From Kribbella sp. CA-293567 (GTDB taxonomy: Bacteria > Actinomycetota > Actinomycetes > Propionibacteriales > Kribbellaceae): DNA of 64,000 nt. Location of the stretch: positions 1,736,001 to 1,800,000 of the forward strand of contig NZ_CP114065.1 in NCBI RefSeq assembly GCF_027627575.1, given 5' to 3'. The notes below the pieces were generated by a model. The model had not been told where the DNA came from. It was given only the letters and a program-made list of their open reading frames with translations, and ran no database searches. Position numbers and translations under genes: made by a program. Shown here one piece after another: positions 1-64,000 of this stretch. The first letter of the stretch is position 1, and each line of letters begins with the position of its first letter.

Positions 1-282
1 GCGAAGTTCCGCAACCACGCCCGGCAGGCGGGGCTGCAGGACGTCACTCTGCAGGGCAATCTGATCAGGTTCGGGCCGGTCGACCTGGCCGATTCGAAGG
101 TGCTGCGGCTGAACAGGCTGTACCCGAAGAGTCTGGTCAAGCCGCAACTGCGTACGATCCTGGTGCCGAGACCTGTCACCCGGCCGGTCGCCGGTCAGCC
201 GCTTCGCGATCAGGAGCTGCTGCAGTGGTGCACCCGGCTGATCGACGACGTGATCGCCGAACCGGCCCCGGTACCGGCATGA
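1..282 (+). CDS. mfd: Transcription-repair coupling factor Mfd, C-terminal end (5' truncated by window)
   Basis: The frame is open from base 1, so only the last 93 residues are present. Mfd is the ATP-dependent translocase that removes RNA polymerase stalled at DNA lesions and hands the site to UvrA. The segment matches the end of the C-terminal TRCF (D7) domain, including RFGPVDLADSKVLRLNRLYP. The following order of SurA_N lipoprotein, mazG and eno is the usual actinobacterial neighbourhood of mfd, which supports the call. The helicase motifs lie outside the window and cannot be checked. Confidence 0.85.
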   Translation, partial: AKFRNHARQAGLQDVTLQGNLIRFGPVDLADSKVLRLNRLYPKSLVKPQLRTILVPRPVTRPVAGQPLRDQELLQWCTRLIDDVIAEPAPVPA

Positions 283-310
283 CCATGAACTGGAAACGCG
301 AGGAGATTCG

Positions 311-1015
311 GTGAGCACAACGCGTCGGCTGCGGACGGCCAAGGTGCAGGTAGTGAGCGCGGCCCTGGCCTCGGTGCTGCTGCTCGGCGGTTGCGCCGCC
401 GGCACCCACCCGGGCGCGGCGGCGTCGGTCGGTGGCGAGGAGATCAGCGTCGGCGACGTCGACAAGAGCACCGAGGCGATCCAGACCGCGATCGGTGGCG
501 GGCAGGTGACGCCGACCGTCGTCCTGGGTCTGCTGGTGGACAACGTGCTGGCCGGCCAGGTGCAGGAGCAGCGCTCGATCACCGTCACCGAGGCCGAGAT
601 CGACCAGGCCTCGAAGGTCGTCTTCGACCCCCAGGTGTACGAGAAGTTCGTCGCCGACCCGGTCACCAAGGACTTCCTGCGCAACTCGGCCCGCGCGCTG
701 GTGGCCCGGATCAAGCTGGCCGGCGGCAGCGGCTCGATCAAGGACCCGCAGGCACCGGCCCAGAACACGGCCGGTACCAAGCTGGTGGAGGAAGCGGCGA
801 AGAACATCGACGTCGACGTCGCCCCGCGCTACGGCAAGTGGGACGGCAGCAAGGTCTCCAACGGCGAGCAGGGTGAGGACACCGGCTCGCTGTCGGTGCT
901 GTCCGACCAGACGAAGGCGGCCAAGAAGCCGCCCGCGGGCCAGCAGCAGCAGGAGCAGCCGCCGGCCGAGCAGCCGCCCGCTGAGCAGCCGCCGGTCGAG
1001 CAGCCGCAGGGCTGA
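311..1015 (+). CDS. SurA N-terminal-like lipoprotein (putative periplasmic chaperone)
   Basis: A 234-residue exported protein with a GTG start 28 bp after mfd. An N-terminal hydrophobic segment ends in the lipobox LLGGC (Cys about residue 28), so it is probably an extracytoplasmic lipoprotein. Residues about 35-150 resemble the SurA N-terminal chaperone domain (GGEEISVGDVDKS near its start); no PPIase domain is visible. The C-terminus is a low-complexity tail of Gln, Glu and Pro built from repeats of about five residues (EQPPA). This type of gene sits between mfd and mazG in many actinobacteria. The function is inferred from the family. Confidence 0.75.
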   Translation: MSTTRRLRTAKVQVVSAALASVLLLGGCAAGTHPGAAASVGGEEISVGDVDKSTEAIQTAIGGGQVTPTVVLGLLVDNVLAGQVQEQRSITVTEAEIDQASKVVFDPQVYEKFVADPVTKDFLRNSARALVARIKLAGGSGSIKDPQAPAQNTAGTKLVEEAAKNIDVDVAPRYGKWDGSKVSNGEQGEDTGSLSVLSDQTKAAKKPPAGQQQQEQPPAEQPPAEQPPVEQPQG

Positions 1016-1018
1016 GTT

Positions 1019-2032
1019 TTGTCGGGTTCGGTCAAGGTCGTTCTGACCAGTCCGCGAGTCGCGCCCGGGTTGCTGACCCGGGCCGGCTGGCAGGTCTTCG
1101 CCGCCGCCGACCACATCGGCGCGTCGGCCGGACCCGAGCGCCCCGACGTCCAGGCGCTGATCGGGTCCGGACTCGTGGTGCAGCACATCGACGGTGACGT
1201 CGGCGAGCAGTGGACGTGGCTCACCGGCGCTGCCGCGACGGGGTGTCAGGTCGCGTGGCTGGTCGGCGAGGACGGTGAGCCCGCGCTGCTGCGAATGATC
1301 GCCGACGAGCTGAGCCGGGAGCCGCGACCGGCGTACGAGGTGGAGATCGTGCACGGCTCGTACGACGTACCGGGGGCGCGGCTGATCGACCTGGTGCGGG
1401 TGATGGACCGGTTGCGCCGCAACTGTCCGTGGGACCAGGAGCAGACCCACCACAGCTTGGCGCGGTACCTGCTGGAGGAGACCTACGAGACGCTCGAGGC
1501 GATCGACTCGGGCGACTACGTGCATCTGCGCGAGGAACTCGGCGATCTGTTGCTGCAGGTCGCTTTCCACGCGCGCATCGCCGAGGAGATCTCGGAGGAG
1601 GACGACGGGTTCTCGATCGACGACGTCGCCGGGGGACTGGTCGAGAAGCTGATCCGCCGCCACCCGCACGTCTTCGCCGACGTCACCGCCGCGGACTCCG
1701 CGGCCGTCGAAGCGAACTGGGAAACCATCAAGGCCGCGGAGAAACAACGCACCTCGGTCCTCGAAGGCATCCCGCTGGCGCTTCCCGCCCTGGCGCTGGC
1801 CGACAAGGTTCTCGGTCGAGCCGCGAAGATTCTTCCTGCCGACGCCCAGGGCCTTGGCACTGCCGAGTTACCTGCCGCGGCTGACCCTGCCTCCCCGGAA
1901 GACACCCTCATCGGGGCTGAACTCCTGGAGCTCGTCCGCAAGGCTCGTGCGCTCGGCGTAGACCCTGAGCAGGCACTCCGATCGGCCACGCATCGCCTGG
2001 CCGACCACGTGCGGACCGCCGAAGCTCAGTAA
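1019..2032 (+). CDS. mazG: Nucleoside triphosphate pyrophosphohydrolase MazG
   Basis: A 337-residue MazG that hydrolyses NTPs and dNTPs, including damaged ones, to NMP and pyrophosphate. The start is TTG, three bases after the lipoprotein stop, implying co-transcription. Residues about 1-110 form the extra N-terminal region seen in actinobacterial MazG. The catalytic MazG fold starts near residue 120 (RLRRNCPWDQEQTH) with the acidic metal-binding helices EETYETLEAI and EELGDLLLQV. One codon is TTA (1868-1870), rare in such genomes and read by the tRNA-Leu(UAA) gene at 18309, so translation may depend on that tRNA. Confidence 0.92.
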   Translation: MSGSVKVVLTSPRVAPGLLTRAGWQVFAAADHIGASAGPERPDVQALIGSGLVVQHIDGDVGEQWTWLTGAAATGCQVAWLVGEDGEPALLRMIADELSREPRPAYEVEIVHGSYDVPGARLIDLVRVMDRLRRNCPWDQEQTHHSLARYLLEETYETLEAIDSGDYVHLREELGDLLLQVAFHARIAEEISEEDDGFSIDDVAGGLVEKLIRRHPHVFADVTAADSAAVEANWETIKAAEKQRTSVLEGIPLALPALALADKVLGRAAKILPADAQGLGTAELPAAADPASPEDTLIGAELLELVRKARALGVDPEQALRSATHRLADHVRTAEAQ

Positions 2033-2065
2033 TTCCTTCGACGCGCACGGTGACCGCCTGACAGG

Positions 2066-2923
2066 GTGGCCGGCGTGGAGCTCACCGACGTACTGGCGCA
2101 GCGCTGGGGTCTGAGCGTCGACGGCGCGGACGTGCTGGACGGCGGGATGAACTCGCGAACCTGGCTCATCGTCTCCGGCGGCTCCAAGCTGGTCGCGAAG
2201 GCCGTCAAGCGGGGCGATTCCTCGTTCGAGCCCGGGCTGGAGCTGGCTACGCGCCTCGCTCGTTCCGGCTTGACGACCGGTGCGCCTGTGCCGAGCACCA
2301 GCGGGCGGCTGACTGAGCCGTGGGGCGAGCTGCAACTCGCAGTACTGGATCACGTCGACGGCACTCCACTAACGGGCACACCGGAGGACCAGCGAGCCAT
2401 CGGTACGACGCTCGCGCGGGTGCACGTGATCGCGCAGGAGCCGGCCGGTGACGTGGAGAAGTGGTTCGAGCTGGTCACCTGCCTGGACGCCTATCTGGAC
2501 CTGGAGCCTTGGATCCGCCCGGCCGTCGAGAGCGCGCTGGACGCCGTACGGGCTCTGAACTCCCTCACTTGGGCCGGCCTCCACGGTGACCCGTCCCCGG
2601 AAGCGTTCATCCGTCAACCCGACGGCGGCACCGCCCTGATCGACTGGGGCAGCTACATGATCGGCCCGCTGCTCTACGACGTCGCCTCAGCTGTCATGTA
2701 CGCCGGCACGGACACCCACCTGATCCCCGCCTACCTCGCCGCCCGCCCCGACCTGACCGAAGAACTCACCACCGGCCTCCCCGCCTTCTCGCGCTTCCGC
2801 CACGCAGTCCAAGCCGCATACTTCGCCTGGCGCGTCTCCACCGACGACCAAACCGGCCTCACCACCGACAACGGCAACCAAATCGGCCTCACCCACGCCC
2901 GAACCTGGTTCAGCTCGCACTGA
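2066..2923 (+). CDS. Aminoglycoside-phosphotransferase-fold protein
   Basis: A 285-residue protein of the APH/choline kinase-like fold with a GTG start. The catalytic loop reads HGDPSPEAF, so the catalytic Asp is present but the usual Asn seven residues after the His is Ala. IDWG supplies the DFG-like metal ligand. From memory, this HGDPxPEAF form recurs in an actinobacterial family, so it may be a family trait rather than decay. The substrate cannot be deduced, and antibiotic resistance should not be assumed. It lies downstream of mazG in the same direction with a 33-bp gap. Confidence 0.7.
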   Translation: MAGVELTDVLAQRWGLSVDGADVLDGGMNSRTWLIVSGGSKLVAKAVKRGDSSFEPGLELATRLARSGLTTGAPVPSTSGRLTEPWGELQLAVLDHVDGTPLTGTPEDQRAIGTTLARVHVIAQEPAGDVEKWFELVTCLDAYLDLEPWIRPAVESALDAVRALNSLTWAGLHGDPSPEAFIRQPDGGTALIDWGSYMIGPLLYDVASAVMYAGTDTHLIPAYLAARPDLTEELTTGLPAFSRFRHAVQAAYFAWRVSTDDQTGLTTDNGNQIGLTHARTWFSSH

Positions 2924-2925
2924 AC

Positions 2926-3369
2926 TCAGAGTTTGTCGGCGGCGACGACCGAGACTCTGGACTCGTCACCGACCAGGGCGATCAGATCGCCGAGATCGGA
3001 GGTCGCGATGACGATCGGACCGGGCTCAGCGAGGGCGGTGGCGACCAGAATCGCATCTACCGCCTGCCCGGATCCCAGGCCGGCAGCACCGATCAGCTTG
3101 CCCGCACGTTCACCGACCGCTTGAGTCACCGGCTGAACCACGACGCCGCCGAGGATGCGGTAGACCCCTGCATCGCGTGCGGTGCCGCGCAAGGCTTCAG
3201 CAAGGATCGCGGCCGAGGTGACCACTCGGCGGCCATCGAGGTATGCGGCCTGCAACCTGACGTACATCGCGCGATCGGTCGCAGCCCGCGACAGGCCCTC
3301 GTTGTCCAGGACAAGAGTTCCCTGCGCGGCAGAAGGCACCCGCTTGCGAGGGCTCACCGACCGGGCCAT
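2926..3369 (-). CDS. PIN-domain toxin, VapC-like
   Basis: A 147-residue protein with PIN-fold hallmarks: an early acidic motif LVLDNEGLS, a central AILAEAL, VDAILVATAL, and a late ATSDLGDL, together supplying the acidic metal-binding residues of a VapC-type ribonuclease. The start (ATG at 3369) overlaps the end of the upstream ribbon-helix-helix gene by 16 bp, the usual antitoxin-toxin arrangement. A basic extension of about 15 residues precedes the fold. It is convergent with the phosphotransferase gene, with only two bases between the stops. The RNA target is unknown. Confidence 0.75.
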   Translation of the reverse strand: MARSVSPRKRVPSAAQGTLVLDNEGLSRAATDRAMYVRLQAAYLDGRRVVTSAAILAEALRGTARDAGVYRILGGVVVQPVTQAVGERAGKLIGAAGLGSGQAVDAILVATALAEPGPIVIATSDLGDLIALVGDESRVSVVAADKL

Positions 3370-3587
3370 TCGGCACGAGCCTGAGCGAGTTCTTCCTCGG
3401 TCACCGGCCCATGCTGCTCCGCCAGTTCGGCCAGCAGATCGCCGAGCCGGTCGTGCTCCAGCTGGCGAACCAGCGCGTCAGTCACGTACGCCGAAACGTT
3501 GCCCCGGCCGGCCCGTGCCCTGAGCTCGGCAGCCAGGTCGGAGGGAATGGTGACGCTCACCTTGTCCGTGCGTGCCGGTTCACCCAT
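3354..3587 (-). CDS. Ribbon-helix-helix antitoxin of the PIN toxin
   Basis: A 77-residue protein with an N-terminal CopG/RHH-like strand-helix-helix segment (VSVTIPSDLAAELRARA) followed by an acidic C-terminal tail (GPVTEEELAQARAEWPGR) that would bind the toxin. The overlap with the downstream PIN gene implies translational coupling. RHH antitoxins of this class normally repress their own promoter, here expected between 3588 and 3647, which is shared with the divergent gene at 3648. Confidence 0.75.
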   Translation of the reverse strand: MGEPARTDKVSVTIPSDLAAELRARAGRGNVSAYVTDALVRQLEHDRLGDLLAELAEQHGPVTEEELAQARAEWPGR

Positions 3588-3647
3588 GCAGTCATCCTAC
3601 CGTTGGTGGGATTGGCTCTCCATTCCTCGTCTGACACGCTTTGGCTC

Positions 3648-5398
<1,751 letters not shown>

Positions 5399-5415
5399 CG
5401 ACGTAAGCTGCTGAG

Positions 5416-6030
5416 ATGTCCTCCCGCCGGGATCCAGGTGCGCGCCCAGGCTCGCGACCGACGAGTCGTAGCCAGTCGCGCCCACCTGCCCGCCGGGACG
5501 GCAACCAGCCGCCCAAACGGCGTACGACGGGAACCCCGCCCGGTCCACCCCGGACCCGGGGTTCCCGCAACCTCACCGGCCGGGCAGCCGTCGTGCTGCT
5601 CGTGCTCGGTGCGCTGATCGTGTCGTACGCGCAGAGCCTGCGGGTCTGGTTCGACCAGCACCAGCAGATCAGCACGCTGCAGCAGGAGATCCGCGACCGG
5701 GAGAAACGCGTCGACCAGCTCGACAACGAGATCTCCCGCTGGAACGACGACGCCTACGTCAAGGCGCAGGCCCGGCAACGGCTCGGCTGGGTGATGCCGG
5801 GCGAGATCGGCTACCGGGTGATCGGCGCGGACGGCAAACCGGTCGGTGCGCCGCCCGAACCGGCCGGCCCGGTGGACCCGAAGGCCGACGAGCCGCCGGA
5901 GCCGACCTGGTACACCAAGCTCTGGGGCAGCGTCGAAGGCGCTGGCCAACCGCCGCAGCCGGTCAAGCCGGCCACCTCGAAGCCGACCCCCAAACCAGTT
6001 CTGACCGCACCACCGAAGGGCAGCAGGTGA
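5416..6030 (+). CDS. Septum formation initiator, FtsB/DivIC family
   Basis: A 204-residue single-pass membrane protein. A Pro/Arg-rich cytoplasmic tail of about 50 residues is followed by one transmembrane segment (AAVVLLVLGALIVSYAQSL) and an extracytoplasmic coiled coil (STLQQEIRDREKRVDQLDNE). The family motif ends in ARQRLGWVMPGEIGYRV. The C-terminal 60 residues are Pro/Lys-rich. Members belong to the FtsQ-FtsL-FtsB division subcomplex. The position between eno and DUF501 is the standard actinobacterial arrangement. Confidence 0.88.
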   Translation: MSSRRDPGARPGSRPTSRSQSRPPARRDGNQPPKRRTTGTPPGPPRTRGSRNLTGRAAVVLLVLGALIVSYAQSLRVWFDQHQQISTLQQEIRDREKRVDQLDNEISRWNDDAYVKAQARQRLGWVMPGEIGYRVIGADGKPVGAPPEPAGPVDPKADEPPEPTWYTKLWGSVEGAGQPPQPVKPATSKPTPKPVLTAPPKGSR

Positions 6031-6509
6031 GCGTTTCACCCGAGGACGTCTCGGCCGTCAGCGAGCAACTCGGCCGTCCGGCCCGCGGGATCCGCTCGAT
6101 CGCGCACCGCTGCGGCTGCGGCCTGCCCGACGTGGTGGAGACCGAACCACGGCTGCCCGACGGCACTCCGTTCCCGACCACGTTCTACCTCACCTGCCCG
6201 CGGCTCGCCTCGGCCATCGGCACGCTCGAGGCGGAGGGCGTGATGAAGGAGATGACGGACCGGCTCGGCGAGGACGAGGACCTGGCCGCTCGCTACCAGT
6301 TGGCGCATGAGGACTATCTCCGCCGCCGCGAGTTGCTGGGCGACGTACCGGAGATCGCGGGGATCAGTGCCGGCGGTATGCCGACGCGCGTGAAGTGCCT
6401 GCACGTCCTGGTGGGCCACTCCCTGGCTGCCGGGCCCGGCGTGAACCCGCTGGGCGACGAAGCCCTGGCCCTGCTCCCGGAGTGGTCCCGCCGAGGTCCG
6501 TGTGTCTGA
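6027..6509 (+). CDS. DUF501 family protein
   Basis: A 160-residue conserved actinobacterial protein of unknown biochemical function. Its GTGA start overlaps the divIC stop by four bases, indicating translational coupling. Visible motifs are a Cys/His-containing RSIAHRCGCGLPDVVETEPR near the N-terminus, PFPTTFYLTCPRL, and a C-terminal RVKCLHVLVGHSLAAGPGVN. The conserved Cys and His residues could bind metal, but this is inference. It always appears to travel with the divIC and ppx/gppA genes on each side, as here. Confidence 0.85.
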   Translation: MSVSPEDVSAVSEQLGRPARGIRSIAHRCGCGLPDVVETEPRLPDGTPFPTTFYLTCPRLASAIGTLEAEGVMKEMTDRLGEDEDLAARYQLAHEDYLRRRELLGDVPEIAGISAGGMPTRVKCLHVLVGHSLAAGPGVNPLGDEALALLPEWSRRGPCV

Positions 6510-7491
6510 CCAGCCGGAAGGTGCTGCCGTGCCTGAGAGTGCCGTGCCTGAGAGTGCCACGTCCATCCGGCCGGTGCGGGTGGCCGCGATCGACTGCGGC
6601 ACCAACTCGATCCGGCTCCTGATCGCCGACTACGCCAACGGCGAGCTGACCGAGGTCGACCGGCAGATGCGCATCGTCCGGCTCGGGCAAGGGGTCGACT
6701 CCACCGGCGCCTTCGCCGCGGATGCCCTGCTGCGCACCTTCGAGGCATGCGGCGAGTACGCCGAGATCGTGCGGTCCGCCGGCGTCGACCGGCTGCGCTT
6801 CGTCGCCACCTCGGCGGCGCGGGACGTGAGCAACCGCGACGAGTTCTTCGCCGGGGTCCTCGACCGGCTCGGCGTTCAGCCGGACATCATCTCCGGCGAC
6901 GAAGAGGCGGCGCTGAGCTTCCAGGGCGCGACCTTGGGGCTGGCGGCCCTGGAGATCCCGGGCCCGTACTTGGTGGCCGACATCGGTGGCGGCTCGACCG
7001 AGCTGGTGCTGGGCGACGAGAACGGCGTACTGGCGGCCGAGTCGCTCGACATGGGCTCCGTGCGGATGACCGAGCGCCACCTGCCCTCGGACCCCGCGAC
7101 GATCGAGGAGATGGCGGCGGCCACCAAGGACATCGACGCGCTGCTCGACTCGACCTCGGTCCCGCTGGACCAGGCACGCTCGCTGATCGGGGTCGCGGGA
7201 ACGGTCACCACCGTCGCCGCGGTCGCGCTGAAGCTGACCGAGTACTCCGCGGGAGCGATCCACCACGCCCGGATCGACGCCGCACAACTGCTCGACACGA
7301 CCTCGTGGCTGATGGGCTCGACCCGGATGGCCCGCGCCGACGTACCGGCCATCCACCCCGGCCGGGTGGACGTGATCGGAGCCGGCGCGCTCATCCTCCA
7401 ACGCCTGCACGACCGCCTCGACCAGGACGGCGTACTGGTGTCCGAACACGACATCCTCGACGGAGTGGCGCTAGCTCTCGCCCGCCAGTAG
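6502..7491 (+). CDS. Exopolyphosphatase / pppGpp phosphohydrolase (Ppx/GppA family)
   Basis: A 329-residue member of the actin-fold Ppx/GppA family that removes terminal phosphate from polyphosphate or pppGpp. The GTG start overlaps DUF501 by eight bases. The core begins VAAIDCGTNSIRLLIAD, with the second phosphate loop in LVADIGGGSTELVLGD and IISGDEEAALSF between them. About 25 residues precede the core and contain a 15-bp tandem duplication (6529-6543 and 6544-6558) giving PESAVPESA. At about 330 residues it is the short, single-module type. Its 3' end overlaps the convergent flavoprotein gene by 21 bp. Confidence 0.9.
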   Translation: MSDQPEGAAVPESAVPESATSIRPVRVAAIDCGTNSIRLLIADYANGELTEVDRQMRIVRLGQGVDSTGAFAADALLRTFEACGEYAEIVRSAGVDRLRFVATSAARDVSNRDEFFAGVLDRLGVQPDIISGDEEAALSFQGATLGLAALEIPGPYLVADIGGGSTELVLGDENGVLAAESLDMGSVRMTERHLPSDPATIEEMAAATKDIDALLDSTSVPLDQARSLIGVAGTVTTVAAVALKLTEYSAGAIHHARIDAAQLLDTTSWLMGSTRMARADVPAIHPGRVDVIGAGALILQRLHDRLDQDGVLVSEHDILDGVALALARQ

Positions 7492-8016
7492 TCGCGCCTG
7501 GACGAGGCCGATGATCTCTTGCCAGGGCAAGGGTCGACCGCTGGTTCCCGTCCGAGGTTCCAGTAGTTCCCACTCGACCAGCTCGGCGCCACCTCGGCGC
7601 AGCGTGTCGAGATGCCCGGCCCAGGCCGGATGCCGGGTGTGGGCGGCATTCACCTTGGGAAAGACGATCATCGGAATGCTGCCGAGCGCTTCCGACAGCA
7701 CTGTCAGCGCCTGGCTGTCGCCGATGCCCAGCGCGAGCTTCGCCACCGAGTTGGCGCTCAGCGGCGCGGCGACGAAGAGGTCGATCGGCGGATGAGGACG
7801 CGGCTCGCCGGGCAGCCGGGGCTTCGAGCGGACCGGTAGGCCGGTGAGCTGCTCGAGTGCCTGCAGTTCGGCGGGGGAGAACCAGCCCGCCGCGGTCGGC
7901 GTGAGCGTGAGCGCGACTCGGTGACCCAGCTGGATCAGAGGCTCCAGCAACCCGACACTGAGTTGCTCGACACCACCGGTTGCCGATGCGACGACCCCGA
8001 TCACCTTGTGCGCCAT
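7471..8016 (-). CDS. Flavoprotein (phosphopantothenoylcysteine decarboxylase-like fold)
   Basis: A 181-residue flavoprotein of the HFCD fold: N-terminal VIGVVASATGGVEQL for FMN phosphate binding, the central FVAAPLSANSVAKLALGIGD typical of this fold, and PMIVFPKVNAAH. It lacks the CoaB half, so it is not a full Dfp/CoaBC. Stand-alone members act as decarboxylases or in flavin prenylation; which applies here cannot be told. It overlaps the ppx/gppA end by 21 bp on the opposite strand, so the two transcripts run into each other. Confidence 0.75.
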   Translation of the reverse strand: MAHKVIGVVASATGGVEQLSVGLLEPLIQLGHRVALTLTPTAAGWFSPAELQALEQLTGLPVRSKPRLPGEPRPHPPIDLFVAAPLSANSVAKLALGIGDSQALTVLSEALGSIPMIVFPKVNAAHTRHPAWAGHLDTLRRGGAELVEWELLEPRTGTSGRPLPWQEIIGLVQARLLAGES

Positions 8017-8040
8017 CCGCCACAGCGTAGGTGGCGTGCA

Positions 8041-8133
8041 TAGCGACAGGCAGTGGTGTCGAATTCGAGGCGCTCAGCTTGGTGCTCGAGCGGGAGAGCC
8101 GGCGTGGTCGGGGACTACTGCCTGTCGTTGTGT
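8041..8133. repeat. 93-bp dispersed element, copy A (inverted ends)
   Basis: A short element with ends TAGCGACAGGCAGT and ACTGCCTGTCGTTGTGT. The inner 11 bases (CGACAGGCAGT at 8044-8054 and its complement at 8117-8127) are perfect inverted repeats. A second element of exactly the same length and the same ends lies at 53690-53782 with an unrelated interior. It fills the gap between the flavoprotein start and the TetR stop. No coding capacity is seen. It may be a MITE-like or REP-like element or a bidirectional structured RNA. Confidence 0.6.
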
Positions 8134-8140
8134 ACGACGA

Positions 8141-8728
8141 TCACCGGGGGCGCAGGCCGTCGAGGGCGAGTTTGAGGACTCGGGTGCGTTGGGCTTCGTC
8201 GACGAAGCCGGCTGCGGTCAGGCCGCTGACCATCCGGAGGACGTCGTCGAAGCTGGTGTCGGGGCGGATCGCGCCTGCTTGCTGGGCTTGGTCGAAGAGC
8301 GGCCGGCCGGCGTCGTACATCGCCTCGCGGGCGGTGCGGAACATGTCGGAGTCGCGGTTCAGCTCCTCGACGATCGCCCGCTTGGTCGCGGCGTAGCCGA
8401 CGAAGCGCTGCAGCCAGGTCTCCAGCGCCTCCCACGGCGGGAGTTCGGCGACCTCGTCCGCCGCGGCGCACAGCTCCTCGATCTCGCCGAAGTAGACGGC
8501 GTCGAAGAGGTCCTGCCGGGTCGGGAAGTTGCGGTAGAGCGTCCCGATGCCGACGCCCGCGTGCCGGGCGATGTCCTCCAGCGACGCACCGGCTCCGTGC
8601 TCGGCGAAGGCGTCCCGGGCCGCGGCCAGCAGGGCGTCGAAGTTGCGGCGGGCGTCCGCGCGGTGCGGGCGTTTGATGGCGATGCTCAGCCCTGCGCGCG
8701 CAGTGCCGGCTTTTGTGGTCTCGGTCAC
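8141..8728 (-). CDS. TetR family regulator, likely repressor of the adjacent MFS exporter
   Basis: A 195-residue TetR-family repressor. An N-terminal helix-turn-helix (residues about 25-70) contains ASLEDIARHAGVGIGTLYRN followed by FPTRQDLFDAVY, with an all-helical ligand-binding C-terminal domain. Start GTG 8728 is chosen; GTG 8737 is equally possible. The gene is divergent from the MFS transporter at 8826, and a perfect 18-bp palindrome lies between them, so it probably represses itself and the transporter until a substrate binds. Confidence 0.88.
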   Translation of the reverse strand: MTETTKAGTARAGLSIAIKRPHRADARRNFDALLAAARDAFAEHGAGASLEDIARHAGVGIGTLYRNFPTRQDLFDAVYFGEIEELCAAADEVAELPPWEALETWLQRFVGYAATKRAIVEELNRDSDMFRTAREAMYDAGRPLFDQAQQAGAIRPDTSFDDVLRMVSGLTAAGFVDEAQRTRVLKLALDGLRPR

Positions 8729-8751
8729 CTCAGCCACCCTATCGACTAGAA

Positions 8752-8788
8752 ACGGAGGTATACCTCCGTTATAGTGGAGGTACGCCTC
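8752..8788. promoter_or_regulatory. TetR operator region with MFS promoter
   Basis: ACGGAGGTATACCTCCGT at 8752-8769 is a perfect 18-bp palindrome. A second imperfect site, GAGGTACGCCTC, lies at 8777-8788. Between them sits TATAGT (8770-8775), a good -10 hexamer reading toward the transporter, so a bound repressor would cover it. The transporter Shine-Dalgarno GAAGGA follows at about 8811. Confidence 0.75.
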
Positions 8789-8825
8789 AACTTTAGCTGA
8801 AGGCATCTTCCGAAGGAATCTCCTG

Positions 8826-10268
8826 ATGCGTACAAGCACGTCTTCTGCGCGGATCACCCTGCTCGTCCTGGCTACGGCCGCGGCCTCGTTCTCGATGCTG
8901 CAGTCCCTGGTCAGCCCCGCGCTCCCGGTGATCCAGCGCGACCTGCACACCTCCCAGGGCACCGTGACCTGGACCCTGACCGCCTGGCTGCTTTCGGCCT
9001 CCGTGGCCACCCCGCTCCTCGGCCGGATCGGCGATCTGGCCGGCAAGAAGCGCACCCTGTTGATCGCCCTGGCGGCCGTCGCGGCCGGCTCCCTGATCGC
9101 CGCGCTCGCCCCGACCATCGGCGTACTGATCGCCGGCCGGGTGGTCCAGGGCCTCGGCGGCGCGATCTTCCCGCTCGCGTTCGGGATCGTCCACGACGAG
9201 TTCCCGGCCGAGCGAGTGCCGTCGCTGGTCGGCATCCTGTCGGCCGTGATCGCCGGTGGCGGCGGACTCGGCATCGTGCTCGCCGGGCCGGTCGTGCAGA
9301 ACCTCGACTGGCGCTGGCTGTTCTGGATCCCGCTGGTGGTGATCGGCCTCGCGATGCTCGCGGCGTACCGGTTCGTGCCTGAGTCGCCGTCGCGTCATCC
9401 GGGCCGGGTCGACTGGTTCGCCGCCGCCGCGCTGTCCAGCTGGCTGGTCGCGCTCCTGCTCCCGCTCAGCAAGGCGACTGTCTGGGGCTGGGGCTCCGGC
9501 CGCACGACAGGGCTGCTCGTGCTCGCGGTGGTGCTCTTCGCCGGCTGGGTGGCGATCGAGCTCCGCTCGCGCAACCCGCTGATCGACATGCGGATGATGC
9601 GCCTGCCCGCGGTCTGGACGACCAACCTGGTCGCGCTGCTCTTCGGCGCCGCGATGTTCGCGGTCTACGCGTTCGTGCCGCAGTTCATGCAGGTCCCGGC
9701 CTCGACCGGCTACGGCTTCGGCGCGACGGTCACCCGGGCCGGGCTGCTGATGCTGCCCATGCTGGTCGGGATGGCGCTCGCCGGGTCGCTGAGCGGCCCC
9801 GTTGCGCCGCGCTTCGACGTCAAGGCCCAGCTGATCCTTGGTTCGGCCTTCGGCTTCGTCTCCTGTACGGCGTTCGCGCTGTTCCACGACCGGCCCTGGC
9901 AGGTCGCAGCGGCCGGGGGAGTGTTCGGGCTCGGCATCGGGCTCGCCTACGCCTCGATGACCAGCCTGATCGTGCAGAACGTGCCGCAGCACCAGACCGG
10001 CGCCGCGAGCGGCATGAACGCGAACATCCGCACGATCGGCGGCTCGATCGGCACCGCGGTGGTCAGTTCGATCATCACCGCGCACACGGCCACCAACGGC
10101 CTGCCGCGCGAAGCCGGCTTCACCGACGCCTTCATCGTGCTCGCCGCCCTGTCGGCCGCTGCCGTACTGCTCGCCCTCCTGGTCCCGGCAGCCCGGCGCC
10201 GTGGCTCCTCGGCGCCCGCGCCGGTCGCGCCCGTCGCACCCGCGCTGCAGTCGGTGGAGACGCACTAA
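8826..10268 (+). CDS. MFS drug exporter, DHA2-like
   Basis: A 480-residue polytopic membrane protein of the major facilitator superfamily. The N-terminal half shows the drug:H+ antiporter pattern: ATPLLGRIGDLAGKKRTLL is the motif A loop between helices 2 and 3, and LIAGRVVQGLGGAIFPLAFG resembles motif B/C regions. The hydrophobic pattern suggests 12 to 14 helices. It is preceded by a TetR operator and GAAGGA Shine-Dalgarno and is divergent from the TetR gene, a standard efflux-pump arrangement. The substrate is unknown. Confidence 0.9.
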   Translation: MRTSTSSARITLLVLATAAASFSMLQSLVSPALPVIQRDLHTSQGTVTWTLTAWLLSASVATPLLGRIGDLAGKKRTLLIALAAVAAGSLIAALAPTIGVLIAGRVVQGLGGAIFPLAFGIVHDEFPAERVPSLVGILSAVIAGGGGLGIVLAGPVVQNLDWRWLFWIPLVVIGLAMLAAYRFVPESPSRHPGRVDWFAAAALSSWLVALLLPLSKATVWGWGSGRTTGLLVLAVVLFAGWVAIELRSRNPLIDMRMMRLPAVWTTNLVALLFGAAMFAVYAFVPQFMQVPASTGYGFGATVTRAGLLMLPMLVGMALAGSLSGPVAPRFDVKAQLILGSAFGFVSCTAFALFHDRPWQVAAAGGVFGLGIGLAYASMTSLIVQNVPQHQTGAASGMNANIRTIGGSIGTAVVSSIITAHTATNGLPREAGFTDAFIVLAALSAAAVLLALLVPAARRRGSSAPAPVAPVAPALQSVETH

Positions 10269-10277
10269 CCTGGCTGA

Positions 10278-11108
10278 ATGCGACTGCCGCACCCACTGAC
10301 CGGAGATCTGTACGACAGTCCGGTGCCGCCGGGAACGGGCTGGCCCGAGGACCCAGCGGCCCGCAGTACGCCGGTAGCGCGCGACGCCGCGGACGTCAGC
10401 GAACTCGCGCGGACGGACGACCTGGCCGAACTCGAAGCCCGGTCGTCCGTCTGCCGCGCTTGCGACCGGCTGGTCGCCTGGCGCGAAGAAGTTGCCATAG
10501 GCAAGCGAAAGTCCTTCGCCGGCCAGCCCTACTGGGGCCGGCCGATCGCAGGCTGGGGTGATCCCGCGCCACGAGTGCTGATCGCGGGGCTGGCCCCGGC
10601 CGCGAACGGCGGCAACCGCACCGGCCGGATTTTCACCGGGGACCGCTCGGGTGACTGGCTGTTCGCCTCGCTCCACCGGATCGGCCTCGCCTCGCAATCG
10701 ACCAGCGAGCACGCCGGCGACGGCTTGCACCTGCTCGGCGCCCGGATGATGGCCGCTGTCCGCTGCGCTCCGCCGGCCAACAAGCCGACTCCGTCGGAGC
10801 GCGACACCTGCTCCCCATGGTTCAAGCGCGAGCTGGAGCTCGTGCTGCCCTCGACGCGAGCGATCGTCTGCCTCGGCAAGTTCGGTTTCGACGTCCTGCT
10901 CAACGCCCTCCAGACGGTCGGCGGCCAGGTCCCGAAACCGCGCCCGAAGTTCGGTCACGCCGTCGAGTACGCCGTACCGGGTCCGTACGGCGAGGTCACC
11001 GTGCTCGGCTGTTTCCATCCCAGTCAGCAGAACACCTTCACCGGCAAACTGACCGAGTCGATGACCGACGCGGTGATGCTCCGAGCCAAAACGATCGCAG
11101 GCCTGTAA
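10278..11108 (+). CDS. Uracil-DNA glycosylase, family 5 (UdgB-like)
   Basis: A 276-residue DNA glycosylase of the Fe-S UDG group. Motif 1 is GLAPAANGGNRTGRIFTGD, the family 5 form without the Asp used by family 4, and motif 2 region is GCFHPSQQNT. Paired Cys residues in SSVCRACDRL (about residues 58-61) with later Cys residues could ligate the 4Fe-4S cluster. Family 5 enzymes excise uracil and other deaminated bases. It starts nine bases after the MFS stop, so it may be co-transcribed with it. Confidence 0.85.
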   Translation: MRLPHPLTGDLYDSPVPPGTGWPEDPAARSTPVARDAADVSELARTDDLAELEARSSVCRACDRLVAWREEVAIGKRKSFAGQPYWGRPIAGWGDPAPRVLIAGLAPAANGGNRTGRIFTGDRSGDWLFASLHRIGLASQSTSEHAGDGLHLLGARMMAAVRCAPPANKPTPSERDTCSPWFKRELELVLPSTRAIVCLGKFGFDVLLNALQTVGGQVPKPRPKFGHAVEYAVPGPYGEVTVLGCFHPSQQNTFTGKLTESMTDAVMLRAKTIAGL

Positions 11109-11155
11109 TCCGTTTTCGCTAGGACCCGGCCGGTCGAGGCCGCACAGTAGGGGAT

Positions 11156-11181
11156 GGGAGTCCCTCCAGCGAGGGAGTCCC
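11156..11181. terminator. Hairpin after udg gene (possible terminator)
   Basis: GGGAGTCCCTC (11156-11166) and GAGGGAGTCCC (11171-11181) pair with one G-G mismatch around a CAGC loop. No T-tract follows on either strand, so termination is only a guess. Confidence 0.4.
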
Positions 11182-11208
11182 GGTGGTTGAGATCACCCGG
11201 CAGAGGGT

Positions 11209-11238
11209 TTGTGAAAGTTTTCACGAGGCCGTTATGCT
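11209..11238 (+). promoter_or_regulatory. Rex-like redox operator overlapping the ndh promoter
   Basis: TTGTGAAAGTTTTCACGA (11209-11226) fits the Rex operator TTGTGAA-N4-TTCACAA with one mismatch. TATGCT at 11233-11238 is a plausible -10, and TTGTGA at 11209 sits 18 bases upstream as the -35, so the operator covers the -35. Rex is an NADH/NAD+-sensing repressor known to control respiratory genes including ndh in Gram-positives. Confidence 0.7.
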
Positions 11239-11283
11239 GAAGTGGACATGAAGTTGGAGCACCACTCAGGGAGAGTGAAGGCA

Positions 11284-12591
11284 ATGGCAGCCCAGGTACC
11301 GCACATCCTCGTCGTCGGAGGCGGTTACGTCGGGATGTACACCGCGTACGGCCTGCGCAAGGCCGCCCGCCGGGGGAAGGTCCGGGTCACCGTCGTCGAC
11401 CCCCGCTCGGTGATGACCTACCAGCCGTTCCTGCCCGAGGCGGCGGCCGGTTCGGTCGAGCCGCGGCACGTCGTCGTGCCGCTGCGCAAGACGCTCAAGG
11501 GCTGCCGCGTGGTCACCGGCCGGGTGACCGGCATCGACCACGAGCGCAAGGTCGCGAAGGTGATGCCCGAGGAGGGGCCCGACTACGAGCTCGCCTACGA
11601 CCAGGTCGTGATCGCGATCGGCTCGATCGCCCGGACGCTGCCGATCCCGGGGCTGGCCGAGGAGGCCACCGGGTTCAAGAACGTCGAGGAGGCGATCGCC
11701 TTGCGCAACAAGGTGCTCGACCGGCTCGACGTCGCGTCGTCACAGCCGGACCCGGTACTGCGCAAGTCCGCGCTCACCTTCGTCTTCGTCGGCGGCGGGT
11801 ACGCCGGCATCGAGGCGTTCGCCGAGCTCGAGGACATGGCCCGCTACGCCACCCGGTACTACGACAACATCACGCCCGAGGACATGCGCTGGGTGCTGGT
11901 CGAGGCGACCAACCGGATCCTGCCCGAGGTCGGCCCGGAGCTCGGGCAGTACACCGTCGAGCAGCTGCGCAAGCGCAAGATGGACATCAAGCTGGAGACC
12001 CGGCTGGAGTCCTGCGAGAAGGGCCGCGTCGTGCTCAGCGACGGCGAGGAGTTCGACGCCGACACGATCGTCTGGACCGCCGGTGTGAAGGCCAACCCGG
12101 CCCTCGCGCAGACCGGTTTCCCGCTGGACGAGCGCGGCCGGGTCAAGTGCCTGGCCAACCTGCGGATCGAGGGGGTCGAGGACGCCTGGTCCGCCGGTGA
12201 CAACGCCGCCGTACCGGACCTGACCTCCGAGACCGGCGCGTACTGCGCGCCGAACGCGCAGCACGCCGTCCGTCAGGCCCACCGGCTCGCGGCGAACATC
12301 CTGCGCGTGGTCGACGGGCAGGCCCCGCAGGACTACAAGCACAAGTACGTCGGCTCGGTGGCCAGCCTCGGCCTGCACAAGGGCGTCGCCCAGCTGTACG
12401 GCGTGAAGATCAAGGGCTGGCCGGCCTGGTTCCTGCACCGGACCTACCACGTGTCCCGGGTCCCCACCTTCAACCGCAAGGCCCGGGTCATCCTGGACTG
12501 GACCCTCGCGCTGTTCTTCCGGCGCGAGGTCACCAGCCTCGGCAGCCTCCAGACGCCCAACGACGAGTTCCGCCGGGCGACCGGAAGCTGA
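11284..12591 (+). CDS. ndh: Type II NADH dehydrogenase (NDH-2)
   Basis: A 435-residue non-proton-pumping NADH:quinone oxidoreductase, a peripheral membrane flavoprotein. Start ATG 11284 is preferred over the in-frame 11242 because GAGAGTGAAGG lies just upstream and the protein then begins at the FAD fold. First Rossmann motif ILVVGGGYVGMYTAYGLRKA, second (NADH) VFVGGGYAGIEAFAEL, and FAD motif DAWSAGDNAAVPD. The C-terminal RKARVILDWTLALFF segment fits the membrane-anchoring amphipathic region. A Rex-like operator precedes it. Its TGA abuts the stop of the convergent GH92 gene with no gap. Confidence 0.9.
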   Translation: MAAQVPHILVVGGGYVGMYTAYGLRKAARRGKVRVTVVDPRSVMTYQPFLPEAAAGSVEPRHVVVPLRKTLKGCRVVTGRVTGIDHERKVAKVMPEEGPDYELAYDQVVIAIGSIARTLPIPGLAEEATGFKNVEEAIALRNKVLDRLDVASSQPDPVLRKSALTFVFVGGGYAGIEAFAELEDMARYATRYYDNITPEDMRWVLVEATNRILPEVGPELGQYTVEQLRKRKMDIKLETRLESCEKGRVVLSDGEEFDADTIVWTAGVKANPALAQTGFPLDERGRVKCLANLRIEGVEDAWSAGDNAAVPDLTSETGAYCAPNAQHAVRQAHRLAANILRVVDGQAPQDYKHKYVGSVASLGLHKGVAQLYGVKIKGWPAWFLHRTYHVSRVPTFNRKARVILDWTLALFFRREVTSLGSLQTPNDEFRRATGS

Positions 12592-14940
12592 TCAGCGATC
12601 GACGGGAGCGGTGCCCCAGTTCGTGGGTGCCGCTCCCAGCTTCACGGTGATCCGGCCGCCTTCGGTGACGAACGACTCCGGCAGCCAGGATTCGCCGCGC
12701 TCCTTGCCGTCGAGGGACAGCGATTCGACGTACTGGTTGGTGTCCGAGGTCGCCGGGGCCTCGACAGTCAGCCGTACGCCGTTGCTGCGGTGCAGGTCGA
12801 CCTTCGGGAACAACGGGCTGCCGACGAGCAGTTCGGCCCGGCCGGGAGTCTGCGGGAAGACGCCGATCGCGGCGAAGACGTACCAGGCCGAGAGCGTGCC
12901 GAGATCGTCGTTGCCCGGCAGGCCCGACGGGCCGGTGCCGTAGACGGTGTCCACGATCTCGCGCGTCGTCGCCTGCGTCTTCCACGCCAACCCGAGTCCG
13001 TTGTAGAGCCACGGAGTGTGCAGCCCGGGCTCGTTGGTCGGGTCGTACCGAAGAGCGCTGCCGCCCTTGACGGCCCAGTTCCCGGCCGCGTCGTGGAAGA
13101 AGCCGTCCAGACGCTCGACGACGTTGCCGCCGATCGCTTCGGCCAGCCCCGACACGTCCTGCGGCACCATCCAGGTGTACGTCGCGCTGGATCCCTGCGC
13201 GAATCCGACGTCCGTCGACGGCGTGAAGCCTGGCTGCCAGGTGCCGTCCGCCTTGCGCGCTCGCTGATAGCCCACGGCGGGATCGAAGGTGTTCTTCCAC
13301 CACGTGCCGCGGTCGGCCAGGTCAGCGGTGGGCTTCCCGAGCCGGGACCCCCACTGGGCCAGGGAGAAGTCGGCCAGCGAGTTCTCCAGCGTCTCGGCGG
13401 CGCCACCCCAGCAGTGGCAGGCGTCCTGGGGTGCATAGTGCTTCGCCAGGTAGGTGTTCAGCGCGGGTCGTTGCCCGGTGCATTGCCCTGGGCAACCACC
13501 GTCCAGTTCTGCCTCCGCGTTCTGCACGGTTGCCTGGCGCACCAAGGAGTCGTAGGCGCCGACGGTGTCGAAGTTGCCGACTCCCATCGCCGCGAAGGTC
13601 GCCAGGGTCGGCGCCGCGGGATCGCCGGTCATCACGTGTGTTGCGCCGTTGTTGTGCAGCCAGCGGTCCCAGATGCCCTTGTTCTGCTGGGCGAACTGAT
13701 ACATGGACTGCGCGAAGTCACCCGCGACGTCCGGCTTCAGCAGCGCGAGCAGCTGGATGTGCGCGCGGTACTGGTCCCATCCCGAGAAGGTCCCGTACTG
13801 CGCCCGCTGTCCGGGGGCAAGTCGATGGATCTGCTGGTCGGTGCCGAGGTACCTGCCGTCGACGTCGTTGAAGATGTTCGGCTGCAGCATCGCGTGGTAG
13901 AGCGCGGTGTAGAAGGTGGTTCGCTGCGCGTCGGTCCCGCCGTGGATGCGAACGTTCTGCAACTCGTTCTTCCAGTCCCGGTAGCCGTCGTTGGCGATCC
14001 GGTTGACGGTCGCGTCCTGGCGGATCTCGGCGGCCAGGTTCTGCTCCGCGCCCTGCAGGCTCACATAGGAGATGCCGATCCGCATCCGCACCTTGGCGCC
14101 GGGCGCGAAGCTGACGTACCCGCCGGAGCCGCGGCCGGCCCGGTCCGTTCCGGTGGCATAGCCCTCACCACCGGTGGTTCGGGTGCCGCCCGGCGTGATC
14201 GTGCTGTCCTTCCAGGTGCCGGTGGCAACGACCGGCTGGTCGAAGGAGGCAGTGAAGTGCAGCCGGTAGTAGGTCTTGCGGTTGTTCGTGCCGCCGTTCG
14301 CGCGGCGGCCGCAGAAGGCGCCGGTGAGCACCGAGCCGGTGACCTTGCGGTTCGCCGCGTCGATGCTGATCTCGGCGTCCTCGCTGCCGTTCAGCGAGTT
14401 CGACGTGCGGAAGAGCAGGTTGGGCCGGCCCTCGGCCGGGAAGGAGAAGTCGCCGACGCCCGCGCGAGTGGTGACGGCGAGGTCCGACTTCACCCCGTTG
14501 GCCAGCGTCACGGTGTACCGGCCGGGTTTGGCGACCTCTTGAGCGTGACTGAAGTCGCTCGCGTACTTCGCGTCCTTGGTGTCCGCGGTCGGTGAGGTGT
14601 CCACCGCTCCGACGTACGGCAGGATCGGGATGTCGCCGGCCGCGCCGGGGTTGCAGCCCGCGCCGTTCACGTGGGTGAGGCTGAAGCCGCGCACCCGCTT
14701 CACGTCGTACTGGTAGCCGTTGGCCGCGCCCGTGCTGGTCTGGTCGCCCCGGGTGCTGGTGGGGCTCCACGAGATCATCCCGAACGGGCGGACGGCGCCG
14801 GGCCAGGTGTTGCCGTCGCGGGCGGAGCCGATCAGCGGATCGACGTACGCCGCGGGGTCGGTCACCACCGGTTCCACGGCTTGAGCTGGTAGGGCCGGGA
14901 GCAGCAGGGCCAGAACGAGACCACCGACGACTGCGCGCAT
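12592..14940 (-). CDS. Secreted GH92 family glycosidase (alpha-mannosidase-like)
   Basis: A 782-residue exported enzyme with a Sec signal peptide (residues 1-21, cleavage after PAQA). DPLIGSARDGNTWPGAVRPFGM near the N-terminus and GNDDLGTLSAWYVFAAIGVF near the C-terminus are hallmarks of glycoside hydrolase family 92, Ca-dependent exo-alpha-mannosidases. The Asp pair in GNDDLG is the expected catalytic/base region. It most likely trims alpha-mannans or fungal and plant N-glycans outside the cell. It is monocistronic, facing ndh, with the two-component genes upstream in the same direction. Confidence 0.88.
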   Translation of the reverse strand: MRAVVGGLVLALLLPALPAQAVEPVVTDPAAYVDPLIGSARDGNTWPGAVRPFGMISWSPTSTRGDQTSTGAANGYQYDVKRVRGFSLTHVNGAGCNPGAAGDIPILPYVGAVDTSPTADTKDAKYASDFSHAQEVAKPGRYTVTLANGVKSDLAVTTRAGVGDFSFPAEGRPNLLFRTSNSLNGSEDAEISIDAANRKVTGSVLTGAFCGRRANGGTNNRKTYYRLHFTASFDQPVVATGTWKDSTITPGGTRTTGGEGYATGTDRAGRGSGGYVSFAPGAKVRMRIGISYVSLQGAEQNLAAEIRQDATVNRIANDGYRDWKNELQNVRIHGGTDAQRTTFYTALYHAMLQPNIFNDVDGRYLGTDQQIHRLAPGQRAQYGTFSGWDQYRAHIQLLALLKPDVAGDFAQSMYQFAQQNKGIWDRWLHNNGATHVMTGDPAAPTLATFAAMGVGNFDTVGAYDSLVRQATVQNAEAELDGGCPGQCTGQRPALNTYLAKHYAPQDACHCWGGAAETLENSLADFSLAQWGSRLGKPTADLADRGTWWKNTFDPAVGYQRARKADGTWQPGFTPSTDVGFAQGSSATYTWMVPQDVSGLAEAIGGNVVERLDGFFHDAAGNWAVKGGSALRYDPTNEPGLHTPWLYNGLGLAWKTQATTREIVDTVYGTGPSGLPGNDDLGTLSAWYVFAAIGVFPQTPGRAELLVGSPLFPKVDLHRSNGVRLTVEAPATSDTNQYVESLSLDGKERGESWLPESFVTEGGRITVKLGAAPTNWGTAPVDR

Positions 14941-15028
14941 GCGTGAGCCTTCCGAGGGGCGGGCGGACTCTCTAGAGGCTAATGCGGTTGGGGCAGCAAC
15001 GGTATGCGCCCGCGTGAAGGGTTGGTGA

Positions 15029-15694
15029 TCAGCGGGTGTCGTCGAGGAGGCCCGCGTCGTGCACCAGCAGAGCGATCTGGACCCGGTTGTTCATGTCCAG
15101 CTTGGTCAGGATGCGGGAGACGTGCGTCTTGACCGTGGGGATGCTGAGGTAGAGGGCGGCGCTGATCTCGGCGTTCGACTTGCCCTCGCCGACCGCCACG
15201 GCGATATCGCGCTCGCGCTCGTTGAGGGCCTCGATCCGCTCGGCGGCCTTGCCTTTGCGCTGGTCGTGGCCGGAGCTGGCGACCCGGGTGATCAGCCGCT
15301 TCGTCACGCCGGGAGAGAGGACCGGCTGGCCGCCCGCGATCCGGCGGACCGACTCGACGATTTCGGCCGGTGGGGTGTCCTTGAGGATGAAGCCCGCGGC
15401 TCCCGCGCGAAGCGCGCGCAGTACGTGCTCGTCGGCGTCGAAGGTGGTCAGGATGACCACCTCGGGCGCGCCCGGACGCCGCCGGATCGCCTCCGTCGCG
15501 GTCAGGCCGTCCATGGTCGGCATCCGGATGTCCATCAGTACGACGTCGGGGGAGAGCCGGTCGATCAGCGCCTGGACGCCGGTACCGTCCCCGGCCTCGC
15601 CGACCACCCGGATGTCCGGCGCGCCACCGAGCATCAGTTGCAGCCCAGCGCGCAGCAGCGGATCGTCGTCCACGATCAACACCCGAATGGTCAT
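15029..15694 (-). CDS. NarL/LuxR-type response regulator
   Basis: A 221-residue response regulator. The receiver domain (residues about 1-120) has the acidic pocket VLIVDDDPLL, phospho-acceptor Asp in VVLMDIRMPTMDG, Thr in VILTTF and Lys in FILKDTPP. The C-terminal LuxR HTH includes LNERERDIAVAVGEGKSNAE. ATG 15694 overlaps the kinase stop in an ATGA, so it is translated with the kinase at 15691. No target genes are evident beyond possibly its own operon or the neighbouring GH92 gene. Confidence 0.92.
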   Translation of the reverse strand: MTIRVLIVDDDPLLRAGLQLMLGGAPDIRVVGEAGDGTGVQALIDRLSPDVVLMDIRMPTMDGLTATEAIRRRPGAPEVVILTTFDADEHVLRALRAGAAGFILKDTPPAEIVESVRRIAGGQPVLSPGVTKRLITRVASSGHDQRKGKAAERIEALNERERDIAVAVGEGKSNAEISAALYLSIPTVKTHVSRILTKLDMNNRVQIALLVHDAGLLDDTR

Positions 15695-16815
15695 GCCGGC
15701 CACGGTAGCCAAGCGGCGAGCCGGAACTCGCCCTCGGGGGTCCGGCCGTGTTCGAGCCGCCCGTCGACCAGTTGGGCGCGCTCGCTGAGCCCGATCAGGC
15801 CCTGACCGTCACCGCGCCGCGACTGGCCGGCCGGGTTGTGCAGCTCGACGGTCAGGCCGCTGCCCGGCGTACCGGCGACCTTGACCCGGACCGGCTCGCC
15901 CGGCGCGTGCTTGAGCGCGTTCGTCAGGCCTTCCTGGACGATCCGGTACGCTGTCCGGCCGACGTGCTCGGGGAGGTTGCCGACGGCATCGAACTCCAGC
16001 TCGACCGGGAGACCGGCCTGCCGGGCGTCGTCCACCAGCGCCGGGAGATCCGCGAAGGCCGGCTGTGGCAGCTCGCCGACGGGCGCGCGGAGTACGCCGA
16101 TCACCTCGCGAAGATCCTGCAGCGCCTGATGGGCGCTGGCCCGGATGATCTCGGCGGCGCCGGCCACCTCCTGACTGGTCGCGTCCGGTCGGTAGGCGAG
16201 GGCTCCCGCGTGCACGCTGAGCAGGGAGAGACGGTGGCCGAGTACGTCGTGCATCTCGCGGGCGATCTCCTCGCGGGCCCGCAACTGGCCACGCTCGACC
16301 TGCAGCAGTGCCATCGCCTCGGCTCGGTCGGCGCGGTCGCGCAGGGTCTGGAGGAGCTGACGGCGGGACCGCAGGTACAGGCCCCAGCCGGCGAGCGCGA
16401 GGTAGATGAGGAGCGCGACGATGACGGTCACCTCGACCGGCTCCGGCTTGTCCCGGACCTGGATGTAGATGATCAGGCTGACCAGGTTGACGCCGAAGAC
16501 CGCCAGCGTCGTGCGGAACGAGCGGTAGATCGCCACCGTGATGATCAGCATCAGGGTCGCGCCCGCGGCGGAGTCGGAGAAGGTCGAGACCACCGCGCCG
16601 ACGATCGCCAGCTGGACCGGCCAGCGCCGCCGGAACCACAGCGTCAGGCACAGCGCGATCCCGACGAGGAAGTCGAGATCCAGCAGCCAGCCCGGGACCG
16701 GATCGCGACGGCCGCTGTCGAACCCGACCAGGCTGATCAGGATCGCGACCAGGAAGCTGAGACTGTCGACCGCCCAGTCCCGGGCGCTGCGTCGAGGTCC
16801 TTCGGAACCGGCCAT
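15691..16815 (-). CDS. Sensor histidine kinase, HisKA_3 (NarX/DesK-like)
   Basis: A 374-residue membrane kinase. Five or so hydrophobic segments occupy residues about 20-150, followed by a coiled segment and the HisKA_3 dimerisation helix with phospho-acceptor His in EEIAREMHDVLGHRLSLL. The HATPase_c domain begins near residue 260 (RIVQEGLTNALKHAP, GQGLIGLSERAQL). No extracytoplasmic sensor domain is visible, so it probably senses a membrane-associated signal. It overlaps the response regulator by four bases and forms a two-gene operon with it. Confidence 0.9.
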   Translation of the reverse strand: MAGSEGPRRSARDWAVDSLSFLVAILISLVGFDSGRRDPVPGWLLDLDFLVGIALCLTLWFRRRWPVQLAIVGAVVSTFSDSAAGATLMLIITVAIYRSFRTTLAVFGVNLVSLIIYIQVRDKPEPVEVTVIVALLIYLALAGWGLYLRSRRQLLQTLRDRADRAEAMALLQVERGQLRAREEIAREMHDVLGHRLSLLSVHAGALAYRPDATSQEVAGAAEIIRASAHQALQDLREVIGVLRAPVGELPQPAFADLPALVDDARQAGLPVELEFDAVGNLPEHVGRTAYRIVQEGLTNALKHAPGEPVRVKVAGTPGSGLTVELHNPAGQSRRGDGQGLIGLSERAQLVDGRLEHGRTPEGEFRLAAWLPWPA

Positions 16816-16918
16816 GGGTCGAATCTAGCCACCCTTCCGGGCCGGCGGTGGCGACCGGAGGCGTCCGGATACCGAAGTCTGATCAGGTCGAGACTTTGGT
16901 CCGGGTAGGTTTTCGCTC

Positions 16919-17425
16919 ATGAGTCAGCTCGCAGTCACTGTCATCGGCCCGGACCGCCCGGGCATCATCGCCGACGTCACCGAGGCGCTCGCCCAGACCG
17001 GGGTGAATCTCGAGGACTCCACGATGACGCTCCTGCGCGGCCATTTCGCGATGATGATCGTCGGTACCGGACCGCTGGCCGAGGTGCGCGAGGCACTGGA
17101 GCCACTGCGCGGCGAGCTGGTCATCACGGTGCGTGAGATGGGCCCGGAGCAGACCCACGCGCCGATCGGGGCGCCGTACATGTTGAGCGTCCACGGCGCC
17201 GACCGGCCGGGGATCGTGGCCGCGGTGACCCGGATGATCGCGAGCGTCGGCGGCACGATCACCGATCAGACGACCCGGCTGAGCGGTGCCCTGTACGTCC
17301 TGACGGCCGAGGTCGAACTGCCGGCCGGAGCCGAGCTCAACATGTTGCAGCGCGCGCTGGAGATCACCGCCGAAGAGCTGGGCGTCGGCATCACGCTGCG
17401 CCCCGCCGAGAGCGACGATCTGTGA
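16919..17425 (+). CDS. Tandem ACT-domain protein (GcvR-like)
   Basis: A 168-residue protein made of two ACT domains. The first starts LAVTVIGPDRPGIIADVTEA and the second MLSVHGADRPGIVAAVTRMI (about residues 85-160), each with the DRPGI ligand-binding turn. Such double-ACT proteins resemble GcvR and are thought to sense amino acids, although there is no DNA-binding domain. The stop overlaps the peptide deformylase start (GTGA), so they form an operon. Confidence 0.82.
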   Translation: MSQLAVTVIGPDRPGIIADVTEALAQTGVNLEDSTMTLLRGHFAMMIVGTGPLAEVREALEPLRGELVITVREMGPEQTHAPIGAPYMLSVHGADRPGIVAAVTRMIASVGGTITDQTTRLSGALYVLTAEVELPAGAELNMLQRALEITAEELGVGITLRPAESDDL

Positions 17426-17997
17426 ACTCCCCGGTGACTGCCCACCTCAACCAGACCCTCGCAAGCTGGAGCCCCGCTCAGCTGGGGCTCACCGGCGACG
17501 TACTGGAGGTGGTTCGCGCCCCACATCCCGTGCTCGCCACCGAGGGCGCTTCGGTCGACCCGCTCGACCCGGTCATGCTCGCGCTCGCCGCCGACCTGGT
17601 CGCCACCATGCGGGTCTCGCCCGGCTGCGTCGGTCTCGCCGCTCCCCAGGTCGGCATCGCGGCCCAGATGTTCGCCCTGGACGTGACCGGCCACCCGAAA
17701 ACCCGCACCTGCCACGGCGTCTTCGTCCTCTGCAACGCGGTGATCGTCGAATCCAGCCGCCAGGAAAAGGCCCGCGAAGGCTGCATGTCGGTCCCCGACC
17801 TCACCGGCGACGTCAAACGCGCAACCCGGCTGACCGTCACCGGCGTACTGCCTGGGACGACCGACGAGCTGACTCTCACCACGGACGCCTTCGAGGCGCG
17901 AGCGCTGCAGCATGAGATCGACCATTGTGCTGGTGCGTTGTTCTTGGACCGGGTGGCTGGGGCGCATGCTGTGTATCCGCGGAAGGTTTATCTGTAG
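17422..17997 (+). CDS. def: Peptide deformylase
   Basis: A 191-residue metalloenzyme that removes the N-terminal formyl group from nascent proteins. All three motifs are present: GLAAPQVG (motif 1), EGCMSVP with the metal-binding Cys (motif 2), and QHEIDH with both metal-binding His and the catalytic Glu (motif 3). Motif 2 reads EGCMS in place of EGCLS, a known conservative variant. The GTG start overlaps the ACT gene by four bases. This may be one of several deformylases in the genome. Confidence 0.93.
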   Translation: MNSPVTAHLNQTLASWSPAQLGLTGDVLEVVRAPHPVLATEGASVDPLDPVMLALAADLVATMRVSPGCVGLAAPQVGIAAQMFALDVTGHPKTRTCHGVFVLCNAVIVESSRQEKAREGCMSVPDLTGDVKRATRLTVTGVLPGTTDELTLTTDAFEARALQHEIDHCAGALFLDRVAGAHAVYPRKVYL

Positions 17998-18308
17998 CTG
18001 GGGCCAGCTCCCCGACTCAGGTTGCACCCCTGCGTACGTTGCCCCACCCACCCCGGGCCGTGTTGCTGGGTTGGGAAGGCCCCCGGACTGTTTGGTGCGC
18101 CCTTGCGTACATCGCCCCACCCACCCCGGGCCGTTTCGCTAGGACCGCGGATGCCCCTCGCGTCACCGACCGGCCCGGCGGAGTGCCCCCGCTCAACTTC
18201 CGGCATCTCACCGCGCCCGGACCTCCGTACAGCCCGATCTTCCTCCCACTCAGCCTTACCCTGTGTCGGTGACCAGGATCTCCTTGTAGGGTGCTCCTCT
18301 GGTCGCAG
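17998..18308. other. Intergenic region with a tandem GC-rich repeat
   Basis: No convincing gene. Two copies of a 34-bp unit, at 18031-18064 and 18104-18137 (73 bp apart), share TGCGTAC followed by GCCCCACCCACCCCGGGCCGT after a two-base difference. Open frames across it are low-complexity and repeat-driven. The final 100 bp should hold the tRNA promoter. Confidence 0.5.
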
Positions 18309-18389
18309 GCCCGGGTGGCGGAACGGCAGACGCAGCGAGCTTAAACCTCGCAGCCGAAAGGCATACGGGTTCGAATCCCGTCCCGGGCA
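18309..18389 (+). tRNA. tRNA-Leu, anticodon UAA (bldA-type)
   Basis: Acceptor stem GCCCGGG/CCCGGGC, anticodon stem GCGAG/CTCGC around the loop CTTAAAC, giving anticodon TAA, a variable arm GCC-GAAA-GGC, and T-arm ACGGGTTCGAATCCCGT; discriminator A at 18389, CCA not encoded. The anticodon arm equals that of Streptomyces bldA as I recall it. This tRNA decodes UUA, a rare codon here. Its 3' 50 bases are the insertion site of the cassettes that follow, and the tRNA itself is left intact. Confidence 0.95.
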
Positions 18390-18391
18390 CT

Positions 18392-18973
18392 GGTTGTCTG
18401 ACCTGCGCACTTGCCTGCGAGGCACCGGCAGCAGGAACCGACTCGACCCTTCGTGGTTGCATCAGCGGTTGCACTCGCGCCGTGTCGGCCGCGTGGTGTT
18501 CTCTCGCTGTCACAGAAATCTGGCAACTTTCTCTACGTCTTCAAGTCGGGCCTCCTCTAGGGCCTGAAAGCGCGCCGCCACCACAGGACCGGGGGAGCGG
18601 GGCGACCTCCGGCTCCTCGCCTAAGGGCTGGTCGGCCCCGTCCCCCGTTGGCTTGGCGCGCACGTGCCAAGGGTGCCGGTCGCAGACAGCAGAACTCGCC
18701 ATCAACGATCGACACCCTGTGGCGTAGCCACTCGGCAATCGGCCGGCCGCGCCGCCGTGGTCCAGGCCGGACTGCCGTCTGATCCTCAGTTACGGCATCG
18801 CCCCGCTAGCAATCATGGAAGGGACGGTGCGGCGCGGTGCGCCTCAAGGGCGCCTCCGGCGTCGCCAAGGCGATCGAGCAAGCTCGACCCCTGACCCGCA
18901 CCGCGCCCCACCTTAGGTCGGCAGCTATCGGGGCGATTGCGGGAGGGCTGGCCGCGCTCTTGACACGTAACCG
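18392..18973. repeat. Cassette left block, copy 1 (non-coding)
   Basis: Nearly the whole stretch to about 18915 recurs at 20872-21391. Copies differ by substitutions and single-base indels (for example GCGCACTTGCC against GCGCATTGCC), which would break any shared frame, so it is taken as non-coding and conserved for its sequence or structure. It contains the paired repeat at 18455-18473 and ends with the cargo-proximal element at 18916-18979. Confidence 0.7.
18455..18473 (+). repeat. Paired GGTTGCA repeat, left arm, cassette 1
   Basis: GGTTGCA-TCAGC-GGTTGCA, two direct heptamers with a 12-bp period, 63 bp after the att core. The right-end arms have the same heptamer and spacing. The layout resembles arm-type binding sites of tyrosine recombinases. 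Confidence 0.65.
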
Positions 18974-18979
18974 TCAACC
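18916..18979. repeat. Cargo-proximal element, copy 1
   Basis: Begins GGTCGGCAG and ATCGGG[G/A]CGAT, ends TTGACACGTAACCGTCAA, which can fold through TTGAC/GTCAA. It overlaps the last codons of the ApeA-like gene. Related copies follow each gene of cassette 2. It could be a minus-strand terminator or a recombination site. Confidence 0.5.
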
Positions 18980-20359
18980 GGTGGTTGCCGCTGCCTCGGC
19001 ATCGGCCAGGCTGACAATGGCGTCTACTGCAGATTGAATTTTCGGACCCAAGAATGCCATGTTCTGGTTCTGGAAGATCCGCACATATACGGCCTGGTCG
19101 ACACTCATCTCACGGAGGATGCAAAGTATGAATGCCCAATACAGGGATTCGGCAAGAAAATGTAGCTCTGGAGAAAGCGGGCGGATATGGCGACCGAGGT
19201 GATGGGCGATATCGTGACGCTCAAACTCGATTGCCTTGGCCCACTTGGTGACGTCCCCGCCAATAAGCGCTACGAATTCTGGTCCAGCAAGCTGTCCGCA
19301 CCGGCCAATGCGAGTCTTGAATGCACTGCCAGCGTAGCCAGTGAGCGCTTTGTCGAGAGCCTCCAATGCGGCGGCCCGATTCATAAGACGATCAGAGACG
19401 AACGAAGACTTCGAAAATCGCATAGCCATGACTCGGCTGAGTAGGGACCGGTATTTCGCTGCCGTATTCAACCACGCCTCTACCCCCTTGATTCCACCGA
19501 TGTCCTTATAGGAAAAGTACATGGCGTGTGACCAGAGAGGTTTCGAATCAACATCGTCTCGGACGTTCCAGCGGGCAAAGAATTCTAGGGACTTCTCGCC
19601 CAAGTCAGTATCGGCCATGCTCTTCTCGTGTACATCGCTACGTGACAGCCATACACGGCTGTACTCGGCTGTCCTCCCCGTGCCGATGGAGACGAGATCT
19701 TGGAAGTCGCTGGCAATATCGAGCAGGTCCTGTAGTTCAACGAGTGTATCGCCGCGGGCGCCAAAATTGTAGTCCTGCTGAAGAGTCCGGCTGGTAATCC
19801 CGTCGCCTTCCCAGCCGATAACGTGCGCAAGCTTTGCCTTCATGTCGTTGGCAAGGATGAAGGATTCTGCTGGCCGTTGGACGATGCGCAGAGTTTTCGA
19901 CATCTCGTCTTGAGGCTTCCCGTCCGGGTCTGCCTCAAATCCAGGCGTGTCCATCCAGTGTGCCAGGTATTTGGTGCGAATTGTGAATCCCTCAGCATCC
20001 ATCGGACCTTCACCGGCAAAATGAGCACCTTTCACCATGGAATTGGCTCGGATCACCTCTTCGCCATACATGGATGGAAATGTCGTGCTGGACTTTGCGG
20101 TGAAGCAGTCGATCAGAGTATAGGACTCCTTCCCGTTGAATCCATGCACGAAGTCGTGGTCGCCGCCGAGTGTTGATTCGGAAAGCTCGGTCACGGTCGA
20201 GCCGTCTTCCAGGACGGTTTTCTTGTGGGAAGTCAGTGTTCCGACCAACGCCAACTCGATTCCAGATTCTGGATCAAAGGTGAGCCGCCCCGCTACTGGA
20301 TCCTCTGATTTGCCTGGAAGCCACCAATTTCCATTGACTTCAAATGACTCAATTGTCAT
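18974..20359 (-). CDS. ApeA-like HEPN-domain protein (probable anti-phage abortive-infection effector)
   Basis: A 461-residue protein. ATG 20359 is chosen because GGGGGCGGA precedes it and it opens directly into the ApeA N-terminal domain: FEVNGNWWLPG, then VAGRLTFDPESGIELALVG. The C-terminal half is helical and carries RHDIAHH, an Rx4H HEPN ribonuclease motif, near residue 400. ApeA proteins are single-gene phage defences thought to cleave RNA on infection. The gene is AT-richer than the chromosome and is the sole cargo of cassette 1. Assignment rests on these motifs; no search was run. Confidence 0.7.
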   Translation of the reverse strand: MTIESFEVNGNWWLPGKSEDPVAGRLTFDPESGIELALVGTLTSHKKTVLEDGSTVTELSESTLGGDHDFVHGFNGKESYTLIDCFTAKSSTTFPSMYGEEVIRANSMVKGAHFAGEGPMDAEGFTIRTKYLAHWMDTPGFEADPDGKPQDEMSKTLRIVQRPAESFILANDMKAKLAHVIGWEGDGITSRTLQQDYNFGARGDTLVELQDLLDIASDFQDLVSIGTGRTAEYSRVWLSRSDVHEKSMADTDLGEKSLEFFARWNVRDDVDSKPLWSHAMYFSYKDIGGIKGVEAWLNTAAKYRSLLSRVMAMRFSKSSFVSDRLMNRAAALEALDKALTGYAGSAFKTRIGRCGQLAGPEFVALIGGDVTKWAKAIEFERHDIAHHLGRHIRPLSPELHFLAESLYWAFILCILREMSVDQAVYVRIFQNQNMAFLGPKIQSAVDAIVSLADAEAAATTG

Positions 20360-20462
20360 TCCGCCCCCTATGTACCCAAAGCCTGCATCGTCCTCGGTCC
20401 AGACGACGCCCCTCCGGCCTTGTGGGTATGCATGATGCCGAGAAGCGGAGCGCCTGCCTAGG

Positions 20463-20484
20463 GTCCGCGAGTATCGATGTAGTG
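20463..20484. repeat. 22-bp cassette box, copy 1
   Basis: GTCCGCGAGTATCGATGTAGTG, identical to 23074-23095. On the minus strand both copies read ADEAHYIDTRG in one frame, with weaker similarity continuing upstream, so it may be the relic of a gene carried by the ancestral element. Confidence 0.55.
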
Positions 20485-20703
20485 CGCCTCGTCGGCAACT
20501 CACCCGAAGCTGAAGTATCGGCCTGGCCTGAGTAGACCGGCCATGAGCCACTCCTCGACGGCCTGGTCTTGCTTGGCGTCGGGCCTGGCGGTCTCGGCGA
20601 TAGGTGCGGTGAGGTCACCCTCAGGACTCCTGGCCCTAGCGTTAGCCATGGGCGGAGAAGCGCCGGGAGACCGCTGGACCGCCTAACTCCCACACGCCGT
20701 TTT

Positions 20704-20722
20704 GGTTGCAATTGCGGTTGCA
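20704..20722 (+). repeat. Paired GGTTGCA repeat, right arm, cassette 1
   Basis: GGTTGCA-ATTGC-GGTTGCA. It lies 97 bp before the att core, the same distance as in cassette 2, although most of the intervening sequence differs. Confidence 0.65.
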
Positions 20723-20819
20723 GTTCGCCCTCGTTCACCCCTGGCCTGGATAGTGCTGACCAAGGTCGCCGCGACTCCTGCGAACGACCATGGACGATCG
20801 AGGATATGGTCAGGTCGAA

Positions 20820-20871
20820 CTTAAACCTCGCAGCCGAAAGGCATACGGGTTCGAATCCCGTCCCGGGCACT
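20820..20871 (+). repeat. att-like tRNA-Leu 3' fragment, copy 2
   Basis: 52 bases identical to 18340-18391, from the anticodon loop to just past the acceptor stem. The 5' half of the tRNA is replaced by GGTCAGGTCGAA, which also precedes copy 3, so this is not a functional tRNA. Confidence 0.9.
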
Positions 20872-21441
20872 AATCGTCTGACCTGCGCATTGCCTGCGAG
20901 GCACCGGCAGCAGGAACCGACTCGACCCCTCGTGGTTGCATCAGCGGTTGCACTCGCGCCGTGTCGGCCGCGTGGTGCTCTCGCGCTGTCACAGAAATCT
21001 GGCAACTTTCTCTACGTCTTCAAGACGGGCCCCTCCAGGGCCCGAAAGCGCGCCGCCACCGAAGGACCGGGGGAGCGGGGCAACCTCCGGCTCCTCGCCT
21101 AAGGGCTCGTCGACTTCGTCCCCCGTTGGCTTGGCGCGCACGTGCCAAAGGGTGCCGGTCGTAGACAGCAGAACTTGCCATCAACGATAGACACCCTCTG
21201 ATGTAGCCACTCGCCCCAATCGGCCGGCTACCCGCCGCCGTGGTCCAGGTCGCCCGCCGCCTGGTCGTGGGTTCCCGCATCGTCCCGCTAGCAATCATGG
21301 GAGGGACGGTCCGGCCCGGCCCGCGTCAAGGGCGCCTGTGGCGTCGCTCCGCGATCGAGCAAGCTCGACCCTGGACCCGCGCCGAACCTAAGGTCGGCAG
21401 CTATCGGGACGATGCCAAAAGCTTGGCCGCGCGACCTGGCA
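20872..21441. repeat. Cassette left block, copy 2 (non-coding)
   Basis: Second copy of the 18392-18915 block. Within it CGGGCCC-CTCCA-GGGCCCG forms a perfect 7-bp hairpin near 21030. It ends with a second copy of the cargo-proximal element at 21392. No conserved reading frame is seen. Confidence 0.7.
20934..20952 (+). repeat. Paired GGTTGCA repeat, left arm, cassette 2
   Basis: GGTTGCA-TCAGC-GGTTGCA, 62 bp after the att core, against 63 bp in cassette 1. Confidence 0.65.
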
Positions 21442-21996
21442 TCATGACTTGGCTACTTGTCTAACAATCAAGCCGCGGTCGTCGATGAGATGTCGATTCT
21501 TAATCCCGAGTTCAGCCTGCATCATATTCTCCACCTTTGCCATTGTGATGCCTCCTCGCTCGTGATTGGGGTCGTCAGGGTTCTCTTTCGCCAAAGCTTG
21601 GTGCAACTCTTGCGTCAGTCGATTCAACATTGCAGAGATGCCATCAGACAACTCGTGTTCGGCGAGTAACGCGGCCTCGCGTGCTGCGATTCGCAATTCA
21701 CTCATTGTAGAAGAAATCTCGTCATCGTCACCGCGTCCCTTTTTGGAGAAGATCCTAAGGTTCAGTAGGTTCTGGGTCTGGGCGGCAACCAGAAATCGTG
21801 CGTAAACCGCCCTGCGCTCCGTTGCGAGCCGCTCAGTGGTCGCATGCTCAAGAGTCGTCTGCAGCTTGAGGCGTTCGCTTTTTCGGTTCAAAGCCATCGT
21901 TGCAAGCTGTGTTAATGACGACAGCAACGCGCCGAGGATGGTGCCGGCCACCGCGATAAATGCGATCGCGTATGGATTCACAGACACGTTATTCAC
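21442..21996 (-). CDS. Small membrane-anchored helical protein, cassette 2 cargo
   Basis: 184 residues, not recognised. One N-terminal transmembrane helix (AIAFIAVAGTILGALLSSL) is followed by charged, mostly helical sequence likely to form a coiled coil and face the cytoplasm. The GTG start at 21996 is supported by GGAGGT four bases upstream. A TTA codon occurs in SSLTQL. It lies downstream of the 308-residue cargo gene in the same direction, 91 bp away, so the two probably act together. Being in the position that the ApeA-like gene occupies in cassette 1 suggests, but does not show, a defence role. Confidence 0.65.
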   Translation of the reverse strand: MNNVSVNPYAIAFIAVAGTILGALLSSLTQLATMALNRKSERLKLQTTLEHATTERLATERRAVYARFLVAAQTQNLLNLRIFSKKGRGDDDEISSTMSELRIAAREAALLAEHELSDGISAMLNRLTQELHQALAKENPDDPNHERGGITMAKVENMMQAELGIKNRHLIDDRGLIVRQVAKS

Positions 21997-22011
21997 TCAT
22001 ACCTCCGAAGG

Positions 22012-22070
22012 GGTCGGCAGGGATCGGGACGATGCGGCAGGACTGCCCGCGTTTGACACGTAACCGTCAC
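22012..22070. repeat. Cargo-proximal element, copy 3
   Basis: GGTCGGCAG, ATCGGGACGATGCGG and TTGACACGTAACCGTCA recur here between the two cargo genes, as at 18916-18979. The copy at 21392 has only the first half. Confidence 0.5.
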
Positions 22071-22087
22071 CTGGCATCAGTATCACG

Positions 22088-23014
22088 CTATGGCGACGAC
22101 TCAGAATCCTCTGAGGCCGCGTCCTCGCGTTCAAAATCGTCCAACTCGGATAGCGGCACCCCCGCCGCCTGGGCGCGGGCGACCTTATCTCTCAATGCTT
22201 CCTGTGCCTTGTAGTCTTCGAAATCTTTCGCTTGCGCAGCCAAGTAGGCATCCTCGTCGCGAACCCATACCCTTACCCCATTGAAATGCGCCGTAAATTT
22301 CTTGAGATTCTTCTCGATCTCCCGCAGTGATTTTGCCGCATGGTGGATAGTTTTAACGTCGAAATGCAGTAGCCCATAGCGGAAATTTAAATCTAAGACG
22401 TACTCCAATGCTTCTTGTTCTCGCCCCTTCGCATCCTGGGATTCTACGCGAACGCGATACGTCATCGGAAGTTCCGTCTTGAACCTCTCGTGCGACAAAT
22501 CAAACATCGCCTCGACTCGACGCCCAGGCGGCATCGCCGGGATTCCTTGCTTGATAAGAACCGAGTCCTTGAGGCGGTATTGATCTTCGGTCTGTGAACT
22601 TTCCAATGGTGGATCGAAGGTGAATCGCACACTCTTTGCCAAGGTCTTGCCGACATTCTCGATCACCAAATTTATTGCATTCATGAACACAGGACTTGGC
22701 TCGAAGTCAACGATAACGAAAGGCCGAGCAAGTTCCTCTTGTCGCCGCTCCTCCTGTTCGGCCAACTCCTTGCGTCGCTGAAACTCGAGGTCTCTTGCTG
22801 CCTGCTCTTGTGCCGCAGCCTGCTCAAGTTGATCGAACCGAGCCTTCTGAGCCTCCTCGACCTGAAGTCGAGCCTGGCGTACTTGGTCTGCCGCATAGCG
22901 AGCAGCAAAGATGGCAGCCCCTAGAGCCAGCAAGGCGGCCACCGCCTGAGCCGCGGCGCCGAGGGCGCCAACGATCCCCCATTGCTCCGCAGTCAACCAA
23001 CTGATCTTCCCCAT
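22088..23014 (-). CDS. Membrane protein with coiled coil and beta domain, cassette 2 cargo
   Basis: 308 residues from ATG 23014, chosen for the GGGGGG Shine-Dalgarno six bases upstream (GTG 23062 is an alternative). Near the N-terminus a hydrophobic helix (VAALLALGAAIFAARYAADQ) leads into a long Gln/Glu/Arg coiled coil (about residues 45-100), then a beta-rich domain beginning RPFVIVDFEPSPVF with INLVIENVGKTLAKSVRF, a pattern seen in many unassigned membrane-associated proteins. The C-terminus is acidic. TTA codons occur in YVLDLNF. No known family is assigned; a sensor or anchor for the partner at 21442 is a guess. Confidence 0.65.
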   Translation of the reverse strand: MGKISWLTAEQWGIVGALGAAAQAVAALLALGAAIFAARYAADQVRQARLQVEEAQKARFDQLEQAAAQEQAARDLEFQRRKELAEQEERRQEELARPFVIVDFEPSPVFMNAINLVIENVGKTLAKSVRFTFDPPLESSQTEDQYRLKDSVLIKQGIPAMPPGRRVEAMFDLSHERFKTELPMTYRVRVESQDAKGREQEALEYVLDLNFRYGLLHFDVKTIHHAAKSLREIEKNLKKFTAHFNGVRVWVRDEDAYLAAQAKDFEDYKAQEALRDKVARAQAAGVPLSELDDFEREDAASEDSESSP

Positions 23015-23073
23015 GAGCCCCCCAACTGAGAGTGAAGATCCGATGATCCCCACGTAGCACACAAACAGCCAGA

Positions 23074-23095
23074 GTCCGCGAGTATCGATGTAGTG
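23074..23095. repeat. 22-bp cassette box, copy 2
   Basis: Identical to 20463-20484. On the minus strand it continues as ADEAHYIDTRGLW, upstream of and in frame with the start region of the 308-residue cargo gene. Confidence 0.55.
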
Positions 23096-23146
23096 AGCTT
23101 CGTCTGCTATCCGCTCGAACGTCGAGGAATCCGCCGGTCGGCCCGT

Positions 23147-23165
23147 GGTTGCAATTGCGGTTGCA
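23147..23165 (+). repeat. Paired GGTTGCA repeat, right arm, cassette 2
   Basis: GGTTGCA-ATTGC-GGTTGCA, again 97 bp before the att copy. Confidence 0.65.
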
Positions 23166-23262
23166 GTTCGCCCCAGTCCGGCCCCGATCGGGGCGGTGCC
23201 GATCGAGCTCGCTGCGACTCAGATGAACGACTGGGAACGGTCGGGGATGGGGTCAGGTCGAA

Positions 23263-23313
23263 CTTAAACCTCGCCGCCGAAAGGCACACGGGTTCGAATC
23301 GCGTCCCGGGCAC
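23263..23313 (+). repeat. att-like tRNA-Leu 3' fragment, copy 3 (distal end)
   Basis: 51 bases with three mismatches to the tRNA 3' end. It is followed by weak similarity to the cassette left end (CTGACCTGCGCA) but lacks the GGTTGCA pair, so it marks the outer boundary of the array. Sequence from 23314 to 23424 holds no gene that I can see. Confidence 0.85.
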
Positions 23314-23424
23314 CGGGGAGCTGACCTGCGCAGCTGCGTGTGAAGCATCAGCAGCCAGAGCGGACCACGATGCCGGCGATCAGTGTCCGTCCTGCGGGTG
23401 GGCTTGCTTGTAGGTGACGGGTGC

Positions 23425-23616
23425 TCAGTGGGCGTCGCGGTGATGCCCTTGGCCGCGGAGTACGGCGCGACGGTCACTGGGGTTGTCGGGGCGAGGTCGC
23501 CAGTTGGTCTGAGCGGTGAGTTCGAGGACCTGCCGGATGGCGGCGATCGTGTGTTCGGCCGAGAGGCCGCTGTCGAGGAGCCGGCGGACCTCAGCGACCT
23601 TCGTGGTGTCGTTCAC
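23425..23616 (-). CDS. Small hypothetical protein coupled to the DUF574 methyltransferase
   Basis: 63 residues starting at GTG 23616, whose GTGA overlaps the methyltransferase stop. The sequence VNDTTKVAEVRRLLDSGLSA is predicted to be helical, and the C-terminal 25 residues are basic and His-rich (GQGHHRDAH). Not recognised. The only support is the overlap and coding-like composition. Confidence 0.5.
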   Translation of the reverse strand: MNDTTKVAEVRRLLDSGLSAEHTIAAIRQVLELTAQTNWRPRPDNPSDRRAVLRGQGHHRDAH

Positions 23617-24458
23617 CCGGCACCGGCCGCCGCTGGTTCCCGTACTCGTGCAATGCCGGCGATCAGGAAGTCGCACAGTGTCTGCTCGTCGGGCCGGGCG
23701 GGTTCGTAGGTCTGGTCCAGGAGTTGCAGGGCTGGTACGAGGCCGGGTGCGAGCGGTTTCTGGTCGCCGAAGAGGGCTTCGATCTGCGCGCGGGTGTGAA
23801 ACCACCCGCCGCCGACGGCCGAGGTGAGCAGGTCTTGCAGTTCGGTGGCCTGCAGGACCTGCTCACCGCGGTGATGGGCGGGGCTGGGGAGTTCGAGGTG
23901 GCAGCTGGCGGTGTGGGAACCGGCGGGGAGTTCGGCGACGAAGCCCTTCATGGCGTCGGCGAGCGCGGCCGCGTCGGTGGGGGAGCGGAGCCAGGAGTGG
24001 CTGTGGATCAGGCCGATCGGCTGGTCCCAGTCGAGAAGGCCTGCGCCCGGGTGGGCGCGGATTCCGGCAGGGTCGTACAGGTCGGCTTGGATCACCGCGG
24101 TGCCGTCTCGATTCAGCAGACCCCTGGCGCGGCTCAGCGCCATCGGGTCCTGCTCGACGTACAGCACGCAGCAGAACTGGGCCAGAGCGCCGGTTGCGGC
24201 ATCGAACTCTGGCAGTCCCGGTCCACAGTCGATGAATTGGTCGATGCCTGCACCGACCAGAGAGCGGACGGCGTACTGCCGAAACCTTTCGGCCGTAGCC
24301 ACGAGCAATTCGAAGTCGGCGGTGATCTCAATCGCCTGCGCAAGGAGGGCACGGTCGATCGCGAAGTTGTCCTTCCCGCCCAGCGCGCCGTTGAGGAATC
24401 TCGCGGCGCTTTCGCGGTGCAGGAAGTCGCCGGGAGTCGGTGGCTGGTGGTGGTTCAT
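23613..24458 (-). CDS. SAM-dependent methyltransferase, DUF574 family
   Basis: A 281-residue member of the actinobacterial DUF574 methyltransferases. The family opening PTPGDFLHRESAARFLNGAL with GGKDNFAIDRAL is clear; usual relatives read YDYLLGGKDNF. The SAM-binding segment follows (FIDCGPGLPEFD, VLYVEQDPMAL). The ATG has a strong AGGAGG six bases upstream. Substrates of this family are unknown. It is the first chromosomal-type gene beyond the tRNA cassettes. Confidence 0.85.
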   Translation of the reverse strand: MNHHQPPTPGDFLHRESAARFLNGALGGKDNFAIDRALLAQAIEITADFELLVATAERFRQYAVRSLVGAGIDQFIDCGPGLPEFDAATGALAQFCCVLYVEQDPMALSRARGLLNRDGTAVIQADLYDPAGIRAHPGAGLLDWDQPIGLIHSHSWLRSPTDAAALADAMKGFVAELPAGSHTASCHLELPSPAHHRGEQVLQATELQDLLTSAVGGGWFHTRAQIEALFGDQKPLAPGLVPALQLLDQTYEPARPDEQTLCDFLIAGIARVREPAAAGAG

Positions 24459-24765
24459 CAGTGCCTCCTGTCCGCGTGAGGTGGCGGTTCCGCGGTGCGA
24501 GTGGGTCTAGGCATGGCTGGGTGGGTGGGTTGGAACGGCGCAGCGGGCATGAGCGAATTCATCGCCCGCCGCGCCGGTCAGGTGGGAGTTCTCGGCCCCT
24601 CGGGGGAGGGCTGCCAGCACAGGGGGAGGGCTGACACAGGCCGAGAACTCCCGGCTTAGAGGGGGCGGTATCAGTCGGCTCGGCGTGAGGAAGCGCCGAG
24701 CTGTGACGACGACGGTTGAGGATGCCCGGATCCCGCCCCCCGGTCTCAGGTGACCGCCGGAGCGG
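24459..24765. other. Non-coding stretch with nested repeats
   Basis: GGGAGTTCTCGGCC (24584-24597) and its exact complement (24639-24652) form a 14-bp inverted repeat. Its 41-base interior contains GGGGGAGGGCTG twice (24602-24613 and 24622-24633). A separate hairpin CTCGGCG/CGCCGAG lies at 24679-24700. No gene is seen. Confidence 0.55.
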
Positions 24766-24870
24766 TCAGTCCTCGTTCATCCAGCGGCGGAACCGGTCGT
24801 TGGGCCGCTCGAACCACGCGGCGTACCTGCGCCGAGCAGCAGCAGTCAGCCGCGACCAGGTACTGGGCAC
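24766..24870 (-). CDS. Possible 34-residue Arg/Trp-rich small protein
   Basis: Starts at GTG 24870, three bases after the stop of the preceding 72-residue gene and in the same frame. It contains ARRRYAAWFERPNDRFRRW and ends MNED. Strongly basic with regular aromatic spacing. It could equally be the former C-terminus of the 72-residue gene cut off by a TGA. Not recognised. Confidence 0.4.
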   Translation of the reverse strand: MPSTWSRLTAAARRRYAAWFERPNDRFRRWMNED

Positions 24871-24873
24871 GAG

Positions 24874-25092
24874 TCACGGCCGATCACCAGTAGCGACGTC
24901 GGCCACGGCCAGTTCGGCACCGCCTGCCCTATACGGTGCCGAGCTCACGTCGCACGAGCGGTACCGCCGGGCCATGGCATCGGCGTACCAAGGCGCGCGT
25001 TCCGCGGCGATGACGTGATCGATGACGGGGTGGCCGGCGAGCGTCACAACAACGCGACCGAACTCGGTGGGAGTCGTCGCTGGCGCTGTCAC
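24874..25092 (-). CDS. Hypothetical 72-residue protein
   Basis: GTG start overlapping the stop of the 27-residue gene upstream (GTGA). Contains FGRVVVTLAGHPVIDHVIAA followed by a Tyr/Arg-rich middle (DAMARRYRSCD). Not recognised. The tight overlap with its neighbour and third-position GC support it as real. The group is divergent from the helix-turn-helix gene at 25468. Confidence 0.5.
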   Translation of the reverse strand: MTAPATTPTEFGRVVVTLAGHPVIDHVIAAERAPWYADAMARRYRSCDVSSAPYRAGGAELAVADVATGDRP

Positions 25093-25172
25093 CGGTCAGC
25101 CTGCTGGGTCGCACCGAGGTACAGCCACAGCGCGACGGCTAGGCCGTACAGCACCTCGAACTCCGGACTCAT
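25089..25172 (-). CDS. Tiny 27-residue membrane peptide
   Basis: ATG 25172 with GGGAG five bases upstream. The sequence MSPEFEVLYGLAVALWLYLG is mostly hydrophobic and could span the membrane; it ends ATQQADR. Its stop overlaps the next start by four bases. First gene of a putative three-gene micro-operon with 24874 and 24766. Confidence 0.5.
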   Translation of the reverse strand: MSPEFEVLYGLAVALWLYLGATQQADR

Positions 25173-25467
25173 GTCGTCTCCCAGTTGGCGTCTTCGCTGG
25201 CGGCTGGCACATGACCCACGAGTTCCAGGTGGCCTTGTGCACTAACAGTGGTCCTGCGTCACTGATCGTCACGACTATTGGGCGGACAGCACCAGCACGC
25301 ACCGCGGACCTCTGGCGGACAGCTGGGGGACAGGAGGCGGTCAGGCCTGTGTTTACTGCGTGCGCAGGTGACATCTGGCGGTCGTCCCCACTGGTTCAGG
25401 CCACGCGTAGCGATCCAGCCAACTAGGCTGAGAATTCAGGTCCCCGTACGGGAAGGTGGTTGAGGTC

Positions 25468-26813
25468 GTGGAACGCAATCAGCCACGCACGCTGCTGGAG
25501 CAGCTGTTCCAGCAGCGCGACCAGACCCTCGCGGACGCCGCGCGGGAGTTCGAGAAGCTGGCCGCTCAGTTGGGTGAACCCGCGACCATGTCGCCGCGTC
25601 ATCTTCGCCGCTGGATGAGTGGTCAGGCCTCGAACGCCTATCCGTCCACCCGGCGGATCGCCCATCGCCTGTGGGGCGCGCCGTTCGAGGACCTGATCGG
25701 CCCACCGGGTGAACTGCCCCGGCTGTTTCACCGCCGAAGCAGCCGCCTGTATATCCGCCCGTGGGGGGTGAGGCCGGCCCGATCCATGGCGCCGGCGCCG
25801 TACTTGCTGAGGAGCTTGCAATGGCAGCCGAGGACTCAGCACGGTTCGTACGCCGTGCTCGGACCAACCTCGGTCCGGAGGTACTGGAACAGCTCGATGC
25901 TGACGTAGTCCACCTGGCCGAGCAGTACATGCGCACCACCCCTTACGCGATGTTCAGGCCGCTCGCCGCCCTTCGCCGCGACGTGTTCGAGTTGATCGAA
26001 GGCCACCCGAAACCCGACCACGCCCGCGAGCTGTACCGGATCGCCGGCTTGGTCAGCGCACTACTCGCTCACCTGAGCAGCGACCTCGGCTACTCATACG
26101 GAGTCGACACCCACACTCGGATGGCGCTCACCTGCTCCGAGCTGTCCGGAGCAGACCAACTGCGCGGCTACGTGTACTGGGTCCAGTCTCAGGTCGCCTA
26201 CTGGCAGAAAGACTTCCGCAGGTCCGCCGACCTCGCTCATCGCGGTCTACTGAACGCCCAGGCAGGCAGCGACGTACTCCGTCTCGCGAGCCAGGAAGCG
26301 CGTGCGCTCGCAGCCTTGGGCGACGAGCGAGAAACGACCCTCGTCCTCCAACGCGCCGCGGCCGCGCGCGATGACGCCGTAGGACAGCGGCCTGAGCCCG
26401 GCGTCTTCTACTTTGCCCCGGGCAAAGCCGCGTACTACGCCGCGGAAGCCCACCTCGCCCTCGGCGGACCGCGGCACAACCAGCAGGCTGTCATCGACGC
26501 CGAAGAATCGCTACAACTCTTCGCTACAACGACAGGTAGCTCCTCAGAGCTGATCGCCGCTGCTCAGCTCGACCTGGTCACTGCACACGTAGCCCTCGAC
26601 GACCTGGACACCGGTGCCGCCGGACTGGCACAGGTCCTGCAGCTGCCCGCCGAGAGCCGAACAGTTCCAGTGATCGAACGCTCCGCGAAGATCGGCGTCT
26701 CTCTCAACCAGCCTCGGTACGCCACGTCCCGGGTCGCCATCGAACTGCGACACCAACTCGAGCAGTTCGCTGCTTACCCGGCCGCAAGAGAACTGCCGTC
26801 GCTGCCGACCTGA
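25468..26813 (+). pseudogene. Helix-turn-helix regulator (Xre-type, with large helical C-terminal domain), frameshifted
   Basis: Two frames make one gene. Bases 25468 to about 25717 encode ERNQPRTLLEQLFQQRDQTL and a DNA-binding region (SPRHLRRWMSGQ, AHRLWGAPFEDLIGPPG). From about 25720 the protein continues in another frame, AMAAEDSARFVRRARTNLGP, with TPR-like helices to 26813. Adding one C to the run CCCC at 25717-25720 joins them through a Pro-rich linker (ELPPAVSPPKQPP). It may be a true mutation, a sequencing error or slippage. Such regulators are common in Streptomyces relatives. GTG 25456 is an alternative start. Confidence 0.7.
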
Positions 26814-26825
26814 TAGAAACAGAGA

Positions 26826-27311
26826 GTGCCGTACCAAGTAGCAGTCTGCGGGCCTCGTGACTCCAGCGATGCCGACGTCGCTGCGGCGCGCCGGGTCGGC
26901 GAACTCCTTGCCGACAACGATGCGGTCATCCTGTGCGGAGGTGGGACCGGCGTCATGGCCGCTGTCGCCGCCGGCGGGCGCAGCCACAACGGCCTCGTCA
27001 TCGGCGTACGACCGGGCGCCGACCGCGACGGCGCCTCTCCCGACCTGGACGCCGTGCTGGTCACCAACATGGGCGAGGCCCGTAACGCGATCCTCGTTTG
27101 GTCAGCCGACGCCGTCATCGTCATCGGCGGGTCATGGGGCACCTTGAGCGAGCTAGCGCTTGCGAAACGGCGAGGCGGAGTTCCCGTGATCTGCCTCGGA
27201 GGTTGGCAGATCTTGGACGCTGACGGCCACCCGGTTCCTGGTCTCGAGGTAGCCGACACCCCGGAGCATGCAGTAGAGCTAGCACTCCAACGGAGGACGC
27301 GATCCGCTTGA
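26826..27311 (+). CDS. LOG/SLOG-family nucleotide-binding protein (TIGR00725-like)
   Basis: A 161-residue Rossmann-like protein of the lysine-decarboxylase-like/SLOG superfamily. Motifs: VAVCGPRDSSDADVAAARRV, the glycine turn LCGGGTGVMAAVAAG, and IVIGGSWGTLSELALAKRRG, equivalent to the PGGxGTxxE motif but with SWGTLSE. Related LOG enzymes release cytokinin from its nucleotide, whereas SLOG members sense nucleotides; the role here is unknown. It begins 12 bases after the frameshifted regulator, so they form an operon. Confidence 0.75.
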   Translation: MPYQVAVCGPRDSSDADVAAARRVGELLADNDAVILCGGGTGVMAAVAAGGRSHNGLVIGVRPGADRDGASPDLDAVLVTNMGEARNAILVWSADAVIVIGGSWGTLSELALAKRRGGVPVICLGGWQILDADGHPVPGLEVADTPEHAVELALQRRTRSA

Positions 27312-27327
27312 TGTCAGTGCCGCGCGG

Positions 27328-27993
27328 CTAGGCGGGGAACGCCTTCCAGTGGCCTTCGGAGATGATCTCCACGGTGCCGTCAGTCACCTTGATGGCGGTC
27401 TGGTCGTCGATGGCGTACGCCGGGCCCGCGATGGCGGCGGCCCACTTCTCCGCGTTGGCCATGGTGTTGTCCGGCATGAGTTCGTGGTCCAGGTGGGGGT
27501 AGATCGAGAAGTCGACAACCCCGAGGGTGTGGTCGTCCGGCGCAGCAGGCCAGCTGACGAAGTCGGGGCCGATCCGGGGTGTCATCACCATGCTGCCGGC
27601 GCTCAGACCTACCCAGACCGTCTCAGGGAGTGTCGAGATGAGCTCCGACAGGCCTGACTTCCGCATCCAGTGACTCAGGTACGCCGCGTCGCCGCCGTCC
27701 ACCAGGAGTACGTCGGCTTCCCGGACCCACGGCTCCCAGCGTTCCTTGCCGATGCTGGGCAGCGCGGTGAGTTCGAGGACGCCCACGGAGGCCCAGCCCA
27801 GGCTGGTCAGGAGAAACGGAGGTTCGCCGGCGATGACGCCGCGTACCGACGCGGGTCCCAACATCGGGTGGCCCCATTGGGCGGTGGGGATGCAGAGCGC
27901 ATGAGCGTCCGAGATCGGCTTGCCCAGCAGGTCGATCAGCGCATCGCGGATGCTCTCGTTCGTGATGCCGCCGGAGGTGAGCAGAAGCTTCAC
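27328..27993 (-). CDS. Peptidase E-like (S51 family) hydrolase
   Basis: 221 residues from GTG 27993, chosen because GGGAGG lies five bases upstream and the fold begins KLLLTSGGITNESIRDAL. The nucleophile elbow is VGLSAGSMV (Ser of GxSAGS), with the class I glutamine amidotransferase-like fold used by S51 dipeptidases. DVLLVDGGDAAYLSHWM precedes it and YPHLDHE could supply the His. A paralogue lies at 53792. Activity on Asp-X dipeptides is known for PepE but unproven here. It is convergent with the LOG-family gene. Confidence 0.75.
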   Translation of the reverse strand: MKLLLTSGGITNESIRDALIDLLGKPISDAHALCIPTAQWGHPMLGPASVRGVIAGEPPFLLTSLGWASVGVLELTALPSIGKERWEPWVREADVLLVDGGDAAYLSHWMRKSGLSELISTLPETVWVGLSAGSMVMTPRIGPDFVSWPAAPDDHTLGVVDFSIYPHLDHELMPDNTMANAEKWAAAIAGPAYAIDDQTAIKVTDGTVEIISEGHWKAFPA

Positions 27994-28113
27994 GACGCCT
28001 CCCGGGGTGAGTGCGACGGATTCATGGGGCGTGGGCGCCGCCGACGCGTCATCGCGTGACTCCTTGTCTTGTCCTGTGGCAACCACAGCTATACAGCACC
28101 GGAATTTCGTCGG

Positions 28114-28965
28114 CTACAGCGAAGACGCTGAGGTGTGGCGGAGTACGGCGTCCGCGACGGTTGGCCAGGTGGATCGTGGGAGGCCCTGGCCGATGCCGGG
28201 GAGGGTGAGCAGCTTGGCGTTGGGGATGTCGGCGGCCAGCGAGGCGCCGTTCTGGTGCGGGAAGAAGATGTCTTCGTCGCCGTGGATGACGAGGGTTGGT
28301 ACCGAGATTTCGTTGAGTCGTTCTCGCCAGCGGGGTTGGCAGTTGACCGCCGCGAACATGGTGCCGAGGTGGCTGGCGCGTTGGGCCCTTGCTGACTTGG
28401 GCGATCGGTCGAAGATGGCGCCGATGGTTGCGCATACTGCGGGTTCGTCGAATCCGCGGGAGCCGGCCAGTAGGCGCGTGGAGTCGGTCAGGTAGTCGAT
28501 CACGCTGTTGCGGTCGGTCCAGTTGGGGTGGGGTCGCTGGAACAACTGCATCAAGGCCGGTGCGTGGTCATCGAGGTCGGGGTCGACTGGTCCGGGGGCT
28601 ACTGAGCGGGTGGAGATCAGGGTCAGCGATGCGACCTGGTCGGGGTGGTCGAGGGCGAGCAGTTGGGCGATGAAGCCGCCGACGCCTTGGCCGATCACGT
28701 GTGCGCGCTGGATGTCCAGAACGTCGAGCAGTTCGGAGGCGTCGGTGACGAGGTCTCGGAGGTTGTAGGTGGGGGCGTCGGGGTTGGCGAAGGTCGACCG
28801 GCCGGTGTCGCGGAGGTCGTAGCGGACGACGTACCGGCCGGTCAGCGCAGTACAGAGTTCGTCGGGCCAGGTGAGCAGGGAGATGCCGATCAGGAGGACC
28901 GGTGGATCAGCTTTGTCTCCGAACGTTTCCACGCACAACTCGACACCGTTGACCTTGACCAGCAT
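28114..28965 (-). CDS. Alpha/beta-hydrolase fold protein lacking catalytic Ser and His
   Basis: A 283-residue alpha/beta hydrolase by sequence pattern (PPVLLIG, VVRYDLRDTGRST, AHVIG, LALDHPDQVASLTLIS, PTLVIHGDEDIFF). The nucleophile elbow reads GQGVGG, so Gly replaces the expected Ser of GxSxGG, and the late His position reads GIGQGLP, so Gln replaces His. The acid (HGDED) remains. The oxyanion loop is also shortened (GISLLTWPDEL). It therefore looks like a non-catalytic member, perhaps binding a ligand or partner. The frame is intact, arguing against simple decay. Confidence 0.75.
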   Translation of the reverse strand: MLVKVNGVELCVETFGDKADPPVLLIGISLLTWPDELCTALTGRYVVRYDLRDTGRSTFANPDAPTYNLRDLVTDASELLDVLDIQRAHVIGQGVGGFIAQLLALDHPDQVASLTLISTRSVAPGPVDPDLDDHAPALMQLFQRPHPNWTDRNSVIDYLTDSTRLLAGSRGFDEPAVCATIGAIFDRSPKSARAQRASHLGTMFAAVNCQPRWRERLNEISVPTLVIHGDEDIFFPHQNGASLAADIPNAKLLTLPGIGQGLPRSTWPTVADAVLRHTSASSL

Positions 28966-29062
28966 GGCCGTTCCTTCCGCTCCGCGAACTGTTACTCACC
29001 GACGAACGGGCCCGCCGGAAACGGACAGCCGGTGTGCACCTTGTCGGTGTCAGACTGACGGG

Positions 29063-29389
29063 ATGGACGATCAGCCGCCGCAGGTGGATCAGCAACCAGC
29101 TGCCGACACCAAGCTGAGCTTTGCCGGAGTGATGCGTGAGCTGTTCGACCTCAACACTATCTACGAGTCGGACAAGCCCGGGCGGCTCCGCTGGTGGGTG
29201 GTCAGGCTGGTTCTCTTCGGGATCGGCAGCTGGATTGGTGGGCTGATCTGGCGGGTCGTGCACGCCGAGTCCGAGGACAACCGTGCGCTCTGGCAGAGCC
29301 TGCTCACGAACGCCTATTTCTGGGCCGGTCTCCTCGCCACGGGCTGCTATGCGATCTATGACCGGCGGGTACGTCGCTCTGCGCGGTAG
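29063..29389 (+). CDS. Small two-helix membrane protein
   Basis: 108 residues from ATG 29063. A Gln/Pro-rich N-terminus of about 20 residues, an amphipathic segment (FAGVMRELFDLNTIYES), then two hydrophobic stretches (VVRLVLFGIGSWIGGLIW and AYFWAGLLATGCYAIYD) with a basic end (RRVRRSAR). No family recognised. It is divergent from the hydrolase gene at 28965. Confidence 0.55.
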   Translation: MDDQPPQVDQQPAADTKLSFAGVMRELFDLNTIYESDKPGRLRWWVVRLVLFGIGSWIGGLIWRVVHAESEDNRALWQSLLTNAYFWAGLLATGCYAIYDRRVRRSAR

Positions 29390-29447
29390 TGATTGGAGTG
29401 GTTGCCGACGGTCTGGCTGATCCCATCGCGAGCCGAGCCGCTGCCGG

Positions 29448-29771
29448 TCAGCCGGGATGTGTGAACGAGATCGGCTTACCGGCGGCGCGGGCGTAGGCGA
29501 TCTCCCTGCTCGTGGACTCACCGATGTACCCGCCGGGGTTGACGATCAGAACGCGGTCGGCCAGGTCGATCTTGCGTAGGTGGAGAGCGCCCAACACGGT
29601 CTTCTGCTCGTCGGTGATCACCTTGTCTGCTTGGTGATCCTCGGCGTGCGGGAAGAAGCCTGGCGCGAGGACGATGACGCCCGCGAAGGTGAGATCGCGG
29701 TTCGCCGCGTGCATCTCGTCCGCGAACCGGGTGGAGCCGCAGATGCAGACGATCTCAGGTCGGTCGGGCAC
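29448..29771 (-). CDS. Nucleoside 2-deoxyribosyltransferase-like protein
   Basis: A 107-residue protein with the fold signature ICGSTRFADEMHAANRDL near the N-terminus and GYIGESTSREIAYARAAGKP near the C-terminus, as in nucleoside 2-deoxyribosyltransferase and DUF4406-type proteins. The Glu in GESTSREI is a candidate nucleophile. It may act on nucleotides or in salvage. GTG start at 29771. Confidence 0.7.
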   Translation of the reverse strand: MPDRPEIVCICGSTRFADEMHAANRDLTFAGVIVLAPGFFPHAEDHQADKVITDEQKTVLGALHLRKIDLADRVLIVNPGGYIGESTSREIAYARAAGKPISFTHPG

Positions 29772-29906
29772 TGCTCAGTCCTTTGGGTCGAGCGGATGAC
29801 GTTGGTGTGCATGTTGACAGCACACCGCCGCACTGTCGCGTGCGGGAGACAACACGGCTCAGCGTGAGGACGAATCGAGTGCTGTGATCGCACTATCGTG
29901 TCGCGT

Positions 29907-30299
29907 ATGTCGATCGGATCAGGTGGCGTGGCGACCGAGATCGTCGGGGTCACGGATGACCCTCGGCGTGGCATCGCCGGTGGAGGTACCGGGGTCTACG
30001 AGTTCTGGACTGCCGATGGCGTGCAGGTGTATCTGCATGACACCACCCTGGTCAGCGTCCTGTGGGAGCCGGTACGCGGCAAGCTCGGGTTCCGGTTCGA
30101 GGCGGAGCGGGATGTGCTGATCGAGTTCGAGGGGGTGGTGATCCTGGAGTGGAGTCAGGACAACGAGGGGGTCGAGGGGGCTCCGGAGGATCTCCCCGGG
30201 CAGGTCTCGGACTTCTCGTACGACGGGTGGAACGGGTTCGAGCTGATGACCGCGCAGTCGGTGATCGGGTTCACCGCGCGGAAGCTCGTGGTGTCTTAG
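29907..30299 (+). CDS. Hypothetical protein
   Basis: 130 residues from ATG 29907 (GTG 29898 also possible). Beta-rich and acidic (GVYEFWTADGVQVYLHD, VLIEFEGVVILEWSQD), with no membrane segment or signal peptide. Not recognised. Codon pattern and third-position GC support coding. Confidence 0.5.
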   Translation: MSIGSGGVATEIVGVTDDPRRGIAGGGTGVYEFWTADGVQVYLHDTTLVSVLWEPVRGKLGFRFEAERDVLIEFEGVVILEWSQDNEGVEGAPEDLPGQVSDFSYDGWNGFELMTAQSVIGFTARKLVVS

Positions 30300-30333
30300 T
30301 CCGGATCTGCGCATGACGAGGTACGCGGGGAAA

Positions 30334-30768
30334 CTACAGGCGGAGGCCCGGGCGGGCGTCGTCCCAGGCTGCGGCTGAGATTCGCCAGCCGTCCAGGGTG
30401 CGGATGAACTGCATCGACTTCATGCCGCGGCCGGTGAAGGCTTCGCCGTTCTGGACGCCTTCCTTGGCGTAGCTGCCCCACCAGTGGGCAATGTCACCGA
30501 AGATGTCGATGCGGCCGTTCACCGGCCATTCGCTGAAGCTGACCAGGGTGCCGCCCTCGAGAAGTTCCTGGCGGGGAGCGATGAACTCCTCGACGCTGTA
30601 GACGGCCGGCTCGTCGCCACAGGTGCGGACGATGACGGCTTCGGGGAGGAAGAGCTTCCGCAGTACGTCGAGACGTTCGGCGGTGCCCTCGCCGGAGGTG
30701 AAGGACCTGAAGAACGCTTCCACCATCACCTCGAGCTCAGCGCGGTCGGCGGCGGTCGGGTCGGTCAT
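30334..30768 (-). CDS. SnoaL/NTF2-like protein
   Basis: 144 residues from ATG 30768. The cone-shaped NTF2/SnoaL fold is suggested by AELEVMVEAFFRSFTSGEG, FLPEAVIVRTCGDEPAVYS, VNGRIDIFGDIAHWWGSYA and RTLDGWRISAAAWDD. This fold includes isomerases, cyclases and binding proteins, so function cannot be stated. Convergent with the gene at 29907. Confidence 0.65.
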   Translation of the reverse strand: MTDPTAADRAELEVMVEAFFRSFTSGEGTAERLDVLRKLFLPEAVIVRTCGDEPAVYSVEEFIAPRQELLEGGTLVSFSEWPVNGRIDIFGDIAHWWGSYAKEGVQNGEAFTGRGMKSMQFIRTLDGWRISAAAWDDARPGLRL

Positions 30769-30879
30769 GTGGTTGATCGTAGATGCATCGCTCGCCGATG
30801 GAGCCGTCTGTGGCCGCCCGCTGAACGGTGACTTCGTTGACCTGGCGTCGAGGCCGCGAAGTACGCGATAGTGCGCGCT

Positions 30880-31473
30880 ATGAACCAGCGAGATTTTGTC
30901 GCCACTGTGGGGAAGCTGGCGGAACGGGTCGGGTATCCGGCGCCCACCGTCAGCTGGGTTCCCGGCGTGGAGGGGCGGCACAGCATCCTGCTGCAGGACG
31001 ACGGCCGGAGGCTGGTGGTGCACGAACGCGTGGGCGAGGAGTACACCGCGCGGGAGCGCGAGTTGCTGATCGCCCAGGAACTCGTCCAGGCGCGGCTCGG
31101 CGGCCCGCGGCAGCGGAAGTGGATCAAGACGGCAGAGGCACTGATCGGCTGTGCCGTGATTGCCTTCGCCATCCTGATCACGCGCCAGTCGGTGAGTTCG
31201 CTGCTGTTGTCCTATGTACTGGCGATGCTGGCCGGCTACGCCAGCTGGACGGTACTGCGGGTGCTGCTCGCCGCAGCCTGGACCCGGTGGTTCACCCGTC
31301 GCGCCGACCGGGCGCTGGCGGAGGTGGTGAGCCGCGGTCAGGTCGTGGCGTGGTTGCGGGGACTCGCGGGCAGGCCGGCAAAACCTGACCTCAGGTCACG
31401 CTTCCGCTGGATCCTGGACGGCGCTCCGCCGCTGCCCGCCGAACGGCTGCGGATGCTGGGGGAGAAGCGCTGA
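30880..31473 (+). CDS. Membrane protein, possibly degenerate M48-like
   Basis: 197 residues from ATG 30880. The N-terminal third ends in RRLVVHERVGEEY and RELLIAQELVQARLG. The latter occupies the place of an HExxH helix with both His replaced by Gln (QELVQ). Two hydrophobic helices follow (TAEALIGCAVIAFAILI, LLSYVLAMLAGYASWTVL), then a basic region. The resemblance to M48-type membrane proteases is tentative, and proteolysis is not expected without the His pair. Confidence 0.5.
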   Translation: MNQRDFVATVGKLAERVGYPAPTVSWVPGVEGRHSILLQDDGRRLVVHERVGEEYTARERELLIAQELVQARLGGPRQRKWIKTAEALIGCAVIAFAILITRQSVSSLLLSYVLAMLAGYASWTVLRVLLAAAWTRWFTRRADRALAEVVSRGQVVAWLRGLAGRPAKPDLRSRFRWILDGAPPLPAERLRMLGEKR

Positions 31474-31614
31474 ACGGTTGGGTTACGCAACCTGTTTGTG
31501 CCGTGGGTATCGCTTGGGGAACACCTGGGTGATCCTCAGGCGTTGTTAAGGGTGGGCCCGTAGTATCACGTTACGACCCACAGCGGGTCGACAGTGGGTC
31601 ATCAGGAGGATGAC

Positions 31615-32454
31615 ATGCAGAGCAGTAACCCGGTCCTGAACCGGTCGAGTGCATTTGCGCCTGGCCAAGGCCAGGCCTATCCCGGGGCCGCTCCGTACGG
31701 TCAGCCGGGTCCTTACGGTCAGCCCGGCCAGTACGGCGGGTCCGGTATGCCGCCCCAGGACTACCAGGGAGCGCCCGCCAACAGCCGTCCGATGACGTTG
31801 GACGACGTCATCGTCAAGACCAGCATCACGCTGGGCGTCGTGGTCGCTGCCGCGGCCGTCGCCTGGAACGTGGTGCCCGACCGTCTGGTGACGCCGGTGT
31901 TCCTCGCCGGCGCGCTGCTGGCGTTCGCGATCGCGATGGTGTTGTCGTTCTCGCGCAAGGTCAACCCGGCACTGGTGATGGTCTACGCCGTCGCCGAGGG
32001 CCTGTTCCTCGGGATCGGCAGCAAGTTCATCGCCGGCTACGTCGGTGACTCCGGCATCATCGTGCAGGCGATCCTGGCCACGATGGTGACGGCGGGAATC
32101 ACGCTCGCGTCGTACAAGTACTTCGCGATCAAGGTGACGCCGAAGTTCACCAAGATGGTCATCATCGGCACGATGGGCTTCGCCGGGGTGATCCTGATCA
32201 ACTTCGTCGCCAGCCTGCTCGGCTTCAACTCCGGGATCGGCGGCTTCGGCCCGATGGGCCTGCTGTTCGCCGCGCTCGGTGCCGGTCTGGCCGTGTTCAA
32301 CCTGATCCTCGACTTCGACATGATCGAGCAGGGTGTGCGCGCCGGAGCCCCGCAGAACGAGGCCTGGCGGGCGGCGTTCGGCCTGACCGTCACCTTGGTC
32401 TGGCTGTACTGGAACATCCTGCGGATCCTCGCGATCCTGCGCGGTGGCGACTGA
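31615..32454 (+). CDS. Bax inhibitor-1/YccA family membrane protein
   Basis: 279 residues with a clear AGGAGG upstream of ATG 31615. A Pro/Gly/Gln-rich cytoplasmic tail with PYGQPG repeats (about residues 20-45) is followed by seven hydrophobic segments typical of the BI-1/TMBIM family, starting with TSITLGVVVAAAAVAWNVVP and ending in NILRILAIL. Family members form pH-dependent ion-leak pathways; bacterial roles are not settled. A strong terminator follows at 32482. Confidence 0.88.
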   Translation: MQSSNPVLNRSSAFAPGQGQAYPGAAPYGQPGPYGQPGQYGGSGMPPQDYQGAPANSRPMTLDDVIVKTSITLGVVVAAAAVAWNVVPDRLVTPVFLAGALLAFAIAMVLSFSRKVNPALVMVYAVAEGLFLGIGSKFIAGYVGDSGIIVQAILATMVTAGITLASYKYFAIKVTPKFTKMVIIGTMGFAGVILINFVASLLGFNSGIGGFGPMGLLFAALGAGLAVFNLILDFDMIEQGVRAGAPQNEAWRAAFGLTVTLVWLYWNILRILAILRGGD

Positions 32455-32481
32455 CCAGCAGTAGGTAGCAACTGATCAACG

Positions 32482-32515
32482 AGGCCCGGCTCCTTCAGGT
32501 GGAGGAGCCGGGCCT
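32482..32515 (+). terminator. Terminator hairpin after Bax inhibitor-1 gene
   Basis: Perfect 13-bp stem AGGCCCGGCTCCT/AGGAGCCGGGCCT around an 8-base loop, 27 bases after the stop. Confidence 0.8.
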
Positions 32516-32577
32516 TCGTCATGCCCCGGTGCGCGGAGGCCCCACGAACTGTCGGTGCCCGCTGTCATCGTGGGGGG

Positions 32578-33015
32578 ATGACGACGCGATGGACGATGAC
32601 GATCGACTGTACGGATCCGGCGCTGGTCGCGGGGTTCTGGCGCACCGCCCTCCGGTACGCCGATGCCGACCCGCCGCGCGGCTGGGACACCTGGGAGAGC
32701 TGGCTGGTGGACCAGGGCGTGCCGGAGGAGGAGTGGAACGACGGGGCGAGTCTGTCCGATCCGGACGGCGTGCTGCCCTCGATCTCGTTCCTGAAGGTGC
32801 CTGAGGCCCGTACCACGAAGAACCGGCTGCACCTGGACCTACAGGTCAGCGGCGGGCGCGACAATCCCGCGGCTCAACGCGAAACCGCCATCCGGCAAGA
32901 GGTTGCCCGCCTCGTCGAAGCAGGCGCGACCGTGGTGCACGAGGTGGCGCAGAACGGCGTACTCGATCACTTCTGGCTGGCCGACCCCGAAGGCAACGAC
33001 TTCTGCGTGGTGTGA
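32578..33015 (+). CDS. VOC/glyoxalase-like domain protein
   Basis: 145 residues from ATG 32578, preceded by GGGGGG. The first strand-helix, MTIDCTDPALVAGFWRTALR, and the end, DHFWLADPEGNDFCVV, are the paired beta-alpha-beta modules of vicinal oxygen chelate proteins. RLHLDLQV supplies a metal-ligand His candidate. Substrate unknown. A terminator hairpin follows. Confidence 0.8.
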   Translation: MTTRWTMTIDCTDPALVAGFWRTALRYADADPPRGWDTWESWLVDQGVPEEEWNDGASLSDPDGVLPSISFLKVPEARTTKNRLHLDLQVSGGRDNPAAQRETAIRQEVARLVEAGATVVHEVAQNGVLDHFWLADPEGNDFCVV

Positions 33016-33026
33016 CCGAAACCAGC

Positions 33027-33062
33027 GAAGACCCGCCCTTCCACCTGAAAGGGCGAGTCTTC
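33027..33062 (+). terminator. Terminator hairpin after VOC gene
   Basis: GAAGACCCGCCCTT/AAGGGCGAGTCTTC, 14-bp stem with one mismatch and an 8-base loop, 11 bases after the stop. Confidence 0.75.
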
Positions 33063-33090
33063 GTGGAAGTCGTCTCTCCTGTTCGGCTCG

Positions 33091-33321
33091 TCAGCCCATT
33101 CGCCTGTGCGCTTTGACCAGGTCGTACTCGTGGACGATGGCTGTGGCGTGCCCGTGAGCGAGGGCGTACTCGCTGGAAAGCCACTTCACCCTGTCGTCGA
33201 AGCGCAGGAACGACGGTCCGTCGTTCATCAGCCTGAACCACTCGGTCATGTCACGTCCGGTGCACCGGGGCACCTTCTCCACCAGACGTTGGTGCGTCTC
33301 CTCGGAGTGGTTCAAGCCCAT
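33091..33321 (-). CDS. DUF4287-like small protein
   Basis: 76 residues from ATG 33321, with GGGAGG seven bases upstream. The sequence HSEETHQRLVEKVPRCTGRD then TEWFRLMNDGPS and EYALAHGHATAIVHEYDL matches the DUF4287 pattern of small cytosolic proteins with an (ER)..G..EW..L core and a GLGHGHA-like turn. Function unknown. Confidence 0.7.
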   Translation of the reverse strand: MGLNHSEETHQRLVEKVPRCTGRDMTEWFRLMNDGPSFLRFDDRVKWLSSEYALAHGHATAIVHEYDLVKAHRRMG

Positions 33322-33427
33322 CTTCGCCTCCCGTTTGATCGGGGTTGTCGCGTAGTCATTCGACTGTGCATCAGGAAAACGCCGCGTGCAAGACCCTCTT
33401 CGTGAAAGTCGTCGCTCAGCGGACGCG

Positions 33428-34456
33428 CTAATTCCCAACAGGCACAGGCGACGTGGCGTCGGGGCTGTCCTCGTCGATCCGCTCGACCTCGACCTCCGGG
33501 TGCCGGCGGCGATGCCTGAGCTGCGCCCAGCGACCGCGGGGACCACGCTCGTGGCCGGCCACCTTGGCGGCGGCCACCTCGGTGCCGGCGGTGCGCACCG
33601 CTTGCACGGCGGCCTCCGCGATCGGCAGCACGGCTTCGCCGCGGAACGGCTCCGGATGCACGAACGACTCGGGACCGACCCCGACCGAGGCCGCCACCGA
33701 AGGCAGCAGGGCGGCCGCGGCCGCGGCGTACCCGGTGACGGAGGGGTGGAAGTTGTCCGGGCCCCACATCGACGGGTTGGTGCGGAAGGCCTCGCTCAGC
33801 AGCGAGCCCATCGACACCGTGCGGCCACCGGCCTCGACCACGCTGATCGTCTGCGCGGCCGCGAGCCGCTGGCTCCACGACCTGGCCACCTGCCGCAGCG
33901 GCGGCATGATCGGCCGGACGACGCCGAGATCGGGACAGGTGCCGACCACGACCTCGCAGTTCGCGGCGCGCAGCCGGCGGACGGCGGAGTCGAGCAACCG
34001 GACCGAGGTCGACGGCGGCACCTGGGCCTTCACGTCGTTGACGCCGATCAGGATCGCGGCCACGTGCGGGCCGGCCAGCAGCGCGTTGTCGACCTGGCCG
34101 GCCAGGTCGATCGACTTGGCCCCCGTTCTCGACACGTCGACGAGCCGGACCGGACGCTGCGCGAGCTCGGCCAGACCGCAGGCGAGCAGTACGCCGGGGG
34201 TCTCCTCGGGCGCGGAGGTGCCGTAGCCGGCCGCGCTGGAGTCGCCGATCATCGCCAGCGTGATCGGCCGTCCTGGGTATCGGCCGTAGAGGCCGTCGCC
34301 CTTGGCCGGGTGAGCCTTCATCGGACCGATGACGCGCTTGGCGTACCGCGCTTCCGCGGTCAGTACGCCGTACAGCGTCGCCCCGATCAGTCCAAGTCCC
34401 CCGCCACCGAAGGCTGCGGCCTGGGCCAGTTTCCTGGCGGCCCGGGCTTTAGTCAT
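33428..34456 (-). CDS. SGNH/GDSL-family hydrolase, membrane-anchored
   Basis: 342 residues. An N-terminal hydrophobic segment (FGGGGLGLIGATLYGVL) could anchor it outside the membrane. Block I is TLAMIGDSSAAGYG (Ser nucleophile), the Gly is in VSRTGAKS, block III is LIGVNDV (Asn), and block V is DNFHPS (Asp and His). This gives a full lipase/esterase-type catalytic set. The basic/acidic C-terminal 60 residues are extra. It is divergent from cbs at 34580. Confidence 0.85.
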   Translation of the reverse strand: MTKARAARKLAQAAAFGGGGLGLIGATLYGVLTAEARYAKRVIGPMKAHPAKGDGLYGRYPGRPITLAMIGDSSAAGYGTSAPEETPGVLLACGLAELAQRPVRLVDVSRTGAKSIDLAGQVDNALLAGPHVAAILIGVNDVKAQVPPSTSVRLLDSAVRRLRAANCEVVVGTCPDLGVVRPIMPPLRQVARSWSQRLAAAQTISVVEAGGRTVSMGSLLSEAFRTNPSMWGPDNFHPSVTGYAAAAAALLPSVAASVGVGPESFVHPEPFRGEAVLPIAEAAVQAVRTAGTEVAAAKVAGHERGPRGRWAQLRHRRRHPEVEVERIDEDSPDATSPVPVGN

Positions 34457-34579
34457 AGCTCCAGGATTACACGCTGTGACGCCGAAGCAAGCGATAATTC
34501 GGGCCGACGCGCGGAATGTGGCCGACTGTGCAAGCAGCGATGTCGCTGACCGCCCGGAAGTCGCACTACAGTGGAATGC

Positions 34580-35965
34580 GTGCGCTATGTGAACTCACTC
34601 CTTGACCTGGTCGGCAACACGCCGCTCGTGCGGCTTTCGAAGACCACCGACGGCGCCAAGCCGCTGGTGCTCGCGAAGGTCGAGTACTTCAACCCGGGCG
34701 GCTCCGTGAAGGACCGGATCGCCGTCCGGATGATCGAGGCGGCCGAGGCCTCCGGCGAGCTGAAGCCGGGCGGCACGATCGTCGAGCCGACCTCCGGCAA
34801 CACCGGCGTCGGGCTGGCGATGGTCGCCCAGGCGAAGGGCTACAAGTGCGTCTTCGTCTGCCCCGACAAGGTCAGCGAGGACAAGCGCAACGTGCTCAAG
34901 GCGTACGGCGCCGAGGTGGTGGTCTGCCCGACCGCGGTCGCGCCGGAGCACCCGGACTCGTACTACAACGTCTCCGACCGGCTGGTCCGCGAGATCGAGG
35001 GCGCCTGGAAGCCCAACCAGTACGCCAACGTGAACAACCCGATCTCGCACTACGAGTCGACCGGCCCCGAGCTGTGGGAGCAGACCGAGGGCAAGATCAC
35101 CCACTTCGTGGCGGGCGTCGGCACCGGCGGCACGATCAGCGGCACCGGGAAGTACCTGAAGGAGGTCTCCGGCGGGCGCGTCCAGATCATCGGCGCCGAC
35201 CCCGAGGGTTCCGTGTACTCCGGCGGCAGCGGCCGGCCGTACCTGGTCGAGGGGGTCGGCGAGGACTTCTGGCCGGAGACCTACGACAAGGACATCTGCG
35301 ACCGGATCATCGAGGTCTCGGACGCCGACTCGTTCGCGGTGACCCGGCGGCTGGCGCGGGAAGAGGCGATGCTGGTCGGCGGATCCGCCGGGATGGCGGC
35401 CGCGGCGGCGATCCGGCTGGCGCAGGAACTTTCAGCCGATCCGGCCACAGAGGACTCAGTGATCGTCGTCCTGCTGCCGGACGGCGGCCGGGGCTACCTG
35501 ACCAAGGTCTTCAACGACGAGTGGCTCGCGCAGTACGGGTTCCTTGCGCACGAGCGGCAGGGTGCGACGCTGGGCGAGGTGCTGGCGCGCAAGGACGGCA
35601 GCCTGCCTGGTCTGGTGCACACCCACCCGCACGAGACGATCGCCGAGGCGGTCGAGATCCTCCGCGAGTACGGGGTGTCCCAGATGCCCGTCGTCCGGGC
35701 GGAGCCGCCGGTGATGGCGGCCGAGGTGGCCGGTTCGGTGTCGGAGCGGACGCTGATGGACGCGCTCTACTCCGGCAAGGCGCGGCTCGCCGACATCGTC
35801 GAGCTGCACATGGACCCGGCCCTGCCGTCACTCGGCGCGGGCGAGTCGGTCACGAAGGCGGTCGAGCTGCTGGAGGGGCGGGACGCCCTGATGGTGCTGG
35901 ACGACGGCAAGCCGGTGGGCGTGCTGACCCGGCAGGACCTGCTCGGCCACCTCTCCGTCGGCTGA
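34580..35965 (+). CDS. cbs: Cystathionine beta-synthase
   Basis: 461 residues from GTG 34580 (in-frame GTG 34571 is less likely, as the protein then starts VRYVNSLLDLVGNTPLVRL). Converts serine and homocysteine to cystathionine with PLP. The Schiff-base Lys is in NPGGSVKDRIA, the substrate loop in EPTSGNTGVGLAM, and the PLP-phosphate loop in GVGTGGTISGTG. Residues about 335-460 are two CBS domains, as in actinobacterial enzymes. It lacks the N-terminal heme domain of the animal enzyme. Confidence 0.9.
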   Translation: MRYVNSLLDLVGNTPLVRLSKTTDGAKPLVLAKVEYFNPGGSVKDRIAVRMIEAAEASGELKPGGTIVEPTSGNTGVGLAMVAQAKGYKCVFVCPDKVSEDKRNVLKAYGAEVVVCPTAVAPEHPDSYYNVSDRLVREIEGAWKPNQYANVNNPISHYESTGPELWEQTEGKITHFVAGVGTGGTISGTGKYLKEVSGGRVQIIGADPEGSVYSGGSGRPYLVEGVGEDFWPETYDKDICDRIIEVSDADSFAVTRRLAREEAMLVGGSAGMAAAAAIRLAQELSADPATEDSVIVVLLPDGGRGYLTKVFNDEWLAQYGFLAHERQGATLGEVLARKDGSLPGLVHTHPHETIAEAVEILREYGVSQMPVVRAEPPVMAAEVAGSVSERTLMDALYSGKARLADIVELHMDPALPSLGAGESVTKAVELLEGRDALMVLDDGKPVGVLTRQDLLGHLSVG

Positions 35966-35975
35966 GTAGGTTGGT

Positions 35976-36071
35976 TCATCGGTCCACCACGGTGGGGACG
36001 ATGGCGATCAGGACCGTGACCAGTACGCCGAACACGATCGCTGCTGACCCGAGAAGCTGAAGGATTTCCAT
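35976..36071 (-). CDS. 31-residue single-pass membrane peptide, paralogue 1
   Basis: ATG 36071; hydrophobic core SAAIVFGVLVTVLIAIVP flanked by MEILQLLG and a TVVDR end. It is paralogous to the peptide at 36253, with the same length and the same PTVVDR end. A GGAGGT lies unusually close to the start codon. About 52 bases upstream both leaders contain GACAGG followed by TGGGGCCGA or TTGGGCCGA. It lies antisense to, and just past, the cbs end. Size and hydrophobicity recall type I toxin or membrane-modulating peptides, but no function is known. Confidence 0.65.
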   Translation of the reverse strand: MEILQLLGSAAIVFGVLVTVLIAIVPTVVDR

Positions 36072-36186
36072 ACCTCCAGAGTGCTCTCGGCCGGCGTCCG
36101 GTCCATCGGCCCCAGGACCTGTCCTGGTGTACGCCCTGGGTAGCAGAACCCCTTGTGGTACTCATACTTCCGTTGCCTGAAGCAAT

Positions 36187-36228
36187 AAAAAACGACGCCG
36201 GCTGTCCCGTCGAGGACAGCCGGCGTCG
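36187..36228 (-). terminator. Rho-independent terminator of the second membrane peptide
   Basis: Perfect 15-bp stem CGACGCCGGCTGTCC/GGACAGCCGGCGTCG with a 6-base loop, followed on the minus strand by six T residues, 25 bases after the stop at 36253. Its presence supports the tiny gene as a real transcription unit. Confidence 0.9.
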
Positions 36229-36252
36229 GCGTTCGGGCCGCGAAGTACCGAA

Positions 36253-36348
36253 TCAGCGGTCGACGACCGTGGGGATGATGGCGATCAGGGCGGTGATCAC
36301 GACACCGCCGACGATGACGACCGTGCTGAGAATCTGGAGGAGGTTCAT
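36253..36348 (-). CDS. 31-residue single-pass membrane peptide, paralogue 2
   Basis: ATG 36348; NLLQILSTVVIVGGVVITAL then IAIIPTVVDR. It aligns without gaps to the peptide at 35976 (shared LQ, IV, V-T-LIAI, PTVVDR). GGAG precedes the ATG by two bases. The leader has GACAGG 53 bases upstream, matching the other copy. It has its own strong terminator at 36187. The two genes are evidently a tandem duplication retained with their leaders. Confidence 0.7.
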   Translation of the reverse strand: MNLLQILSTVVIVGGVVITALIAIIPTVVDR

Positions 36349-36446
36349 GACTCCAAGAATCCTCCGCGCGGGCCCGGAAAGCGTCGGCCCAAAGTCCTGT
36401 CTTCGTCTCCACCCATGGTCGTACGCCGACCCTGAGCGGCTCCTCC

Positions 36447-37925
36447 TCAAGTAGTCAGGGTGAGGACGAAGTCCGCTGGATCGAGGCGGCGGGTGCGGCG
36501 CCAGTACGACGTGGTGAAGGCGGGCCAACTGGTCGAGTTGCGGCCCTGCGCGTCGAGGTACCAGTTGGTGCAGCCCGCCTCCCAGACGGTGCCGCGGAGA
36601 TCCTTCTGCGTTTCGCCGACGAACCGCTCCTGCGCCTCCTCGCGGACCTCGACCGACAGCGCGCCGTTGCGGCGGAGCAGTGCGAGCGCCTGCAGCACGT
36701 ACCGGACCTGCGCCTCGATCATGAACACCATCGAGGAGTGCGCGAGCCAGGTGTTGGGTCCGGCCAGCAGGAACAGGTTCGGGAAGCCGGCCACCGTGAT
36801 CCCCAGATGGGCGCCGATCCCGTGCTGCTGCCAGGCGTCACCCAGATCGACACCGTCGCGGCCGCGGATCCCGAGCCGGGTCAGGTTCGCGAACACCTCG
36901 AAGCCGGTGCCGAGCACGAGGGTGTCGCACTCCCGCTCGATCCCGTCCTCGGTGACCACGCCGGTGGGGGTGATCCGCGAGATCCCGCTGGTGACCACCT
37001 CGACGTTGTCGCGGGTCAGCGCCGGGTAGTACTCGTTCGAAAGCAGGACCCGCTTGCAGCCGATCTGGTAGTCCGGCGTCACCTTCGCGCGCAGTACCGG
37101 GTCGGTGATCTGCCGGCCGAGGTGACGCCTGGCCTGGAGTTCGAGCCCTTTCATCAGCCGCGGATTGCCCGCGAAGCCGAGGCCACGGGCTTCCAGAGCC
37201 CAGTAGACGACGTCGCGGATCGCCCGCTGGCCGGCCGGGAAGCGAGCGTGCAGGGCCCGTTCGAAGCGCCCGATCGCGCGGTCCGGCTTCGGCGTGACCC
37301 ACGGCGCGGACCGTTGGTACAGGTCCAGCTGGGCGGCCTGTTCGGCCACCGGCGGCACGAACTGGATCGCCGAGGCGCCCGTCCCGACGACGGCCACCCG
37401 GCGCCCGCTCAGGTCGTGCTCGTGATCCCATTCGGAGGAGTGGAAAGCCTTGCCGGCAAAGGAGTTCAGCCCCGGGATGTCGGGGAAGTTCGGCTGGTGA
37501 AGGCCGCCGACGCCGGTCACCAACGCCTGCGTGCGCAGCGTCTCGTCGCCGTTGAGCGTGACCGTCCAATGCCCGCTGCTCTCGTCGTACGCCGCATCGG
37601 TGACCTCGGCGCCGTACCGGATCCTGTCCGCGATCCCGTACTTCGCCGCGCAGTGCTCGAGGTAGCCGAGGATCTCGTCCCAGCAGGCGAACATCCTGCT
37701 CCAGGACGGATTCTGCTCGAACGAGAACGAGTACAGGTACGACGGCACGTCACACGCACAGCCCGGGTAGGTGTTGTCCCGCCAGGTGCCGCCCAGCCGG
37801 TCGGCCTGCTCCAGGACGACGAAGTTCTCGCACCCCGCCTGGCGGAGCTTGATCGCCATGCAGAGCCCCGCGAACCCGGAGCCGACGATCGCCACCTCGA
37901 CGCCGGCCTGTTCCGTAGCAGTCAT
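36447..37925 (-). CDS. Flavin-binding monooxygenase, Baeyer-Villiger type
   Basis: A 492-residue FAD/NADPH enzyme. The first dinucleotide fold is VAIVGSGFAGLCMAIKL, the second VAVVGTGASAIQF, and between them is the Baeyer-Villiger fingerprint FAGKAFHSSEW (FxGxxxHxxxW). GTWRDNTYPGCACDVPS is the usual sequence after the FAD motif. It inserts oxygen next to ketones, giving esters or lactones; substrate unknown. No obvious partner genes. The 3' neighbour is the membrane-peptide locus. Confidence 0.88.
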   Translation of the reverse strand: MTATEQAGVEVAIVGSGFAGLCMAIKLRQAGCENFVVLEQADRLGGTWRDNTYPGCACDVPSYLYSFSFEQNPSWSRMFACWDEILGYLEHCAAKYGIADRIRYGAEVTDAAYDESSGHWTVTLNGDETLRTQALVTGVGGLHQPNFPDIPGLNSFAGKAFHSSEWDHEHDLSGRRVAVVGTGASAIQFVPPVAEQAAQLDLYQRSAPWVTPKPDRAIGRFERALHARFPAGQRAIRDVVYWALEARGLGFAGNPRLMKGLELQARRHLGRQITDPVLRAKVTPDYQIGCKRVLLSNEYYPALTRDNVEVVTSGISRITPTGVVTEDGIERECDTLVLGTGFEVFANLTRLGIRGRDGVDLGDAWQQHGIGAHLGITVAGFPNLFLLAGPNTWLAHSSMVFMIEAQVRYVLQALALLRRNGALSVEVREEAQERFVGETQKDLRGTVWEAGCTNWYLDAQGRNSTSWPAFTTSYWRRTRRLDPADFVLTLTT

Positions 37926-37976
37926 AGCAGCGAAGGTTACCGGCGGGTTAGGCCGGTGTCAGGAGCTCAGACCCGG

Positions 37977-39218
37977 TCAGCGAAGGCGGTGCAGGATCTC
38001 GCCCGCGTTGGGCAGCACCAGGGTGTCCGGATCGTTCTCGTACTGCGCCAGCTCGAACTCGACCGGATCCAGGTAGCCGAGATTCGCTCCGCGGACGACG
38101 TCCTCCGGGATGCCTGTCGCCAGCGTGACGTCGACGCGGCAACGCTCGCCCTCGACCGGATCCCAACTGCCGGCCCCGCGGAGATGGGTCGAGTGCGCTA
38201 GCACGCCCCAGTGCAGCGAACGGAACTTCTCCCACTGGCCGAGGAAGTAGTCGCGGCAGTGGTAGCCGATCTGCTCGATCTCGGGGTGCATCGCGGCGAG
38301 CTGGGTGATGTGCGGCGCGTAGATGATGACTTCGCCGCCGTCCGCGACGATCGGCTCGACCTTGTAGAAGCCTTTGGCCGCGGTCCAGATGTCCTGGTAG
38401 CGCGCCGGCATCAGCGAGACGACGCGGCGTACCGGGCGGTCGAGGTAGCGGACGTGGGTCTCCGCGGAGACCTCGGCGGCGGCCTGCCACGAGGACTCGG
38501 TGTCGCCGAAGGCCACGGCGTGCAGGGCATTCGTGCCGGACTGGGCGACGACGCTGAGGGCGAGTTTTTCGGCCGGGATGAGGGCGGCGGCCTCGTTGAT
38601 GAGGGCGCGGACCGGCGTGATGCCCGGCGTACCGATGATGCCGGCGCTGGTGATCAGGGCGCCGAGCCAGTGGGACAGGTCGATCACCTCCTGACCGGCC
38701 ACGCCGGGGAAGAAGTACTTGTTGCCGCCCGAGAAGCCGACCACTTCGTGCGGGAAGACCGGCCCGACCACCAGGGCGACGTCGTGCTCGACCACCGCAC
38801 GGTTGAGGCGGACCGGGACGGCTTCGTGCAGCAGGCCCCCGGAGATCTCGCCGATCCGGTCCGCGCTGATGGTGCCGAGGTCGGCGAAGGTGTCCTCGTT
38901 CCACCATTCGTGGTTGAGCACGGCGTAGTCGCCGCCGAGATGGGTGGCGAGTTCCCCGGCTGACATCCCGGCATGGGTGCCCAGGGCAACGAGCACGGTG
39001 AGACGGGAGACCCTGCCGGTCAGGGCGCCGTGAACCGCCCGCAGCAGCAGCGGCAGCGGGCAGCTGCGAGTCGCGTCCGGAACGATCACACAGACGCTGC
39101 GGCCGTCGAGCTTCGCGCCGGCCAACTGCTCGTGGACGAAGGCCGTGACGTCCTCGTCCGAGAGGACCTGGCCGGATCCACCCAGGACGGCAGCGGGGCG
39201 CGCAGTGGTGACGGTCAT
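37977..39218 (-). CDS. LarA-like (DUF2088) racemase family protein
   Basis: 413 residues from ATG 39218. The DUF2088/LarA pattern is present: VIVPDATRSCPLPLLLRAV, ALGTHAGMS with a conserved His, and FPHEVVGFSGGNKYFFPG with another His and the Lys to which the nickel-pincer cofactor would attach. LarA is a nickel-dependent lactate racemase; relatives racemise other 2-hydroxyacids. No larB, larC or larE genes are in the window, so cofactor supply would come from elsewhere. Confidence 0.8.
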   Translation of the reverse strand: MTVTTARPAAVLGGSGQVLSDEDVTAFVHEQLAGAKLDGRSVCVIVPDATRSCPLPLLLRAVHGALTGRVSRLTVLVALGTHAGMSAGELATHLGGDYAVLNHEWWNEDTFADLGTISADRIGEISGGLLHEAVPVRLNRAVVEHDVALVVGPVFPHEVVGFSGGNKYFFPGVAGQEVIDLSHWLGALITSAGIIGTPGITPVRALINEAAALIPAEKLALSVVAQSGTNALHAVAFGDTESSWQAAAEVSAETHVRYLDRPVRRVVSLMPARYQDIWTAAKGFYKVEPIVADGGEVIIYAPHITQLAAMHPEIEQIGYHCRDYFLGQWEKFRSLHWGVLAHSTHLRGAGSWDPVEGERCRVDVTLATGIPEDVVRGANLGYLDPVEFELAQYENDPDTLVLPNAGEILHRLR

Positions 39219-39397
39219 GGGCCGAAGTTTAGTGGCAAGCGGTTGCACGGGTCGTTCGAACGGGCCGCGGTGAGAATGCGCGGGGCGTAGTCGCCCGGGA
39301 ACCGTTGGTAGGGAGGCGATTCGAGGCGTTGACCGGGTCGGCGTGGCAGCGCAGCATCGGGCGTGTCAGGTGGGAGGCCAGTGGAGGGGGAGTTCCC

Positions 39398-40786
39398 ATG
39401 TCCGACACGGTTCAGCGACCGTCTGGGGCGCATCGCGGGAGGCCGGACGGGTTCGGCGGCGTGGTGCTGCGGCCGGGCGACCCGTCGTACGACGAAGCGC
39501 GGTCGGTCTTCAACGCGATGATCGACAAGCGGCCGCGACTCATCGCGCGGTGCGAGTCGGCGGCCGACGTCGCCGCGGCGGTGCGGTACGGCGTGGCGGA
39601 GGGGCTGGAGATCGCGGTCCGCGGTGGCGGGCACGGCGTCGCCGGTACGGCGGTGTCCGACGGTGGCCTGGTCATCGATCTGCGGAAGATGCGGTCCGTT
39701 CAGATCGACCCGGAGGCCCGGCTCGCGCGGGTCGCCGGCGGCGCCGTCTGGGCCGACGTCGACGGGGCTTGTCAGCAGTACTGGATGGCGACGACCGGTG
39801 GCAGGGTCTCGACCACGGGAGTGGCGGGGCTGACGCTCGGCGGCGGCTCGGGCTGGCTGGAACGCAGGTTCGGGCTGGCCTGCGACAGCCTGGTGTCGGT
39901 CGAGCTGATCACGGCCGACGGGCAGCTGGTGATCGCTGACGAGACCCGGAACCGTGAACTGTTCTGGGCGCTGCACGGCGGTGGCGGCAACTTCGGCGTG
40001 GCGACCGCGTTGACGTTCAGGCTGCGGCCGCTCACCTCGATGGCGGTGGTGAAGCTGTACTGGCCCGCCGACGCCGGCGTGGACGTCGTACGGCGCTATC
40101 GGGATCTGATCGAAGCCGACGCCCCCGAGGAGCTGGGAGGCGGCGTGTTCTTCCTGACCGGGGAGTCGGCCGAGCCGGTGCCGGTGCACCTGCGAGGGGA
40201 GCGGTTGATCGGCGCGTCCGCCGTTTACGCGGGGTCGGAGCAGGAAGCGCGGGCAGCCTTCGCGCCGATGTTCGAGCTCGGGCCCTCGTTCGTGGTGGCC
40301 GCCGAGGCGCCGTACGCCGCGATCCAGTCGGCAGTGGACGATCCGCCGGGGTTCCGCAACTACTGGTCGGCCGAGCATCTGGACGAACTGCCCGACGAGG
40401 CGATCAGGGCGTTCTGCGATCGCGCGGCCGAGATGCCGCATCCGTCGCCGTCACAGCAGGTGCTGATGCCATGGGGTGGCGCGGTGGCCCGCGACGCGGG
40501 CAAGTGGCCGTTGCCGCACCGGACCGCCGCCTGGGTGGCGCACCCGTTCGGCATGTGGGCCGACCAGGCCGACGACCGGCGCGGAATCGAGTGGGCCCGC
40601 GGGTTGTGCGCGGATCTGAAGCCGTGGTCGACCGGCGCCGTCTATCTGAACTTCATCGGCGACGAGGGGCAGGACCGGATCGTCGCCGGGTTCGGGCGGG
40701 AGAACTACGACCGGCTTGCCCGGGTCAAGGCCGAGTTCGACCCGGGCAACGTGTTCCGGCTGAACCAGAACATCCTGCCGGCCTAG
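39398..40786 (+). CDS. FAD-linked oxidase with BBE domain
   Basis: 462 residues from ATG 39398 with GGAGGGGG upstream. The FAD-binding type 4 domain holds AVRGGGHGVAGTAVSDGG, whose His is the usual site of covalent 8-alpha-histidyl FAD. VSTTGVAGLTLGGGSGWL and GGGGNFGVATALTF follow. The C-terminal berberine-bridge segment is YLNFIGDEGQDRI. The usual Cys of bicovalent members (VGxxC..GxG) is not present (TGVAGLTLG), so single covalent attachment is expected. It oxidises sugars or secondary metabolites. Confidence 0.85.
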   Translation: MSDTVQRPSGAHRGRPDGFGGVVLRPGDPSYDEARSVFNAMIDKRPRLIARCESAADVAAAVRYGVAEGLEIAVRGGGHGVAGTAVSDGGLVIDLRKMRSVQIDPEARLARVAGGAVWADVDGACQQYWMATTGGRVSTTGVAGLTLGGGSGWLERRFGLACDSLVSVELITADGQLVIADETRNRELFWALHGGGGNFGVATALTFRLRPLTSMAVVKLYWPADAGVDVVRRYRDLIEADAPEELGGGVFFLTGESAEPVPVHLRGERLIGASAVYAGSEQEARAAFAPMFELGPSFVVAAEAPYAAIQSAVDDPPGFRNYWSAEHLDELPDEAIRAFCDRAAEMPHPSPSQQVLMPWGGAVARDAGKWPLPHRTAAWVAHPFGMWADQADDRRGIEWARGLCADLKPWSTGAVYLNFIGDEGQDRIVAGFGRENYDRLARVKAEFDPGNVFRLNQNILPA

Positions 40787-40805
40787 CTTCTGGACGGCCT
40801 CGCTG

Positions 40806-41810
40806 CTAGACGGCCCTGGCAATGGCGATGGAGCCCTCCAGGCGGGCACCGGCCTCGTAGATCATGTACTCCACGCCGTTGTCGGAGCCGAACGCCGCGG
40901 CCGCGCACCGGCCGTTGTCGGGTGCGCCGGCCAGCGGCCGGTGGAAGACGCCGAGGTGGTTGCGCAGGTCGAAGTTCTTGCCCACCTCGGTGATCCGCAT
41001 CGACCCGCCGGCCTCGATGTTGGTGTGGTAGATGACGTACGTCGAACCGTTGCGCTCGGCAATCGTCGGGGCACCGATGTTGAGCGCGCCCACGTCCTGC
41101 GGCCGGATCAGTGGGGTCTGGGAGAAGGTCCAGTTGCGTCCCTCCGGCGACCAGCCCCAGCCGATCGAGCGGCGGTTGGCGGTGGTGTTGATCATGAAGA
41201 CCATCACGTACCGGGCGCCCCTGGAGGGCAGGTCATGGCGGAACACCCGCGCGTACGAGGCCTCCGTCGTACCGGCCGGCAGCATCGAGGTGGAGAGCAC
41301 CACCTTGTCGTAGCTGAAGTGGATGCCGTCCTTCGACCGGGCCAGCCGGGTGGTGGTGTTCTCGCCGTGGAAGTACATCCACATCTCGTTGACGTCGTCG
41401 TTCCACAGCGCGTGCGTCGAGGACACGTGCGAGACGTTGTAGTGCGGTGACCAGGTGCGGCTGATGATCGGGTTGTTCGCGTACTCCGTGTACGGGCCGC
41501 CGAGCGAGTTGGAGTAGGCCATGCACAGGCCGCCGGGAGCGTCGTGCGGGGCGTAGTACAGGTAGAAGCGGCCGAGGGCGTTGCTGATCCGGCCGACCGT
41601 GCCGCGGACACTGGGGAAGATCAGTTCGCCGGTCGGGTTGTAGCGCAGGTTGGCCTTGTTGAAGGCGACGCGGACGTACTTGTAGTCGGGGAACCCGGCG
41701 GGCGCGGCGTTCGCAGTACCGGTGAGCGGTACTCCGGCCGCGAGGCCGAGGCCGAGACCGGCGGTACCGCGAAGTAGGGTGCGGCGGCTGACGGGCGGTA
41801 GGTTCGTCAT
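40806..41810 (-). CDS. Tat-exported beta-propeller glycosidase-like protein
   Basis: 334 residues with a Tat signal (SRRTLLRGTAGLGLGLAAGV, cleavage near ANA|APA). The mature protein has repeated beta segments typical of five-bladed propeller glycosidases (FYLYYAPHDAPGG, MYFHGENTTTRLARSKDG, IGWGWSPEGRNW, STYVIYHTNIEAGG). No GH family is assigned firmly, and catalytic acids are not certain. It is divergent from a LacI regulator, with a LacI-type operator between them, so it is probably a sugar-induced secreted enzyme. Confidence 0.65.
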   Translation of the reverse strand: MTNLPPVSRRTLLRGTAGLGLGLAAGVPLTGTANAAPAGFPDYKYVRVAFNKANLRYNPTGELIFPSVRGTVGRISNALGRFYLYYAPHDAPGGLCMAYSNSLGGPYTEYANNPIISRTWSPHYNVSHVSSTHALWNDDVNEMWMYFHGENTTTRLARSKDGIHFSYDKVVLSTSMLPAGTTEASYARVFRHDLPSRGARYVMVFMINTTANRRSIGWGWSPEGRNWTFSQTPLIRPQDVGALNIGAPTIAERNGSTYVIYHTNIEAGGSMRITEVGKNFDLRNHLGVFHRPLAGAPDNGRCAAAAFGSDNGVEYMIYEAGARLEGSIAIARAV

Positions 41811-41877
41811 CGGGGTTCCTCACACTTCGGGGGCGGTTGCTGCCGAGTGTGTGAGCAACCGGTCGCAGCAGTCAATA

Positions 41878-41895
41878 AGCTAATCCGTATTAGCT
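41878..41895. promoter_or_regulatory. LacI-family operator
   Basis: AGCTAAT-CCGT-ATTAGCT, a perfect palindrome with 7-bp arms, 11 bp before the LacI-family start and 67 bp before the divergent glycosidase start. It is AT-rich in a GC-rich setting. It most likely serves autoregulation and control of the glycosidase. Confidence 0.75.
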
Positions 41896-41906
41896 AAGGT
41901 GAGTTC

Positions 41907-42929
41907 ATGGCCAGAGCACCGCGTCAGGCGGATGTCGCCGCCGCTGCGGGGGTATCGCAGACCACGGTTTCGCTGATCCTGTCCGGCAACACCGAGGGCC
42001 TGCGGCTCGCGGAGTCGACCCGCCGGCGGGTGCTGAAGGCGGCGGAGAAGCTCGGCTATGTGCCGGACCCGGTCGCCACCCGGCTGGCCTCGGCGCGCAA
42101 CCACATGATCGGCGTCTACACGTTCGCCTCGGCGTTCCCGACCGCGGTGGACGGGTTCTACTACCCGATTCTGGCCGGGATCGAGGAGGAGGCGGCCGCG
42201 CTCGGGCAGGACCTGATCCTGTTCACCGGGACAGGCGGACTGGGGGCACGCGCCGACGACAGGACCGCGATCCGGCGGACCCGGATCGCCGACGGCTGCG
42301 TGTTCTTCGGCCGGCACGTTCCGCAGGAGCCGATCGACTGGCTGCTCGGCGGCGGCTTCCCGCTGGTGTACGTCGGCCGCCGCGACGAGTTGGACGGGCG
42401 GATTCCCTTCGTCGGCGTGGACTACGTCGCCGCCTCCGCCGCGATCGTCGACCGGCTGGTCGAGGCGGGCCACCGCGAGATCCGCTATCTGCGGTCCACC
42501 GACGACGCGCTTTCGTCCTCAGATCGCGAGCAGGGCGTTCGTCAAGCCGTCGCAGCGGCCGAGCTGCCGTCGCAGCGGCTCGTCGTACGGGCTGCCGACG
42601 CGGAGGTCCCTGGCCTGGTCGATCGGTGGCGCCGTGAAGGTGTGACGGCGATCGTGGCGGAGGAAACCGACACCGGCTCGTTGTCGGCGGCGCTGCTCGC
42701 GGCGGTGGAGGGGGTCGAGGTGCCGGCAGAGCTGTCGATCGCCGTGCTCGGTCAGCCGAAGGATCACCCGGAGGTGAGCGGTTTCGAGGTCCCTCGCCGT
42801 GACCTGGGCCGCCACGCGGTCCGGCTGCTCGTCGAGCAGATCACCTCGTCGGCCAACGCGGTCGTTCCGCAGGTTCTGCTTGAGTGCCGACCCGTCGAAG
42901 GCTCCACCATCGGCCTGCCGCGGGACTGA
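41907..42929 (+). CDS. LacI family transcriptional regulator
   Basis: 340 residues. The N-terminal helix-turn-helix with hinge helix is QADVAAAAGVSQTTVSLILS through STRRRVLKAAEKLGYVPDPV. Residues about 65-340 are the periplasmic-binding-like sensor domain (GVYTFASAFPT, GVDYVAASAAIVDRLVEAGH). The adjacent palindrome and divergent glycosidase suggest a local sugar-responsive repressor. Confidence 0.92.
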   Translation: MARAPRQADVAAAAGVSQTTVSLILSGNTEGLRLAESTRRRVLKAAEKLGYVPDPVATRLASARNHMIGVYTFASAFPTAVDGFYYPILAGIEEEAAALGQDLILFTGTGGLGARADDRTAIRRTRIADGCVFFGRHVPQEPIDWLLGGGFPLVYVGRRDELDGRIPFVGVDYVAASAAIVDRLVEAGHREIRYLRSTDDALSSSDREQGVRQAVAAAELPSQRLVVRAADAEVPGLVDRWRREGVTAIVAEETDTGSLSAALLAAVEGVEVPAELSIAVLGQPKDHPEVSGFEVPRRDLGRHAVRLLVEQITSSANAVVPQVLLECRPVEGSTIGLPRD

Positions 42930-42959
42930 CGCCGGCGCACCTGGTCAAAGTGAGCGAGG

Positions 42960-43715
42960 TCAGCTGAGTTGCCGCTGGCTCTGGCGGGACCACGGGAGTC
43001 CCGTCACAACCAGGTAGGTGAGGGCGCCGACGGGGGCGATCCAGAGTTGGTAGAAGGGGAACTTGCCGGAGGCCACGGTCAGGACGAAGACGGTGGTGAA
43101 GGTGACGCAACCCGTGAGGGTGCCGCGGCGGCGGGAGTCGCGGGCGGTACTGGGGAGGGGGCCGTACTCCCGGTCGAGGGTGCTGGCGACCGCTGACAGG
43201 GCGATGGTCGCGAAGAGGGCAACGATCACCATGCCGGGTGGGCCCCCGAGGAAGGCGGCGAAGACACTTGCGACGGTGAAGACCGCGAGGCCCAGGAGGG
43301 TGGCGCCGGCTCCCAGTCCGAGGTGTTTGAGCTTTCGGCGGCGGAGGTCGACGGCTTCGGCTGAGCGCAGGATTCCCTGCGGTTCCCACAGGCGGCGGAG
43401 AACGAGGTGCAGACCGAGAACGGTCAGGGCGGCCGTCAGGGCGAAAACGACCGTCAGAACCGTCGACCGGGTTGTCGAGATGAACTGGTGGACCTCGCCG
43501 CTGCCGAAGTCGCAGCCCGCCCGTGGCGGCAACCACTGCTCGTCGACCCGTCGAAGATCCCCTTCGGCCTGCGGGAACGCCCGCCCGCAGTCGTAGTCCG
43601 GGTCGAACCAGCTCGGCATCGAGGCCGACACCGCCAAGCTCCAGCCCAGCATCGACAGCAACCCGAGGGTGAGGACCCAGCCTGCTCGTCGTTTCACCAG
43701 CTTCACGCGGTCCAC
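42960..43715 (-). CDS. Multi-pass membrane protein of unknown function
   Basis: 251 residues with about five hydrophobic helices: one N-terminal (WVLTLGLLSMLGWSLAVSA), a 50-residue extracytoplasmic loop with two Cys (DPDYDCGRAF, PRAGCDFGSG), and four more helices. Not recognised. It is convergent with the LacI gene and divergent from the phospholipase D gene. Start GTG 43715; GTG 43706 is possible. Confidence 0.55.
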   Translation of the reverse strand: MDRVKLVKRRAGWVLTLGLLSMLGWSLAVSASMPSWFDPDYDCGRAFPQAEGDLRRVDEQWLPPRAGCDFGSGEVHQFISTTRSTVLTVVFALTAALTVLGLHLVLRRLWEPQGILRSAEAVDLRRRKLKHLGLGAGATLLGLAVFTVASVFAAFLGGPPGMVIVALFATIALSAVASTLDREYGPLPSTARDSRRRGTLTGCVTFTTVFVLTVASGKFPFYQLWIAPVGALTYLVVTGLPWSRQSQRQLS

Positions 43716-43778
43716 CCTCTCACCCCCTCAGATCAGGCCGTCAGTTCGAATCCTCGCCGTCGGGGTACCAGGCTGTTG

Positions 43779-45290
43779 ATGAGCGACTGGTTCCTGACGT
43801 CCGCCGAGCGCGGCAACCCGGCGACCGCCCTCGATCGGCCCTGGTCGAGCGGCAACGCGGTGCGGTTGCTGGTGCACGGAGCCGTCTACTTCCGGCGCTT
43901 GTACGAAGAGCTGTGCTCGCTCACGCCCGGTGATCGGGTCTACTTCACCGACTGGCGCGGCGATGCCGACGAGCGCCTCTTCGACGACGGCCCTTCGATC
44001 GGCGACGTCCTGTGCGATCTGGCCCGCAACGACGTCGAGGTCCGCGGGCTGCTCTGGCGGTCGCACTCGGACCACCTCCAGTTCAACGCCCAGCAGAACC
44101 AGCGGCTCGGCACCGAGCTCAACGAAGCCGGCGCCGAGGTGCTGCTCGATCAGCGGGTCCGCCGGCTCGCGTCGCATCACCAGAAGCTGTTCGTGATCCG
44201 CCATCGGGACGCCGCCGCCAAGGACGTCGCGTTCGTCGGCGGGATCGACCTGAGTCACCAGCGCCGCGACGACGCCGAACACCTCGGCGATCCGCAGCAG
44301 GCGCCGATGGACCCGCGGTACGGCGACCGCACCCCGTGGCACGACGCGATGCTGGAACTGCGTGGTCCAGTGGTCGCGGACGTGCTCCGCACTTTCGTCG
44401 AGCGCTGGGACGATCCGCATCCGCTCGACCGGCGGACGCCGTACCGGATGTTGGTGCAGCGAAAGGCCGACATGCCTCGGCATCCGTCGGAGCTGCCGGA
44501 GGACTCACCCGATCCGCCCGAGGCGGGGCGGCACGCCGTACAGGTGCTGCGGACGTTCGGGCACAAGCATCCGCCGTTCCGGTTCGCGCCGAAGGGTGAG
44601 TACAGCGTGGCGCGGGCCTACCGGAAGGCGTTCGAGCGGGCGCGCCGGTTGATCTACGTCGAGGATCAGTACTTGTGGTCGGCCGTGGTGGCCGAGGGCC
44701 TGTGTGAGGCGTTGGAGCGAGAGCCGGAGCTGCGTGTGATCGCCGTGGTGCCGCGGTTCCCGGACGCGGACGGACGGTTCAGCGGTCCGCCGGCGCGGTA
44801 CGGGCAACTGCAGGCGCTGAAACTGTTGCGGTCGGTGGCACCGGACCGCGTCGGGGTCTACAACCTCGAGAACGCCGTGGGGACGCCGATCTACGTGCAC
44901 GCGAAGGTGTGCGTGGTCGACGACGAGTGGTTCACCTGTGGATCGGACAACTTCAACCGGCGGTCGTGGACCAACGACAGCGAGTTGACCTGTGCGGTGG
45001 TCGGTGACGGACTCGCGCGGTCGGTTCGGGCCGAGTTGTGGTCGGAGCATCTCGGTACTGAGCCGCAGCTGGACCCAGTGGCGGGCTTCGAGCAGTGGAA
45101 GGCGGCTGCAGCGGCGCTGGACTCGTGGCACGCGAGCGGTAGGAGCGGGCCTCGGCCGACGGGTCAGGTACGCCTGCACGACCCGGTGCCGGTCGGGCGG
45201 CTGGCCCGGTTGTGGGCGCGGCCTGTCTACGACCACATCTACGACCCCGACGGTCGGCCGCGTCGTATGCGGCGGAAAAACTCGTTCTGA
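43779..45290 (+). CDS. Phospholipase D family protein
   Basis: 503 residues from ATG 43779. Two HKD regions: SHHQKLFVIRHRD with VAFVGGIDLSHQRRDD (about residues 135-165) and the canonical HAKVCVVDDEWFTCGSDN (about residues 375-395). In the first, the Asp is displaced by three positions. No signal peptide, so it acts in the cytoplasm or on the inner membrane face. Could be a phospholipase, a cardiolipin synthase-like enzyme or a transphosphatidylase. Confidence 0.85.
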   Translation: MSDWFLTSAERGNPATALDRPWSSGNAVRLLVHGAVYFRRLYEELCSLTPGDRVYFTDWRGDADERLFDDGPSIGDVLCDLARNDVEVRGLLWRSHSDHLQFNAQQNQRLGTELNEAGAEVLLDQRVRRLASHHQKLFVIRHRDAAAKDVAFVGGIDLSHQRRDDAEHLGDPQQAPMDPRYGDRTPWHDAMLELRGPVVADVLRTFVERWDDPHPLDRRTPYRMLVQRKADMPRHPSELPEDSPDPPEAGRHAVQVLRTFGHKHPPFRFAPKGEYSVARAYRKAFERARRLIYVEDQYLWSAVVAEGLCEALEREPELRVIAVVPRFPDADGRFSGPPARYGQLQALKLLRSVAPDRVGVYNLENAVGTPIYVHAKVCVVDDEWFTCGSDNFNRRSWTNDSELTCAVVGDGLARSVRAELWSEHLGTEPQLDPVAGFEQWKAAAAALDSWHASGRSGPRPTGQVRLHDPVPVGRLARLWARPVYDHIYDPDGRPRRMRRKNSF

Positions 45291-45320
45291 GAACGGTGGC
45301 GCCTCGGCTTGGATGAGGGC

Positions 45321-46211
45321 ATGGCCAAGATGCATGTGGACGAGGCGCCGATCGACGACGAGCTGGTACTGCGGCTGGTGGCGGGGCAGTTTCCCCAGTG
45401 GGCGGGACTGGCGGTCGAGGAGATTCCGTCCAGTGGGACCGTCAACGCGATGTATCGACTGGGGGATTCGCTGACCGTCCGGTTGCCACGGATCGCGGGT
45501 GGGGTGCCGGATATCCAGAAGGAGGCCAGCTGGTTGCCTCGGCTGGCGCCGTTGCTGCCGGTCCGGATTCCCGCGCCAGTGGGCGTGGGACAACCGGCTG
45601 AGGGGTATCCCTGGCCGTGGTCCGTGCAGAACTGGATCGAGGGGGAGATCGCGGTCGCCGGGTCGGTGCGGGAGCCGGAGGGGCTGGCCGAGGATCTTGC
45701 CGGGTTCGTGCGGGCTTTTCGGGTGATCGCGCTGCCGGATGGGCCGGCGGCGTACCGGGGTGGGGGTTTGCTGTTGCTGGACGACGGGACTCGAGCGGCG
45801 CTGCGGCAGTTGGAGGGTTCGATCGATACGGCAACTGCTCTGGCGGCTTGGGAATCCGCGCTGGCTGCCGCGCCGCCGGTCGCGGCCTGTTGGGTGCACG
45901 GCGACCTGATGCCGTCCAACTTGCTGCTTGATCAACGCAGCAGGCTTGCCGCGGTGATCGACTTCGCGACGACAGGCCTGGGCGACCCGGCGTGCGATCT
46001 GATTCCGGCGTGGAACCTGCTGCCCGCGCACGCACGGGTGATCTTCCGTGCCGCGCTGGACGTCGATGGCGCGACGTGGAACCGTGGGCGGGGCCGAGCG
46101 CTGTCGATGGCACTCATCCAGCTGCCGTACTACCGCCACACGAATCCTGGCATCGCGGCCAACGCCCAGCACGTGATCGACGAGGTGCTCGCCGATTTCC
46201 GCGCTGGGTAG
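45321..46211 (+). CDS. Aminoglycoside/macrolide phosphotransferase-like protein
   Basis: 296 residues from ATG 45321. N-lobe strand SSGTVNAMYRLGDSLTVRLP with a PRI segment, hinge WSVQNWIEGEIA, catalytic loop WVHGDLMPSNLLLD with both Asp and Asn, and metal motif VIDFATTGLGDPACDL. All kinase residues are intact, unlike the paralogue at 2066. It resembles resistance-type APH proteins, but substrates vary widely. Its stop directly abuts that of the convergent nucleotidyltransferase. Confidence 0.8.
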   Translation: MAKMHVDEAPIDDELVLRLVAGQFPQWAGLAVEEIPSSGTVNAMYRLGDSLTVRLPRIAGGVPDIQKEASWLPRLAPLLPVRIPAPVGVGQPAEGYPWPWSVQNWIEGEIAVAGSVREPEGLAEDLAGFVRAFRVIALPDGPAAYRGGGLLLLDDGTRAALRQLEGSIDTATALAAWESALAAAPPVAACWVHGDLMPSNLLLDQRSRLAAVIDFATTGLGDPACDLIPAWNLLPAHARVIFRAALDVDGATWNRGRGRALSMALIQLPYYRHTNPGIAANAQHVIDEVLADFRAG

Positions 46212-46925
46212 TCAGTCGCCGGAGAGGTGGAAGCCGGCGAACAAGCGGCCGCCGTACGGCGTGAGAACAGCGTCGACGACGGCGATCATCGCTGCTGGAT
46301 CACCGTTGACGGCTGAGCGCACGGCGGCGGGAAGAGTCGTCGCGTAGTCGGTTCCGTGCGTTGCGTCGTAGCTCTGCAGCTCGCGGAGAAGCCCTTTACC
46401 GGTACCCGTCCAGTGATCGGCGCCGGTCAGCAGCAGGGTGGCGGCCTCCTGCCAGAGAACCGACGCGACCGCGGTTCGTACGTCGTTGCTGTCGGCACCG
46501 ATCAGGTCGTCGAGCAGGTCCGTGACCTTGTAGCGCAGCATCGCGAGGTCGTGCGGCGACAGCGGGGGCGGACCGGCCAGGATCTGCGCTCGGCAGCTCT
46601 CCTGGAGCCGGGCACCGGACCCGTCGGTGTCGATCAGCGCAATCGTCTCCCCGACCAGTCGCATCATCGACGGCTGGCGACGCAGGCGGTCCTTCTCGCT
46701 GTAGTGGGCGAGCGACTGCTCGGTGTGCACGAAGAGTTCGACCGGCCAGCCGGCGTGCCGGAGGGATTCGCGAAGCGGGGCGGGTGGGCCGGCGAGCAGC
46801 ACCGTGATGTCGAGATCCGAGGTCGAGGTGGCGGTGCCGCGGGCGATGCTGCCGCCCAGCCAGGCGGCGCGGGCCTCGGGGTATCTCTGGTGGACGAGTT
46901 CGCGAGCTGTCTCGACCGCTTCCAT
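46212..46925 (-). CDS. Nucleotidyltransferase-domain protein
   Basis: 237 residues. The pol-beta-type nucleotidyltransferase motif is AWLGGSIARGTATSTSDLDI (GG/GS plus DxD), then PVELFVHTE, which supplies a third acidic residue. A helical C-terminal half follows (LLDDLIGADSNDVR), as in antibiotic adenylyltransferases and HEPN/MNT-like proteins. The role is unknown; it may modify small molecules. It starts 53 bp from the copper operator region. Confidence 0.75.
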   Translation of the reverse strand: MEAVETARELVHQRYPEARAAWLGGSIARGTATSTSDLDITVLLAGPPAPLRESLRHAGWPVELFVHTEQSLAHYSEKDRLRRQPSMMRLVGETIALIDTDGSGARLQESCRAQILAGPPPLSPHDLAMLRYKVTDLLDDLIGADSNDVRTAVASVLWQEAATLLLTGADHWTGTGKGLLRELQSYDATHGTDYATTLPAAVRSAVNGDPAAMIAVVDAVLTPYGGRLFAGFHLSGD

Positions 46926-46978
46926 GGAGAGATTCTGTCAGATCGGGAACAGGGAGCTGGGTGCGGAGGTTGTGGGGT

Positions 46979-46999
46979 CTATACCCCACGGGGGTATAG
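46979..46999 (+). promoter_or_regulatory. CsoR-like copper operator
   Basis: CTATACCCC-ACG-GGGGTATAG, a perfect inverted repeat with 9-bp arms, of the C-tract/G-tract type bound by CsoR. TATAGT (46996-47001) is a likely -10, so repressor binding would block it. The copper ATPase starts about 30 bp downstream. Confidence 0.8.
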
Positions 47000-47030
47000 T
47001 GAAGGAGTCGGCGAGACGATGGAGGCGATG

Positions 47031-49052
47031 ATGAGCGACCATCACGGTGGGCATGGTGAGCACGCGCACGGTGGGCACGGGGATCATGCGGCGCAGTTCA
47101 AGGATCGGTTCTGGGTGAGCCTGGGGCTGGCGGTGCCGGTGGTCTTCTTCAGTGAGATGTTCGCCGACCTGCTCGGCTACCGGCCGCCCGGTTTCACCGG
47201 TTCGAGCCTGATCGCGCCGATCGTCGGCACGGTGATCTTCCTGTACGGCGGCCGGCCGTTCCTCGCCGGTGGCTGGAGCGAGCTCAGGTCACGCCGGCCC
47301 GGGATGATGCTGCTGATCTCGATGGCCACCACCGTCGCTTTCGTGGCGTCCTGGGTGACCACCCTCGGGATCGGTGGCTTCGACCTGGACTTCTGGTGGG
47401 AGCTCGCGCTGCTGATCGTGATCATGCTGCTCGGCCACTGGCTGGAGATGCGTGCCCTCGGTGCGGCCTCCGGCGCGCTGGACGCGCTGGCCGCGTTGCT
47501 GCCCGACACGGCGGAGAAGGTCACCCCCGACGGTGTCGTCGAAGTTGCCCTGAGCAACCTGTCCGAGAGTGACGTGGTCCTGGTCCGCTCCGGCGGCCGG
47601 GTGCCCGCGGACGGTCGAGTGGTCGACGGTCAGGCTGAGATCGACGAGTCGATGATCACCGGCGAGTCCCGTCCGGTACTCCGCTCCGTCGGCGATCAGG
47701 TCGTCGCGGGCACGGTCGCCACCGACAGCGCCCTGCGGGTGCAGATCACGGCAGTGGGCCAGAACACCGCACTGGCAGGGATTCAGCGACTCGTCACCGA
47801 AGCGCAGGCCTCGTCGTCGCGGGCACAGGCGCTGGCTGATCGCGCCGCCGCGTTCCTCTTCTACTTCGCTTCCACCGCCGGTGTGGTCACCTTCCTGGCC
47901 TGGAGCTTGCTGGGCAAGCTCGACGAAGCGGTGACCAGGACGGTGACCGTCCTCGTCATCGCCTGCCCGCACGCCCTCGGGCTGGCCATCCCGCTGGTGA
48001 TCGCGATCTCGACGGAGCGCGCGGCGAAGGCCGGCGTACTGGTGAAGGACCGGCTGGCGCTGGAACGGATGCGGACGATCGATGTAGTCCTGTTCGACAA
48101 GACCGGCACCCTGACCAAGGGCGAGCCTGCGGTCACCGGGGTGGCGGCGGTTTCGCTGGGCGACGACGAGTTGCTGGCGATCGCGGCGGCTGTCGAGTCG
48201 GACAGTGAGCATCCACTGGCCAGGGCGATCGTGCGTGCGGCCTCGGATGCCGGCGCACGTGCCTTGCAGGCAAAGGATTTCAGGTCGCTGACCGGGCGTG
48301 GGGTCGAGGCGGTTGTCGACGGTGCTCACGTGTCGGTTGGTGGGCCGGCTTTGCTGCGCGAGACCGGCGTACGGGTTCCTGCTGAGCTGGAGGCGACCAT
48401 CCAGGGGTGGAAGGAGCGTGGCGCCGCGGTACTGCAGGTCGTCCGTGAAGGTGAGGTGCTGGGTGCGATCGCCTTGGAGGACGAGGTCAGGCAGGAGTCG
48501 CGGCAGGCGGTCGACGCGTTGCATCGGCGTGGGGTGAAGGTCGCGATGATCACCGGCGATGCGCATCAGGTGGCCGAGTCGGTGGCGACGGAGCTGGGCA
48601 TCGACGAGCTGTTCGCCGAGGTGCTGCCGCAGGACAAGGACGCGAAGGTGGCCGAGTTGCAGGCGCGTGGGCTGCGGGTGGCGATGGTCGGCGACGGGGT
48701 GAACGACGCGCCGGCCCTGGCTCGCGCCGAGGTCGGGATCGCGATCGGCGCCGGAACGGATGTCGCGATCGAGTCGGCCGGGGTGGTGCTGGCCGCCGAC
48801 GATCCGCGTGCGGTGCTGTCGGTGATCGACCTGTCGAAGGCGAGCTACCGCAAGATGTGGCAGAACCTGGTCTGGGCGACGGGCTACAACGTGATCGCGG
48901 TACCGCTGGCGGCCGGCGTGCTGGCCTTCGCCGGGATCGTCCTGTCGCCCGCGGCGGGCGCGGTACTGATGTCGCTGTCGACGATCGTGGTCGCCCTCAA
49001 CGCTCAACTGCTGCGGCGCCTGAACCTGTCTCCGGACCGGTTGGCGTCGTAG
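47031..49052 (+). CDS. copB: Copper-exporting P1B ATPase, CopB type
   Basis: 673 residues from ATG 47031 (GGAGG five bases upstream). The His-rich N-terminus SDHHGGHGEHAHGGHGDH replaces the CxxC metal domain. Actuator MITGESRP, ion-binding CPH in IACPHALGLAIP, phosphorylation site FDKTGTLTKG, HP motif SEHPLARA and hinge VGDGVNDAPAL are all present. CPH rather than CPC marks the P1B-3 group, linked to Cu2+ or Cu+ export. The preceding CsoR-like operator gives copper-dependent control. No csoR gene is in the window. Confidence 0.92.
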   Translation: MSDHHGGHGEHAHGGHGDHAAQFKDRFWVSLGLAVPVVFFSEMFADLLGYRPPGFTGSSLIAPIVGTVIFLYGGRPFLAGGWSELRSRRPGMMLLISMATTVAFVASWVTTLGIGGFDLDFWWELALLIVIMLLGHWLEMRALGAASGALDALAALLPDTAEKVTPDGVVEVALSNLSESDVVLVRSGGRVPADGRVVDGQAEIDESMITGESRPVLRSVGDQVVAGTVATDSALRVQITAVGQNTALAGIQRLVTEAQASSSRAQALADRAAAFLFYFASTAGVVTFLAWSLLGKLDEAVTRTVTVLVIACPHALGLAIPLVIAISTERAAKAGVLVKDRLALERMRTIDVVLFDKTGTLTKGEPAVTGVAAVSLGDDELLAIAAAVESDSEHPLARAIVRAASDAGARALQAKDFRSLTGRGVEAVVDGAHVSVGGPALLRETGVRVPAELEATIQGWKERGAAVLQVVREGEVLGAIALEDEVRQESRQAVDALHRRGVKVAMITGDAHQVAESVATELGIDELFAEVLPQDKDAKVAELQARGLRVAMVGDGVNDAPALARAEVGIAIGAGTDVAIESAGVVLAADDPRAVLSVIDLSKASYRKMWQNLVWATGYNVIAVPLAAGVLAFAGIVLSPAAGAVLMSLSTIVVALNAQLLRRLNLSPDRLAS

Positions 49053-49088
49053 GCCGGCCGCGGCCTGACTTTCGGCCGACGGCGCTGG

Positions 49089-49138
49089 TTGACGCAACCC
49101 ACAAGTTGCTATAGATTTTGTGGCAACCGAATGGTTGC
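49089..49138 (+). promoter_or_regulatory. Twin GCAAC-N6-GTTGC operators at the SRPBCC/ArsR promoter
   Basis: GCAAC-N6-GTTGC occurs at 49094-49109 and again at 49123-49138 with the same 6-bp spacer, 29 bp apart. TTGACG (49089) and TAGATT (49112) are candidate -35 and -10 boxes 17 bp apart, the second lying between the operators. The ArsR regulator encoded downstream is the obvious ligand. Confidence 0.65.
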
Positions 49139-49158
49139 TATTCAAGTGGAGGTGCGTG

Positions 49159-49590
49159 ATGGCTTTTCCTGATCGGATCGAGCGGACGGTGGAACTGAAG
49201 CAGCCGCCGGCCAAGGTGTGGGCGGCGCTGACGACGGCCGAGGGGCTGGGGACCTGGTTCGGCGACGAGGCTGTGGTCGACCTGCGGGAAGGGGGAGAGG
49301 CCCGACTGGTCTGGTCGAGCGGCGACAAGGCCGAGCTGACGATCGAGCGGATCGAGGAGCCGGCGGTCTTCGGGTTCACCTGGCACATCTACGGGCTGCC
49401 GGAGGGTGATCCGCGGCGTACGTACGTCGAGTTCACGCTCGAGCCGGCCGGCGCCGGGACGCGGCTGACGGTGGTCGAGTCGGGCTTCGCTCAGCTGCCT
49501 GCTGACGCCCACCAGAAGGCTTTCGGCGGCAACGTCGACGGGTGGCGCACCGAGTTGGCCGAGCTGGTCAGCTACCTCGATGGCGCCTGA
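49159..49590 (+). CDS. SRPBCC (AHSA1-like) protein
   Basis: 143 residues from ATG 49159 with GGAGG upstream. Fold signature: IERTVELKQPPAKVWAALTT, GTWFGDEAVVDLREGG, FTWHIYGLPEGD and a C-terminal helix GGNVDGWRTELAEL. The helix-grip fold binds hydrophobic ligands. Overlaps the ArsR gene by 11 bases, an association seen often in actinobacteria. Confidence 0.85.
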   Translation: MAFPDRIERTVELKQPPAKVWAALTTAEGLGTWFGDEAVVDLREGGEARLVWSSGDKAELTIERIEEPAVFGFTWHIYGLPEGDPRRTYVEFTLEPAGAGTRLTVVESGFAQLPADAHQKAFGGNVDGWRTELAELVSYLDGA

Positions 49591-49909
49591 GCGCGAGGCG
49601 GTCGCCGAGCAGGTCTTCGTCGCTCTGGCCGACCCGAGCCGGCGCAGCATCCTGGCCGTGCTGGCCTCGGGTGGTCCGGCCACCGCGACCGAGCTGGCCG
49701 ACGGCCTGCCGATCACCCGGCAGGCGATCGCCAAGCACCTGGCGCTGCTGACCGCAGCCGGTCTGGTCACCCCCGAACAAGGCGAGCGACGCCGCGTCCG
49801 GTATCGGCTCAACTCGGCTCCGATGCAGGTGGCACAACAGTTCCTCGCCGCGTTGGCGCGCGACTGGGACAGCCGCCTCGACGCGCTGAAGAAGCAGCTC
49901 GGCGACTGA
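49580..49909 (+). CDS. ArsR family winged-helix regulator
   Basis: 109 residues. The winged helix contains LADPSRRSILAVLASGGPAT, TELADGLPITRQAIAKHLAL and a wing QGERRRVRYRLNS. There are no Cys pairs, so it is probably not a metal sensor. Its start lies within the end of the SRPBCC gene, and it probably represses the promoter at 49089. Convergent with the large gene that follows. Confidence 0.88.
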   Translation: MAPEREAVAEQVFVALADPSRRSILAVLASGGPATATELADGLPITRQAIAKHLALLTAAGLVTPEQGERRRVRYRLNSAPMQVAQQFLAALARDWDSRLDALKKQLGD

Positions 49910-49914
49910 CCGGC

Positions 49915-52761
49915 TCAGTCGAACGGGCACCAGGCCTGGGTCTCGGGATCTCTCGGCCCGCCGCAGACCAGGTTTGCGGCGGGCACGGGTTGGCCGTTGC
50001 GGAAGGTGACGATGGTGATCGGCTTGTTCAACGGGACTCGGCGACCGATCGTGCCGCCGAAGTCGATCCGGCCGGTGACCCCTTGGTACGCGCGCCTGCT
50101 GCCGCCGGCGTCCGTCACCGATTGCAGTGCGGTCCACACCGTGCCGCCGTTGATGGCGACCCGGTCGCGGCGCAGATAGCTCACCGCGAGGACCACCGTG
50201 TACGCCGCGTCGTAGTTCAGCGCGGCATGTCCGTCGAGAGTGCGCCCGCGAGCGCTCTTCTCGTAGGGGAACAGATTGTCGAGTTGCTGGTAGAAGTCAC
50301 TCGCCGCTGGTGGCGGGTCCTGGGACAGCTCGGGGGCGAGTGCGAGCGACAGGTACTGGAAGGGCACCGACTTGTTGGCGCCGCTGACGGCCCGGTCGGC
50401 GACATACGTGGTCACGTCGTCACCGGCCAGCACATACGGCGGTTGGCTACGGCAGTGGTCGGCGATGCCGGCGATGAAGGCGGGGAAGTCAACCAGCCCG
50501 CGGGCGGCGTACAGGACTACTCCACCGGCATCGCAGGCCGCGCTGCCCGCCGTGCCGGCGTCCAGCGTGGCGGGTTGCCGGCCGGCCGGTGTGAAGGACT
50601 CGACCCGAACCGGGATGCCGCGTTCGGCCAGGCTGAGTTTGAGGTCGGCTGCCAGGTTCTGGCTGTAGGTGTCGGCCAGGTCGTCGGACTTGTAGATCGT
50701 CGCCTTGCGGGCCAGTGGACGCCCGAACGGGTCCTTGCCCTTGGCAAGCAGTTGGGAGACGTGCCGGGCCGCGACCTTCGCCTCGCGGGCGTTCTGTGGG
50801 CTGATCTGGAAGTAGAGCTTGCTGACCTGGACCATCGTGTCGGCGGTCAGCGTCGCGGCGACGGTCGGCAGCCCGACCGCGGCCAGCGCCCGGATCGTGG
50901 TGGCGGTCGACTCGCGGCTCTGGACCATGCCGACCACCGCGACGATGCTCGGGTCGGCCGCTGCCATCCGGCCGAGCTGGTTGGCGACGCGCTCGCCTTG
51001 CCGCAGTTGCGGTCCGGCGTTCGCGATCAGGACGCGGAGGAGTGGCTCGTACGCCTGGGCGGCCTTGTTGAGCTGCACCGCCTGGGCGACCGCCATCCCG
51101 GCCAGTTGCTCGCGCTCGGCGGTCATCACGCCGTCGCTCGATCCCTGATCGGCGGCCGATGACATGAAGACCAGCGTGATCAGCGGTCGATCGGGTTGTG
51201 ACTTGCTGAGCGCCGAGCTGCGCTGGTTCTGCGCATAGATCGTGCTCCGTACTTCGTCGAAAGCACTGCCTGGCAACAGCAGTTCGTTGCTGCCGTCGGT
51301 GACCCCGATGCAGGTCCCGTCGATCCGGGTGACGGAGGTGGTGGCCGGCTCCACGCCGAGCCAGGTGAATCCGTCTCCACAGTGGCGGTAGTTGTCGGCG
51401 TACCCGACGCCGGCGTAGCTGCCGAAGCTCACCGCCAGCACGACGAAACCGATCAGGGCCCCACCGCGCCGGGTGCGCCACCAGGGGCGCGGTACGCGAT
51501 GGAGGTGCTTCGGTGGTGTCCTGAGGGGTTGGGTTGTGGGCGGAGTTGTCTTGGTGGTGCCTGCCGCGGTCCTTCGGCGGAGCAAACGCTGCCGGACACC
51601 GTTACCGGTGCGCGCGGCGGCGACGGGCTGCTCCCGCTGCTCGTCGGCCGGCTGGCCGACCGTGACATCGATGAGCCAGGCCTTGATCTCCCGCTGGCGG
51701 CTCTCGTTGTCCCGCCGCTCGCGCCAGGAAGCGAGGAGGCTCTTCTCGGCGGGCTGCTGGGGTTTGGGGCGCGGAGGCATGGCCAGTGGCGGCACTCGGT
51801 TGCCGGTGGTGATGAGCAGCAGCGGATCGAACAGTCGCAGGTCGTTGCGCACCTCGGCGACCATCCGCAGCAGGGTGTAGCCGCCGTTGCGCCGGCTGAT
51901 CCGGCCGAGCAGGACGGTGGGGAAGGTGGTGTGGTACCGATGGATCCAGCCCGCGCCGCGGAAGTCCTCCCGCAGATCCTCGAGGAACGCGTTGACCAGC
52001 AGCCGGGCGACCTGTTCGGCCTTCTCGGTGGTCCACTGGTCCTTGGTCAGGCGCAGGGCCAGTTCGAAGAAATTGCCGTTGCCTGGGGCAACGTCATTCT
52101 GCCGGAGGAACCAGCGGTAGGAGCGGCCGATCCCGGGAACCGTGCCACTGTGCCGAGCCCAGAAATAGAGTGGCAGCAGCACGACCCAGAGGACCCGGAC
52201 CCAGACCGGCAGATCGCCCTTGAGGTCACCGGCCGCGGTGCCACCGTGGCTGGCCCGGGTGATCGAGCGGTGGTAGAGCAGGTCGCGGAGCTCGCGGCGA
52301 CGTACCTTCACGTTCTCCTGGGTCGACAGCTCCTGCTTCATCAGCCAGCTGAGCAGCCAGAACCTCGGGAACCGGTAGCTGCCGCCGGTGTCGACGGCAA
52401 GCTTGTCGGCGATCTGCGCGAGCACCTCCTGCAACGCCAGCACGTCGGCCGTGCCCAGCTCCGCAAGCACGGCACTGGCCGGTGGCTGCACCGTCTCAGG
52501 CTCCTGCAGCACCTTCGCGTACGGGATCTTGGTCTTCCCGTCCTTCGCCTCGAGCCGCCGAGCGATCGCCTCGACCAGCCTCTGCGCCGGGATCGGATCA
52601 GGCCGCTCGTCCGGCCCGCCCGCCGTACCTTCCGGCGCCACCACGCATCCCAGGATCGGCGGCGTATCCGCATACCGGCAGCGCCGCCGCGGACGCGCGT
52701 ACAGCTCGTCCACCGTCTCGATCAGCTTGCCGAACCCCTCGACCGACTCGAACTCCGTCAC
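49915..52761 (-). CDS. Large fusion: cytosolic domain - transmembrane helix - type I periplasmic-binding-protein domain
   Basis: 948 residues from GTG 52761 (GGGGGT upstream). Residues 1 to about 440 are cytosolic and unassigned, starting TEFESVEGFGKLIETVDELY, with a hydrophobic patch near residue 195 (VLWVVLLPLYFWA). A basic Thr/Pro linker precedes one helix (GGALIGFVVLAVSFGSYAGV). The outer part is a LivJ-like type I binding fold (VVGMVQSRESTATTIRALAA, ALNYDAAYTVVLAVSYL) with paired Cys. No kinase, ATPase or permease is seen. It looks like a receptor that transmits binding to its cytosolic half. Confidence 0.75.
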   Translation of the reverse strand: MTEFESVEGFGKLIETVDELYARPRRRCRYADTPPILGCVVAPEGTAGGPDERPDPIPAQRLVEAIARRLEAKDGKTKIPYAKVLQEPETVQPPASAVLAELGTADVLALQEVLAQIADKLAVDTGGSYRFPRFWLLSWLMKQELSTQENVKVRRRELRDLLYHRSITRASHGGTAAGDLKGDLPVWVRVLWVVLLPLYFWARHSGTVPGIGRSYRWFLRQNDVAPGNGNFFELALRLTKDQWTTEKAEQVARLLVNAFLEDLREDFRGAGWIHRYHTTFPTVLLGRISRRNGGYTLLRMVAEVRNDLRLFDPLLLITTGNRVPPLAMPPRPKPQQPAEKSLLASWRERRDNESRQREIKAWLIDVTVGQPADEQREQPVAAARTGNGVRQRLLRRRTAAGTTKTTPPTTQPLRTPPKHLHRVPRPWWRTRRGGALIGFVVLAVSFGSYAGVGYADNYRHCGDGFTWLGVEPATTSVTRIDGTCIGVTDGSNELLLPGSAFDEVRSTIYAQNQRSSALSKSQPDRPLITLVFMSSAADQGSSDGVMTAEREQLAGMAVAQAVQLNKAAQAYEPLLRVLIANAGPQLRQGERVANQLGRMAAADPSIVAVVGMVQSRESTATTIRALAAVGLPTVAATLTADTMVQVSKLYFQISPQNAREAKVAARHVSQLLAKGKDPFGRPLARKATIYKSDDLADTYSQNLAADLKLSLAERGIPVRVESFTPAGRQPATLDAGTAGSAACDAGGVVLYAARGLVDFPAFIAGIADHCRSQPPYVLAGDDVTTYVADRAVSGANKSVPFQYLSLALAPELSQDPPPAASDFYQQLDNLFPYEKSARGRTLDGHAALNYDAAYTVVLAVSYLRRDRVAINGGTVWTALQSVTDAGGSRRAYQGVTGRIDFGGTIGRRVPLNKPITIVTFRNGQPVPAANLVCGGPRDPETQAWCPFD

Positions 52762-52939
52762 CCAACCCCCTACGGCTAGCCTCACCGACCGTGGCCATGC
52801 CCCCCACGTGTCGTGAGCGGAGAGCATGCCCAAAGCAACCGGAACGACACCTCATCGTCGCCCGATGACTACACTCTGCCACCCGCCACCGACATTTTTC
52901 GCCCGTCCGCGAGCCGCCGCAGCACGCCGGTCAGGCTCC

Positions 52940-53101
52940 TCGGGGGCCGTCGAGGAACTGGCTGATGTGCTGGAGGTCGTCTATGCCTTGGCTGCTGACC
53001 TCGGTACCGATCAGGCGGCGCTCGACCGGCTTCGCCGTACCAAGGCGACTGAGCGGGGTGCTTTCGCGAATCGCGTTGTGTGGCTGGGCGTCGAGGACTA
53101 A
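52940..53101 (+). pseudogene. Fragment of a phosphoribosyl-ATP pyrophosphohydrolase-like gene
   Basis: Only the C-terminal 50 or so residues of this MazG-related family remain: VEELADVLEVVYALAADLG, then RLRRTKATERGAFANRVVWL. The expected N-terminal half with its own EE/DxxD helix is absent. Upstream sequence in the frame is Pro/Arg-rich and unrelated. Likely a 5'-deleted remnant. Confidence 0.6.
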
Positions 53102-53156
53102 AACTCGGTTCGAGTAGAGGCCAGAAGTTGACCGCTACTGGCTTTAGAGTCGAAGT

Positions 53157-53666
53157 ATGACGACGACAGAGCGGGCCGACATCCTCGACTTCCTGACCAA
53201 GCACCGGTACTTCCTCCGGCAGACCGCCGCGGGGCTGACCGACGAGCAGGCCGGCACCCGCAGTACCGTCAGCGCGTTGACGGTCGGCGGGCTGATCAAG
53301 CACGTCACCGAGACCGAGCGGACCTGGGCCGACTTCGCCCGATCGGGCGGCGACCAGACTCCCGCCGAGACCGAGTTCAGCCCGGAGATGCTCGCCAAGT
53401 GGGAGAACCAGTTCCGCCTCACGGAGGACGAGACGCTCGCCGGCGCGCTGGCGGAGTACGAGAAGGTCGCCGCTGCCACCGACGAACTGGTCGCCACGCT
53501 CGACCTCGACACGGCGTACGAACTCCCCGCCGCTCCCTGGCAGCCGCCGGGCGTCTTCTGGACGGTCCGCCGGGTCTTCCTGCACATCACAGCCGAAACC
53601 GCCCAGCACGCCGGCCACGCCGACATCATCCGCGAGGCGATCGACGGCAAGAAGAGCATGGGCTGA
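53157..53666 (+). CDS. DinB-like (DUF664) four-helix protein
   Basis: 169 residues. The DinB/YfiT fold is shown by ADILDFLTKHRYFLRQTAAG, VGGLIKHVTETERTWADFA (first metal His) and VFLHITAETAQHAGHADIIR (two further His), a three-His metal site. Actinobacterial members include mycothiol-dependent S-transferases and isomerases. Substrate unknown. Confidence 0.82.
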   Translation: MTTTERADILDFLTKHRYFLRQTAAGLTDEQAGTRSTVSALTVGGLIKHVTETERTWADFARSGGDQTPAETEFSPEMLAKWENQFRLTEDETLAGALAEYEKVAAATDELVATLDLDTAYELPAAPWQPPGVFWTVRRVFLHITAETAQHAGHADIIREAIDGKKSMG

Positions 53667-53689
53667 GGCTGCCGTCGGGTTTGCGGACA

Positions 53690-53782
53690 TAGCGACAGGC
53701 AGTAGTAGGGCCGGGCCGTCCGCCCCACGCCTGGGCGGGCGGAGTACAGGACTCGCGGCGGCACTACTGCCTGTCGTTGTGT
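53690..53782. repeat. 93-bp dispersed element, copy B (inverted ends)
   Basis: Same ends and same 93-bp length as 8041-8133. Here the terminal inverted repeat is 14 bp perfect: CGACAGGCAGTAGT at 53693-53706 and its complement at 53763-53776. The interior differs and can itself fold (CCGCCC/GGGCGG). Lies between the converging stops at 53666 and 53792. Confidence 0.65.
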
Positions 53783-53791
53783 TCGCGAAGG

Positions 53792-54520
53792 TCAAGGTTG
53801 GAAGAGTTTCCAGTCCCCTTCGGTGACGACCTCGATGGTGCCGTCGACCACCTTGATGGCGGTGTCGTCGTCGATCGCGTACGTCGGTGCGGGGATGTGC
53901 GCCGCCCACTTCTCGGCGTTGGGTAGTGATGCGTCGAGGTGATGCGGGTGGTTGAGATGCGGGATCACCGCGAAGTCGACGAGCCCGGCGCCCTGGCCGG
54001 TGACGAGGAGCCTGTCGACATCGCCCTCCGGGGTCGAGAAGACGGCGGGCTCCGACTTGAGCGGTCCGTCGCTCTCGCGGGGCGGATCGACGTAGGTCTC
54101 GACAAAGGTCGAGGTGACGGCGATGCTGCCGGCGCTCACTCCGACGTACACAGCATCCAACGTCGGTAGGAGGTCGGCGAAGCCGGAGCGCCGCATCCAG
54201 GCGGCCAGGAACAGCGGATCGCCGCCCCACACGAGGATCGCGTCGGCGTCCCGGACGGTCGGCACCCACGCGTCTTCCTCGATGCTCGGGAGCACCGAAA
54301 GTTCCAGGATGCCCAGCGACTTCCAGCCCAACTGGCACAGGCGCGACGACCCCTCTCCGGACATCGCGCGCCACGCCATCTGGGCGCCACCGGGGAAGGG
54401 GTAGATGGCAGTCGGGATGAAGAGGGCGTTGGCCTCGGCGATCGGCTTGCCCAGCAGTTCGACCAACGCGTCCTGGATGCTGCCGTTGCTGATCCCGCTC
54501 GAGGTAAGCAGAGCTTTCAT
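53792..54520 (-). CDS. Peptidase E-like (S51 family) hydrolase, paralogue
   Basis: 242 residues from ATG 54520 (AGGAAGG upstream). Aligns to the protein at 27328: KALLTSSGISNGSIQDALVE, ILVWGGDPLFLAAWM, nucleophile YVGVSAGSIAV, IPHLNHPHH, and the shared end AIDDDTAIKVVDGTIEV. An insertion of about 20 residues follows the nucleophile (VDPPRESDGPLKSEPAVF). Probably a dipeptidase or amidotransferase-like hydrolase. Confidence 0.75.
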   Translation of the reverse strand: MKALLTSSGISNGSIQDALVELLGKPIAEANALFIPTAIYPFPGGAQMAWRAMSGEGSSRLCQLGWKSLGILELSVLPSIEEDAWVPTVRDADAILVWGGDPLFLAAWMRRSGFADLLPTLDAVYVGVSAGSIAVTSTFVETYVDPPRESDGPLKSEPAVFSTPEGDVDRLLVTGQGAGLVDFAVIPHLNHPHHLDASLPNAEKWAAHIPAPTYAIDDDTAIKVVDGTIEVVTEGDWKLFQP

Positions 54521-54648
54521 ATCCGAACCTTCCTGGCGCGCAGCGCTCTGGTGGCGATGCTTCTTGGCGTTCACTTCTTACCCGTACTACGAACCGGTCG
54601 GCGCGAAAACGACAGGCGCCGGAGCGTCGCAGGTGTCAGGATGCCGGG

Positions 54649-55440
54649 ATGGTTGCGCGGGCGTTGAGTTTCGGCACAGTGGCAGCGGCGTACGAACGGT
54701 TCCGGCCGGGGTATCCGGATGAACTCCTCGAGCTGGTGACGGCGTACGCCGGTGGGCCGATTCGCACCGCTCTGGAGATCGGCGCCGGGACAGGCAAGGC
54801 AACGCGCCTGTTCGCACAGGGAGGGATCGCGGTCACGGCCACCGAGCCTGATGCGGCGATGCTGGCCGAGCTGCGGAAACACCTGCCGGCGAACGTCACG
54901 TCCGTGCAAGCCGCTTTTGAGGACCTACCGCTGAATTCGTCGTACGAGCTGGTGTACTCGGCGGCCGCGCTGCATTGGACCAACCCGGACGGCCGGTGGG
55001 CCCGAATGGCCGCGCTCGTCCAGCCGGGCGGCGTTTTCGCCTCGTTCGGCGTACCGATCCAGCTGGCCGACCCAGCCCTCAAGGAGGCCGCCCGCGCGGC
55101 ACGTGCGCCGTACCTGGACGACGACGGCGTACCGTCGCCCGACGGCACCGCCGCGGATCTGCCGATGCAATGGCCCGGCACGGAACTTGAGCAGTCCGAG
55201 TGGTTCACCGACGTCCGGCAGTCGGTGATCGAACGGCGCCTGACGATGAGCGCCCGCGACTACGTCGGACAACTCTCCACAGTCTCGGCGTACGTGATGC
55301 TGGAGCCCACAGACCGCGACGAGGTCTTCCGCCGAACCCTCGAGGCGCTCCCCGAAACGGTGGAACTCAATGCCGAGGTCCACGTCCACCTCGCCCGCCG
55401 CCATCACTGGACCAACGCCGCGGCTGCGTATGGCGGATGA
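54649..55440 (+). CDS. Class I SAM-dependent methyltransferase
   Basis: 263 residues. Methyltransf_11-like: AAAYERFRPGYPDELLELV, motif I ALEIGAGTGKATRLFA, motif II VTATEPDAAMLAEL, and SAAALHWTNPDGRW at the motif IV/post region. No target can be deduced. Its end overlaps the next gene by 11 bases. Confidence 0.82.
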   Translation: MVARALSFGTVAAAYERFRPGYPDELLELVTAYAGGPIRTALEIGAGTGKATRLFAQGGIAVTATEPDAAMLAELRKHLPANVTSVQAAFEDLPLNSSYELVYSAAALHWTNPDGRWARMAALVQPGGVFASFGVPIQLADPALKEAARAARAPYLDDDGVPSPDGTAADLPMQWPGTELEQSEWFTDVRQSVIERRLTMSARDYVGQLSTVSAYVMLEPTDRDEVFRRTLEALPETVELNAEVHVHLARRHHWTNAAAAYGG

Positions 55441-55978
55441 TCACCACATGCAAGGAGAGCGAAGCGGAGTCGCCCGCTGGGTCACAGCCGTGTTGAGCGG
55501 CGCCTTCTTCGGGGTGGTGATGGGCGCTTTCACCAAGCTCGACGGGTCGAGTTGGACTGCGGCCGGCATAGGTGCGATTGCCACCGGTGTGCCGTTCGGG
55601 TTGGCAATGGCCTGGTGGAGCGCCGGCTGGAAACGAGCGATGAAAGACGCGGAAGGCGACTTACCGGATGAGGACGTTCGTCTCGCTCATCGTGCTGCGA
55701 TGGATGGCCCTGTGCCTGAAGACGAAGCGATCCGGTCGGCTGCGCTGCGCATCGCTTCCCGACATCTCGCGGAGTACACGGGCCGTTCGCGCTGGCTGTT
55801 CATCATCGTGTTGGTGCTGATATTGATCGGTAGCATCGCCGGGGCCGTCAGCGAGTCTCCCTGGGGATTGCTGGGTGCCGTTGTCCCCGCGGCACTCTTG
55901 TACACCCGGTGGTACTGGCCCAGACGGCTGCGACGGCGCATCGCGTTGCTCACCGGAGCGCCTGAGACCACACCGTAG
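55430..55978 (+). CDS. Small membrane protein, four helices
   Basis: 182 residues from ATG 55430 (ATG 55448 possible). Two hydrophobic segments before residue 65 (AVLSGAFFGVVMGAF, AGIGAIATGVPFGLAMAWW), a charged middle, and two near the C-terminus (LFIIVLVLILIGSIAGAV, LLGAVVPAALLYTRW). Contains a TTA codon at 55661-55663. Unrecognised. Overlaps the methyltransferase, so co-translated. Confidence 0.6.
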   Translation: MADDHHMQGERSGVARWVTAVLSGAFFGVVMGAFTKLDGSSWTAAGIGAIATGVPFGLAMAWWSAGWKRAMKDAEGDLPDEDVRLAHRAAMDGPVPEDEAIRSAALRIASRHLAEYTGRSRWLFIIVLVLILIGSIAGAVSESPWGLLGAVVPAALLYTRWYWPRRLRRRIALLTGAPETTP

Positions 55979-56310
55979 GTACAGCTGTCCGTTCGCGAGG
56001 ACCGGCAGGCGGCCCTCGCGGCAAAGCAACGGATCAGGCGTCAGCCAGGAACGGTACGCCGGTGTTGGAGTGGCATCTGTGGCCGTTCGGGCTGGATAGG
56101 TGCGGGACCGGAACCGCGATGCGGATCGGCTCCGCGCCCCGTGGACCGCCAACGGGTTCGGGTGGGGGCAACGCTTCAGCCCGCGATGTGAGTACGGGTA
56201 GGAAAACACGCAGGCCCCGCGTGATGCGGGGTTGAATCCGCATCGCGCAGGGCCGCTGGTGGTTCGGGTGGGTGCAACGCCTCAGCCCGAGAGGAGAGTA
56301 CGGGTGGGGC
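55979..56310. other. Duplicated msrA 3' end and flanking repeats
   Basis: 56036 to about 56090 on the minus strand encodes [17 protein letters not shown] and a stop, a copy of the msrA C-terminus ([17 protein letters not shown]). The sequence following the msrA stop is duplicated too: TCGGGTGGG, GCAACGC, TCAGCCCG and GAGTACGGGT recur near 56157-56202 and 56264-56308. No complete gene is present. Confidence 0.65.
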
Positions 56311-56955
56311 TTAGCTTTCAGCCGGGAACGGTACGCCGGTGTTGCTGTGGCAGCGGTAGCCGTTGGGGTTCTTGGCGAGGTACTGCTGGTGGTAGCCCTC
56401 GGCGTAGAAGAACTTGGTTGCCGGGGCGATCTCGGTGGTGATGTCGCCGTAGCCGAGCGGCTTGATCACCGGGGCGTACAGGTCGCGGGTGCGCTCGGCC
56501 TCGGTCTTCTGGGCGTCGGTGGTGTAGTAGATCGCCGACCGGTACTGCGAGCCGAGGTCGTTGCCCTGGCGCATTCCCTGGGTCGGGTCGTGGGTCTCCC
56601 AGAAGACCTTCAGCAGGGCGGTGAAGGTGGTCTTGGCCGGGTCGTAGACGACGCGGACGGCCTCTGTCTGGCCGGTGCGGCCGGAGCAGACCTCTTCGTA
56701 CGTCGGGTTCGGGGTGTAGCCGCCGGCGTAGCCGACTGCGGTGGTGTAGACCCCCGGCAGCTGCCAGAAGATCTCCTCGGTGCCCCAGAAACAGCCCGTG
56801 CCGAACCAGACTTCCTCGAAGCCTTCGGGGGTGGGCGCGGTCTGCGGCGTACCGAGCACGATGTTGTCCGCCGGTACGGCGAAGGTGGGCTCGGGGCGGC
56901 CCGGCAGGGCGGCGTCCGGCTCGACCAGGGCTGACTTTTGCTTGAAGAACGACAT
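56311..56955 (-). CDS. msrA: Peptide methionine sulfoxide reductase MsrA
   Basis: 214 residues. Reduces methionine-S-sulfoxide in proteins. Catalytic Cys in [40 protein letters not shown] and [20 protein letters not shown] are conserved substrate-pocket segments. The C-terminal Cys in GYRCHSNTG is the resolving Cys. Full length. A partial copy of its end lies downstream. Confidence 0.93.
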
Positions 56956-57054
56956 CTCACGCCTCTCGCAGAGTGACTCTCATAGTCTCTCAACGCGACC
57001 CCAGGGGCGAACCTTCCCCCGGCCGATTACGGGACGTTTACGTCGAACGACTGC

Positions 57055-58494
57055 TCAAGCGATCATCGCCGCCGTACGCCGCAGCGGTGGTCCCGCCGTC
57101 AGTGACTCGTACGACGCCGCCAACCGGTCGACCGCGTCACGCAGAGTGTCCGGTTCGAGCGTATAGGGCAGCCGCAAGAACGACTCCAGCCCGCCGTCGG
57201 GGGAGAAGCGCGACCCAGCCACCACCAGTACGCCGTTCCGCTGGGCCACCCCCACCAGGCTCGAGCCCACCGGTTCGGGCAGCTCGCACCACATCGACAA
57301 CCCACCGCCGGGCACCTCGAACCGCCACGACGGCAGCGCAGTCCGCAGCGCGGCGATGAGAGCGTCACGCCGGAAAGCAAGGGCGGCCCGGCGTTCCGGC
57401 AGGATGGAGGACCGCGCCTGCAGCAACCGCAGTACGACCAACTGCTCCAGCACCGGCGCACCCAGGTCCAGCGAGGCCCGCGCGTCGAGAATGCGGGACA
57501 CCAAGGCCTCCGGCGCGCGCAGCCAGCCGATCCGCAGACCTCCCCAGAACGACTTGCTGACCGATCCCACCGTGATCACGCCCTGCGGGTCGAAGACGGC
57601 GAACGGCGGCGGCATCTCCTGTCCGTCCAGGGCCAGCTCGAACAGCGTCTCGTCGATGATCGCCGTGGTCCGGGCCCGCGCCAGCGCGATCGCCAGCCGC
57701 TGCCGGTCGGCCGCCGGCATCAACCGCCCAGTGGGGTTCTGGAAGTCGGCCACCAGCCAGGCGGCCCGCGGCGACGACTGCCTGATCGTTGCCTCTAGCA
57801 AGGGAAGGTCCCAGCCGTACGGGCTCATCGGCGCCGCGACGACGCGGCAGCCGCTGCGCCGGATCGCGTCGACGGAGTTCGGATGGGTCGGGCTCTCGGT
57901 CAGCACCCGGTCGCCGATCTGCGTCATCGCGCGGACCGCGATCGAGGTCGCGGCCAGCGCGCCCGCCGTGACGATGATCTGGTCCGCCGTCGTCGGCAGC
58001 CCGCGAGCCCGGTACGACGCCGCGATCTCCTCCCGCAACTCCGGCAGCCCCTGCGGGTGGTAGCCGGGCGTGGCCAGGTGCCGCGGCAGGTCTTCGAGCG
58101 CCTCGCTCACCGCGCTGCTGATCCCCGGCACGGCCGGCGACGCCGCGCAGGTGAAGTCGTAGAGCCCCTCGGTGTCGATCCCCGGCGCGTGATGGCGGCC
58201 GAGTTCGGGCTCGACCTTCGACGGCAACGCGGTGACGCTGCCCGATCCGCGTCTGCTGGTCAGGTAGCCACGATCGCGCAGTTCACGGTACGCCGAAGCG
58301 ACGGTGGTCCGGCTGACCCCCAACGCGTCGGTCAGTTCGCGCTCGGACGGCACCCGCGCACCCGGCATGATCCGCCCGTCGGCGATCAGCAGCCGCAACC
58401 GCTCGGCCAGACTCCGGTACGCCGGTCCGGAGTCGTCCGCCCAGCTGCCGAGCAGCCCGGCGAGTGTGCTGGCAGGAAGCTGTTGCGCGATCAT
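57055..58494 (-). CDS. MocR/PdxR-type regulator (GntR HTH fused to aminotransferase fold)
   Basis: 479 residues from ATG 58494. The N-terminal GntR winged helix is ARVPSERELTDALGVSRTTV and AYRELRDRGYLTSRRGSG. The aminotransferase-like domain (about residues 110-479) has the PLP Lys in TVGSVSKSFWGGLRIGW and the PLP-ring Asp/Asn region LVADFQNPTGR. Divergent from a YczE-type membrane protein, like the known YczR-yczE pairs, so it probably regulates that gene in response to PLP or an amino acid. Confidence 0.88.
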   Translation of the reverse strand: MIAQQLPASTLAGLLGSWADDSGPAYRSLAERLRLLIADGRIMPGARVPSERELTDALGVSRTTVASAYRELRDRGYLTSRRGSGSVTALPSKVEPELGRHHAPGIDTEGLYDFTCAASPAVPGISSAVSEALEDLPRHLATPGYHPQGLPELREEIAASYRARGLPTTADQIIVTAGALAATSIAVRAMTQIGDRVLTESPTHPNSVDAIRRSGCRVVAAPMSPYGWDLPLLEATIRQSSPRAAWLVADFQNPTGRLMPAADRQRLAIALARARTTAIIDETLFELALDGQEMPPPFAVFDPQGVITVGSVSKSFWGGLRIGWLRAPEALVSRILDARASLDLGAPVLEQLVVLRLLQARSSILPERRAALAFRRDALIAALRTALPSWRFEVPGGGLSMWCELPEPVGSSLVGVAQRNGVLVVAGSRFSPDGGLESFLRLPYTLEPDTLRDAVDRLAASYESLTAGPPLRRTAAMIA

Positions 58495-58556
58495 GCAGTC
58501 CACTATTACCCAACTGGCTATCGAACACCAGGCCAATCAGTCGGAGACTGGATCCT

Positions 58557-59243
58557 GTGACCGCCACTTCCGCAGCGCCCGCCAAGAACCCGCGCGGCCG
58601 CCGGCTAGCTGCCCTGAATCCGCTCGAGCAGCTCAGAGCCGGCCACCTCCCGCGCCGCCTCGTCCAGCTCTACGTCGGCCTGGTCCTGTACGGCGCGTCG
58701 ATGGGCCTGATGGTCCAGGGCAATCTCGGCCTCGATCCCTGGGACGTCCTGCACTACGGCATCACCCAGCACGTGAACCTCAGCTTCGGCACCGTCGCCA
58801 TCATCGTCAGCTTCCTCGTGCTGCTCGCCTGGATTCCCCTGCGGCAGTGGCCCGGGCTGGGGACGATCAGCAACGCGGTCGTCGTCGGGCTGACCGTCGA
58901 CCTGACCCTGGCGATCGTCGACCGGCCGGACGCGATGTGGTTGCGGATCGTCTTCATGACCGCCGGAGTCGTCGTCAACGCGCTGGCCGGCGCGCTCTAC
59001 ATCGGCGCCCAGCTCGGCCCTGGTCCGCGGGACGGGATGATGACCGGCCTGGTGCGGCGTACCGGGCGGAGCGTGCGGCTGGTCCGGACCAGCATCGAGG
59101 TGACGGTGCTCGCGGTCGGCTGGCTGCTCGGTGGGGTGGTCGGGGTAGGCACCGTGCTCTACGCGCTCGCGATCGGGCCGCTCGTTCATGTCCTGCTACC
59201 GCTGTTCACCGTGAAACTGAACACCGAAGAAGCGGACAACTGA
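58557..59243 (+). CDS. YczE-family integral membrane protein
   Basis: 228 residues from GTG 58557. Five or six hydrophobic segments: LVQLYVGLVLYGASMGLMVQ, NLGLDPWDVLHYGI, VAIIVSFLVLLAWIPL, VVNALAGALYIGAQLGPGPRDG and others. The GLDPWD and GPGPRDG motifs mark the YczE/YitT-like family. Transport role suspected but unproven. Paired with the divergent MocR regulator. Two hairpins follow its stop. Confidence 0.8.
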   Translation: MTATSAAPAKNPRGRRLAALNPLEQLRAGHLPRRLVQLYVGLVLYGASMGLMVQGNLGLDPWDVLHYGITQHVNLSFGTVAIIVSFLVLLAWIPLRQWPGLGTISNAVVVGLTVDLTLAIVDRPDAMWLRIVFMTAGVVVNALAGALYIGAQLGPGPRDGMMTGLVRRTGRSVRLVRTSIEVTVLAVGWLLGGVVGVGTVLYALAIGPLVHVLLPLFTVKLNTEEADN

Positions 59244-59246
59244 GAC

Positions 59247-59305
59247 CGCGGATGCCGGACCAGGGGGCCCGGCATCCGCGCACCACAGGACCCCTCGGCC
59301 TGTGG
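59247..59305. terminator. Two hairpins between convergent yczE-like and MMPL genes
   Basis: CGCGGATGCCGG/CCGGCATCCGCG (59247-59280, 12-bp perfect stem) and CCACAGG/CCTGTGG (59283-59305). Together they could stop both converging transcripts. Confidence 0.7.
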
Positions 59306-59314
59306 TTGCTGGGG

Positions 59315-61477
59315 TCAGCCGACTCGTTCCAGCGCTCGATCACCGGCCGCGGCCGGCTGCGGGGCCTTCAGCTTGCGAGGCCACCAGGCGCGAGGACCGA
59401 GCAGTGCGGTCACGCTGGGGACCAGGAAGATCGACATCAGGAACGCCGAGATCACGATTCCGGCCGCGACCGAGAAGCCCATCTCGGTCAGCAGCGCCAT
59501 CCCGGCGAGCATCAGCGAGGAGAACGTGCCGGCCAGGATCAGGCCGGCCGCCGCCACCGACGGACCGCCGTGCTCGATCGCGAGATCCGCGGCCTCGCGC
59601 GGATCGGTCCCGCGTTCGGCCTCCTCCCGGAGTCGCGCGATCATCAGGATGTTGTAGTCGGTGCCGATGGCAACGACGAACAGGTACAGCATGATCGGCA
59701 GCGAGAACGTCACGCCCGCGTGCCCGGCGGCGCCCTGGAAGACCAGGACGGTCGCGCCGGTGGTGCTGAAGAAGCTGAGCACCACCGCGAGCATCAGCAC
59801 CAGTGGCGCCAGCAAGCTGCGCAGCAACAAGGCCAGGATGATCGCGATCAGTCCGCCGGCGACCGGGAAGATCACCTTCAGGTCGCGACTGTTGGCGTCC
59901 CGGATGTCGGTGTAGCTCGAGCTGACCCCGCCGAGCAGCACCGACGTACCGGCTGGTGCTTCGGCGTGGGCGGTGTCGCGCAGCGGGCCGTCGACGAGGT
60001 CGAGTGAGGACTTCGCGTACGGCGCGTCCTTCAGCACGACGTTGAGCTGGGCAACTGTCTTGTCCTGGTTGAGCAGGGCAGGGGAGCCGTCCGGGGTGGC
60101 GGGGAGGACGGCGCCGATGCCGTCGACCTTCGCGAGCTTCCCGGCGTACGACGTGAGCTGGGCCGGGTCGAGCGGCGTACCGCCCGTGCTTTTGACGTAG
60201 ACCGTGGTCGGGTTGAGAGCGCCTGCGGGGAAGCCGGCCTGGAGATCCTTGACGGCGCGCGCTGACTCGGTGTCCTTGGGAAGCTGACTGAAAGCGTCGT
60301 AGTCGATCTTCATCCCCAGGGTGCCGAGGGCCAGCAGGACCATCAGGCCGCCGGAGACCAGTGCGACCAGCGCGGGGCGTTTGGCGGTGAACCGTCCGAG
60401 GCGCTTGAAGGTCGCGCCCTTCGGGGTCTTCTGCCAGGACTTCGACGGCCAGAACACCTTCGGGCCGAGCAGCGAGACGACCGCCGGGATGAGCGTGATG
60501 GCGGCGAAGGCCATCACCGCGACCGCGATCGCGAGCCCCGGACCGAGGCTCTTGAAGCCGCCGAACGCGGCCAGCAGCAGCGCGCTGAAGGCGACCACGA
60601 TCGCGCCGGCCGCCGACACGATCACCTCGGACACCCGGGCGGTCGCGGTGACGAGAGCCTGCTTCGGTTCCTCGCCGGCCCGGAGGCGTTCGCGGAAGCG
60701 GAACAGCAGGAACAGGATGTAGTCCGTGCCGACGCCGTACAGGACGACGGTCAGAATGGTCTGGAGATCCTGGGTCGCCTGCAGGTCGAACGTCTTGGCG
60801 GCGAGGGCGATCAGGCCGGGCGCGATCGCGCTGACCAGGCCGACGGTGAGGATCGGCAGCAGGGCGGCGACGGGACTGCGGTAGATGAACAGCAGCAGGC
60901 CGATGATCAGTACGACGGTGGCGATCCCGACCACGACGAACGCGTTGTCGAACGCGTCCTGGTTGTCGAGGAAGAGCGCCGCGTCGCCCGTTACGCCGTA
61001 CTGGAGGCCACTGTCCGTCATCGCCGGACCGGTCAGATCGCGGACGTGCTGAACCGCGTCGAGCACGGCCTGCTCCTCGGGCAGGCCTTTGAGGCCGACG
61101 CTGATCAGCTGGACCTGCTTGTTGGGGGAGACGGCCTGCGGTCCGGTCACCGCGCCGGTCACCCGATCGATCTTCGCTGCTGTGATCTCGGTCGCCAGCT
61201 CGGACGTCTTCGCTTGGTCCGCCGCGGTCAGCACGCCACCGTCGGTGCGCTTGACGACGATGCTCGCGGTGGCGTCGCTGGTCTGGCCGAAGGCGTCGGC
61301 GGCGAGCTTCTGCGCCTGGACGGACTCATAGGAATCGGGCAGTAAGCCGGCCTGATCCTTGGTGGTCACGTCGGTGAGCGTCGGCGCGAACGCGACCACG
61401 GCGATCGCCGCGACCACCCAGGCGGCGATCACCTTCCACGGGTTGTGGACGACGAAGCGTCCGAGCTTGGTGAACAC
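59315..61477 (-). CDS. MMPL/RND family transporter
   Basis: 720 residues from GTG 61477 (AGGAGG seven bases upstream). Two repeats, each an N-terminal helix, a large extracytoplasmic domain and a block of five or six helices, as in MmpL lipid exporters. GTDYILFLLFRFRERLRAG and GTDYNILMIARLREEAERG are the paired family signatures (GTDY plus basic loop). Likely exports a lipid or drug by proton motive force. Controlled by the divergent TetR gene at 61564. Confidence 0.9.
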   Translation of the reverse strand: MFTKLGRFVVHNPWKVIAAWVVAAIAVVAFAPTLTDVTTKDQAGLLPDSYESVQAQKLAADAFGQTSDATASIVVKRTDGGVLTAADQAKTSELATEITAAKIDRVTGAVTGPQAVSPNKQVQLISVGLKGLPEEQAVLDAVQHVRDLTGPAMTDSGLQYGVTGDAALFLDNQDAFDNAFVVVGIATVVLIIGLLLFIYRSPVAALLPILTVGLVSAIAPGLIALAAKTFDLQATQDLQTILTVVLYGVGTDYILFLLFRFRERLRAGEEPKQALVTATARVSEVIVSAAGAIVVAFSALLLAAFGGFKSLGPGLAIAVAVMAFAAITLIPAVVSLLGPKVFWPSKSWQKTPKGATFKRLGRFTAKRPALVALVSGGLMVLLALGTLGMKIDYDAFSQLPKDTESARAVKDLQAGFPAGALNPTTVYVKSTGGTPLDPAQLTSYAGKLAKVDGIGAVLPATPDGSPALLNQDKTVAQLNVVLKDAPYAKSSLDLVDGPLRDTAHAEAPAGTSVLLGGVSSSYTDIRDANSRDLKVIFPVAGGLIAIILALLLRSLLAPLVLMLAVVLSFFSTTGATVLVFQGAAGHAGVTFSLPIMLYLFVVAIGTDYNILMIARLREEAERGTDPREAADLAIEHGGPSVAAAGLILAGTFSSLMLAGMALLTEMGFSVAAGIVISAFLMSIFLVPSVTALLGPRAWWPRKLKAPQPAAAGDRALERVG

Positions 61478-61497
61478 TGGCCCCTCCTCAGATCTCA

Positions 61498-61542
61498 CTA
61501 CCTGCCGGTCGGTAGGTAGACTACCTGCCGCACGGTAGGTAA
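61498..61542. promoter_or_regulatory. Twin TetR operators between MMPL and TetR genes
   Basis: CTACCTGCCGGTCGGTAGGTAG (61498-61519) and CTACCTGCCGCACGGTAGGTAA (61521-61542), near-palindromes with 23-bp centre spacing, about two helical turns. They fill the space between divergent starts. Confidence 0.8.
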
Positions 61543-61563
61543 GAGAAGTGAGAGGGTGGTGTC

Positions 61564-62154
61564 GTGCAGCAGGAGAGCAGTTCGCGGGCCGGCGCCAAGC
61601 CCCGCGACACCAAGGCAGAGATCCACCGGGCGGCGCTGGAGCTGTTCTCGTCCCGCGGCTACGAGAAGACGAGCCTGCGGGAGATCGCCGAGCAGGTCGG
61701 GATCACGAAGGCGTCGCTGTACTACCACTACTCGTCCAAGCAGGAGCTGCTGCAGGCGATCATCGGGACGTTCTTCGAGGACCTCAGGGAGGTCTTCGCG
61801 CTGGTCGAGAACCGGCCGTGGTCGCTGGAGCTGGAGCAGGAGCTGCTCGGCACCTATCTGGACGTGGTCATCAAGCACCGCGCCACCGGGCCGACCGTAC
61901 TGCGTGACATCACCGCGGTGCTCGCCGCTTTCGACGATCAGCTGGATGATCTGATCGGTCAGAGCCGGCGCTTCCAGCTGTGGTTGGCGGGGCCGGATCC
62001 GACCCCGGCCGACCGGGTGCGAGCTGCTGCTGCCGTCGAGGTGGTCGGTGCCGTGCTGTCCACCGGTTTGGATCAAACGGCGGTCTCCGACGAGGAGATG
62101 CGCGCCATCCTGCTGGATGCTGCGACCGCCGTACTGTCTCGCAAGACCAACTAG
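61564..62154 (+). CDS. TetR family regulator of the MMPL transporter
   Basis: 196 residues, GTG start. The HTH region is AALELFSSRGYEKTSLREIA, EQVGITKASLYYHYSSKQEL. The C-terminal domain is helical (LEQELLGTYLDVVIKHRATG). The twin operator sits directly upstream, shared with the MMPL gene, indicating joint repression. Confidence 0.9.
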   Translation: MQQESSSRAGAKPRDTKAEIHRAALELFSSRGYEKTSLREIAEQVGITKASLYYHYSSKQELLQAIIGTFFEDLREVFALVENRPWSLELEQELLGTYLDVVIKHRATGPTVLRDITAVLAAFDDQLDDLIGQSRRFQLWLAGPDPTPADRVRAAAAVEVVGAVLSTGLDQTAVSDEEMRAILLDAATAVLSRKTN

Positions 62155-62194
62155 CCGCCGCGCCGGATGCAGGTGATCCGGTGCGGTTGGTGAG

Positions 62195-63601
62195 CTAGAG
62201 CTGCTTGGTGTCCGACTTGCGGTGGGTGGTGGCGGCGTGGGCGGGTTTGCCTGGGCGGTCGGTGGTTTGGGCGGTGGGCTTGGCGTTCACCGCACCGTTG
62301 GCTCCGGCCATGCCGGCGAAGGCTTTGGCTGCGTCGCCGTTGGTGCGCGGGGTGTTGCCGGAGCTCTGCTGAGTCGCTGAACTGTTGAGCTGCGCGACGG
62401 TGGCGGCCTGCTGGGCGGGGCTCTGGTTGGAGAGCGTCTGGTGGAACTGCTTCACCGCTTGCAGCCGCTGACGCAGGTTGAGACCTTGAGCTTGGCCGGG
62501 CACGGTGGCGGGGGATTGGTTCGGGCCGGCCTGATGCGCGGCGCCGGCGCGGTGCCTGCCGGGGCCCTGCCGGAGCGCTTGGTAGCTCGCAGCAAGCTGC
62601 TGAGCCTTGCCTTGTTGCCTGTGCCGCCCGCCACCCTGTCCCTGAGCCTGCTCCCGATGACGCCCGGGCGTCCGCCCCACACCCTGCTGAGTCTGGGGCG
62701 ATGGCTGTCCCTGCGCCACACCCTGCTGTGCTCCCGCCGACTGCTCTCCTTGCCCTGCAACCTGCGGCGTCTGCTGCCCAGCGCCCTGCCCGTTCTCCTG
62801 GGAGCGCTGGGCCGCTGCTGCCTCGGCAGGCGTCATCTGCGGTCGCGGCGGAGCAGCCTGGGCTGGCATCTGCCGGACGTTGTGCAGCTCAGGATTCACC
62901 TCAGCCCGAGCTCGCGCGCCTTGGTTCTGCAGGGGTGGTTGCGACGACTCCGCCTGGGCGGCGGACTGCTGCCTGTTCAGCGGTTGAGCCTGGGCGGCCG
63001 GCTGGGTCTGCAGGTGCTGCTGGAAGCGCGGCTGGACCTGGTACGGCGTTTGCCTTCCCTCCGGACGGAAGGTCTCCCGCATCGCCGCTTGGGAGAGGTT
63101 CTGCAGATCGGCTTTGGTGATGCGTGACCGCCCGATGCTCTCCCTGACCGCAGGGTCCATCCGCTTGACGTCTTTCGCGGCCTGCGCGTAGGCAGCCTTC
63201 AAAGTCGCCGTGCCCTGGCGGGTGTTGCGCCAGCGCGAGACGCGGTTGGCGACCTGACGGATCGGGTTGCGGTTGCGGACCACCGACTGGTCGGCGCGCA
63301 TCGCCTGCGCGGCCGCCCGGCCACTGAGCTGGCGGGAGTACCCGCGTTGCCGCGGGTCGTAGGCGCCGGTGATGTGGGCCTCGGCGAGCGACTGCAGGTC
63401 GGCCTTGGTCAGGTTCGCCCGGCCGATCCGTTCCCGGACGGTCGGGTCCATCCGCTTGGCGTCCCGCGCGGCCTGGGCGTACATGCCCTTGAGCGTCGCC
63501 GTACCGCGCCGGGTGTTCTGCCAGCGGGAGACTCGCGCCGCCAGTCGCCGGAACGGACGGGTCACCCGGTTGCCAGGGGCTCCTGCCGAAGGTTCGCTCA
63601 T
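62195..63601 (-). CDS. Gln/Ala-rich protein with a duplicated N-terminal module
   Basis: 468 residues, not recognised. Two copies of a basic module of about 55 residues, one at residues 22-75 and one at 120-170, share VSRW-NTR-GTATLK, YAQAA, MDP-VRE-IGR and TKADLQ-L. The remaining 290 residues are low-complexity Gln, Ala, Gly and Pro with QGAGQQ- and GRHR-type segments. No signal peptide. The modules could bind nucleic acid or a partner; this is inference. It may work with the partial gene upstream (gap of 10 bp). Confidence 0.6.
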   Translation of the reverse strand: MSEPSAGAPGNRVTRPFRRLAARVSRWQNTRRGTATLKGMYAQAARDAKRMDPTVRERIGRANLTKADLQSLAEAHITGAYDPRQRGYSRQLSGRAAAQAMRADQSVVRNRNPIRQVANRVSRWRNTRQGTATLKAAYAQAAKDVKRMDPAVRESIGRSRITKADLQNLSQAAMRETFRPEGRQTPYQVQPRFQQHLQTQPAAQAQPLNRQQSAAQAESSQPPLQNQGARARAEVNPELHNVRQMPAQAAPPRPQMTPAEAAAAQRSQENGQGAGQQTPQVAGQGEQSAGAQQGVAQGQPSPQTQQGVGRTPGRHREQAQGQGGGRHRQQGKAQQLAASYQALRQGPGRHRAGAAHQAGPNQSPATVPGQAQGLNLRQRLQAVKQFHQTLSNQSPAQQAATVAQLNSSATQQSSGNTPRTNGDAAKAFAGMAGANGAVNAKPTAQTTDRPGKPAHAATTHRKSDTKQL

Positions 63602-63611
63602 GGCCGGTCTC

Positions 63612-64000
63612 CTAGTCGATGTAGACCGAGTAGTTGACCCCGACAGCCGTCGTCAGTGGGTCCTTGGTGGGCCGGTTGCTGTACAGCTGGTACTGCGCGC
63701 CCGGTCGCAGCCAGACAGCCAGATGCCGCCGCCCGGCGCCAGCGCCTTCTTCCCATTCGTCCTCGAACGTCGGGCTGCTGTCGTCGCCGACATAGTCCGG
63801 CTGTCCCCAGTACTGCGTCGCCAGCGCGAGGTGGTCCGGCCAGTGCGCGTCCAGCCCCGCCTCGGCGGCCTGGATGTCGTCCGGACCGATCTCGTACGCC
63901 GACCAGCCGCTGTCCGGGCAGTCCGCGAACGCCAGCCCGCCGAACACGATGATCGTGCTCCCACGAGGAGTGGTGAAACCCCAGGAAGCCAGCTCCGGCC
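63612..64000 (-). CDS. Hypothetical protein (5' end beyond window)
   Basis: The frame is open to the window edge, so at least 128 residues are present and the start is not seen. Begins PELASWGFTTPRGSTIIVFG and ends GVNYSVYID. Acidic and aromatic-rich (WGQPDYVGDD, EDEWEEGAGAG). No family recognised. It ends 10 bases before the Gln-rich protein and is probably in its operon. Confidence 0.6.
   Translation of the reverse strand, partial: PELASWGFTTPRGSTIIVFGGLAFADCPDSGWSAYEIGPDDIQAAEAGLDAHWPDHLALATQYWGQPDYVGDDSSPTFEDEWEEGAGAGRRHLAVWLRPGAQYQLYSNRPTKDPLTTAVGVNYSVYID

Follow-up and report, generated by a model that had tools for sequence, protein, structure and literature searches.

A putative membrane-anchored defence protein as cargo of one of two tandem mini-elements at tRNA-Leu(TAA) in Kribbella

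Cassette 2 of a tandem array behind a tRNA-Leu(TAA) gene of Kribbella sp. CA-293567 is best read as the second of two mini-elements that derive from actinomycete ICEs (AICEs), are of the cis-mobilisable type (CIMEs) and accreted at this tRNA gene. With a probability of about 0.5, its gene A encodes a protein that is anchored in the membrane and acts on its own against phages or mobile elements, a role that we infer, as we do each step of the mechanism set out below. Coordinates refer to the window, i.e. the whole stretch of 64,000 nucleotides that was analysed (contig NZ_CP114065.1, positions 1,736,001 to 1,800,000 of the forward strand), unless they follow a locus number.

Results

Two tandem mini-elements lie behind tRNA-Leu(TAA)

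The integration site is a tRNA-Leu gene with anticodon TAA (18309-18390, plus strand; ARAGORN and Rfam tRNA). Its tRNA part matches all 38 genus genomes, and the tRNA alone reached the cut-off in an Rfam scan of the window. The 3' part of the gene represents att copy 1 (18340-18390, plus; repeat family D1), and two cassettes of 2.4-2.5 kb each follow in tandem, each closed by a 51-nt copy of this 3' part. Cassette 1 comprises a left arm (18391-18519, plus), a full copy of a conserved noncoding element of ~440 nt (18520-18977, plus), an ApeA-like gene as cargo (18974-20359, minus), a decayed C-terminal remnant of a 96-aa slot-boundary ORF detected by tblastn (20464-20562, minus), a right arm (20703-20819, plus) and att copy 2 (20820-20870, plus), which is identical to copy 1 at 51/51 positions. 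Cassette 2 repeats this order with a left arm (20871-20998, plus), the conserved element with a degraded right end (20999-21434, plus), gene B (21442-21996, minus), a 60-nt stretch that duplicates just the right end of the element (22010-22069, plus; nhmmer 1.7e-12), gene A (22088-23014, minus), a C-terminal remnant of the 96-aa ORF (23072-23140, minus; tblastn), a right arm (23146-23262, plus) and att copy 3 (23263-23313, plus; 48/51 identical to copy 1).

Between the cassettes, 122/129 columns agree in the left arm, 367/431 in the element and 90/122 in the right arm. The word GGTTGCA occurs eight times between 18250 and 23500, always as pairs spaced 12 nt and with one pair per arm (18455/18467, 20704/20716, 20934/20946 and 23147/23159). 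Such pairs would suit arm-type sites of a tyrosine integrase. Shared arms and a shared element around different cargo confirm for A what a sequence-only reading had claimed for both genes, namely that they occupy the place held by the ApeA-like gene in cassette 1.

No integrase, replication or transfer genes are evident in 18391-23313, where the genes that stand out are those for the ApeA-like protein, A and B. In the ApeA-like protein, the N-terminal domain passed the Pfam test (PF18862, 4.4e-33) and PADLOC assigned PDC-S58 (9e-27), while the HEPN domain scored 21.4 bits against a cut-off of 24.4 (PF18739). ApeA is thus the cargo of the sister cassette, whereas neither A nor B matches ApeA (PF18862, ApeA_NTD1).

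The cassettes share three hallmarks of CIMEs: att copies on both sides, lack of integrase, replication and transfer genes, and parts in common with AICEs, here those of two other Kribbella genomes (G020 and G028). The element and the arm type are common to the G020 AICE, and the element and the 96-aa ORF to the G028 AICE, which is the evidence for descent. The best match to the G020 integrase in the genome of the window is 42% identical.

Relatives of the cassettes include AICEs and further mini-elements

Behind the tRNA, the tRNA-Leu island of G020 contains integrase (418 aa), RepSA-like (539 aa), TraB-like and GntR genes, all named by eye from translations, followed by the element, a right arm of the same type and the second att copy. 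In G028, a homologue of A is the only cargo of a 2.1-kb mini-element (locus L008), which carries the same 440-nt element and a remnant of the 96-aa ORF and lacks both B and an integrase. It is bounded by repeats resembling the tRNA 3' end (L008 88-134 and 2227-2274, by eye), and ARAGORN found no whole tRNA in this locus. Its arm repeats are of a different kind: on each side GTACAGCA recurs at a distance of 13 nt, and one more copy lies on the opposite strand.

The same genome contains contig C70, which apparently represents a complete AICE: it bears at both ends the att-like repeat, resembling a tRNA 3' end, that it shares with the mini-element, and has integrase, Xis-like, RepSA-like and TraB-like genes (all from translations), its own copy of the element and a different cargo gene. 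C70 closes with 127 nt that recur without a mismatch at the start of C91, the contig carrying A; from this overlap, part of which lies inside the repeat, we infer that both are neighbours. The A-only mini-element of G028 is therefore probably in tandem with a full AICE, like a CIME accreted to a conjugative element.

In one further locus (L040:1397-4385, G017), a tRNA-Leu is followed by an ORF of the TM type (359 aa), the element, an ORF of 194 aa and, at 4326-4385, an att copy; this is probably another integrase-less mini-element at tRNA-Leu. A PurC-like (SAICAR synthetase) gene was seen by eye in or near three AICE stretches (L044:1150-1911, L049:5594-6355, L144:4719-5480).

Accretion of CIMEs is defined in PMC5704250. 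According to the parts of that paper used here, CIMEs and the mini-elements have in common att sites on both sides, lack of integration and transfer genes and tandem accretion at a tRNA gene. Unlike the CIMEs in those parts, the mini-elements are AICE-derived (dsDNA transfer by TraB), measure 2.1-2.5 kb with one or two cargo genes, and have kept a 440-nt noncoding element in all three cases described here. For Streptomyces AICEs, sections of PMC9513070 report accretion, decayed elements without traB, and phage-resistance and restriction cargo. The window agrees with these sections in having several elements per tRNA, variable cargo and decayed elements, and differs from them in the genus and in that its cargo occupies a defined slot next to a conserved element. 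Around diDNase genes, AICE genes as well as Shedu, SoFic and restriction systems are found, as excerpts of PMC11706625 state. Because accretion, decayed elements, defence cargo and CIMEs are already on record in the portions of the literature considered, the array belongs to a known kind. Among the open-licence papers listed for AICE cargo and defence, Kribbella with integrative elements, CIME accretion, AICEs with pSAM2 and anti-phage functions, and defence islands with integrative elements, no title or abstract deals with this slot or element. What has been published is AICE accretion, decay and defence cargo; the A family is without a curated-family match here.

A conserved, hairpin-rich noncoding element occurs in the mini-elements and often in AICEs

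Recurrence of the element was first seen when the genus was searched with the start of a cassette. With one full copy as query, matches were obtained in 33/38 genus genomes, whole or in pieces, and a single alignment covered at least 400 of 442 positions in 22/38 (rows counted by hand). The aligned copies are sharply bordered, starting with CTGACAA and ending near TTGACACGTAACCGTCAA. In at least 10 of the 41 fetched loci (L039, L043, L045, L048, L049, L052, L053, L132, L134 and L144), AICE-type genes were recognised by eye from translations near the element, i.e. GntR regulators, TraB/FtsK-like and RepSA-like proteins, integrases and a conserved small AICE protein.

The element is rich in hairpins, for example at L053:3958-4399, at 18520-18977 in the window and in many other loci. 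Over 23 copies, pairing according to the consensus reached 96% compared to 34-46% when the structure was slid along the sequences, a contrast to be read with the structure having been derived from the same alignment; 14 of the 69 consensus pairs had changed on both sides.

The right end of the element (~60-95 nt) also occurs alone, as at 22010-22069 in the window and at L139:7416-7506, L138:7363-7446, L135:6041-6128 and L051:1241-1328. Such isolated ends possibly are recombination borders or deletion relics. A rough test tagged 18/51 right-end matches as right-only, but several of these, in L126, L127, L130 and L131, are long copies missing just the left motif. Stop codons near the border of the element are partly mechanical because one border frame reads stop. 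That the right end might act as an integron-like cassette site is an idea only. Genome G031 contains tandem copies of the element 1.3 kb apart (L051:3163-3602 and 4472-4907, minus), one of which directly adjoins a gene for a TM and coiled-coil protein.

Tentatively, and with more doubt than confidence, the mini-elements could be viewed as a lineage of minimal satellites rather than merely as decayed AICEs. They would consist of att ends with integrase arm sites, the structured 440-nt cis-element and a single swappable defence gene, and would be moved in cis or in trans by full AICEs, with each defence gene, A included, entering at the right end of the element. In such a satellite the 440-nt element would be a candidate transfer or replication site, e.g. 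clt or a single-strand origin; TraB and clt are treated in the parts of PMC3218068 consulted. A recombination site is another candidate role for the element. Provided that an AICE can mobilise them, the mini-elements would each serve as a very small carrier of one defence gene.

The cargo slot is enriched in strong matches to defence families

Cargo genes are located immediately to the right of the element. In some AICEs the slot is bounded on its far side by the 96-aa ORF (L048 and L136) or by a shorter form of 93 aa (L044). Remnants of the C-terminal part of this ORF persist in L008 as well as in the two cassettes of the window. The slot accordingly has the conserved boundary and the variable cargo that define a hotspot.

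Strong PADLOC matches (E <= 1e-14) were obtained for 7 of 19 first-slot genes: ApeA in cassette 1 of the window, PDC-M68B/ABC-3C ATPase in L052, SduA (Shedu) in L053 and L057, SoFic in L054, RmrA in L056 and BrxL (BREX) in L125. A further gene of L054 encodes a XhoI-type restriction enzyme. At the same threshold, 1 of 133 control genes matched (none of 48 in this window and one of 85 in ten other genomes; p = 1.2e-6 by Fisher's test). The window controls were 48 of the 49 control genes taken from it, omitting one that is cut by the window edge, and the 85 outside genes came from places picked at a fixed or arbitrary distance. The slot genes derive from 35 copies of the element with the left-end motif present in the window and the 41 fetched loci, after setting aside two extra rows of L139 that duplicate L046; the count is confined to copies with this motif at these places. 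Two of the 35 copies hold A, 19 yielded the first-slot genes that were scanned with PADLOC, selected by the author after the translations had been viewed, and 14 were left unscanned because a distinct gene was missing, the ORFs were small or ambiguous, or the element adjoined a transposase or an integrase. Counting these 14 as misses gives 7/33 (p = 4.8e-5). A looser cut of E <= 1e-5, with each control model treated as a separate gene, weakens the difference to p = 0.03 for 19 genes and 0.27 for 33, so that the enrichment depends on the strong and specific matches.

The proposal that association with the ApeA-like cassette makes A and B defence candidates thus gains more weight than could be seen from the window, as the slot elsewhere in the genus holds Shedu, BrxL, Fic, RmrA and ABC-3C. 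Slot position by itself is weak evidence, because 12 of the 19 slot genes have no strong defence match. The element is nevertheless a genus-wide marker of a slot already holding several defence families, and consequently the slot genes still unmatched (A and twelve others of those scanned) make up a shortlist of anti-phage candidates. Six slot cargos without any PADLOC match (E <= 0.01) or Pfam family above cut-off are further candidates (L047:2153-3427, L048:4354-5427, L049:2726-3745, L129:4845-5735, L134:5201-6103 and L136:1283-2020). In L045, a caspase gene and a TIR-like gene (by eye) lie on the side of the element opposite to the slot.

Rousset et al. 2022 are reported to have found defence hotspots of phages and satellites in which a variable slot rich in defence genes lies between conserved flanks. 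The host of the hotspot seen here is an AICE or AICE-derived mini-element instead of a phage or satellite.

Gene A encodes a protein with predicted transmembrane helix, coiled coil and Ig-like domain

Both co-oriented ORFs claimed by the sequence-only reading at 21442-23014 are present, on the minus strand. Gene A starts with ATG and encodes 308 aa (324 aa from an alternative GTG), and gene B starts with GTG and encodes 184 aa. Their GC contents are 55.2% and 53.3%, respectively, compared to 67.8% for the window. Judged by its conservation, A is a real gene: the homologue in G028 shares 68% identity over 306 residues, and matches are found in 39/394 genomes of the class, its own included. Gene B has a base composition of the coding type and a GGAGG ribosome-binding site; its relatives in the genus and class searches are few and weak.

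Hydropathy places a TM segment in each protein (19-residue windows starting at residues 14-21 in A and 9-12 in B). The AlphaFold2 model of A, built from 12 aligned sequences (mean pLDDT 78.8, pTM 0.45), predicts a single helix from residue 9 to 95 that comprises the TM segment and the coiled coil; seven strands follow in the stretch 100-208, and further helices at the C-terminus, in agreement with the earlier description of a TM helix, a coiled coil and a beta domain. For B, described as TM plus helices, the hydrophobic segment was recovered, while the helical part comes from a poor model (pLDDT 55).

The predicted beta domain of A may be read as an Ig-like or adaptin-ear-like sandwich. Likeness to adaptin ears and other Ig-like sandwiches (VIA, Z <= 7.2) stays in the range of common arrangements and does not indicate function, and the fold search gave no PDB match with E <= 0.001. 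Neither protein reached the cut-off of any curated family searched, so that the view of both as lying outside known defence families held; for A, this includes all Pfam families. The sole PADLOC match of A is a weak one to LeoBC (E 4.5e-4), aligning residues 11-243 with positions 476-593 of the 601 in the model. Viral relatives of A were detected by profile or fold (phrog_9607, 2e-8; A0A8S5PHQ8, 4.5e-8). Matches to PHROGs of the lysis type (A to spanin, 0.0075; B to holin, 0.04) are weak and were attributed to TM and coiled-coil likeness. The TM-type slot cargos of L049, L129 and L134 resemble A by eye in topology alone; profile comparison did not support homology (probabilities of 6.7, 2.1 and 0.2, respectively).

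Homologues of A occur in scattered genomes, in several cases near recombinases

Five residues, P98, N120, G122, A126 and P163, are invariant among 18 aligned homologues of A. Twenty of the 39 hits in the class are weak (4e-7 to 9e-4); all of these lie in genomes of one family (f6), 19 of them in one genus. Homologues are present in 7/72,556 plasmid records, all actinobacterial and below 60% identity, and one of the seven, at 11.85 Mb, is chromosome-sized and hardly a plasmid. B was not found in plasmid records. None of 50,697 phage records contains A, and a Streptomyces homologue as query likewise found none. With A of the window as query no relatives were retrieved from genome_contigs or viral_contigs; the alignment of the family retrieved 15 loci from the former and three from the latter.

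Tyrosine recombinases are encoded near homologues in L149, L163, L189, L190 and L191 (by eye) and in L091 (annotated integrase). Neighbours of defence type, also by eye, are McrBC and type I restriction in L157, an OLD-like ATPase in L159 and a DUF262-like protein in L151. Matches to PADLOC models numbered 222 on 85 neighbour genes and 15 on 85 control genes, a comparison for which two of the neighbour genes had been chosen manually and in which a single restriction gene accounts for hits to many models. Models of restriction and OLD type were among those matched by the neighbours. The Streptomyces-group homologues of L152 and L153 occupy a similar chromosomal place by a YchF-like GTPase gene (by eye), which suits a resident gene.

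A is proposed to be a stand-alone membrane-anchored defence protein

The mini-element has kept its att sites and arm repeats, with A as its cargo. On the preferred reading, the single TM helix would anchor the protein in the membrane. The long coiled coil would probably oligomerise it, and the Ig-like domain, probably cytosolic, would probably bind a component of the phage or the cell. Binding would then be converted to exclusion of the invader or to membrane damage.

An unlikely alternative is that A serves the mobile element itself, as an entry or superinfection exclusion or maintenance factor that blocks a second AICE, plasmid or phage. It would account for homologues on plasmid records, in an AICE-like setting (L150, by eye) and in the three loci of the viral collection, for their frequent position beside tyrosine recombinases and for the viral relatives phrog_9607 and A0A8S5PHQ8, and a TM-anchored protein fits a membrane barrier. 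However, the other slot cargos that could be identified are general defence genes, not exclusion genes, and A is found in just 2/38 genus genomes as opposed to 33/38 for the element.

We regard it as still less probable that A is neutral cargo without benefit, like many seemingly decaying AICE cargo genes. AICE cargo in Streptomyces is highly pseudogenised according to the consulted sections of PMC9513070, and the 96-aa ORF is reduced to a remnant in both window cassettes. Yet two species retain A as an intact gene, with proteins that are 68% identical, which suggests that the protein is under selection.

B is probably not a required partner of A

The sequence-only reading had proposed a two-gene system and named missing co-occurrence as an observation that would speak against it; among the 393 other genomes of the class, A is present in 38, B in four and both in none. 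Likewise in the genus, the other genome with A (G028) lacks B, and the other genome with B, a weak match (G030), lacks A. A TM protein near the A homologue of L150 looked B-like by eye, which a comparison did not confirm: the alignment with B is confined to 15 residues in the TM helix (E 0.032). A genuine pair, for which co-orientation, the spacing of 91 nt, and one TM segment and helical parts in each protein might speak, is very improbable given this lack of co-occurrence, the mini-element of G028 with A as sole cargo, and the relic of the element's right end that occupies the gap between the genes. Because this right-end copy (22010-22069) separates B from A, B seems to have been inserted later, at that end of the element. 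On the reading of A as a stand-alone defence protein, B was probably a subsequent addition, placed where the right end of the 440-nt element had been duplicated.
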